Virus record (IMG/VR): IMGVR_UViG_3300026510_000009
Coordinates: 1-32,726 of that record
Direction: 5' to 3' (one strand)
Length of the DNA stretch: 32,726 nucleotides
Source: a virus
In this document: positions 1 through 32,726 of the stretch, one piece after another
Position numbering within the stretch: the first letter of the stretch is position 1
Layout of the letters: every line of letters starts with the position of its first letter
The notes under the pieces: generated by a model
The model's database searches: none
The model's input: only the letters and a program-made list of their open reading frames with translations
What the model was told of the DNA's origin: nothing
Position numbers and translations under genes: made by a program

Positions 1-600
1 TAATTGACCTGTGTCAGTATTATAAACCCAATCAGGTTGTAGCCATTCTATAATATCATAATGCGGACTTAAAAGCACAACACGTTTGCCTTTATTTCTA
101 CGCCAACCTTTAGCGAATGCCATTGCTCCAATTTTAGCAATTTGCCTATCAACAACAGACGTAAATTCGTCAACCACAACTTCATCTGGAGCATCAACGA
201 TTAAACGCGCCATTCCTGCTCTAAATTGCTTACCGTTAGAAAGCGCTTTAAAAGGTCTCAACCAACTAGGAACGTCACCAAGTCCAACACTTGATAATGC
301 TCCTGTTACTTTGTTAAAATCTCCATCAGGTGCAATGCAATCAACTATTGGTTTACTATTGTCCCAACCTTCGTAAGCGTTGTAAATTTTGTTATCATCA
401 AAAAACAACTTACCAAGCGATGTTTTACCAGAACCACTAGATCCAACTATTAAACCAATTTGCCATTCATCTTCATCTATTGGTAGTTCTGCGGTATGTT
501 GCCAAGTTGCTCCACTTTCTGCATTAAATAAACTCTTTACTCTTTGAGCACGATAACTTTCAAAGTCTTTCGTGCTGTGATTTACTTCAATTTTCTTCAT
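1..600 (-). CDS. ABC-type ATPase, 3' end cut by window edge (COG2401-like, Mom-type acetyltransferase fusion suspected)
   Basis: The first 200 codons of an ATPase that runs off the left edge. Visible motifs in order: Walker A GSSGSGKT (about residues 53-60), an ABC signature-like LSNGKQ (about 120-125), Walker B VVVDE (about 141-145), a D-loop SVVD and an H-loop histidine in SPHYD (about 180). No membrane segments are seen, so it is not a transporter half. The sequence after the H-loop (IIEWLQPDWVY) resembles ABC ATPases that continue into a GNAT/Mom-like acetyltransferase domain; that part would lie outside the window, so the fusion is inference. The ATG overlaps the stop of the preceding 43-codon gene (TAATG), implying translational coupling. 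Mu carries com-mom at this end of its genome. Confidence is high for an ABC ATPase and moderate for the subfamily. Confidence 0.8.
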   Translation of the reverse strand, partial: MKKIEVNHSTKDFESYRAQRVKSLFNAESGATWQHTAELPIDEDEWQIGLIVGSSGSGKTSLGKLFFDDNKIYNAYEGWDNSKPIVDCIAPDGDFNKVTGALSSVGLGDVPSWLRPFKALSNGKQFRAGMARLIVDAPDEVVVDEFTSVVDRQIAKIGAMAFAKGWRRNKGKRVVLLSPHYDIIEWLQPDWVYNTDTGQL

Positions 601-731
601 TATACTGTTACTATTTTTAATTTTAAACCATCTTTTTTTAACTTGTTAAACAGTTTAATCTGTTCCTTTTCATTTTCAACAATCACAATAACCCCATATT
701 GCTGCTTGTAATTAAATTTCTTTGTTGCCAT
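600..731 (-). CDS. 43-aa conserved-looking small protein coupled to the ABC ATPase
   Basis: A 43-residue ORF starting MATKKFNYKQQYGVIVIVEN and ending KLKIVTV. It has a hydrophobic beta-like core (YGVIVIV), an acidic/lysine-rich helix and a closing strand, consistent with a tiny alpha/beta protein. Its stop shares a base with the ATPase start (TAATG), so the two are probably translated together. From memory, similar small proteins precede this class of ABC ATPase in other phages. It lies 29 nt downstream of the structured leader. It occupies the place Mu gives to the small translational activator Com, but it has no cysteines and so is not a zinc finger like Com. Function unknown. Confidence 0.7.
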   Translation of the reverse strand: MATKKFNYKQQYGVIVIVENEKEQIKLFNKLKKDGLKLKIVTV

Positions 732-759
732 TATTATTTATTTTTATTATTTTTGCTGC

Positions 760-877
760 TCTCAAGGTAACTCATAAACAAAGCAAAGCCACAATTAGAA
801 GACTTATGTCCTCCAATAGTGGCTTTGATGCTAAATTTATTAATTACCTTGAGAAGTATTTTTAAATGTTGGAGGAC
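760..877 (-). promoter_or_regulatory. Structured leader with three interleaved inverted repeats (predicted pseudoknot)
   Basis: Three exact inverted repeats lie in a non-coding gap: 760-770 with 844-854 (11 bp), 784-792 with 819-827 (9 bp), and 808-816 (GTCCTCCAA) with 869-877 (TTGGAGGAC, 9 bp). The third pair starts inside the loop of the second and ends outside the first, so an RNA would form a pseudoknot. Bases 808-816 can instead pair imperfectly with 794-803, giving two mutually exclusive folds. Read on the minus strand it is the 5' leader of the 43-aa gene and ABC ATPase. Strand is inferred from the downstream operon. No known Rfam family was recognised. Confidence 0.6.
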
Positions 878-908
878 TTTTTAATTCTGCCCTACCAAAG
901 AAGTATAT

Positions 909-1382
909 TTATTTTAGACTATCATATATATTTTTATATTTGTTAATTTTACTTACTGATTTTTCATAGCTTGATATGAAAGCATTTTTACTGTGATTTT
1001 TCTCTACAAAATTTAAACTTTGTTGCAACCATTTTCTTTTTAATGTTCCCAATAAAAAATTAATACCTGTAACCTCGCTTATTGTTTCGTCTGGGTCACC
1101 AAATAAATGAATATTAGGATTGGTTAAATCCAAAAAATGTTTATTCAATATATTAGCAAATGCTACATTGCCCATTTGGTCTATTGCTAAATCAATCGTC
1201 TTAAAATAATGCGAAAGTCCGTCTATTATATTGCCAATGTTTCGCTTATCTTTGTTTATTACAGTTTCAACAAGCATATAGAAAAATGCTATAATCGATA
1301 ATGCAACCACTAAAGTAAATGCTAACGGTAATATCATTACAAATAACAATAATTTACCAACCCTTTTTATTCCTTCTTTCAT
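909..1382 (-). CDS. Phage inner-membrane protein with IDQ-PDETIS motif
   Basis: A 157-residue protein with one long hydrophobic stretch at residues 11-37, so probably a single-pass membrane protein with most of the chain on one side. The conserved-looking core reads IDQMGNVAF, then FGDPDETIS and TGINFLLG. This resembles small membrane proteins of many tailed phages that carry an AIDQ...N...GDPDETIS pattern, often near lysis genes and with no assigned activity. It sits downstream of the tail fibre genes at the accessory end. A lysis, superinfection or membrane role is possible, but nothing catalytic is visible. Confidence 0.7.
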   Translation of the reverse strand: MKEGIKRVGKLLLFVMILPLAFTLVVALSIIAFFYMLVETVINKDKRNIGNIIDGLSHYFKTIDLAIDQMGNVAFANILNKHFLDLTNPNIHLFGDPDETISEVTGINFLLGTLKRKWLQQSLNFVEKNHSKNAFISSYEKSVSKINKYKNIYDSLK

Positions 1383-1391
1383 AATTTCTTC

Positions 1392-1523
1392 TTATTTAGG
1401 TTCTATTCCATCAATAACTTGTTCAACAGCATTTACTGTTTGCACTTTTACAGATTTTACTTGTTCTAATTGCTGTTCTAATTGCTGTTCTAGTTGTGCT
1501 GTTTTTGCGTGTACGATTGCCAT
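1392..1523 (-). CDS. 43-aa coiled-coil-like small protein
   Basis: A short ORF (MAIVHAKTAQLEQQLEQ...) with an LEQQ repeat at residues 11-20 encoded by a near-perfect 12-nt tandem repeat, followed by a Val/Lys helix and the ending DGIEPK. The heptad-like pattern suggests a short coiled coil. It fits neatly between the fibre gene (25 nt downstream of its stop) and the membrane protein gene (9 nt before its ATG), with an A/T-rich translation start region typical of this genome. Function unknown. Confidence 0.55.
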   Translation of the reverse strand: MAIVHAKTAQLEQQLEQQLEQVKSVKVQTVNAVEQVIDGIEPK

Positions 1524-1547
1524 AATTTTATTTATTTTTTAATTAAT

Positions 1548-2636
1548 TTATATATCAAATGATAATTCTAATGATACCAAATCTGCTGAACCACTTGCTA
1601 AAACAACATCTCCATTATTAAGAACATCTACTCGGTCTCCATATGGTGATAGAATTATTCTACCTTCAGGACGATATCCAACTGGCAAAGTGAATATTAT
1701 ATTATCAGTTTCTGATGTTCTTTTAACAAGCCCTTTCATTACTACACGATTTCCCTCTTTTTTGTAACCAGCGTGTCTATATCCAGACGGATAGCTGCTT
1801 CCATTGTAATTTACCCATCCTTTGTTCAAGGTTGGAGTTATCCACGTTGACTTACTTACTTTTGTTAAATATAAATCTTCTAAAAATGCATCAACTTCAC
1901 TATTAAAATCCTGTTGACTATCCCCAACAGCTACTTGTATGGTGCCATAATTAGAGTCTAACTCTATATTATCTGGATGAAGATTATATAGAAAATTTTT
2001 ATCATTATTGGTAAAATCATTAGTTGATAAACCCTTACCTGTTACTTTATCTACCTTATTATCTTGCAAATCAACAATATCATTTGTATTATCGCTTATT
2101 TGTTGGGTTGCTTCAGTATTAAAATTAGCTTGTGTGTCTCCAGCATCTACACCATCACCAACAGCATAACTTGCTTGTAATGTAATAATATTCTCTGTTA
2201 ATTCTGCACTAGTTATAAATTGAGATAAGTCTAAAGTTAATTCACTTCCGTCTGTATCTAATAAATGTAATGTTTCACCAACAAGCGATAAACCATTTGT
2301 GTGTATATCTACCACTAAAGCAGATAAATCAATGGTTACATCATTACCATCTTTAAAATCAAAAGTTAATGTATGATTTACATTGTCAGAACTTACGTTT
2401 ATAACTCTATCGCTTAATAATCTAGCCTTTAATACATCTGTTAAATCATTAGTTGATAAATTCTTTCCTGCTACTTTATCTACTTTGTTGTCAAATACAT
2501 TTTGAATACCATCAATTTTATCAAGTGGTATTTGCTCTTCTTTATGCCAGAAGGAATCAAAAGCAGCCCAAAATTGCGTTTGCGTTGGTTTTAGCCCTGT
2601 TCTGAACCAGTTTTTTATTGTGTTTAAGTTTATCAT
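1548..2636 (-). CDS. Tail fibre / receptor-binding protein
   Basis: A 362-residue protein at the end of the tail operon. The N-terminus (MINLNTIKNWFRTGLKPTQ) is typical of Bacteroidota phage fibre proteins, with a motif in which the gene product attaches ahead of a repetitive shaft. Residues about 50-65 and about 193-208 are related repeats (NKVDKVAGKNLSTND and NKVDKVTGKGLSTND). They are followed by beta-rich, Asp/Asn-rich shaft sequence and a C-terminal globular part rich in Gly, Tyr and Val (from about 265). It starts 2 nt downstream of the neighbouring fibre gene. Host-recognition role inferred from position and composition. Confidence 0.75.
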   Translation of the reverse strand: MINLNTIKNWFRTGLKPTQTQFWAAFDSFWHKEEQIPLDKIDGIQNVFDNKVDKVAGKNLSTNDLTDVLKARLLSDRVINVSSDNVNHTLTFDFKDGNDVTIDLSALVVDIHTNGLSLVGETLHLLDTDGSELTLDLSQFITSAELTENIITLQASYAVGDGVDAGDTQANFNTEATQQISDNTNDIVDLQDNKVDKVTGKGLSTNDFTNNDKNFLYNLHPDNIELDSNYGTIQVAVGDSQQDFNSEVDAFLEDLYLTKVSKSTWITPTLNKGWVNYNGSSYPSGYRHAGYKKEGNRVVMKGLVKRTSETDNIIFTLPVGYRPEGRIILSPYGDRVDVLNNGDVVLASGSADLVSLELSFDI

Positions 2637-2638
2637 AA

Positions 2639-3427
2639 TTATAGTTTTATTAGTACATAGTCAAAATATACGTTTTGCACAGCAACAGAAAGCTCCCTAA
2701 CTCCTATTTTAAAATTTGTTAGGTTTCTTGCGGCAACAATGTATATGATGTCATTATTTTGATTCCAAGAAGCTTCGCTAATACTTCTAAAATTGCCAAG
2801 TACTAAATAATTTGTTGTACCTACATTTGGTATATTAATAGTAATAAGCTCGTCATCACCATTTGGTGCATCGCCCAAGTGTATAGATCCGCTGTGTAGT
2901 TTTTCTACATAGCTTGTTAACTTATCAGATACTGCTTGGCTGAGCTTTTTTGGAGTTATTATTTTTTCATCGTTAACCCCCGATATTGCTTCAGCTGTTG
3001 TTGCAAGTTTTGCAATTCCTTTTATAGACTCAGTTGCTGTTGGTAGCGTTTCTTCACTTAGCTCTTTTAACGTTTTTGTTCTTGTAAATTCTGACCAGTT
3101 TATAGCATTTACTCCAGATCCAAATTCGGCATATCTTTTACGGTATACTGGTTTTGTGAGCCCGTCCTCAAAAACTGCTGTAGTAACATCTTCTCTAATT
3201 AGTATAGTTTGTTGTAACGTACCTCCTATAAATTCTAGAAGTTCTCCGTTAACATAAATAACGCCGTTACTAATAGTGCCGCCAGTCTGCACACAGCCAG
3301 TTATAATAGTTTTTTCGCCTATCATTGCACCATATTTATTAAATATAGCGTATGCCGTTTGCATACTGTCTAGTGTGTTTGTTTCTAATGGAAAACCTCC
3401 TGTTTGTAGAAAATCAATTGTATTCAT
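2639..3427 (-). CDS. Tail fibre-like protein
   Basis: A 262-residue structural protein. The N-terminal part (FLQTGGFPLETNTLDSMQTA) looks like a baseplate-attachment segment. The centre carries a classic phage fibre repeat, ATESIKGIAKLATTAEAISG followed by ITPKKL, matching the ATxxxxGIVxLAT...AVTPxxL pattern of collar and fibre repeats. The C-terminal 80 residues are beta-rich. It overlaps the preceding gene's stop by 4 nt (ATGA) and is followed 2 nt later by the second fibre gene, so the two are co-translated. It probably connects the baseplate to the distal fibre. Confidence 0.75.
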   Translation of the reverse strand: MNTIDFLQTGGFPLETNTLDSMQTAYAIFNKYGAMIGEKTIITGCVQTGGTISNGVIYVNGELLEFIGGTLQQTILIREDVTTAVFEDGLTKPVYRKRYAEFGSGVNAINWSEFTRTKTLKELSEETLPTATESIKGIAKLATTAEAISGVNDEKIITPKKLSQAVSDKLTSYVEKLHSGSIHLGDAPNGDDELITINIPNVGTTNYLVLGNFRSISEASWNQNNDIIYIVAARNLTNFKIGVRELSVAVQNVYFDYVLIKL

Positions 3428-3897
3428 TCTGCTATTATTTTATATCGTTTTACGCCCTCTTTATAAAAATCAATGAGCGCTTTTAATTCGTATTTTTCTT
3501 GAGTTTGCATCGCACTTATTGTATGTGGTGCGTAAACAATAAAATCTACTCCAGTGTCTGAATAATCACTATGGTTATGTATGTAACTTACTCCTAAAAA
3601 ATTAGGTCTATTTTCTGCTGTTGTATAGATATAATATCTTTCATAACTATTACCGTTTCCTATTCGTATTCTTCGAAGCTGTGGATCAAACTTATCATTT
3701 AGCACTTTTCTCAAGAAACAAACTTGCCCGTTGTGTGCTAGCTTATAGATATTATTATACCTAAACGATAACCACACATCATATATATTACTTATAGGAA
3801 GAAGCACAATGTTGCAATAATTAATAAGTGCTTGCTTTCTTAAAAATGATGGCAACAATAGCCTAGCTAATATGTTAAAATTCAAATTATACCACAT
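3424..3897 (-). CDS. Baseplate-proximal tail protein in the Mu gp48 / tail protein I position
   Basis: 157 residues from the chosen start MWYNLNFNILARLLLP. That ATG overlaps the baseplate J-like gene by only 11 nt, whereas an upstream in-frame ATG would overlap by 59 nt. The pattern (WYN...LLLPxxLRK, NGQVCFLRKVLNDKFD, a tyrosine-rich middle and a closing YKEGVKRYKI) matches a protein family seen after baseplate J genes in Bacteroidota Mu-like phages. By position it corresponds to the Mu gp48/P2 I baseplate protein that links the wedge to the fibres. No enzyme motif is seen. Confidence 0.6.
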   Translation of the reverse strand: MWYNLNFNILARLLLPSFLRKQALINYCNIVLLPISNIYDVWLSFRYNNIYKLAHNGQVCFLRKVLNDKFDPQLRRIRIGNGNSYERYYIYTTAENRPNFLGVSYIHNHSDYSDTGVDFIVYAPHTISAMQTQEKYELKALIDFYKEGVKRYKIIAE

Positions 3898-4756
3898 AGC
3901 TAATATTATCAAAGTTTTCAATCTTAAAATATCCGCTTTTTGCAATACGCTTAACGTCTATATTTGTGGGTTGACCATACCCGTTTATGCTAGGATCTAT
4001 CCAGCTAGATTTTGCAACTATTAGGTGCGGAATAATAACGCCGTCTACTTCTTGCAACTTATCAACCAAAGCTGCATTTGTATATTCTCCGTTAAAAGGG
4101 AGCTCCTTCATGAACTCTTGTATAGCATCCTCCACTGGTTTATTTCCATTTATAATAGAATATCCGTTTGCGTCTATTACGAGAGGGTCTCGGTATATTA
4201 CTAAATTCAGCAGTAGGATGTCTGCTTGGTAATTGATTATATGTATTGCCGTGCCCGCAAATTTGATTTCTTCAAAATAAGCCGATAGGCTATCCTTTTC
4301 TGCATTTGTTATTGGCGATAATTCATTATTAGACTCTCCAGCTACTTTTATTACAATCTCGCCAATAGTATCGCTATTATTAACGGCAGCGTATTTAATT
4401 ATTTTTGAGTTGGCTATTTGCTCTTGAGTAAATCCGTTATTATCAAAATTATCGCTGTCTGTTTGTAAGTCAAATCCGTACTGAAATTTTAACGCCATAA
4501 ATCTATACCAAGATAGTCTTCCTTTTTTTTGATCTTTAATTATTGTAGTTATTTCTTGTTTATGTGCATCAAACAACTTGGCAAGCAGATGTATTGAAAA
4601 CGATATCATATCAAAAAGTATATTTTCTAAAGATACCAATGAGAACTCCTCCTCAAAGCTGTTACCAGGAGTTAATCCATAAAGTGATTTTATGGTATCA
4701 TTATTTACAAATGCGCTCGTTATTTCTTGCTTTATTTCTTGTCTTGTCTTTGCCAT
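3887..4756 (-). CDS. Baseplate J-like protein (Mu gp47 equivalent)
   Basis: 289 residues, in the tail wedge position after a gp25-like and a LysM-like gene. Features: an N-terminal helical region (MAKTRQEIKQEITSAFVNN), a basic loop QKKGRLSWYRFMALKFQYG that is diagnostic in Bacteroidota baseplate J-like proteins, then mixed alpha/beta sequence and a C-terminal domain with ALVDKLQEVDGV and SGYFKIE. Its ATG overlaps the previous stop by one base. Length matches the Mu gp47-type wedge proteins, though overall sequence divergence from Proteobacterial members makes the call partly positional. Confidence 0.7.
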   Translation of the reverse strand: MAKTRQEIKQEITSAFVNNDTIKSLYGLTPGNSFEEEFSLVSLENILFDMISFSIHLLAKLFDAHKQEITTIIKDQKKGRLSWYRFMALKFQYGFDLQTDSDNFDNNGFTQEQIANSKIIKYAAVNNSDTIGEIVIKVAGESNNELSPITNAEKDSLSAYFEEIKFAGTAIHIINYQADILLLNLVIYRDPLVIDANGYSIINGNKPVEDAIQEFMKELPFNGEYTNAALVDKLQEVDGVIIPHLIVAKSSWIDPSINGYGQPTNIDVKRIAKSGYFKIENFDNISYVV

Positions 4757-5049
4757 TATCCTATTATAAATGTGCTACCTATTTCCATATCGCCTATACC
4801 AATTGCTGCTATTGTTTTTCTGTCAATGCTAGTTGCAGGCTCATTATTTTTATTAAAAAAGGCTACAACTGCTTTGTTGATTATTTTTTTTACTGTTATG
4901 GTAGACCCAATAGCCAAGTCATCATCGCCAATAATAGCTGTTACGCTTACACCATTTTCTATTGCTATATCAAGTGCCGACTCATACGACCCTGTAAGAT
5001 GAATTACCTTATCTATAAGGCATTGTCCTTGTTTTACTATATTACTCAT
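4756..5049 (-). CDS. LysM-like tail protein
   Basis: 97 residues from the preferred start MSNIVKQGQCLIDK; an in-frame ATG four codons upstream would increase the overlap with the gp25-like gene from 8 to 20 nt. The first 40 residues (GQCLIDKVIHLTGSYESALD followed by IAIENGVSVT) have the spacing of a LysM or tail protein X domain. Such domains sit on baseplate or hub proteins and can bind peptidoglycan or tail tube partners. The second half (IGDDDLAIGSTITV and IGDMEIGSTFII) is an internal near-repeat. Confidence 0.6.
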   Translation of the reverse strand: MSNIVKQGQCLIDKVIHLTGSYESALDIAIENGVSVTAIIGDDDLAIGSTITVKKIINKAVVAFFNKNNEPATSIDRKTIAAIGIGDMEIGSTFIIG

Positions 5050-5380
5050 AGCTACACTCAATGGTTACTTGTTTTAAATCATACAAATCTAAATGGCTAA
5101 TTTTTAAACCATCTTTTGTAAACTGCTCTCTAATTTTATGTCTAAACTCTAGCAAATTACTAGACAATAGTGCGTCTTCAATACCAACTCCTAAAGTAGG
5201 ATTAGCTTTAAAATCTCCTGCGTGTGCCAATAGCATAAAAGCTTTATTTTGTTCTAGCGTATTGCCAATAATAAGCCCTTGTATTATCTTACCATTATCA
5301 TCACGCACAGGGTTAATCTTCAAATCTAAGATTGTTCCTTCGTCTTCGTTATCGACAACTTGTATTGCTCTATCTTTCAT
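5042..5380 (-). CDS. gp25/GPW-like baseplate wedge protein (Mu gp46 position)
   Basis: 112 residues. The core LLAHAGDFKANPTLGVGIED, followed by R-HKIREQFTKDGLKI, matches the lysozyme-like fold family of gp25/GPW wedge proteins, which place the EPR-type core in the sheath-nucleating wedge. The preceding gene overlaps by one base and the next by 8 nt, so it is part of a tightly coupled baseplate operon. Assigned by pattern and by position between the spike-like and J-like genes. Confidence 0.65.
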   Translation of the reverse strand: MKDRAIQVVDNEDEGTILDLKINPVRDDNGKIIQGLIIGNTLEQNKAFMLLAHAGDFKANPTLGVGIEDALLSSNLLEFRHKIREQFTKDGLKISHLDLYDLKQVTIECSYE

Positions 5381-5586
5381 TATTCTAGTGTTAAAGTATG
5401 TGTGTCGCCGTGACTATCTGTTCCCACAGCCTTACCTTGTTTTACGTAATTATCAATTTTATCAGATAGTAACTGAGCCATTGCATCGGCAATAGCGTCC
5501 TTATTATTTACGATACTAGGGTTATCAAATATTTGACGTAGCCCTACTTTTAAATCGTTCTTGAGTACTAATTTATTAAATGCCAT
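5380..5586 (-). CDS. Small baseplate-operon protein, unknown function
   Basis: 68 residues, MAFNKLVLKNDLKVGLRQIF..., rich in short helices (AIADAMAQLLSDKIDNYVKQ) and ending in a His/Thr-rich strand DTHTLTLE. It is spaced 5 nt after the spike-like gene and overlaps the gp25-like gene by one base. Its size and position suggest a baseplate or spike accessory protein. I do not recognise a named family. Confidence 0.65.
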   Translation of the reverse strand: MAFNKLVLKNDLKVGLRQIFDNPSIVNNKDAIADAMAQLLSDKIDNYVKQGKAVGTDSHGDTHTLTLE

Positions 5587-5591
5587 TGCAA

Positions 5592-6110
5592 CTACTTTAA
5601 AATTGTATTTAAACGCTGATTAATATTTTGCGTTACTTCATTTTTTATTTGTGTTATTAGTGATACATTTGGTGTAACTCCAATAGAAACAACCACTTTG
5701 TTTAATTCATCACAGAGCTTACCAAATTGCGTGATATAGTCATTAAGTACTGTTTTTAAATTCTCATTACCTTGATTAATTTCGTAACCTTGATTGTCTA
5801 TTTTAAAATTAGTATCGCCAATTATTAATTCTATACGTTCTACTTCATCAACTTTTATAACTGACAAATTATCTAACTCACCGCTTAAACTTAATACCAC
5901 TACTTTAGATCCTACTTTCGGAATTATCAATAAGTAATTATCGCCATCAATAGTTGCCTTTAATTTAACATCGCTTAAGTCCAACCCACTTTTTAGTGTA
6001 ATAGTACAATGGTCACCTTGAACACTTTTTATTGTTGCCGTTATTGGTAAATTAGGATTTGCTCCAACAATTTCTTTTAGGGCTCTTTTTATTTTGGTTA
6101 ATTGATCCAT
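5592..6110 (-). CDS. Baseplate spike / gpV-like (Mu gp45 position) OB-fold protein
   Basis: 172 residues from MDQLTKIKRALKEI, whose ATG overlaps the hub stop as TGATG. A longer in-frame extension would lie entirely inside the hub gene and reads as a shadow. The N-terminal helix is followed by about 90 residues of beta-rich sequence (TATIKSVQGDHCTITLKSG, PKVGSKVVVLSLSG) compatible with the OB fold of gpV/gp45 spike proteins, then a helical C-terminus. It would cap the tube and pierce the outer membrane. Confidence 0.65.
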   Translation of the reverse strand: MDQLTKIKRALKEIVGANPNLPITATIKSVQGDHCTITLKSGLDLSDVKLKATIDGDNYLLIIPKVGSKVVVLSLSGELDNLSVIKVDEVERIELIIGDTNFKIDNQGYEINQGNENLKTVLNDYITQFGKLCDELNKVVVSIGVTPNVSLITQIKNEVTQNINQRLNTILK

Positions 6111-7078
6111 CAACTTAATTTTATTCCTAGTGTAACTGTTCTTTTCCCTCCGCTTTCGCTTAAATTTGTTGTAACACCAACTACATAATACCATGCCGTT
6201 TTGTCAGGATAGTCTTCATCTTTTATACGTGCTGAGTAAGTCGGTTTACACATTGGTATGAGCCAAGTGTCAAAAGTCCCCTCATAACCTGCAGCACTTT
6301 TTTTGATTAATTCGGCATCTGCAATCCGTTGCATTGACGCCTTATCCATTGCGCCTACTTTAAGTGTTACTTTATTTCCTCCTGTTGTTCCTGCTGTAGC
6401 CTTGTGAACTTTACCTTTTATGTCTGTGCTTTCAATTGTTACTTCAACTTTAGTATCTAATTTGTTTTTAAATTCTAAGCTTGAATTTTCAATATTTTTT
6501 TGCATTGAATAAAAGACTTCGCCTCCTTTTTCTACATAAGGTGGATGAACGTGTAATACTTTTGTTTCGGTATTAAAAAAGATGTTTGCTTTGGTTTCCT
6601 GCTGTATTTTCTTTAGTACATCATATCCTGTTGCTTGATGTATTGTGAATTTCTCATAATTAATATCATAAGTACAATTCACTTTATAACCAGTATCAAT
6701 TTCATTAACTAAATACTGCGCTATTTTTTTTAGCGATGTTGGTTTCAATTCTCTGTCTTTTACTCCTTTTCGGAATAAAAACAAAGCATCTTCACAAACT
6801 ATTTTCAATGAACTATCACTATTAATTATATCTTGAACATAGCCAATAAACTCTGTTTCTAATTGACCGTCATAGCCAAGTTGTATTAGAACCTCTGTAC
6901 CTCTTACTATTTTATTTTCTAACTTTAAAGCAGTATTCATTACTGCCTCTGGTAAAACTATTGTAGCAGTATCTGCCAAGTTGTTTACAGAACAAACAAT
7001 ATCGCATTCAGCCATAAGAGCCAAGCGATATGCTTTGCCTTTTGTCTTAAATTCGATATTCCAGTCTATATTGTACAT
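6110..7078 (-). CDS. Baseplate hub protein (late control D / Mu gpP-like)
   Basis: 322 residues with the layout of gp27/gpD hub proteins: an N-terminal beta domain with the VLIQLGYDGQLETEFIGYV strand pair, the typical EDALFLFRKG segment, a central domain with FTIHQATGYDVLKKIQQET, and the ending TNLSESGGKRTVTLGIKLS. These proteins form the trimeric baseplate hub between the tape measure and the spike. It starts 15 nt downstream of a hairpin (7094-7127) and its stop overlaps the spike start, so it begins a separately delimited baseplate block. Confidence 0.8.
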   Translation of the reverse strand: MYNIDWNIEFKTKGKAYRLALMAECDIVCSVNNLADTATIVLPEAVMNTALKLENKIVRGTEVLIQLGYDGQLETEFIGYVQDIINSDSSLKIVCEDALFLFRKGVKDRELKPTSLKKIAQYLVNEIDTGYKVNCTYDINYEKFTIHQATGYDVLKKIQQETKANIFFNTETKVLHVHPPYVEKGGEVFYSMQKNIENSSLEFKNKLDTKVEVTIESTDIKGKVHKATAGTTGGNKVTLKVGAMDKASMQRIADAELIKKSAAGYEGTFDTWLIPMCKPTYSARIKDEDYPDKTAWYYVVGVTTNLSESGGKRTVTLGIKLS

Positions 7079-7093
7079 TCAGTTGTTTTTATG

Positions 7094-7127
7094 AAAACTA
7101 TCTACACCTGCAAGTGCAGATAGTTTT
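7094..7127 (-). terminator. Hairpin between exported-protein gene and hub gene
   Basis: A 10-bp perfect inverted repeat, AAAACTATCT and AGATAGTTTT. On the minus strand it extends by four further pairs including G-U (GCAC with GTGT) around a six-base loop. It begins 4 nt past the stop of the upstream gene and ends in TTTT, then CATAAAAAC. It could terminate or attenuate tail transcription, or protect mRNA 3' ends. The U-run is short, so read-through into the hub gene is likely. Confidence 0.55.
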
Positions 7128-7131
7128 AGTT

Positions 7132-7596
7132 TTATGTTATTCTTTTGCCATAGCTACATATTAACCCATCTCTAGGATTTCGTGGTACTTTTGCTAGCCA
7201 GCAATTACATCGTTTTTTGTCATTATTTTTAGCATTAAAACTATTATTATCATATAAATTAACGGTTCGAATTGTTGCTAGTGGATTAAATAAGTATGGT
7301 CTAATCGCTTTACCTACATCGGTTATCGGATAATAGGGAAAAGTTACCTGGTTAAATTGTTTAGTGTCAATTATGATCATAATTGTATCGCTCTTGGCGA
7401 CCGAATGAACATAACTAAAGTTAGTATTTTGTAGCTTAATTGCTACACTTTCAACGCCACTCGTTGTAATACTATCTGCGCTAATGCAAACAATATCATC
7501 AACAGCTGAATTTTGTCTCAGGTCGCCGTGGTATGCGAATCCCGTGAAACTAACCAAACTGATTAGCATCATTAATAAGACTGCTCTCGCTTTCAT
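7132..7596 (-). CDS. Exported protein of unknown function inside the tail operon
   Basis: 154 residues from MKARAVLLMMLISLVSFTGF, a convincing signal peptide (basic start, hydrophobic core, cleavage expected near FAYHGD). A longer in-frame start would extend back over a second ATG-containing region inside the upstream gene and lack a signal sequence at the N-terminus. The mature part has no recognised domain. The C-terminus is basic and Cys-containing (KRCNCWLAKVPRNP, LICSYGKR). It overlaps the upstream membrane protein gene by 47 nt in another frame, an arrangement reminiscent of overlapping lysis or membrane gene pairs, but no lipobox is seen. Confidence 0.5.
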   Translation of the reverse strand: MKARAVLLMMLISLVSFTGFAYHGDLRQNSAVDDIVCISADSITTSGVESVAIKLQNTNFSYVHSVAKSDTIMIIIDTKQFNQVTFPYYPITDVGKAIRPYLFNPLATIRTVNLYDNNSFNAKNNDKKRCNCWLAKVPRNPRDGLICSYGKRIT

Positions 7597-7891
7597 ATAT
7601 TTTTTTAGCCAACCGAACCGCTTTAAGCGGGTTGGTTGGGTGATTTTCTTTTTTAAATTCTTCAAACAAATCATCAATTAATTTATCTGCATCTTTTTTT
7701 GTGTTTTGCTGAATAATTGTCATTAAACTTGCAAAGTGTTTTACAGATTTTTCATCATACAAATCAAATTTTTTGACTAAATATTTTTTAATTGTGTCCT
7801 TAAATAAGAACATAAATACTAAAATTAATACTGCAGCAACTAATAAAGTTACTAAAGGATTACTTGCTAAAATTGATACTAATTTTTCCAT
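7550..7891 (-). CDS. Small single-pass membrane protein in the tail operon
   Basis: 113 residues. Residues 10-30 (NPLVTLLVAAVLILVFMFLF) form one membrane span, followed by a charged helical domain (KKFDLYDEKSVKHFASLM, DADKLIDDLFEEFKKE) likely in the cytoplasm. It lies between the DUF6046-like tail gene and an exported-protein gene that begins inside it. A holin-like, spanin-like or superinfection role is possible; there is a separate lysis cassette at 13299-14298. No family recognised. Confidence 0.6.
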   Translation of the reverse strand: MEKLVSILASNPLVTLLVAAVLILVFMFLFKDTIKKYLVKKFDLYDEKSVKHFASLMTIIQQNTKKDADKLIDDLFEEFKKENHPTNPLKAVRLAKKIYESESSLINDANQFG

Positions 7892-7902
7892 TGTTTTGGG
7901 TT

Positions 7903-8616
7903 TTAATCGTTAATATCTAGTAATAATTTATAGTCAAAATCGCTATATGCTTTTATCTCGTAGGCTTGTACATTCTCGCCTTTTGTAAATGGAAAGCTAA
8001 AATCCTCAATTACAATTTGGTTAATACCTAATAGTTGCAATGGTTCACAAAACACTTTAATACTCTTTGGCGTTATCATTATATCACGCAGACGCTCAAA
8101 ATCTTTTATAGGATAACAGTCTTGTACGGAGCCAGTAAGTAAAGAACCAATTAAAACTCCTGTAATGGTAATTTCATAATCTGCTTGATTCCAACGTTCT
8201 TTTATAGAACCACCAATACTAATACCGTTTTTTGTAGTGGATCTTGCCTTTGCTACATTACGGCGTATAATAGTATTTTTACCACTTATGGTTACCATTG
8301 GTTCGTAAGGCAGTAGCCATTTATTACCTGCATCATCTACAAACCAAAACGGAAAGAATTGCTGTGCCTCAGGTGTTGGATCATCGGCTTTCCAAAGATT
8401 TACTTTAAAGTCTGCATTTTCTTGTGCATAATATTCTGTATTCGTTTTAAAGTCTGCATTTTCTTGTGCAATACTTTCTTTATTTTTTAAAGGTAAAAAT
8501 GGAATAGGTGGCAATACGTGTTTCATTAGCTCGTTTTGCACAGCGTTAAATCTTGGAATACTCACTTTTGAGCCAACCAAACTTGCAAATAATATGTCTG
8601 TATTGTTATATCCCAT
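7903..8616 (-). CDS. DUF6046-like tail protein (Mu gpN position)
   Basis: 237 residues between the tape measure and the hub, the place of the Mu N / DNA-circulation-type tail protein. The pattern KARSTTKNGISIGGSIKERW with ADYEITITGVLIG, then YPIKDFERLRDI and an ending with YSDFDYKLLLDI, resembles the DUF6046 family of Bacteroidota phages, whose beta-rich fold probably joins tube to hub. Residues 50-73 contain a 14-residue tandem duplication (AQENADFK twice). Family name given from memory. Confidence 0.6.
   Translation of the reverse strand: MGYNNTDILFASLVGSKVSIPRFNAVQNELMKHVLPPIPFLPLKNKESIAQENADFKTNTEYYAQENADFKVNLWKADDPTPEAQQFFPFWFVDDAGNKWLLPYEPMVTISGKNTIIRRNVAKARSTTKNGISIGGSIKERWNQADYEITITGVLIGSLLTGSVQDCYPIKDFERLRDIMITPKSIKVFCEPLQLLGINQIVIEDFSFPFTKGENVQAYEIKAYSDFDYKLLLDIND
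8404..8470 (-). repeat. 25-nt direct repeat, 42-nt period, inside the DUF6046-like gene
   Basis: Bases 8404-8428 and 8446-8470 are identical over 25 nt. The 42-nt period keeps the reading frame and duplicates the peptide AQENADFK with a short tyrosine-rich linker. Exact nucleotide identity means the duplication is recent or maintained by recombination; loss or gain of a unit would change the protein by 14 residues. Confidence 0.85.
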
Positions 8617-8618
8617 TT

Positions 8619-10631
8619 TTAACTTCCTGCTGTTGTTGCTAGTGCTAATGTTCGTAAAAGTGCATCTGTTCCTGCATCTTGCATTTGCTTTGCACTATCT
8701 TTAAAATCGTTCCCTTTTATATTTAATACGCCTATTAATTGCTCTAATGTAATAGTGATGTAATTGTGTTTTGTTCCTCCTGTTGCTATTGCTTTATTTG
8801 TTTTTGTTCCTGCTCCTTTTCCGCTTCCGCTTGAATTTCCTTTTTTACTAGATGAAGTACCAGGAATAATTGGTGCAGTTACTCCTGTAGGGTCTTCAAC
8901 CTCTGTTTTTACTTTCCATTTAAGAGATGCTCCTGCCTTTCCAAATTCTTTAGCAGATTTAAGAGTAGTTTCTTTTACTTTATTCGCGGCATCTTTTATC
9001 GCCTGAATCCTTTTATCTGTATCTGCATTAATTTTGGCTATCATTTTTTGATTTTCGGTGCTGTCACCAATACCAACTGCCTCTTTAAATTTATACCAAC
9101 CCAGTTTTATTTTATCAATACCTATCATAATTCCATTTACAACTGTTGTAAAATATAACTTGATGCTATCAGCAAATAATTGAAATAATAATTTTCCGCC
9201 CTCAACGGTATGTTTCCACGCTTCACCCCAACCTTCTGTTTTAGATATTACCCATGCTATTGCTGCGGCAATAGCAATAACTATTGCTGGAATTAAGAAA
9301 ACAGGCGACAACATTATGTTTAGAATACCTTGAGCAATTGCCCATCCTTTAGTAGAAGTTGAAACTATGTTAGTCCATAAGGCTTGCATCTTAGTTGCAT
9401 TGGTAACAAAAGCCAACATTTTACTAAATCCTGAAAAGACAGGCAATAAATTACTTATATCAAAAGCAATTCCGCCAAGTGCCTTGGCATAACCTAATGC
9501 ACTATCTGTTGCGTTAAATAAAGTAATTTTAAAATCATCAATTCGTGTTTTTAAACGTGCATTTTTTTCTGCAGGTGAGTCCATTACAATTGCCGCCTGT
9601 TCATAAGCCGTATTAGTCCCTACAATTGCTTTGGTTAATCTTTCCTGTTCGTCAATGCCGTTAATTAAAGCAAGCGCTGCATTACTATTTTCTCTACCAA
9701 ATAGTTTAGTAACTAATGCGCTGTCTCCCATTATCTTTTTTAATGGCTTTAGCCTTTCAGCAAGTGTGCTATTTTTATCAGTCAATTTAGATATATCAAC
9801 TCCTGCAGCTTGTAGTTCAGTTCTTACATCTTTAGGTAAAAACCGACCAGTTGCTAATACGGATATTGTATTTCTTAAGGCAACACCTCCTGCCGCTCCT
9901 TTTTTTCCTGCTTTGTCCAATACTTGAATTGCGGCAGCAGTTTCTTCAAAACTTACCTTTGCCATTTTTGCCGCCATACCACTTTGCTCAAGTGCTGCCT
10001 TTTGCTGTGGTAATTCTGCCGAGCCTTCTTTTGCAGCTGCTGCCATAATGTTCATCATACGACTCATTTCTTGGCTTGCTTTTATAGGATCATTGAGTGA
10101 TACTTGATATTGGTTCATTGCCGTACTTAATACTTCTGTTGCAGCTCTTGTATCTCCACCCATAGTTTTGCTTAAGGTGTTTACTTGATCGCCCATACTA
10201 CTTAATGCTTCAGGAACTTTTGCAATTTCTGGGCTTAATTGCGATAATATAAGTTTGTACGATTCTACTCCTTGAGCCGCAGAACCACCAAAAGTTTTAG
10301 CCGATTTACGTGCCGTTTTTTCAATTGCTTGTAATTGAGTATCCGTTACATCAGTAATTGCTTTTAAGTCTGCAAGCGATGTGCTTAATTTTACACCAGG
10401 ATCTGCTAACGATTCAAAACCAGTAGCGGCAGATTGTACGTTTTGAATAAGTGAGTGTAAATTTACTTGGCTAAGTTTAGAATTAATCTTGTCAATTGCC
10501 TTCGAAAAATTACCACTTAATTTATTTACATCTTTTCTTACCTTATTGAGACTTTTATCCAGCTTCAATATTTTAGCAGTTACTTTATCTGCCGAAGATG
10601 TAAAAATAAGATTGTAATTTAAAGTACTCAA
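8619..10631 (-). CDS. Tail tape measure protein
   Basis: 670 residues, the longest tail gene. The N-terminus is helical. Residues about 95-360 have the TP901-type tape measure core (TARKSAKTFGGSAAQGVESY, LSTAMNQYQVSLNDP, AAAIQVLDKAGKKGAAGGVA). A hydrophobic region follows at about 430-465 (IMLSPVFLIPAIVIAIAAAI), as expected for the part inserted into the host membrane, then a charged Gly/Ser/Lys-rich linker. It starts 4 nt after the stop of the frameshifted chaperone ORF. Length fits a tail of roughly 100 nm, using the usual 0.15 nm per residue rule. Confidence 0.9.
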   Translation of the reverse strand: MSTLNYNLIFTSSADKVTAKILKLDKSLNKVRKDVNKLSGNFSKAIDKINSKLSQVNLHSLIQNVQSAATGFESLADPGVKLSTSLADLKAITDVTDTQLQAIEKTARKSAKTFGGSAAQGVESYKLILSQLSPEIAKVPEALSSMGDQVNTLSKTMGGDTRAATEVLSTAMNQYQVSLNDPIKASQEMSRMMNIMAAAAKEGSAELPQQKAALEQSGMAAKMAKVSFEETAAAIQVLDKAGKKGAAGGVALRNTISVLATGRFLPKDVRTELQAAGVDISKLTDKNSTLAERLKPLKKIMGDSALVTKLFGRENSNAALALINGIDEQERLTKAIVGTNTAYEQAAIVMDSPAEKNARLKTRIDDFKITLFNATDSALGYAKALGGIAFDISNLLPVFSGFSKMLAFVTNATKMQALWTNIVSTSTKGWAIAQGILNIMLSPVFLIPAIVIAIAAAIAWVISKTEGWGEAWKHTVEGGKLLFQLFADSIKLYFTTVVNGIMIGIDKIKLGWYKFKEAVGIGDSTENQKMIAKINADTDKRIQAIKDAANKVKETTLKSAKEFGKAGASLKWKVKTEVEDPTGVTAPIIPGTSSSKKGNSSGSGKGAGTKTNKAIATGGTKHNYITITLEQLIGVLNIKGNDFKDSAKQMQDAGTDALLRTLALATTAGS

Positions 10632-10634
10632 GGT

Positions 10635-10817
10635 TTATTGATTTTCAAGTTTTCTAATATGTTCTAATTCCTTTAATCGCATTGCCCATTCTAAGTCACT
10701 AAGGCTGTCAGGATCAATTCGCATATAGTAACGCAGTTGTGCGTTACTAATACGAATGTAATCGGTTGGGTCAACTGCTGCAGCCTTTAGAGCTTTTCCA
10801 GTTTTGCATCTTTTATC
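10635..10817 (-). CDS. Tail assembly chaperone extension (T) reached by -1 frameshift
   Basis: In the -1 frame relative to the chaperone gene there is an open stretch from 10817 to the stop at 10637-10635. It has no start codon in the relevant part but clearly protein-like content: ALKAAAVDPTDYIRIS, then DSLSDLEWAMRLKELEHIRK. The overlap includes GGAAAAG at 10799-10793, where tRNA-Lys on AAG can re-pair on AAA two codons before the zero-frame stop. Slippage there would give a 151-residue fusion (99 + 52). Tail chaperone fusion by programmed frameshift between tube and tape measure genes is well established in lambda, P2 and Mu. The exact slip site is inferred. Confidence 0.75.
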   Translation of the reverse strand, partial: DKRCKTGKALKAAAVDPTDYIRISNAQLRYYMRIDPDSLSDLEWAMRLKELEHIRKLENQ

Positions 10818-11089
10818 TCAATGATTTCTGCTAGTTGAGCAGAAACGGACATAAAATAAGAATCCTTAGTTTTAATTTCTTCATCTCCAGCAAGCCAACA
10901 ATTCTTTAATAGAATTTCGTTAAACTTCATTGGATCTTTTGTTCCAACAGCACTTGCATAAGAAAGCGTTTTTCTGTCAGGAGATTTTAAATAACAGACT
11001 TTATCTTCAACTGTTATTTTAAATACATTTTCAAATTGTGCTTTCCACGCATCAATTTGCTCTTGTGTTACTTGGTTTGTTTTTCCCAT
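10787..11089 (-). CDS. Tail assembly chaperone (G-type)
   Basis: 100 residues, MGKTNQVTQEQIDAWKAQFE..., between tube and tape measure genes. The middle (KVCYLKSPDRKTLSYASAVG, FNEILLKNCWLAGDEEI) matches the alpha/beta core of gpG/gp13-type chaperones in Bacteroidota phages. It begins 2 nt after the tube stop. Its last codons (GAA AAG CTC TAA) provide the likely slippery site for the longer GT form. It would coat the tape measure during tail assembly. Confidence 0.75.
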   Translation of the reverse strand: MGKTNQVTQEQIDAWKAQFENVFKITVEDKVCYLKSPDRKTLSYASAVGTKDPMKFNEILLKNCWLAGDEEIKTKDSYFMSVSAQLAEIIEIKDAKLEKL

Positions 11090-11091
11090 TT

Positions 11092-11505
11092 TTACGCTTG
11101 ATTTTTAATGTTAATACATATAAAAGGCAGGGTTATTTCCATAAACTTATCGCCTTGTTTTAGTTCTTTTGCTGCCTCGGTAAAACGAATTCCCTGAGCT
11201 CTATCAGTAATTATAGCATTTCCAGCAGATGGATTACCGTACCCAAATAAACCATCTAGAGAAAGGCTAAGTACTGAACCATTTCCTGCTTCTACTAGCG
11301 CTTCATACTCGCTCTGTAGTAAAGTAATTTCACCTTCGTAAGCAATGTTACCACTTTGTATAGAGTGTGGATTTCTACCTTTGGCATATAACGCCTCACG
11401 TTCTATTTTTTCGCTGTATTTTACGGCTCTAATTCCCGTAAGGTCACGACCTCCTAAAATTAAGGTAAGGTCTGCCCATTCGTATTGTCTTGAATCAAAA
11501 CTCAT
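11092..11505 (-). CDS. Tail tube protein
   Basis: 137 residues directly after the sheath gene (3 nt gap). The pattern QYEWADLTLILGGRDLTGIR, KIEREALYAKGRNPHSIQSG, then YEGEITLLQSEYEAL, and a C-terminal FMEITLPFICI matches the beta-sandwich tube proteins (Mu gpM-like) of myoviruses. It forms the inner tube within the contractile sheath. Confidence 0.8.
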   Translation of the reverse strand: MSFDSRQYEWADLTLILGGRDLTGIRAVKYSEKIEREALYAKGRNPHSIQSGNIAYEGEITLLQSEYEALVEAGNGSVLSLSLDGLFGYGNPSAGNAIITDRAQGIRFTEAAKELKQGDKFMEITLPFICINIKNQA

Positions 11506-11508
11506 TTT

Positions 11509-12735
11509 CTAATTATTTAAGGTTACATCATAGCCAAGTAATATATCAAACCAACGGGCATAGCCTTTTGGTCTAACTTTTAGGCTTAATTCTATTTTAT
11601 TAGTGCTTACCACGTTTTTAGTTAAATCAAAAGTGGCTTTTACTCCCAAATCGTTTTTGTCATTAGGGTTAGCAGATAGCTCATTATTTGCAGTCATTTG
11701 TTGTGCAATAGCTCGCTCTATATTTCCTTCTACTGTTTTAGCGTAAAATGGCGAAATAGTGCCGTCATTATTTACATTAAAATCTGCAAGAATTTCGTTG
11801 CTTGCTACATTGTGTGCTATGCGGTAGGCTTTATCAATAACACGTCTACGGCTAATATAATGATAGTCATCAGTCTCAGCAGTAGCTAATGGATCATCAG
11901 TAATATAATATCCTGACTTACCAACATGTGTTCTAAAAGTAATGTAGCCTTTATCATGTAAAGATTCTACATCATATAACTCAATAACTTTATCTACTAC
12001 AAAAGCACCTAATGTAGCTAGTGACCCTGTTTTTACTTTACCCGCATTTTCATGAACATGTATTTTTGCTAAACGAGCCGCCAAAATATGGTTTGCAGTT
12101 CCATAGCTTACAGGCGCATCAATTCGCTTCTTGGTGTCACCCAAAAATATAGCCACACGGTTATCATTGCCAGTTAACAACGTAGGTAAATCAATATGGT
12201 TACCGTTGAATGCGTAGCCCTCTATTATTGCAATAAAAGGAGCGTATTTTTTGTTTGTATAGTTTACGGCTAAAAGCTGTGCTTTTTGCTTAGCAATCAT
12301 AACATCTTCATCCATTCCGTCTGTAATTACAGCTGTATATGATGCATCTGGAGAAAATTTAGTAATCAATGCTGTTAGTTTGCCATTTGCAGCGTCAAGT
12401 AATTGTTCAGCTGGGGCTTTTCCTGTTGTAGCGTCTGGAGTGAACCAGTCGCTTACTTTATCCGTTTTTGGAAATCCCATTAACCAAAGCTCTTGACCTT
12501 CTCCTGCTTCTTCATAAAACTCACGTAATGTTTTATAAAGTATGTAGTTGTCAACGTCAGGTAGTATTCCTAAAGTGGCTACGTCTTGCATTCCTTTAAC
12601 AACATATGGTGTTTCTAATTCAAATTTGCCTGCAACGGCTACAGATGAGGCTAACAAACCAAACACCCCATCTGCTGTAGAAACTACAGAACCTAAGTTG
12701 CCGTTGTCAAACTTTATTTTTATTCTTGGTAACAT
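11509..12735 (-). CDS. Contractile tail sheath protein (DUF2586-like, Mu gpL equivalent)
   Basis: 408 residues. The N-terminus has IKIKFDNGNLGSVVSTADGV. The middle carries AFIAIIEGYAF-type strands, RVAIFLGD and ILAARLAKIHVHENAGKV, and the C-terminal domain carries GYYITDDPLATAETDDYHY, SRRRVIDKAYRIAHN and YARWFDILLGYDVTLN. These are characteristic of the DUF2586 sheath family. It lies upstream of tube, chaperone and tape measure genes, the usual myovirus order. Confidence 0.88.
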   Translation of the reverse strand: MLPRIKIKFDNGNLGSVVSTADGVFGLLASSVAVAGKFELETPYVVKGMQDVATLGILPDVDNYILYKTLREFYEEAGEGQELWLMGFPKTDKVSDWFTPDATTGKAPAEQLLDAANGKLTALITKFSPDASYTAVITDGMDEDVMIAKQKAQLLAVNYTNKKYAPFIAIIEGYAFNGNHIDLPTLLTGNDNRVAIFLGDTKKRIDAPVSYGTANHILAARLAKIHVHENAGKVKTGSLATLGAFVVDKVIELYDVESLHDKGYITFRTHVGKSGYYITDDPLATAETDDYHYISRRRVIDKAYRIAHNVASNEILADFNVNNDGTISPFYAKTVEGNIERAIAQQMTANNELSANPNDKNDLGVKATFDLTKNVVSTNKIELSLKVRPKGYARWFDILLGYDVTLNN

Positions 12736-12755
12736 ATATTAAATGTGTTTTAAGT

Positions 12756-13295
12756 TTAATTTAATTGTCCTTTAAAAGGAACTGTTATTTTATTTGGGTC
12801 ATCCAAATAGGCGCTAACTGCTACTCTTATTTCATCAATTGTTTCTGCCCCGTTTAGTGGAACTTCGTTGTCTTTTACATAAAGCATAAGCTCGTCAATT
12901 GTTGCGTTAGTTACGTTAGTATCATCTTCTACTTTATCGTCTTCAATTTCTTTAGCTTCAGCTGTTAGCTTAGCTATTCTATCTTTTCCTGCGGAAATAA
13001 CTGTTTTTGCCGTTTCATTTTTTAGTGCAGTTTCAATGTCTGCTACTGTTTTCATATTTTCAATAGCATCAATTCGTAGCTTAGCCTTTTGGTTATTGCT
13101 TAATTCTTTTCCCGTGGTTTTTGAGCTAGTTTGTTTAGCCTTATTTGTACCTTTACGAGTTACTGTTAGTACAGCTTTGTCTTTCAACTTATCAGCGTAT
13201 GTTTTAGCGTCATGCTCTGTGAAGAATGCAATACCGTCACTAGTTTTGTAATACGCTTCTAATCTTGTGTTTTCTTTGAAAATAGGATCTTTCAT
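12756..13295 (-). CDS. Head-tail region structural protein, unknown
   Basis: 179 residues. The N-terminus (YYKTSDGIAFFTEHDAKTYA) resembles short modules found in Bacteroidota phage head operons. The centre is a Lys/Thr/Ala-rich helical linker, and the C-terminal 40 residues (TIDELMLYVKDNEVPLNGAE, IRVAVSAYL) resemble a small SAP/HeH-like or LEM-like helical fold. It sits between the lysis cassette and the tail sheath, where Mu has head-tail joining genes. Function is not assignable from the sequence. Confidence 0.6.
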   Translation of the reverse strand: MKDPIFKENTRLEAYYKTSDGIAFFTEHDAKTYADKLKDKAVLTVTRKGTNKAKQTSSKTTGKELSNNQKAKLRIDAIENMKTVADIETALKNETAKTVISAGKDRIAKLTAEAKEIEDDKVEDDTNVTNATIDELMLYVKDNEVPLNGAETIDEIRVAVSAYLDDPNKITVPFKGQLN

Positions 13296-13298
13296 AAT

Positions 13299-13652
13299 TT
13301 ATTGCTTTTTATGCTTTTTAAATATTCGTTTTAAAAAGCGAGGTTTATTTTTTTTAGGTGCAATTGTTATTACACTGTCTTTATGCTGTTGAATAAGCTT
13401 GTTTTTTGTACTTGGGTCAATAACTATTGTAATAGGGTCAGCCTTAGTAGACTTTACCTTTCTTATTTCTGTTTTCACTTGATTCGTAATTGATGTTGTT
13501 TGCTTTTTTATTGCCAGCTCAATAGTAGATTTTTGCTGCTCTACTATTATATTAGCGGCATTTATAGCAACTATGTATCCAATGGATACGCCAACAATTA
13601 CCGAAATAAGTGTCAGTATTAAATTTTCTGCTATGTTTTTCCAGTTAATCAT
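13299..13652 (-). CDS. Membrane-anchored coiled protein, candidate inner-membrane spanin (Rz-like)
   Basis: 117 residues: a membrane span at about 9-36 (LILTLISVIVGVSIGYIVAI), then a polar helical stretch (VEQQKSTIELAIKKQTTSIT, QVKTEIRKVKSTK) and a very basic tail (FLKRIFKKHKKQ). It follows the endolysin gene with a 4-nt overlap, as spanins often do. No outer-membrane partner with a lipobox is visible inside or next to it, so the spanin call rests on topology and position. Confidence 0.55.
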   Translation of the reverse strand: MINWKNIAENLILTLISVIVGVSIGYIVAINAANIIVEQQKSTIELAIKKQTTSITNQVKTEIRKVKSTKADPITIVIDPSTKNKLIQQHKDSVITIAPKKNKPRFLKRIFKKHKKQ

Positions 13653-14005
13653 ACGTTCATTTCAAAGTGTGGTGTATCAATAAAACCATCTTTTATATCG
13701 TTTTTGTTCCAATCGCCTCCCCAACGGTTAAGCGGATGTAGGGTTTCCCAATAATCACCAACTATTTTAATAATATCCCAGTTATAAGTAAGTTCGTTAT
13801 CTACAAAAAAATTGAAGTCAACTGCCAATCGTTTTAAATGGTTAGAATGCATTGTTTTGCTTTTACCACTTTGCATATAAATAAGCTGTTGCTCTCTAGT
13901 ACGATATGCCTCACCAAAGGTTAATTCTATACCTTTTTCATTGGCAAATACAATAAGCTTTGCAATGTTTTTAGTAAATATTCTTTGGTATTGGCTTAAT
14001 TTCAT
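13649..14005 (-). CDS. Endolysin, M15-type D-Ala/L-Ala-D-Glu peptidase
   Basis: 118 residues. The zinc peptidase signature SNHLKRLAVDFNFF (SxHxxxxAxD, about residues 79-92) supplies the first His and Asp ligands, and DTPHFEM near the C-terminus supplies the catalytic/ligand His and Glu region. FGEAYRTREQQ matches the arginine-containing substrate strand of VanY/endolysin family members. It is compact and single-domain with no cell-wall-binding module. It overlaps the holin-like gene by one base and the Rz-like gene by four, forming a three-gene lysis cassette. Confidence 0.85.
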   Translation of the reverse strand: MKLSQYQRIFTKNIAKLIVFANEKGIELTFGEAYRTREQQLIYMQSGKSKTMHSNHLKRLAVDFNFFVDNELTYNWDIIKIVGDYWETLHPLNRWGGDWNKNDIKDGFIDTPHFEMNV

Positions 14006-14298
14006 TACTTCCCGTTTTTTCCGTTTAACTGTTTAAATTTTTGCAGTTCCATTACAAGCTCTCTATTGGTAGCGATTAATTTTCGGTTGATGTTTTCTAG
14101 CTTCATCAATTCCTCTATGGCTTTGTCTAAACGCATTGCCATATCGTCTAGTAAGCCTTGATAATATTTTGCCGCTTTTATCTCGCCCTCAGTTTCCATT
14201 GTTTTAAGTTCCTGTGCATTTTTCTTACGTGCAAAAAACCAAGCTATTAAAGCCGTGAAAAACGGAATACCAACAGATGTAAGTAATTCTTGTATCAT
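14005..14298 (-). CDS. Holin-like protein with one membrane span and coiled coil
   Basis: 97 residues. Residues 5-24 (LLTSVGIPFFTALIAWFFAR) form a single membrane span, followed by a long amphipathic helix (LLDDMAMRLDKAIEELMKLE...). Single-span small proteins immediately before an endolysin are usually holins, though a chaperone-like membrane protein is possible. It is the first gene after the capsid gene and the structured element, beginning 13 nt beyond the element's terminal A-tract. Confidence 0.6.
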   Translation of the reverse strand: MIQELLTSVGIPFFTALIAWFFARKKNAQELKTMETEGEIKAAKYYQGLLDDMAMRLDKAIEELMKLENINRKLIATNRELVMELQKFKQLNGKNGK

Positions 14299-14310
14299 TT
14301 TAATAGTTTT

Positions 14311-14422
14311 AAAAAAGGTACCGTGTGTTCTAGATTGTCATAAATATTGTACAACTTTATCACTCAAGTAATGGGTTGTAATATCACGCGTATTCTAGAT
14401 TCGGCGTGAGACTCACGGTACC
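14311..14422 (-). ncRNA. Structured RNA-like element with terminal U-tract, between capsid and lysis genes
   Basis: Read on the minus strand: outer stem GGTACCGTG (14422-14414) with CACGGTACC (14325-14317), then six T. Inside are two more helices. One is CACGC/GCGTG (14408-14404 with 14389-14385) enclosing the palindrome TCTAGA. The other pairs 14384-14375 with 14355-14344 and has an inner ATTAC/GTGAT hairpin. The result is a three-way junction. A second TCTAGA at 14329-14334 could pair with the hairpin-loop copy. The U-tract suggests termination or a processed small RNA. It starts 7 nt after the capsid stop codon and contains no ORF. Function unknown. Confidence 0.7.
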
Positions 14423-14429
14423 TAAATTA

Positions 14430-15347
14430 TTAAATTATCGCACCAATATGTTTGTTTTGGTAAGGCACTACTACAAAGTAATGTCTGTATGCCAAATCAT
14501 TGGTTTGCCCTTTAGGATTGGTTTTTGCAGGTGTAAAATACTGCTTGGTTAATCCTGTTTTTTTTGCAATTCGGGTTTTTACAAATCCTACAGATGCTGT
14601 TTTGTCGGTTGCCACCGGTACAGCTCCAAAAGGTTTTTTAGCTCCTGTGTTGTCGTAAACCGGCATTACCGGATATTTATGCAACTCAAAATCTGCAATA
14701 AATGGAGCAGGTTTTCCTTTGGCATAATCTACCAATTGGTTACCAAAGTTTTTACGGTCTAACAACAAATCGTTCCAATGGTCAGAGCATAATACTAAGC
14801 GTCTGCCTTCCGCTTCCCAACCTGCTTTATCACAAGCTTGTTTAAAGGCTACCAAGTCTTCGTAAGTAAGTCTTTTTCTACCTGAAGGATCGGTTAAACC
14901 GTCTGCTCCTCCTGTTGCAGCAATTACAGGCGTATCTGCTGTATTGGTTTGCGGTGCAATAGAATGGATTGCTTTTTTAAACTTGTTACTTAATACGGCT
15001 CTTACAAGCGATTTAGTAACTAAGTCTATCTTGTCATAAGACGCACCAATAATTTGGTCATCTGATAAAGTAACTACTTTTGTTTGCAATTTATCCAACG
15101 TAATTTCAATGGTTCCGTCATCATACACTTGTACAGGAATAGGATATGTAGTATTATTGATTAATACATCTACTTCAAATTCGGTACTTGGTACGTAAAT
15201 TTTGTTTTTTTCGGAAAGCTGTCCTTGGTTAATTTGCGTAACATCTACAGCTATCTCAGGCACTCCGTCTAAAAACGATGCTTGGTCTGAATTGTCAAGG
15301 TTTTGGATAACACGTCCTAACCATACTTCTGGAAAATTTTGTGGCAT
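14430..15347 (-). CDS. Major capsid protein (HK97-fold, Mu T-like)
   Basis: 305 residues, following the protease-scaffold gene by 5 nt as in Mu and many HK97-fold phages. The N-terminal arm (MPQNFPEVWLGRVIQNLDNS) is typical of Bacteroidota Mu-like capsids. A middle A/P-domain region (LTYEDLVAFKQACDKAGWEA, RRLVLCSDHWNDLL) and the C-terminal YRHYFVVVPYQNK complete the fold pattern. The gene is less AT-rich and uses a narrower codon set than its neighbours, as expected for the most highly expressed virion gene. Confidence 0.85.
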   Translation of the reverse strand: MPQNFPEVWLGRVIQNLDNSDQASFLDGVPEIAVDVTQINQGQLSEKNKIYVPSTEFEVDVLINNTTYPIPVQVYDDGTIEITLDKLQTKVVTLSDDQIIGASYDKIDLVTKSLVRAVLSNKFKKAIHSIAPQTNTADTPVIAATGGADGLTDPSGRKRLTYEDLVAFKQACDKAGWEAEGRRLVLCSDHWNDLLLDRKNFGNQLVDYAKGKPAPFIADFELHKYPVMPVYDNTGAKKPFGAVPVATDKTASVGFVKTRIAKKTGLTKQYFTPAKTNPKGQTNDLAYRHYFVVVPYQNKHIGAII

Positions 15348-15352
15348 TTTCT

Positions 15353-16330
15353 TTATTTTTTAATAGTGAATAATTTTTTGTATTGCTCTGGTTGTTCCGC
15401 CTTAAAGGCTAACTGCTCTTCGTGGCTTAACTTTTGAAAATCCTCTACGGTTTTCACTTCGGTATTACCTGCATTGTTTACTTGAGCACCTAAACTCGCT
15501 TTTGCAGGAATACCTGCCAAAGTAGATGTCAATAATTCAGGGTTTGAAATACCAAGGTTTACAAAAGCTTCTTTTTTGTCTGCGGTAATTCTACCTTCTT
15601 TTACGGCAGTTTCTACTTGCTTGGTAATTGCAGCTAATTTTGCTTGCTCCTCTTTTTGTGCAATAGCAGATAACTTTTGCTCTAAATTCTCTTTTTCGGT
15701 CTTTAATGTATCACGTTCAGTACCTAAAGCAAGTAATTTTGCGTTAAGCTCTGCCTGATCCATTTCAGTGCCAACAGCAACACCTAATAAAGTGCACACT
15801 GATGCTTCTAATTTGATTTTCATACTTGTATTGTTTTTATTTTCGATTGTACTTTTTTTTGTTTCGCCAGTAATAGACAAACATAATTCTTGAACTTCCT
15901 CGTCTGTTAAAGGCGCTTCATTATCGCCTACATAAAGTCTAATAGAATTTGCATTTGATGGAATTGCTACAATAGAAACCTCGTACAATTCACATTTAGT
16001 AAGTATTAATTTTCCTCCTGCCAATTTTAAGTCCTCTCTATTAAAAGAAATTCCCATTGAGCAAGATTTTATAAATCCTCTATCAACTTTGCCAGCTATT
16101 TTCTTAACATCTTTATCTTTATCATCAAAAACAGGGTAACCAGTTAATAGCCCTTTTGTTTTCTTTACCTTTTCCCAACTGCCTAGTACATTACTAGTAT
16201 TGTTCCAATGGTTATCTAACATTACGGGGTTGTTTTTAAAACGAGATAGTCCAATCCCTGCTGTAAGGATTGAAAATCCGTAAGAGTTCTCTACGGTTTC
16301 GTCATTAAAAACAAATGGTTGCTTTGGCAT
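15353..16330 (-). CDS. Prohead protease with C-terminal scaffold (Mu I/Z-like)
   Basis: 325 residues. Residues 1-135 form a U35/S78-type prohead protease: NPVMLDNHW gives the catalytic His (about 41), FIKSCSMGIS the serine (about 89 or 91), and YEVSIVAIPSNANS the conserved final strand. Residues about 170-325 are a coiled scaffold (ERDTLKTEKENLEQKLSAIA). Between them is a Lys/Asn/Thr linker followed by an internal in-frame ATG (15823-15821), preceded by an A-rich stretch that could serve as a scaffold-only start, as Mu uses for Z. It is the first gene of the leftward late operon. Confidence 0.8.
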   Translation of the reverse strand: MPKQPFVFNDETVENSYGFSILTAGIGLSRFKNNPVMLDNHWNNTSNVLGSWEKVKKTKGLLTGYPVFDDKDKDVKKIAGKVDRGFIKSCSMGISFNREDLKLAGGKLILTKCELYEVSIVAIPSNANSIRLYVGDNEAPLTDEEVQELCLSITGETKKSTIENKNNTSMKIKLEASVCTLLGVAVGTEMDQAELNAKLLALGTERDTLKTEKENLEQKLSAIAQKEEQAKLAAITKQVETAVKEGRITADKKEAFVNLGISNPELLTSTLAGIPAKASLGAQVNNAGNTEVKTVEDFQKLSHEEQLAFKAEQPEQYKKLFTIKK

Positions 16331-16371
16331 TAATACTTATTTTTTGATATTGTTATTACTAATAATGACTG

Positions 16372-16379
16372 CAAATATT
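16372..16379 (-). promoter_or_regulatory. Possible -7 box of the leftward late promoter
   Basis: On the minus strand AATATTTG matches the Bacteroidota -7 consensus TAnnTTTG in 7 of 8 positions, 41 nt before the protease-scaffold ATG. No clear TTG is found at the usual -33 distance, so the promoter may depend on an activator bound to the dyad at 16412-16462. Confidence 0.35.
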
Positions 16380-16411
16380 GATAAGAAAGAGGTATTAAAA
16401 AAATAGTTGTA

Positions 16412-16462
16412 AAGCCACTTGACAGATGTGTAAAGCAGGTTTACAACGTTGTCAAGTGGCTT
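16412..16462. promoter_or_regulatory. 51-bp nested dyad between divergent late operons, candidate activator/operator site
   Basis: Outer arms AAGCCACTTGACA (16412-16424) and TGTCAAGTGGCTT (16450-16462) are a perfect 13-bp inverted repeat. Inside, on the same centre, TGTAAA (16429-16434) and TTTACA (16440-16445) form a second one. TGTAAAGC also occurs at 16409-16416 as a direct repeat of 16429-16436, and ACAACGTTGT (16443-16452) is itself palindromic. Predicted start points of both operons lie outside it, so it acts more likely as DNA than RNA. Confidence 0.65.
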
Positions 16463-16471
16463 AACGGTTTT

Positions 16472-16502
16472 TTGAGTAGCAATCTATTTTATAGCAATTT
16501 TG
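16472..16502 (+). promoter_or_regulatory. Rightward late promoter (TTG-N20-CAATTTTG)
   Basis: TTG at 16472-16474, 20 nt, then CAATTTTG at 16495-16502 (7 of 8 matches to TAnnTTTG). The expected start point is about 10 nt before the terminase small subunit ATG at 16518. The outer dyad arm ends 9 nt upstream of the TTG. Confidence 0.5.
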
Positions 16503-16517
16503 CTGTAAATTATTTAT

Positions 16518-16961
16518 ATGGGACTTAAAAAATCGGAGGCACAAGAGTATGCCAAAATGCTATTTTTAGATACAACACAAAAACTGACAATTAAAGAAAT
16601 TGCTGAACGTGTTGGTGTGCGTCCTAATACGGTATCTAATTGGATTAAAAAAGAATCTTGGGATAAGTTGAGAAAATCATTAATGGTAACACGCCAAAAA
16701 ATGATTAGCGACCTATACGACCAACTAGAATGGTTAAATAATGATATTAAAACACGAAAAACAAAAGTAGCCACGTCAAAGGAATCAAATACCATAGCCG
16801 TCATTACTACCTCTATTAAGCGGTTAGAAACGGAAACATCAATCGCAGAAGTCTATGAAGTGGCTACTTCTTTTTTAGATTACCTAAAGCCTCAAGACTT
16901 TAATTTGTATAAAAAGTTAATACCAATATTTGATGGTTTCATTAATTTAAAAATGAAATAA
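16518..16961 (+). CDS. Terminase small subunit
   Basis: 147 residues. An N-terminal helix-turn-helix (TIKEIAERVGVRPNTVSNWI, residues about 24-43) binds DNA, followed by helical oligomerisation segments. It begins with MGLKKSEAQEYAKMLFL, typical of Bacteroidota Mu-like small terminases, and its stop overlaps the large-subunit start by one base. It selects phage DNA for packaging. It is the first gene of the rightward operon. Confidence 0.75.
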   Translation: MGLKKSEAQEYAKMLFLDTTQKLTIKEIAERVGVRPNTVSNWIKKESWDKLRKSLMVTRQKMISDLYDQLEWLNNDIKTRKTKVATSKESNTIAVITTSIKRLETETSIAEVYEVATSFLDYLKPQDFNLYKKLIPIFDGFINLKMK

Positions 16962-18490
16962 TGGCAACCAAAGCTGAAGATAGAAAGTACTTTAAATTAT
17001 GGCAACAGTATCGTGAAAATTCTGCGAAAGCAACACCTATTGATTTAAACGAAACGGCAGTTGCTAAACAGCAGCGTATTGCTCAATTAGAAAAACGTCT
17101 AGAAGAGTGGTTTAAATATTACTTTCCTAATTTCTATACTTCAGAACCTGCTCCATTTCATATTGCAGCAACCAAACGAATATTAAAAAATCCTGAATAT
17201 TACGAAGTGCGCTCTTGGTCAAGAGAGTTAGCAAAATCTGCTAGAACTATGATGGAGGTTCTGTACCTAACATTAACGGGTAAAAAGAAAAATGTATTAT
17301 TAGTTTCGAGTACTGGAGATAATGCGGAACGTTTACTATTACCTTACAAAGCTATTTTAGAAGTAAACAATCGTATTATTAATGATTATGGCGTACAGGA
17401 AAGTTTAGGTAATTGGGAAGCATCAGAATTTATTACCAAAAAAGGTGTAGCCTTTAGAGCACTTGGTGCTGGGCAAAGCCCTCGTGGAACTCGTAATGAT
17501 GCCGATAGACCAGATGTGATATTATTAGATGATATTGATACTGACGAGGAATGCCGTAATCCGCAAAGAATTAAAACCAAAGTAAAATGGATTAACGAGG
17601 CTTTGTATGCCACAAGGTCTATTTCTAATCCGTTGCTTTGGATTGCCTGTGGAAACATTATCGCAAAGTATTGTGCTATTACCGAAATGGCAAAAGTAGC
17701 AGACAAACACGAAATTATAAACATTCGTGATAAGAATGGTAAGAGTACGTGGAAACGTAATACCGAAAAACATATTGATAGAGCTTTGTCTAAAATTCCG
17801 TGGTCTGCACAACAAAAAGAATATTTTAACAATCCGATATCGGAAGGTGATATTTTCAAAGAGCTTACTTATGGTAAAGTGCCAAGACTCTCAAGCTGTG
17901 ATCAAGTGGTTGTATATGCCGATCCTTCTACTTCTAATAAAGATAGAGGCAGAAATAAACAAGCGTCCTATAAGTCTGTAGTTGTAGTTGGCTCTAAAGG
18001 TCGTAAACGATACGTATATAGATGTTGGGTTGAGCAAACAAGTAACGCCAAGTTTGTAGATTGGCTGTATGAGGCGTATTTATACCTAAAAGAAAACAAC
18101 GTAGATACCAAGCGAATCTATATTGAAAACAACTCACTACAAGACCCGCACTACCAGCAAGTGCTATTACCGCTTATTTACGACAAAGCAAACGATTACG
18201 GATTTACATTACCAGTTACCGAGGATAAGCGAAAGAAAGCTGACAAGTTTTTTAGAATTGAAGGAACGCTAGAACCACTCAACCGTTTAGGTAACTTAAT
18301 TTTCAATATTAAAGAAAAAGCCGAGCCAAATATGATACGCATGCACGACCAAATGATTGGCGTATCGGAAAGTGCTAAAGTTATGGATGCACCAGATGCC
18401 CTTGAAGGTGCCTGCTGGCTAATACAAAACAGAATTATACAAAAGAATATGGGTTATTCTTTTGGGAAAATAAACTCACGAAAATATTAA
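16961..18490 (+). CDS. Terminase large subunit
   Basis: 509 residues with ATPase and nuclease halves. A degenerate Walker A occupies RSWSRELAKSAR (about 84-95), lacking the usual GxxGxGKS glycines, as seen in several phage terminases. Walker B is VILLDDID (about 186-193). The motif GQSPRGTRNDADRPD lies before it. The nuclease begins at VVYADPS (Asp about 321), with YIENN (about 398) and MDAPDALEGACW near the C-terminus supplying further acidic ligands. It drives DNA translocation into the prohead and cleavage of phage-host DNA. Confidence 0.88.
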   Translation: MATKAEDRKYFKLWQQYRENSAKATPIDLNETAVAKQQRIAQLEKRLEEWFKYYFPNFYTSEPAPFHIAATKRILKNPEYYEVRSWSRELAKSARTMMEVLYLTLTGKKKNVLLVSSTGDNAERLLLPYKAILEVNNRIINDYGVQESLGNWEASEFITKKGVAFRALGAGQSPRGTRNDADRPDVILLDDIDTDEECRNPQRIKTKVKWINEALYATRSISNPLLWIACGNIIAKYCAITEMAKVADKHEIINIRDKNGKSTWKRNTEKHIDRALSKIPWSAQQKEYFNNPISEGDIFKELTYGKVPRLSSCDQVVVYADPSTSNKDRGRNKQASYKSVVVVGSKGRKRYVYRCWVEQTSNAKFVDWLYEAYLYLKENNVDTKRIYIENNSLQDPHYQQVLLPLIYDKANDYGFTLPVTEDKRKKADKFFRIEGTLEPLNRLGNLIFNIKEKAEPNMIRMHDQMIGVSESAKVMDAPDALEGACWLIQNRIIQKNMGYSFGKINSRKY

Positions 18491-18494
18491 AACT

Positions 18495-18950
18495 ATGTTT
18501 TTAAAATACGAAGATTTAGGTAGTACGATGTACGGATTTCAAATACAGCAAATTACTGAAGGCGATAATACTATTGTAGCTATTGCTTTAGCGGCTGCTG
18601 AAGAAGAAATACGCAGTTATTTAACAGGAAACAATCGTAAAGAGTGGCTAGACGGTCGTATTCAATATGATGTAGAAGCCATATTGAATAAAACGGGGAG
18701 CGATAGAAACCAATTAATAGTAAAACACGGTGTTACTATTGCCAAATGGTGGATAATAGATTTATCTAATGCCGATATGATTTACGAACAAGCAAAAGAA
18801 CGCTACGATAGAAGCGTAGATTGGCTTACTAAATTAGCCAACGGCGATTTAACCTTAAGCACCTTACCAATATTACCGAATACAAATAGTGATGGCGATA
18901 CTAAGCAAGCATTTAGTTTTGGATCACGTAAAAAATTTAACCACGAATAG
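18495..18950 (+). CDS. Mu gp36-like (DUF1320) head-tail protein
   Basis: 151 residues. The features AALAAAEEEIRSYL-type helix (IALAAAEEEIRSYLTGNNRK), a central WWIIDLSNAD and YEQAKERYDRSVDWLTKLAN, then a short NTNSDGD linker and a closing SFGSRKKFNHE, match the DUF1320/gp36 family of helical head-completion proteins. It lies between terminase and portal, 4 nt after the large subunit. Confidence 0.7.
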   Translation: MFLKYEDLGSTMYGFQIQQITEGDNTIVAIALAAAEEEIRSYLTGNNRKEWLDGRIQYDVEAILNKTGSDRNQLIVKHGVTIAKWWIIDLSNADMIYEQAKERYDRSVDWLTKLANGDLTLSTLPILPNTNSDGDTKQAFSFGSRKKFNHE

Positions 18951-18952
18951 TT

Positions 18953-20182
18953 ATGGCAAAGAGTAGAAGACAAAGAAAAAAGGCGTACCATAAAAATAAT
19001 AATGTTGTGAATTTAGCCAATGTTAAAAAGAATGCTAAAGTACCAAAATATACAGCAAGTATTGCACCTAAAGCTGTAGCAAGAACTAGGCAAGATATTG
19101 CAAGCTGGAACAGAGCTTTAAAATTTACACAATTAGAGGATAACCCAAAATGGTATTTATTGCAACAGCTTTATAATGAAGTAAGCCTTGACGCATTATT
19201 TGTATCACAATACAAAAACCGACAACTTAAAGCCTTAAGTAAAAAACCAGTCCTTAAAAAACCAAATGGCGATATAGACGAAGAGCAAACTATGCTATTG
19301 CACAAATCTAATTTTACTAAAGAGATAAACCGCTATATTTTAGACGCAAAATATCGCAGAGTTTCTTTAATTGAATTGTCTTTTGATGAAAACGAGCAAC
19401 TAAAAGTAAGCCTTATTCCTCGTGAAAACTTAGACCCTAACGGTGGTTTTTTATATCCTGATTATACCGAGGATAAAAAAATAGATTACCGTAATGTTTC
19501 CGAATACGGCACTTGGCTGTTAGAATTTGGCGAAGCAGGAGATTTTGGACTTATAAACAATGCCATACCACATATTTTATTTAAACGATTTGCACAAAGC
19601 TGTTGGTCGGAGCTTTGCGAAATTTACGGTATTCCGCCAAGAGTGCTAAAAACCAATACGCAAGACCCACAAGCGGTAAAACGTGGCGAGGATATGATGA
19701 ACGATATGGGAGCAGCCGCATGGTTTATTATAGACGAAAACGAACAGTTTGAATGGGCAACCGCCGCAACTACCAATGGCGATGTATATAACAATTTAAT
19801 AAACCTATGTAATAACGAAATTTCATTGCTTATAAGTGGTGCAATTATTGGGCAAGATACCAAACACGGAAATAGAAGTAAAGATGAATCCGCTCAAAAT
19901 ATGCTTGACGTTTTAATCGATAGCGATTTAAACGATATTGAAAAGGCATGGAACACCATAGTAATACCTGCTCTTATTAAAATCGGAGTGCTAAAAGGTG
20001 AGCTAACTTACGGCTACGAAAAAGCCGAAAACATAGAGCAACTTTGGACAATGACTAAAGAAATATTGCCCTATAAAAATATAGACGATACCTGGATAAA
20101 AGAGAAATTTGGTATTGAAATAACTGGCGATAGACAACAGCCACAACAAAACTTAAAACTAGATGCCGATTTTTTCGATTAA
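18953..20182 (+). CDS. Portal protein (DUF935, Mu gp29-like)
   Basis: 409 residues. The basic start (MAKSRRQRKKAYHKNN) leads into a DUF935 layout: FTQLEDNPKWYLLQQLYNEV, RYILDAKYRRVSLIELSF, then HILFKRFAQSCWSELCEIYG, PPRVLKTNT and the glycine-rich LLISGAIIGQDTKHGNRSK. The C-terminus ends DADFFD, typical of this family. It forms the dodecameric vertex through which DNA enters. Its last 20 nt overlap the ATG of the following F-like gene. Confidence 0.85.
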   Translation: MAKSRRQRKKAYHKNNNVVNLANVKKNAKVPKYTASIAPKAVARTRQDIASWNRALKFTQLEDNPKWYLLQQLYNEVSLDALFVSQYKNRQLKALSKKPVLKKPNGDIDEEQTMLLHKSNFTKEINRYILDAKYRRVSLIELSFDENEQLKVSLIPRENLDPNGGFLYPDYTEDKKIDYRNVSEYGTWLLEFGEAGDFGLINNAIPHILFKRFAQSCWSELCEIYGIPPRVLKTNTQDPQAVKRGEDMMNDMGAAAWFIIDENEQFEWATAATTNGDVYNNLINLCNNEISLLISGAIIGQDTKHGNRSKDESAQNMLDVLIDSDLNDIEKAWNTIVIPALIKIGVLKGELTYGYEKAENIEQLWTMTKEILPYKNIDDTWIKEKFGIEITGDRQQPQQNLKLDADFFD

Positions 20183-21549
20183 GCCCTAACTCGTATTTTA
20201 GGGCGTTAAACGAAAACTTAACGCATTTATATGCTTGTACTTGTGACAAATGTAACCACCAAGCAAAACGCCTTGAATTAGGGCTTGGAGAGGATGTATT
20301 TAAACCATTATTAACTGCCGTTGAAAAGGCATTTAAAAAGCTACATTCTAAAGGGAAATACAAGCCAAAAGATTTAGCCAAAACAAAAGAGTATCAAAAT
20401 GTAATTAGAGAAACAAACAACATTTTAAGTCGCTCTTTAAAGGATAATGATTTATCTGATGGAATGCTTAAAAGTTTGCAAAACGATATTTTTGTATTCT
20501 CTGGTTTAAAAACACACGCACAACTTTTTGAAGCATCAAGGCAATTGCTTACTGCAGATAAAACTATTAAGCCTTTTGCACAATTCAATAAAGATGTAAA
20601 AGACATTCCAGAAACGCATCGTAAATATTTAGAGGCAGAATATGACTTTGCAGTTGGCTCTGTACAAATGGCAGAAAAATGGGATACCTTTAGCGATAGC
20701 GATAGATATTACTTGCAATACCGAACCGCAAACGATGATAAGGTGCGTGTAACACACCAACCATTACACGAAATAACCCTACCAAAAACAGATGCTTTTT
20801 GGGATAAATACTTTCCGCCAAACGGTTGGCGTTGTAGATGTACCACTTTGCAAGTATTGGCTCATACTAATAAGCAAAGCGATAGTAAAGAAGCCCTTAA
20901 AAAAGGAAATAAAGCAACCACGCAGCTTAATAAAAACGGCAAAAACAAACTAGAGATATTTCGGTTTAATGCAGGTAGGCAAAAGGTGGTGTTTCCGCCG
21001 AAACATCCGTATAATAAGGTTGCAGGAGCAGCCAAAGCACAAGCAATTACTAAAGCAATTGTTAATAATCAAGAGCGATATACTGATATTACTTTTGAGA
21101 AAGTACCAGGAATAACCAACAAAGGCGTACTTGAAATTTTCACTAAAGGAAAGCAAAACAAAAACGAATTTAAAAAAAATAAAAAAGCGTTAACTATTGT
21201 GGCTAATAAAGGTGGAAAATATAGAATGTTGCCAGTTATCAATGATGATAATAAAAATCCTGATGCACTAAATTTGATTACTAAGAAATTTGTTGATGTA
21301 AAAGTTGCTAATGGTACAAATGGTAAAAATATTATTATGAATGCAATGAAAGGAGCTTCAAAACAGGGAGCGTCAGAGTTATTATTACACTTAACAAAAA
21401 AGCCAGATAGTTATAGAAAAATGTATGGTGCGTTAAAGTATATGATAAAAATGAATAGAAATAAAAATGTAAAAACTATCGTTGTTATCTATCCAAATAA
21501 AAGTATAAAAGAATATAAAATATCAGAAATTAAGAAGAAGATAAAGTAA
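20163..21549 (+). CDS. Mu F-like head morphogenesis protein with C-terminal toxin-like (CdiA-CT/BECR-type) domain; start out of frame
   Basis: The open frame runs 20134-21549. It encodes a Cys-rich ACTCDKC (20233-20253), the F-like core (EYDFAVGSVQMAEKW, YRTANDDKVRVTHQPLH, PPNGWRCRCTTLQV), then FRFNAGRQKVVFPPKHPY. The last 110 residues (FVDVKVANGTNGKNI, GASKQGASELLLHLT, VKTIVVIYPNK) resemble CdiA C-terminal tRNase or related BECR nucleases, as in MuF polymorphic toxins. No ATG, GTG, TTG or CTG exists in frame before 20464. The ATG at 20163 is one frame off and would join only by a +1 slip at T6 (20170-20175). It could be a programmed shift, an indel or a sequence error. Confidence 0.7.
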
Positions 21550-21639
21550 TTGCTCACTTTATCCTCTCTAGGGGTGCGACTCCAGTTCGAAACCGATCGT
21601 CTCACCAGAGTGCAAATATACAAAAAAATAATTAAACTA

Positions 21640-22191
21640 ATGAGCCTTAAAAATTTAATAAATAACATTGTAGAAGATGTTGCCGTTGACTTAACGCAAG
21701 CGTTTGATCGTAACTTTGAGCGCAAGGCTTTTTTTGATAGGGCTTGGAAACAAACTAACCATCCTAACAGTCGTGGTTCTTTGTTGCTACGTTCTGGGCG
21801 ATTGCGTAAAAGTATTAAGTCTGTACAAGGTAATAAGTCGGTAAGTTGGAGTAGTAGTTTGCCTTATGCAAGTATCCATAATGAAGGTGGCGAAATGGTT
21901 GTTACGCAAAAAATGAAGTCTTTTTTTTGGGCGATGTACTATAAAAACGCAAAAGCTGTTACTTTTAATGTAAAGAAAAAGGCAATGGCAAATACACAAC
22001 GAAACCGCAAACTAACAGCAGAAGCTAACAAATGGAAGGCAATGGCGCTACTTAAAGTTGGTACTAAAATAAAAGTAGAGCAACGCCAATTTATAGGTTG
22101 GCATCCAGAGGTTGATAGCCGTATTAAAAAAATAGTGGATCACAATTTAAAGCAATTAAATACAGAAATTCTTAAAAAACTTAAAAAATGA
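21640..22191 (+). CDS. Mu G-like virion morphogenesis / tail completion protein
   Basis: 183 residues from MSLKNLINNIVEDVAVDLTQ; an in-frame extension upstream crosses a GC-rich non-coding stretch and is rejected. The motif AFFDRAWKQTNHPNSRGSLL, then RSGRLRKSI, SLPYASIHNEGGE and RQFIGWHP, is the phage virion morphogenesis family pattern. The G protein acts in head-tail joining or tail length control. Its stop overlaps the mini-ORF start at 22188. Confidence 0.8.
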   Translation: MSLKNLINNIVEDVAVDLTQAFDRNFERKAFFDRAWKQTNHPNSRGSLLLRSGRLRKSIKSVQGNKSVSWSSSLPYASIHNEGGEMVVTQKMKSFFWAMYYKNAKAVTFNVKKKAMANTQRNRKLTAEANKWKAMALLKVGTKIKVEQRQFIGWHPEVDSRIKKIVDHNLKQLNTEILKKLKK

Positions 22192-22241
22192 AACCGACAA
22201 AGGAGGTTCACGAATACAAATTTAAAATAATAAAGTTATGA
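22188..22241 (+). CDS. 17-codon mini-ORF linking G-like and tail terminator genes
   Basis: ATG at 22188 overlaps the G stop (ATGA), and the TGA at 22239-22241 overlaps the next ATG at 22238. The peptide is MKPTKEVHEYKFKIIKL. Such an exact bridge suggests re-initiation coupling rather than a functional peptide. Inside it lies AAAGGAGGT (22198-22206), a near-ideal Shine-Dalgarno with no start codon at normal distance. Confidence 0.35.
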   Translation: MKPTKEVHEYKFKIIKL

Positions 22242-22693
22242 GTAAAGCAATAATTCAAGCCATTCAAACTAAAATACAAACCGTAACTGGTGTTAAATAT
22301 GTAGACGAAGATTGGGGACAATTAGACTATTACAGCCCTAATTTTCCTGTAAAGTTTCCGTGTGTATTAATTGATGTGGCAAACGCTAATTATAGTAATA
22401 TTGGTCAAGATAAACAGGCAACGCCAATAAATAGGCAACTAGCAGATGCAACCATAAGTTTAACTATTGCTAATTTAAAGCTAACAAATAGTAGTGGTAT
22501 TGCGCCACAATTTCAAAAAGATAATACGTGGAGCATACACGAGCTCATTGAGGAAATACACAAAGTAGTGCAAGGTTTTATAACTGCAGATAATGTTACG
22601 GGTCTAATTAGAGTAAGTATGAACAGAACCAAGCGTGATGATGGCGTTCAAGAATATACGGTAAGATATAGCGCCTCTATTCATAATGTGTAA
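22238..22693 (+). CDS. Tail terminator / Mu gp37-like protein
   Basis: 151 residues, last gene of the rightward operon. It has an alpha/beta layout with AIIQAIQTKIQTVTGVKYVD, FPVKFPCVLIDVANANYSNI, RQLADATISLTIANL and a closing EYTVRYSASI. These match Bacteroidota phage tail terminator-like proteins. It caps the tail tube where it meets the head. It is separated by 4 nt from the convergent minus-strand gene and no hairpin is present in the gap. Confidence 0.6.
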   Translation: MSKAIIQAIQTKIQTVTGVKYVDEDWGQLDYYSPNFPVKFPCVLIDVANANYSNIGQDKQATPINRQLADATISLTIANLKLTNSSGIAPQFQKDNTWSIHELIEEIHKVVQGFITADNVTGLIRVSMNRTKRDDGVQEYTVRYSASIHNV

Positions 22694-22697
22694 TTGA

Positions 22698-22940
22698 CTA
22701 AAACAATTTTAACGGCTTATCTTCTTGCTCTTTAATTTTATTGAGCTCTCTTTGTACTGGCGTTTCTAAAATGGTGTAAAGCGTGGTTCTGCTGATGTGA
22801 AAAGTAGGGTATATCCATTTACGCCATACTACGGTTGTAGGTATGTCTTCGGTTTTCTTTTCGTTATAAAGGTCGAGAATATCTTTATAGCGCAATAGCT
22901 TGTTTTTTAGTATTCCCCTTTGTCGTTGCGAGTTTGACAT
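22698..22940 (-). CDS. Small HTH-like protein with its own leaderless promoter, candidate regulator
   Basis: 80 residues from MSNSQRQRGILKNKLL; an in-frame extension upstream would overlap the promoter and is rejected. The segment VVWRKWIYPTFHISRTTLYT (about residues 38-57) reads as a helix-turn-helix. The ATG lies 4 nt past a near-consensus -7 box, so the mRNA would be leaderless. It sits after the terminator that closes the early operon and faces the rightward late operon, a position suited to a middle or late activator. That role is inference. Confidence 0.6.
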   Translation of the reverse strand: MSNSQRQRGILKNKLLRYKDILDLYNEKKTEDIPTTVVWRKWIYPTFHISRTTLYTILETPVQRELNKIKEQEDKPLKLF

Positions 22941-22944
22941 AAGG

Positions 22945-22975
22945 CAAAGGTAAAATGAAGTATTGGACTTTACAA
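22945..22975 (-). promoter_or_regulatory. Bacteroidota-type promoter TTG-N20-TACCTTTG
   Basis: On the minus strand TTG at 22975-22973, 20 nt, then TACCTTTG at 22952-22945, a full match to TAnnTTTG with standard spacing. The start codon ATG begins at 22940, about where transcription should start. Confidence 0.65.
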
Positions 22976-22993
22976 GATGAAATTTAAGGCATA

Positions 22994-23021
22994 AAAAAAC
23001 CACTCAATTGAGTGGTTTTTT
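22994..23021. terminator. 28-nt perfect palindromic terminator at the end of the early operon
   Basis: AAAAAACCACTCAA followed by its exact reverse complement, giving a strong stem ending in six T on either strand. It lies 4 nt past the stop of the last early gene and upstream of the promoter of the small HTH gene, so it would insulate the two. It can also act bidirectionally on late transcripts. Confidence 0.8.
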
Positions 23022-23025
23022 AGAA

Positions 23026-23280
23026 CTATAAAGGTTCATAATACTTAATGTATAATTTATCTAACAATTTATTAATATCTTTACCTTTATGCTGATAAAA
23101 CGATTTTTCTCTATTGATGCATTTAGCAAATTTAGACATCTCTTCATCTATTTTTTGCGAAAGATGAATTAAAGCCATTAATTTTCTATCTTCTGATTGA
23201 TTGCTATGTATTACTTTATCAATAGTGTCTAACTCACTTTTACTTGGCTGTATAAAACCTATGGTGTTACGTATGTTCAT
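23026..23280 (-). CDS. Early operon small protein, unknown
   Basis: 84 residues, helical and charged (SELDTIDKVIHSNQSEDRKL, QKIDEEMSKFAKCINREKSF), with no recognised domain. It is the last gene of the early operon, 1 nt after the stop of its neighbour and directly before the terminator. Confidence 0.65.
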   Translation of the reverse strand: MNIRNTIGFIQPSKSELDTIDKVIHSNQSEDRKLMALIHLSQKIDEEMSKFAKCINREKSFYQHKGKDINKLLDKLYIKYYEPL

Positions 23281-23281
23281 C

Positions 23282-23521
23282 TTAATTTTTTTTAGCGTTA
23301 ATATCTATTGCGTTACCGTGTGTATTACAAACTCTACAACTAATTAAGCGTTGTATAATAGTTTCGTTATCTACCAAAATTATGGCTTGGCGTTTTTCGT
23401 TAATTAAATGGTTACATTGTAATGTGGTACGTATGTACCAATTAAACTGCTGTTCTGCTTTAAACGCTTTGGCAAACCTTACCATATCGGTTTTGTTTTT
23501 GAAGTATTTTGTTGCTTTCAT
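23282..23521 (-). CDS. Early operon small protein with possible metal site
   Basis: 79 residues. CNHL at the centre and CRVCNTHGNAID near the C-terminus give three cysteines and two histidines that could bind zinc, although the spacing is not a standard zinc finger. It overlaps the preceding gene by 4 nt (ATGA). Function unknown. Confidence 0.6.
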   Translation of the reverse strand: MKATKYFKNKTDMVRFAKAFKAEQQFNWYIRTTLQCNHLINEKRQAIILVDNETIIQRLISCRVCNTHGNAIDINAKKN

Positions 23522-23748
23522 AATCCTAATTTTTTAATTAAACTTAAACGTAAATCTTTACTTTTAATAGTAGTAATTAAGGATAACACTTCAACCATAG
23601 TATCAATAGAAACTTTTACAAAATTGTTTTTTTGTCCATTTTTCATTAATTTTCTACTTATATCAAATCGGTTAATTGTGCCTAAAGTTTGAACTATATC
23701 CAACATTAAAGCAACTGAATATTTATATGTTATTATATCTGTTTTCAT
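23518..23748 (-). CDS. Early operon small protein, unknown
   Basis: 76 residues, helical with hydrophobic segments (YSVALMLDIVQTLGTI, MVEVLSLITTI), no membrane span strong enough to call. It overlaps neighbours by 4 nt on both sides, so it is translated as part of the KilA-N cluster. Function unknown. Confidence 0.6.
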   Translation of the reverse strand: MKTDIITYKYSVALMLDIVQTLGTINRFDISRKLMKNGQKNNFVKVSIDTMVEVLSLITTIKSKDLRLSLIKKLGL

Positions 23749-24362
23749 AGTTCTAATTTTAATTGGTTAGACTGGTTTTTATAGTCATAATAGCCTTTTA
23801 ATAGGTCTAAGTACTTACTTGTTATAAAGTTTCTTCCAAATAGTTTTCTAAATTGGTTTGGGTTTCTTTTACGGCGTAATGTGGCTTTTGGATATTTTAC
23901 ATTGCCTAGCTCTTTACAGGTCAAGCCATAAGGATATAATACTTCTCCATTATAAACCGTTGCTGGTATGCCGTATTTTTGTGGTAAGGCAATGGCTCTT
24001 TGAGTAATGAGTTCTTTTAACTTATCATTACAAGCAATATAAAACTCTGGGCTTAACCATTGTGCAAAGAGTAAAGCTACATCTTCGTGAAACCAAGTTC
24101 CTGGATTATTTCCTCCACGTTTAACTACTTGTAAATCAGCCAAACTCCATTTTCGCACTTTGGAAAGTGCTTTTACTAAATTTTTTGCCTGATCTGTTCT
24201 CAACCATTTAATTGGCTGTTGATTAAAAGGTTTCGCCATTTGTGTGGCGTTAATCATCATTTTACCATTGATTTCTTCAAAGGTAATGTTACTTCCGTGA
24301 AAGTTTAACACAGATAGTTGCTCATTCATACCTTGAGCTACGGTTTCTTTTTTTGCATTCAT
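23745..24362 (-). CDS. KilA-N domain protein
   Basis: 205 residues from MNAKKETVAQGMNEQL; a GTG at 24452 would add 30 residues and cannot be excluded. The KilA-N pattern is clear: INGKMMINATQMAKPFNQ, IKWLRTDQAKNLVKAL, GGNNPGTWFHEDVALLFAQW and LSPEFYIACNDKLKELI (about residues 30-130). A C-terminal half with YPYGLTCKELGN and a basic RRKRNPNQFRKLFGR follows, perhaps a second DNA-binding region. KilA-N proteins bind nucleic acid and often regulate phage development. It has its own promoter at 24516-24548. Confidence 0.8.
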   Translation of the reverse strand: MNAKKETVAQGMNEQLSVLNFHGSNITFEEINGKMMINATQMAKPFNQQPIKWLRTDQAKNLVKALSKVRKWSLADLQVVKRGGNNPGTWFHEDVALLFAQWLSPEFYIACNDKLKELITQRAIALPQKYGIPATVYNGEVLYPYGLTCKELGNVKYPKATLRRKRNPNQFRKLFGRNFITSKYLDLLKGYYDYKNQSNQLKLEL

Positions 24363-24515
24363 CTTATTTGATATTTTAATGTATGCGAGTTCGCCCTTAG
24401 GTGTATCAAACCACTTTAGAAGAGGAATAACAGCCTTGTCGGTACTGTTCACCGTAGCGAACTCTATTAGTAAAAAATTTTGTTTTAGAATTTCTTCTAA
24501 AGCGATTTGATACTA

Positions 24516-24548
24516 CAAACATACAAAATTATTTTTAAATGGTTTCAA
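24516..24548 (-). promoter_or_regulatory. Promoter of the KilA-N cluster (TTG-N22-TATGTTTG)
   Basis: On the minus strand TTG at 24548-24546, 22 nt, TATGTTTG at 24523-24516 (exact TAnnTTTG). It lies in a 135-nt gap after the preceding early gene. A small dyad CGGT-N7-ACCG at 24440-24454 follows in the leader and might be a regulatory site. Confidence 0.55.
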
Positions 24549-24587
24549 TTTTTATTAAAAACTAACTACAATAGCTAATAAACAGTA

Positions 24588-24794
24588 TTACAAATCCCTG
24601 CCACAATCAAGACAGGTTTCGTAACAGCCAAATACATCGCTAAAGTTTTGGGTTCTGTGCTTGTGTTGGCAGTTTTTTAATAGTGCCTTGTATTTTTCTT
24701 TTGAAATTTTAAATACTTTGAGCATTTTGTCTGGTGTTAATCCTGATTCTTGCAATTCTTTAATTATTTTGTTTGCTAATTGTTCTGTGGTCAT
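24588..24794 (-). CDS. Small zinc-ribbon-like protein
   Basis: 68 residues. The N-terminal half is helical with a potential HTH-like segment (GLTPDKMLKVFKISKEKYKA), and the C-terminal half has CQHKHR and CYETCLDCGRDL, four cysteines and two histidines consistent with a small zinc ribbon. It overlaps the upstream gene by 4 nt. Function unknown. Confidence 0.6.
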   Translation of the reverse strand: MTTEQLANKIIKELQESGLTPDKMLKVFKISKEKYKALLKNCQHKHRTQNFSDVFGCYETCLDCGRDL

Positions 24795-25495
24795 TTTAAA
24801 ATTGTTTTTCGTTTTTGTTTAAGTAACATTATATATTGTTTAAGCTTTTTATTTTTGTTCCAAGATACAATAGTATCTTCTAGCATTTGCCTGTCCATTG
24901 TTTTGCACATCGCCTCTATTTGTGCTTTTATTTCCCGTTTTTCTGCTAGTGCTTTTTGCTTTAACATGGTTTTTTTTACAAAGGCATCGCCGTTTAGTGT
25001 GCTTTGTTGTATAGCTTTTTCTTGTAGATAGGCGCGCTCTCTAACAATTGCTTTTTGTTCTAAGTATTTTGGCATCCATTCGCCAAATATTAAGTTAGAG
25101 TCAGGCGCTGATTTGCAAACGCCAAATTTTCCTGTTCTAGCAAGTTTAAAGAACAAAATAACATCGACAAGCGATTCGTGCTTAAAGTGCTCTAACGTAT
25201 CAACGGTAAGTATATCTAGCTGAGCATCGTCTAGCTTTGTGGCAAAACCAAATGCGCCTACGAAACGAGTTACTAACACTTTTGTTACACCAAATGCGAG
25301 CGTGCCTTTATCTTTGAAAACAGATCGCATTGGCGGCTCGCCAATAGTGTCTTTTAATGTAAGGTTCATTTCTTTTTGTACAATAATTGCAGGGCTTTTT
25401 GTAATTTGTTTACTAAAAGTTAAAACCTTTTCCCACCTCGCTTTGTACGGCTTTGCTAAATACTGCTGCTGTGTTGCTGCTATTGTTTTTGACAT
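24791..25495 (-). CDS. Phage early protein with helical C-terminus, DUF6633-like
   Basis: 234 residues. The centre (VDTLEHFKHESLVDVILFFK, RTGKFGV, then FGEWMPKYLEQKAIVRE) resembles Bacteroidota phage and plasmid proteins annotated as DUF6633-like. The last 70 residues are a lysine-rich coiled helix. Its start overlaps the previous gene by 83 nt in another frame; an ATG about 43 codons later would remove the overlap but cut into a conserved-looking start. A DNA replication or transposition role is only suggested by location. Confidence 0.55.
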   Translation of the reverse strand: MSKTIAATQQQYLAKPYKARWEKVLTFSKQITKSPAIIVQKEMNLTLKDTIGEPPMRSVFKDKGTLAFGVTKVLVTRFVGAFGFATKLDDAQLDILTVDTLEHFKHESLVDVILFFKLARTGKFGVCKSAPDSNLIFGEWMPKYLEQKAIVRERAYLQEKAIQQSTLNGDAFVKKTMLKQKALAEKREIKAQIEAMCKTMDRQMLEDTIVSWNKNKKLKQYIMLLKQKRKTILK

Positions 25496-25976
25496 TGTTT
25501 AGTAAAATATTTAGTTTTGAATTGATGTATTTTAAGTCTATTTTATTCTGGTGGAACTTGTCTAGCTTATCCCAATTACTCAATAGTGCTTGCCAAAGAG
25601 CCAGTGCATGTTCCTCGCTATCTGTTATACTTGTCATATAGCTTATTATTTGCTTTAGTGCGGCGCCATCTGCACCACTAAATTTAGGGGCAACACCAAG
25701 TAATGTGTTGCAAAAAGAAAACCAAGTGGCGTTAAACTCACCGTATAGTGTTTTTGGTTTTATTTGTGTAGCGATATAATCCACTCGGTTTTCAAATATG
25801 GATTTAAAGGCGCTAAAGTCGCTTTCTTTTGCTGGAATAACATTACCAATAGCGTTAAGCATTTCTTGAGTAAATACGCCACGCAAATGCTCCACACGTT
25901 TAAATTTTCCGTTACGGTAAGTTACTTTAAGCGTTGTGCTTGTTTTTAGTAGCGTTATATTGTAGTGGCTTGTCAT
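25413..25976 (-). CDS. Phage early protein, unknown
   Basis: 187 residues. The N-terminal 60 are beta-rich (YNITLLKTSTTLKVTYRNGK) and the rest helical with W-rich motifs (ALWQALLSNWDKLDKFHQNK) and KYINSKLNILLNN. It overlaps the next gene by 83 nt. I recognise the general pattern from Bacteroidota phage early regions but not a function. Confidence 0.6.
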   Translation of the reverse strand: MTSHYNITLLKTSTTLKVTYRNGKFKRVEHLRGVFTQEMLNAIGNVIPAKESDFSAFKSIFENRVDYIATQIKPKTLYGEFNATWFSFCNTLLGVAPKFSGADGAALKQIISYMTSITDSEEHALALWQALLSNWDKLDKFHQNKIDLKYINSKLNILLNNVKNNSSNTAAVFSKAVQSEVGKGFNF

Positions 25977-25980
25977 TGGG

Positions 25981-26367
25981 TTAATTCTTTGCTAAGTTAA
26001 TTTGATATCCACCTTTTTTGTTTTTCTCTTTAATATTAAACTGATAGGTGCTTTTGCTGTCCGCTTTAAGCTGAAAGCAGTTTACAAAGTATTCTGCTAG
26101 TGCTTTAGATGAAAAGCGTAAGCCTCTATCATCTTTGCCTTTTTGTTTTAACATAAAGGCGTCATCTTCATCATCTTTTAAAATGTAAGCTGTTTGTTCT
26201 TTAAAGTTAAATCCAAACATTACACCTTGATCACTTTTTAATCCTATTTTATCCACTACTTTGTAATTAAAAATAAAGCGATTTCCGTTTAGTTGTAGTG
26301 TTAAAATTGGCTTATGGCGGTTGCTTTTAGTGGTTCGTTTTACTATGATTAAATCTTCTATATTCAT
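25981..26367 (-). CDS. Phage early protein, unknown, beta-rich
   Basis: 128 residues. Alternating strands (KPILTLQLNGNRFIFNYKVV, VMFGFNFKEQTAYILKD), a central acidic turn DDEDD and a lysine-rich end (IKEKNKKGGYQINLAK). Size and pattern could fit a single-stranded DNA-binding or regulatory fold, but no diagnostic residues are visible. Preceded by a 41-aa ORF by one base. Confidence 0.55.
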   Translation of the reverse strand: MNIEDLIIVKRTTKSNRHKPILTLQLNGNRFIFNYKVVDKIGLKSDQGVMFGFNFKEQTAYILKDDEDDAFMLKQKGKDDRGLRFSSKALAEYFVNCFQLKADSKSTYQFNIKEKNKKGGYQINLAKN

Positions 26368-26368
26368 C

Positions 26369-26494
26369 TTAAAAATCGGTTTTATGGTTAAAAATATATC
26401 GTATCGGTTTCTTATTTATTGGAAATATGATCATTCCTATATGCCTTCTATTTTTAAATATTGGTTCTGAAAATTTACGTACGGATATCATCAT
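26369..26494 (-). CDS. 41-aa basic small protein
   Basis: MMISVRKFSEPIFKNRRHIG... is a basic, aromatic-rich 41-residue ORF. Its ATG directly follows the TGA of the zinc-ribbon gene and its stop is one base before the next ATG, so it exactly fills an otherwise empty 127-nt gap. No family recognised. It is too short to be certain, but the packing argues for translation. Confidence 0.45.
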   Translation of the reverse strand: MMISVRKFSEPIFKNRRHIGMIIFPINKKPIRYIFNHKTDF

Positions 26495-26632
26495 TCAGCA
26501 GTCTGTTTTAGGTTTAGTTAATATTTTTTTGCAGTCTAGGCACATTATTACTGTGGTCTCACATGTTACTATGCTTTCTATTACAACGAGAGCTTGGTTT
26601 TTGTGCTTGCACTTTTTTTTATTCTTTATCAT
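26495..26632 (-). CDS. 45-aa zinc-ribbon protein
   Basis: MIKNKKKCKHKNQALVVIES... with CKHK near the N-terminus, CLDCKK at residues 31-36 and a final Cys. The CxH...CxxC layout matches short zinc ribbons common in phage early regions. It overlaps the thioredoxin-like gene by 14 nt and is followed directly by the 41-aa ORF. Confidence 0.6.
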   Translation of the reverse strand: MIKNKKKCKHKNQALVVIESIVTCETTVIMCLDCKKILTKPKTDC

Positions 26633-26900
26633 TATGAATGTTTAGGTAAGCGGGTAGCCCGTTTATTCCTTTAAGCCAGTTTATTTCCTTTCCGTTTCGG
26701 TATTTTATTAGTATAGGTACTTCACTAATATTTAGCTTGAAGGCTATATCATATTCTTTGGAAATATCAAAGTACTTGATAGCCGTGTTTTTTAACGTTT
26801 TTTGTACCGCATCGCATCGTCTGTCTCCTGCGCGAACAAATAGCACAGTTCCTGTTCCGCCTGTTACCTCTTTTAGTTCTTTTTTGTCTATTGCAATCAT
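26619..26900 (-). CDS. Thioredoxin-fold protein lacking the CxxC pair
   Basis: 93 residues. TVLFVRAGDRRCDAVQ gives the first strand and an active-site-like turn with only one cysteine (residue 29, in place of CxxC). ISEVPILIKYRNGKEI supplies the cis-proline strand and the final hairpin, and KYFDISKEYDIAFKLN the intervening region, as in thioredoxins. It probably has no classical disulfide reductase activity, though a monothiol or polymerase-clamp role is possible. T7 uses host thioredoxin structurally. Function inferred from fold pattern only. Confidence 0.6.
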   Translation of the reverse strand: MIAIDKKELKEVTGGTGTVLFVRAGDRRCDAVQKTLKNTAIKYFDISKEYDIAFKLNISEVPILIKYRNGKEINWLKGINGLPAYLNIHNDKE

Positions 26901-26924
26901 ATTTAAAGTGTTTTTAAAATTGGT

Positions 26925-27362
26925 TTAAAATTTTGATTTCGAGATTCCCTCAAGTGCTGGTATGAGTTTTCTTGATATTTGTGCGGATGTCATTTTTTTT
27001 AGTGGAAGTCTTACTGGCGATTTTTTAGATTTTAAAAACTCACTAAGTCTTACTATGTCTGGAATATTTCGCTGTTGTTTTTCGCTCCATATTACCCACC
27101 CAATCTCTTGTATAAGGCTGAGCACTTTTCGGTGTGATGCATTTGAGCTATCAAAAAAGCCCCAATTATCATATTTTAATGGGTTTCCACCAAGCTTTAT
27201 TATCATATCATTTGCTTGAATATAGCTAAGGTCTTTGGTACTAGACTTTTTTTGATTTCCTGTAAATATTGATACAAAGGCTTGCTTTTCTGCTTTATCT
27301 GTTTTTATGTCATTTGGTAGCAGCATATGTATTACCTTTATTTGTTGGTCTGTTATTTTCAT
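26925..27362 (-). CDS. GemA (Mu gp16)-like regulatory protein
   Basis: 145 residues from MKITDQQIKVIHMLLP; an upstream in-frame ATG would translate through the hairpin at 27381-27417. The N-terminal ITDQQIKVIHMLL and the C-terminal SPVRLPLKKMTSAQISRKLI follow the GemA/gp16 pattern of Bacteroidota Mu-like phages, with KDLSYIQANDMIIKLGG in between. In Mu, GemA affects host gene expression and DNA topology. Assignment is from pattern and early-region location. Confidence 0.55.
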   Translation of the reverse strand: MKITDQQIKVIHMLLPNDIKTDKAEKQAFVSIFTGNQKKSSTKDLSYIQANDMIIKLGGNPLKYDNWGFFDSSNASHRKVLSLIQEIGWVIWSEKQQRNIPDIVRLSEFLKSKKSPVRLPLKKMTSAQISRKLIPALEGISKSKF

Positions 27363-27380
27363 TTTATACTTTGTTATTAA

Positions 27381-27417
27381 AATAAGTGGGCTATGGTCTA
27401 AGCATTGCCCACTTATT
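27381..27417 (-). promoter_or_regulatory. 11-bp perfect hairpin just before the GemA-like start codon
   Basis: AATAAGTGGGC (27381-27391) and GCCCACTTATT (27407-27417) are exact inverted repeats around a 15-base loop, in a 63-nt gap between two early genes. It ends 18 nt before the ATG. On the minus strand TTAATAA follows, a weak T-run. It may be an attenuator, an mRNA processing or stability element, or an operator. Confidence 0.55.
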
Positions 27418-27425
27418 GGGTACAA

Positions 27426-27590
27426 TTAAACAAGTTCTTCTCCTATTGCTTCTAGGTGATTTAAAAAATCACGTTTCTCTGATGGTGTAAGCTCCGTGTT
27501 GGCTATCCACTTACCGTTAGCATCTTTATAAACTATTTTTCCGTTTATACGTAAAGTGCTTTCGTCTATTTGTGTTATTCGTATTGCCAT
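27426..27590 (-). CDS. 54-aa conserved-looking early protein
   Basis: MAIRITQIDESTLRINGKIV, YKDANGKWI and ELTPSEKRDFLNHLEAIGEE form two beta strands and a helix. The ATG is 2 nt after the stop of the DUF3164 gene. Small proteins of this kind recur next to DUF3164 in Bacteroidota phages as far as I recall. Function unknown. Confidence 0.65.
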   Translation of the reverse strand: MAIRITQIDESTLRINGKIVYKDANGKWIANTELTPSEKRDFLNHLEAIGEELV

Positions 27591-27592
27591 AG

Positions 27593-28399
27593 TTATATAT
27601 TTATTTTTAGTTCTCTTGTGAAATTTACACTACTAATGGAAAGTGGAATGTTCACCTTTTCGCAGGCGTCATTTATAGTAGCAGCATCAATAAAATACAC
27701 CGATTTTATAGGCTTGTAAGCCTGTTGTATAATTTCCACCCCGTCACTAAACAATGGGCTGTTAAACTCACTGGCAAGATTCTGTAGCTCGATTACTCGG
27801 TTTGCTTTAAGATTTCCCTTTGCATCTTTTTTAAGTAAGTTATTTATAGCCTTTACCAGCTTTGCGGTTTTTTCGTTAGTAGCAAGTGATGCCATGAAGT
27901 CATTTATTTTAGCTATTCCTTCTACAACTGTGTCGTCCCATCCGTCTGTAACGCGATACCCTAGCGTGATAGTATCTCCGTTATCTAGGCTAAATGTATG
28001 CGTTTGTTGCTTTGCTTTAACACCGTATAGGTTTTGCTTCATTTCTACTAGCGCTATAAGCTGTTGGAATACCTCTGTTTTTACTTCAGCAAGCTTTTGA
28101 CTTACATGCTGCAGTAGTAGTATTGCATTAGGAAGCTCCTGTTGTACGAGCTCTTTATAGGCTTTACGATCTTCTTTTTTTGATTCTTTTCTTCTTAATA
28201 GCTCTGCTTTTAGCTCTTTGTCGCTTAAACTGTTTAAATCTACTGTTTCCATAATTTTGTTGTTATTTAATTGTTCTCTTAATTCTTTTATTTCTTTTAG
28301 CGTATTTTTATAGCTTATATGCCGCTTCGAGATACACTCTAAATAGTCCACTTTATCTGCTATTTGTTTTTTTAATGTTGCTTTTTGATGATTTTCCAT
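27593..28399 (-). CDS. DUF3164 family protein
   Basis: 268 residues. The family core starts around residue 50 (METVDLNSLSDKELKAELLR), then AYKELVQQELP, TFSLDNGDTITLGYR, GWDDTVVEGI, LLKKDAKGNLKANRVIEL and YKPIKSVYFIDA, ending IPLSISSVNFTRELK. These are the hallmarks of DUF3164 proteins of Mu-like phages, found in the early region near gam and gemA; their activity is unknown. The internal ATG at 28252-28250 could be the real start; the long form has 49 extra residues of coiled sequence and overlaps the previous gene by 28 nt. Confidence 0.75.
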   Translation of the reverse strand: MENHQKATLKKQIADKVDYLECISKRHISYKNTLKEIKELREQLNNNKIMETVDLNSLSDKELKAELLRRKESKKEDRKAYKELVQQELPNAILLLQHVSQKLAEVKTEVFQQLIALVEMKQNLYGVKAKQQTHTFSLDNGDTITLGYRVTDGWDDTVVEGIAKINDFMASLATNEKTAKLVKAINNLLKKDAKGNLKANRVIELQNLASEFNSPLFSDGVEIIQQAYKPIKSVYFIDAATINDACEKVNIPLSISSVNFTRELKINI

Positions 28400-28653
28400 G
28401 TTCCTGTTTTTTGGTTTAACTGTTCTTCTTGTAGCTCTGAATTGTATCTAACTATTGGTCTTTTCCAATTGATATCTTCTGTAAGCCTTACAATTCGTGT
28501 TATTTTAAGCCTTGTTTCTGTTGGTAATGCTATTTTTAAGTGTAGGTACTGATGCGCCAATATTGACTCTGATTTTGACAGTACAGTGTTGCTGACCTTC
28601 TTGCCGCGAGAGTAGCTAATAGCATCTAGTATATGATCACGTGATAAGTCCAT
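28372..28653 (-). CDS. Early operon small protein, unknown
   Basis: 93 residues, mixed helix and strand, with DLSRDHILDAISYSRGKKVS and IALPTETRLKITRIVRLTE. Adjacent to the previous gene without a gap. No recognised family. Confidence 0.6.
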   Translation of the reverse strand: MDLSRDHILDAISYSRGKKVSNTVLSKSESILAHQYLHLKIALPTETRLKITRIVRLTEDINWKRPIVRYNSELQEEQLNQKTGTWKIIKKQH

Positions 28654-29013
28654 TTAGTTTAAATTAAATTTTAGGTAAAGTAGGCTACTTGTTTTTTGTG
28701 TCCGCCTTACATTGTTAAGCAACTTTTTAGGATAAAGTTGATGTATTTTTTTTATCATTATAAGGTAAAGGCTAAACAGCTCTATTGTAGATTTTTTGGC
28801 AACATTTTCATTGGCAACACTTCTTATAAATTCTTCATCTATTAATTTTATCTGTACATTAAACCAATTATATAATGCTTGGTTGCTAACTAAATATTGT
28901 GCGTCTATATCTCCAAATCCATTTTTTAATGCCCACTCTAGAAATAGGTTGAATTTTAACATTTTCAAGTGGTCTGCTGTTCTGTCTACTAATTGTGGTA
29001 TGTATGTACTCAT
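28654..29013 (-). CDS. Early operon small protein, unknown
   Basis: 119 residues, helical (TADHLKMLKFNLFLEWALK, LFSLYLIMIKKIHQLYPKKL), ending with a short beta-rich SLLYLKFNLN. It abuts the next gene with no gap and lies 14 nt after the ATPase gene. The pattern is common in Bacteroidota Mu-like phages but unassigned. Confidence 0.6.
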   Translation of the reverse strand: MSTYIPQLVDRTADHLKMLKFNLFLEWALKNGFGDIDAQYLVSNQALYNWFNVQIKLIDEEFIRSVANENVAKKSTIELFSLYLIMIKKIHQLYPKKLLNNVRRTQKTSSLLYLKFNLN

Positions 29014-29027
29014 AATACTAATTGTTT

Positions 29028-29657
29028 TTAAATTTCTTTTCCGCGTAATTTTTCATATCCTTCTTTCCAAATAGTAAATACGCCTCCATTTTTACCTATG
29101 GTTCTACCTTTGCATAGTGCTTGGTATCCATCTACAAATATTTTCATTTTAGCGTCATACATTACGTCCTCTTCAAACTTTGTTCTAGGTCGTTTGCCTT
29201 CAGCGTGTCCAACGATTATGAATATTCTATTTTTGAATTGGCGTTTTAAGGTCAAATACTTTTCAAAGTCGATTTTAAAATAGGTAAGGCTATCTATAAT
29301 AATCACTTTTGCAGAATTTCGCTTGTTTAAATAAGTAACCAAGTCATCATAATTATAGGATGCCGTTAAAAATTGACCTTTCTTAATTTCATTCATTTTT
29401 AAAAAAATGGTTCTATCTATATAATCACTATCGTCAGTTTCTTCTTCTAATAGGTTGTACAGCGTTTTGTAGAAGAAAGATAGCGCTTTTGCCAGCATCA
29501 TTACAAAGGTAGATTTACCACTACCAGAACCACCCCAAATAAACCATACGCCTCTATCTTGTGGCTCGCCAAAGGCGTCCAAAAATTTACCAAAAAAATG
29601 TATTCTAAACGTTTTTTGGTTTTGAATATTGGCAACTGTTAGCGCTCTCTTAAGCAT
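29028..29657 (-). CDS. Second P-loop ATPase (RecA/RadA-like), transposition partner
   Basis: 209 residues. GVWFIWGGSGSGKSTF carries Walker A GGSGSGKST (about 42-50), and KVIIIDSLTYF supplies Walker B with Asp about 122. The N-terminus (TFRIHFFGKFLDAFGEPQDR) is characteristic of a Bacteroidota phage ATPase that follows the MuB-like gene. It is RecA-like rather than AAA+ because no arginine finger motif or sensor regions can be assigned. It overlaps MuB-like by 8 nt, implying linked expression with transposition proteins. Exact role unknown. Confidence 0.7.
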   Translation of the reverse strand: MLKRALTVANIQNQKTFRIHFFGKFLDAFGEPQDRGVWFIWGGSGSGKSTFVMMLAKALSFFYKTLYNLLEEETDDSDYIDRTIFLKMNEIKKGQFLTASYNYDDLVTYLNKRNSAKVIIIDSLTYFKIDFEKYLTLKRQFKNRIFIIVGHAEGKRPRTKFEEDVMYDAKMKIFVDGYQALCKGRTIGKNGGVFTIWKEGYEKLRGKEI

Positions 29658-30606
29658 ACATTCTAGTTGGTAGGTTTAACACTTTTCTTATAAACTGCTC
29701 TGTTATTGGTTCTCCAGTTCTATCCGACTCACGTTTTACTGGAACTAACACATCGTGTAACTCGCCATAATTATCACAAATACGGCGTAAGAATTTCTTT
29801 ACTTCGTTGCTTTCAATATCGTTTAAAAACAGTTTAAATGTTTTATCAACTGCAGGAAGTTGTCTTATACCAAATTTAATTCTTCGGTAAAATTGTGGTA
29901 TGCCTGGTTTGTTTTTTTTACGTAAAATATTGATGTTGTCAATTAGTTGTTCTGTACCAATTAAGATGATAGAGCAGAACTTGTTTAAGTGGTCGTACAA
30001 TTCTTTCATAGATGCTAAAGCAGGTTGTTTCATATATTCTGCCTCGTCAAAAATTAATTGTGGTTTTTGTCCATCTTCTTTAAGCGAGCGTAAACGCAAA
30101 GCAATATCTCTTAATTTTTTAGATTTCGTTTTGCCTGTGGTAATTTTAAGTTGATCGATTATTTTATCGATTAAATCGGATAAGTTATCGGTAGATCCAA
30201 CTGTAATGATGTAGGTGTCGGCTACATATTTACGCTTAAATAAATTTATAGTGTGTGTTTTTCCTCCGCCAGTTTCTCCAATAATAATTTTAGTAGTTCC
30301 GTGTTGTTTGGCATCTTCTAAATTGGCAATAATAGATGTAAATTGTGGCGTTGCTTGATTTTTCCAAAAGGTTGGGTTTAACTCTAGCCCTATAAATCGT
30401 GCTAGCCTATTAAAATACTTGTCTGCAATTATTACTGTTTTATCATTTCCAGCACGAATAGTAAACGTACTATTTTCTTTTAAAATATGTGTGATTACAG
30501 ATTGCGATACGCCAGTTGCATGTGAAAATTTAGCTTGATTTAAATCGTTATCTTTAATAAATTGCTTACACGCTTGTGCAATGGTTTGTTTTAATTTATT
30601 GTTCAT
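29650..30606 (-). CDS. MuB-like AAA+ ATPase, target DNA activator
   Basis: 318 residues. The N-terminal HTH (NQAKFSHATGVSQSVITHIL, about residues 23-42) corresponds to the MuB DNA-binding domain. Walker A is GETGGGKT (about 110-117) and Walker B is LIFDEAE (about 184-190), followed by FRRIKFGIRQLP-type AAA+ lid residues (YRRIKFGIRQLP). MuB forms filaments on target DNA, stimulates MuA and gives target immunity. It lies directly downstream of the transposase with a 13-nt gap, as in Mu. Confidence 0.85.
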   Translation of the reverse strand: MNNKLKQTIAQACKQFIKDNDLNQAKFSHATGVSQSVITHILKENSTFTIRAGNDKTVIIADKYFNRLARFIGLELNPTFWKNQATPQFTSIIANLEDAKQHGTTKIIIGETGGGKTHTINLFKRKYVADTYIITVGSTDNLSDLIDKIIDQLKITTGKTKSKKLRDIALRLRSLKEDGQKPQLIFDEAEYMKQPALASMKELYDHLNKFCSIILIGTEQLIDNINILRKKNKPGIPQFYRRIKFGIRQLPAVDKTFKLFLNDIESNEVKKFLRRICDNYGELHDVLVPVKRESDRTGEPITEQFIRKVLNLPTRMYA

Positions 30607-30619
30607 AATTTAGTTGTTT

Positions 30620-32710
30620 TTATAGATATTCATCTACGTTAATTTGTGATTTGTAATATTCGTCCTGTTCTTGAGCAAAAGTTTTAGTTTCTTGTTTTTG
30701 GGCTGTTTTAATTGTTTTTTCTTTGATTTTAGCTGATGCCTTAGAAGCCTCTAATCGTGCTTGAGATTTGTTATTTTTGTGTTGCCCTAGGCTGTCCGTA
30801 ATTAGCAGCTTAGCCATTGTGTGCTGTAAGGCGGTATTATCTTCAAAGAACGGATCTAATGCCTGGTAGTTTTCTATCTGCTCTTCTATAATTCCATCGA
30901 CTACATTTTTATTAAAATCTCTAATTTCTTTTAGCTTATCGGTATCTCCTGCTTCTCTGTCTGCAATAGCCATTGGTTGGATGTATTTTTGTTCTAATAT
31001 GAATCGTTCTGATCCACATTTAGAAACGGCTAGTACTTGGCTTAAATCGCTAGTATCGTAATTGATAATCCATTCTAAAGACGCTTGGTGTCTAAAATTA
31101 ATATCAAAGCTATCGTAAGTATATTTCTTACCTTCTATTTTTAAGGTTAAGCCATCTCCCTTTAGTTTATTAGTATATCCAGTTTGGCTACCAAAGTTTA
31201 GAAGGTAATTATCAAAAGACATTACTTGTTTAAATTCATCTTTTGTTTTTAACCAATTCGCTGTATATGTGGCAACTTTGTTTGAGCGTTCCGCCATTAT
31301 CATAGACTCAATTTGTGCAAAGCATTCTTGCTTTGTTGGAAAGTGCTTTTTTATTTTATTGATATACTCTATATTTGGTTGGTTTTTTGAGCCGCTTGCT
31401 ATTCCGTGACCGCTCCAATTATTTAATAACTTGCAATATTTTTTATTGATTGTATTAAAATAAGGCTCAATTACTTTAGCTTTTGCGTTACCTACTTGGG
31501 CAGGCGTGTAGTGTTTAGTAATTGCTTTATAAAGTGGTGTCATCTTCTTTTTTGAATAGTTATCACTTTGCAATTGATATGGCATATAGAAGTTACCAAA
31601 CAAATCATGAACGTGTTGCATAGCGTTTCGTAGCGCTTGCTTTATAAGCTCGGGTGTTTCATGAGTGCCTATTGCATAGCCTATTGGATAATTATTATGG
31701 GGGTCTAAAACTATTACAACAGATGGTCGGTTATGATAAGTAGTTATATTTCTAATTTTGCCCTGTACTTTCTTTGTAATTGTGTCTTGGTACATTAGCT
31801 CCGCATCCCAACCATCTAGTGTCCAGTAAAGCATTGGTGTGCTTGGTCTTTTACGTTTAACTTGCATTAGAACATTATTTTTTAATGATTTTACGCCTTT
31901 TCTACCCGCGTGTACTGATAGTTTCTTTTTATCTTTTCTGTTAGCAACAGTACCTGCAGTAATTTCTTTCCACCCTACAATCCGTGCAGTATGGTTATAA
32001 AATTTTGCAATTTGCTCGTTGTCTAATCCGTTATGGAATTTAATTAGTTCATCCATTAAGGCGGTTTGCTCTTTAGAAGCTACTTTTGCGGCATTATTAT
32101 TTGCCAAACGTCCTAAAAGTGATGCGTACTTTTCTTTTTGATACTTGGTTACTTTTCTACGCAAGCTATCTTTGTTTGGTGGCAATGTGTGTGGTACTTC
32201 ACGAAAAGCGTTTACATCGTTAGACAAACTTTGCCAAATGTCTAATGAAGTAACTCCTAATGCTTTTGCGTATGCTTTACGATCGGTTTTCATTTTGATA
32301 ACCGTATTTAGCATTGATGCGTTGTAAGAGAATTTTTCAACCAGCGCTAAGTCTATTTTCTTTTCGTTTTTAGTGCCGTATCTGTGTGCTAGATAAAATT
32401 CTTTTGCCTTGCGATCAAACTCGTAATGTTGCGCAAACCAAGATTGTTTTATTTCTTCTTTTGGTGACCCAAATTTTGACGTTATGGCATCTTTCCATTG
32501 TCTTGATAGGGAACTGAATAATATTAAGGCATCTATCCCTATTGACGCTCTGCGAAGTTCTTTTTCGCAACAAGTATTACTTTTCATTCTTTTATACAAC
32601 GCATTGTAAGATATTAGCATAAGGCTATCATCGTGGTGTCTATCACTTGTAAGATAACTTATCTTAAAGCCTAATTTGTTGTTATAATATAGGTATGGTG
32701 TGTTTTCCAT
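30620..32710 (-). CDS. Mu-type DDE transposase (MuA-like)
   Basis: 696 residues, close to MuA (663). The catalytic core is visible: first Asp in YWTLDGWDAELMY (about 299), second Asp in LQSDNYSKKK (about 383), Glu in AKVIEPYFNTINKKYCKLL (about 415), i.e. D-x83-D-x31-E. The N-terminal 280 residues are helical and basic, consistent with end-binding domains, and the C-terminus ends in a charged coil suited to MuB contact. It begins 16 nt from the window edge, so its promoter and the phage end lie outside. Confidence 0.9.
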   Translation of the reverse strand: MENTPYLYYNNKLGFKISYLTSDRHHDDSLMLISYNALYKRMKSNTCCEKELRRASIGIDALILFSSLSRQWKDAITSKFGSPKEEIKQSWFAQHYEFDRKAKEFYLAHRYGTKNEKKIDLALVEKFSYNASMLNTVIKMKTDRKAYAKALGVTSLDIWQSLSNDVNAFREVPHTLPPNKDSLRRKVTKYQKEKYASLLGRLANNNAAKVASKEQTALMDELIKFHNGLDNEQIAKFYNHTARIVGWKEITAGTVANRKDKKKLSVHAGRKGVKSLKNNVLMQVKRKRPSTPMLYWTLDGWDAELMYQDTITKKVQGKIRNITTYHNRPSVVIVLDPHNNYPIGYAIGTHETPELIKQALRNAMQHVHDLFGNFYMPYQLQSDNYSKKKMTPLYKAITKHYTPAQVGNAKAKVIEPYFNTINKKYCKLLNNWSGHGIASGSKNQPNIEYINKIKKHFPTKQECFAQIESMIMAERSNKVATYTANWLKTKDEFKQVMSFDNYLLNFGSQTGYTNKLKGDGLTLKIEGKKYTYDSFDINFRHQASLEWIINYDTSDLSQVLAVSKCGSERFILEQKYIQPMAIADREAGDTDKLKEIRDFNKNVVDGIIEEQIENYQALDPFFEDNTALQHTMAKLLITDSLGQHKNNKSQARLEASKASAKIKEKTIKTAQKQETKTFAQEQDEYYKSQINVDEYL

Positions 32711-32726
32711 ATTGTTTAAATTTGTT

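Follow-up and report, generated by a model that had tools for sequence, protein, structure and literature searches.

What occupies the gap between the capsid gene and the lysis genes of a Mu-like phage when the gap is free of open reading frames and yet strongly folded? The question is raised by a stretch of 32,726 nt (the window), an IMG/VR record of an uncultured virus. On its minus strand, at 14422-14311, an outer stem closing on six T's lies between a major head (capsid) protein gene (14430..15347, minus strand; phrog_267 major head protein, E 3.9e-19) and a 97-aa holin-like gene (14005..14298, minus strand), so named because of its place and its relatives. The holin-like protein lacks a convincing family match and has an N-terminal hydrophobic segment and then a FARKKN-type motif, as in relatives; the second gene downstream of the element encodes an M15-type endolysin. 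Based on the anatomy of the element, its predicted folding and the same gap in related phages, we propose that it is probably an intrinsic (Rho-independent) terminator with an expanded loop, at which the mRNA would end after the capsid gene.

On the minus strand, GGTACCGTG (14422-14414) is complementary to CACGGTACC (14325-14317), and T6 follows at 14316-14311. The 9-bp stem and six-T tract of a preliminary description are hence present, and a flanking A/T pair extends the stem to 10 bp, giving the arms AGGTACCGTG (14414..14423, 5') and CACGGTACCT (14316..14325, 3'), the last T of the latter doubling as the first T of the T6 tail. The stem is perfect, with 6 G-C pairs and a duplex energy of -16.5 kcal/mol, and the T-tract stands on one side of it only, oriented with the capsid operon. 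The described setting was borne out in full: the element begins 7 nt past the capsid stop (which ends at 14430), terminates 12 nt upstream of the holin-like gene start (14298), and lies in a gap in which no ORF of at least 60 aa was found. A search of the gap for a Bacteroidota-type promoter was negative. The combination of stem and T-tract exceeds chance: when the gap was shuffled 5000 times with dinucleotides preserved, 2 shuffles contained a perfect stem (9 bp or longer) that runs into at least 5 T in 6. The full element folds with a z of -4.3, none of 300 shuffles being equally stable, whereas its 88-nt interior (14326..14413), taken without the outer stem, is only weakly above shuffles (z -1.7; 34/500 as good). 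Further inverted repeats are found elsewhere in the window: a long nested imperfect one at 760-854 (outer arms 26 nt, inner arms 20 nt), without assigned gene; a 26-nt imperfect one at 16409-16465 with AAGCCACTTGACA/TGTCAAGTGGCTT, between divergent gene blocks; and a 21-nt one (90%) at 24403-24513, with arms 69 nt apart, which overlaps the start region of the reading frame 23745-24452 (minus strand).

The predicted minimum-energy fold (-30.3 kcal/mol) is a nested rod composed of the outer stem, a TCTAGA/TCTAGA helix and a long inner hairpin. The two TCTAGA copies, at 14394-14399 (5' side in the RNA) and 14329-14334 (3' side), had been described as placed for loop pairing; both are present, but this fold pairs them nested, not crossing, and the crossing arrangement would contribute at most about -5.2 kcal/mol, with the pseudoknot penalty not yet subtracted. 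The proposed three-way junction fared similarly, in that it can form but is not the minimum-energy fold: forcing the CACGC/GCGTG hairpin, i.e. two hairpins within the outer stem, yields -28.7 kcal/mol, 1.6 less stable than the rod. We therefore regard the junction as possible and not favoured, energies of this kind not discriminating between the two folds. Common to both is the inner hairpin at 14354..14380 (arms TTACAAC and the GTTGTA region, with ATTAC..GTGAT inside), most pairs of which have a probability of 0.84-0.99. The loop also contains a 15-nt direct repeat (14322-14336 and 14387-14401; 87% identical, 65 nt apart), which holds both TCTAGA copies and might have been left by an insertion or a duplication. 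A cloning-site artefact, as the KpnI/XbaI-like sites might suggest, was considered and rejected, since the record is that of an uncultured virus and both hexamers, GGTACC as well as TCTAGA (6 observed versus 5.4 expected, hence not over-represented), are as frequent in the window as chance predicts.

The repeated CGTG/CACG and TCTAGA words permit alternative pairings, and growing partial transcripts are predicted to fold differently. Together with the position before the lysis genes, this would suit a regulated attenuator for lysis timing, in which the loop pairings serve as an antiterminator that is stabilised late by a phage or host factor. However, the two states differ widely in stability, as leaving the GGUACC arm unpaired gives -21.0 versus -30.3 kcal/mol, and because of this cost of about 9 kcal/mol a balanced terminator/antiterminator switch is unlikely. 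The alternative pairs are also absent from the closest relative of the window, L001, and we consider such regulation very improbable.

The same gap was compared across about 100 IMG/VR loci gathered via the capsid protein and its neighbours, and was read in those loci whose capsid stop could be located. Related Bacteroidota Mu-like phages supplied 53 distinct gaps with a length of 25 nt or more; of these, 43 contain a plain hairpin, 6 an expanded one (the window, L001, L009, L068, L104 and L003) and 4 neither, the division between plain and expanded being dependent on thresholds and L003, scripted as plain owing to a 7-bp inner hairpin, having been reassigned by hand for its 13-pair outer stem around 114 nt. 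At the stem end, at least 5 T in 7, counted over a stretch that takes in the last few stem bases, are present in 31 of the 43 plain-hairpin gaps. The plain terminator stems of relatives reach about -17 to -18 kcal/mol, against -16.5 for the window, and in L009, compared with L043/L046, extra sequence lies within a plain terminator stem. As the hairpin, usually with T's after it, persists in relatives, the ordinary terminator, which the preliminary description had set aside, is the better-supported core of the element. A terminator is nevertheless not required at this position, since the gap is shorter than 25 nt in 29 relatives.

The most direct comparison is offered by L001, with 95% capsid identity. 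Its DNA is 87% identical to the window on one side of the element and 80% on the other, and the unaligned block between them corresponds to window 14304-14417. L001 keeps the terminator design though the rest of the block is replaced: a different stem, AGGCTACTACTT..AGTAGTAGCCTTTTT, encloses about 120 nt and is followed by T5, and this stem differs little from the stems of plain terminators, e.g. in L084 (AAAAGGCTACTGCAAAAGTAGTAGCCTTTTTTTT). The L001 interior has no significant similarity to that of the window and is not more stable than its shuffles (281/500 as good), the one small likeness being TCTAGAAYA directly before the 3' arm, which in the window includes the second TCTAGA copy. Unrelated sequence in the same gap of a related phage had been named beforehand as the outcome that would speak against a functional RNA, and it is found in exactly this block. 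Contigs of three close relatives end at or beside the same gap (the end of L100, which is identical to L004, the end of L002 and the start of L104); such breaks would fit a region that is locally variable in the population, although three contigs are a small number.

Combining these observations, we infer termination at the element, and the following sequence of events appears plausible. Once minus-strand transcription has passed the end of the capsid gene, the GGUACCGUG/CACGGUACC stem would form ahead of the U6 tract and cause some of the transcripts to be released. Such partial termination, whatever its efficiency, would protect the end of the capsid mRNA by a stem and let less transcription run on into the genes for the holin-like protein and the endolysin, so that, judging from position, more capsid than lysis mRNA might result. 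The 88-nt interior would then represent an expanded terminator loop, in which internal pairings may bring both arms together. The loop is most likely fast-changing, without detectable sequence conservation, and any function of its own is putative. Of the features that characterise intrinsic terminators, the element has a stable G+C-containing inverted repeat and a T-run directly after the 3' arm; the loop, typically below about 10 nt, measures 88 nt between the arms, and a scan for terminator-like elements with loops of 3-8 nt only accordingly does not list it. We file it as a terminator variant because a short loop is typical of the class and not strictly defining. Against this reading, a loop so far above the usual size could cause folding to lag behind release.

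Homology searches were conducted with the element and its surroundings. The whole window gave no Rfam 15 match at gathering score, and relaxed thresholds brought up no meaningful match in the gap. When phages and plasmids were searched with the element by BLASTN, matches were at chance level or lacking; an interior 15-mer had 75 matches in IMG/VR, none with matching surroundings, and literature searches on long-loop terminators and on phage 23S mimics yielded nothing relevant. The Mu-gpT-DE RNA motif (RF03012), a family listed in PMC7657543, has no match in the window; of 20 records covering the window and relatives, 18 gave none up to E 10 and the other two were at chance level. An RNA of the phi29 pRNA kind, associated with the capsid or with packaging, to which only the place beside the capsid gene points, is by these data extremely improbable: a phage with a 95% identical capsid protein carries unrelated sequence instead, the gap of 29 relatives is too small for any RNA, and Rfam contributes no match.

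A structured RNA is nevertheless found in this gap in two capsid relatives, L003 (3997-4142, plus strand) and L104 (124-276, plus strand), as an RNA of about 150 nt between the capsid and holin genes, with 11 of 29 pairs doubly changed between the two sequences. L104 and L002 share their metagenome of origin, and L104 overlaps the end of L002. Model R1, built from this pair, scores L114 (2367-2509, minus strand; a 90-kb contig) at E 3e-10 and L198 (5250-5393, plus strand) at E 3e-5, where only the remainder of the R1 match is independent, both having first been retrieved by a pattern of the conserved 3' segment. In the four-member alignment A4, 90.5% of cells pair versus 63% in shuffles, and 34 cells are doubly changed versus 10 in shuffles (0/500) and at most 9 in slid controls, a large margin in an alignment that was fitted to the R1 structure and is so biased towards it. 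The conserved loops comprise UGGAA, GUGA.AG and GAAAAGAACC..GGAGUGAAAUAGA, and there is a likeness to 23S rRNA domain I in the 3' segment, GAAAAGAACC(hairpin)GGAGUGAAAUAGA. Compared with the domain I stretch of a Bacteroidota 23S gene, each of the four members outscores all of 500 shuffles, L114 and L198 partly by construction; models R1 and R2 both have their best spot in E. coli 23S at 416-507, and R2, run against 395 Bacteroidota genomes, finds its top match in a 23S gene (L207, E 0.002).

Rfam gave no accepted match for this RNA; an AdoCbl-II riboswitch in L003 was rejected at 28.4 bits, below the cut-off of 36.5, and is absent in L104. Among the genome matches of R1/R2 in Bacteroidota, L207 was discarded as the 23S rRNA gene, L208 as coding and L112 as chance, judged from sequence. 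As further members, L206 was dismissed as lying within coding sequence and L108 as lying within a transposase-like gene, and most matches of the last pattern scan were coding. In L114, the RNA belongs to about 430 nt without assigned gene (2249-2678, minus strand) between structural (tail) and putative lysis genes, where three copies of a hairpin repeat (GCGTGGGAATCTCGCAAAGATACCCAATTACGC), the covarying RNA and a terminator-like hairpin, TCGAGGC..GCCTCGATTTTT, follow one another. In L198 (5250-5600), a short reading frame comes after the RNA; its 66-aa product (..FRSHGAPCSCHICSHTKYKR..) contains Cys and has no counterpart in Pfam, PHROGs or NCBIfam.

These relatives, along with the stable folding of the full window element, argue for an alternative in which the gap takes different functional RNAs in different phages, each inside the terminator stem, about 105 nt or longer, ending at the U-tract and acting in trans, with the one in the window lacking known relatives. 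The window element is, however, not a member of the L003/L104 type: neither R1 nor R2 scores it, and 14304-14422 is empty even with filters off. No homologue of the interior was found by BLASTN, by the IMG/VR 15-mer or with R1/R2, and its stability is near that of shuffles, with the L001 interior not above them. Likeness of the element itself to 23S was considered and rejected as unconvincing, the matching word GTACCGTGAG lying within or near the shuffle range: against the whole E. coli 23S, 74 of 200 shuffles are as good, and against domain I, 10 to 201 of 500, varying with scoring and 23S copy. Hence the branched architecture is not supported as a sign of a functional RNA in the window, while the broader expectation of a structured RNA in this gap came true in the two relatives, and for the window itself we regard this alternative as unlikely.

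Taking the expanded-loop terminator as the preferred reading, the window documents a capsid-lysis terminator slot whose loops, enlarged to about 50-120 nt, are exchanged among close relatives, a finding of modest importance. Of more weight is the side finding of a covarying phage RNA without Rfam match, part of which is close to domain I of bacterial 23S rRNA; it is present both in the same slot of relatives and in an apparently unrelated phage, there between tail genes and putative lysis genes. Provided that it is expressed, this RNA could be tested as a phage RNA aimed at the ribosome or at rRNA-binding proteins. A more speculative idea, which we consider rather unlikely in this form, is that in Bacteroidota Mu-like phages the capsid/lysis gap serves as a site where interchangeable structured RNAs dock inside a terminator stem, the one in the window being an orphan type, and that the RNA of the relatives, with its 23S domain I-like 3' segment, may bind a host ribosomal or rRNA-handling protein.

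Compared with known systems, the element resembles phi29 pRNA, a phage RNA of roughly 100-170 nt, in size, but it differs in phage type and place, has no Rfam counterpart and is not conserved with the capsid. The Mu-gpT-DE motif, which we take from its name to be an element downstream of Mu gpT-type head genes, likewise follows a Mu-type major head gene, but has 53 positions only. The covarying RNA of L003, L104, L114 and L198 lies in the same gap (L003 and L104), and its outer stem often has U's after it, but its conserved loops are all absent from the window. The intrinsic terminators in the same gap of relatives (e.g. L084, L036 and L043) agree with the element in their G+C-containing stem, T-run, place, strand and similar stem energy, and differ in their loop of about 3-12 nt, where the window has an 88-nt interior with further predicted helices.
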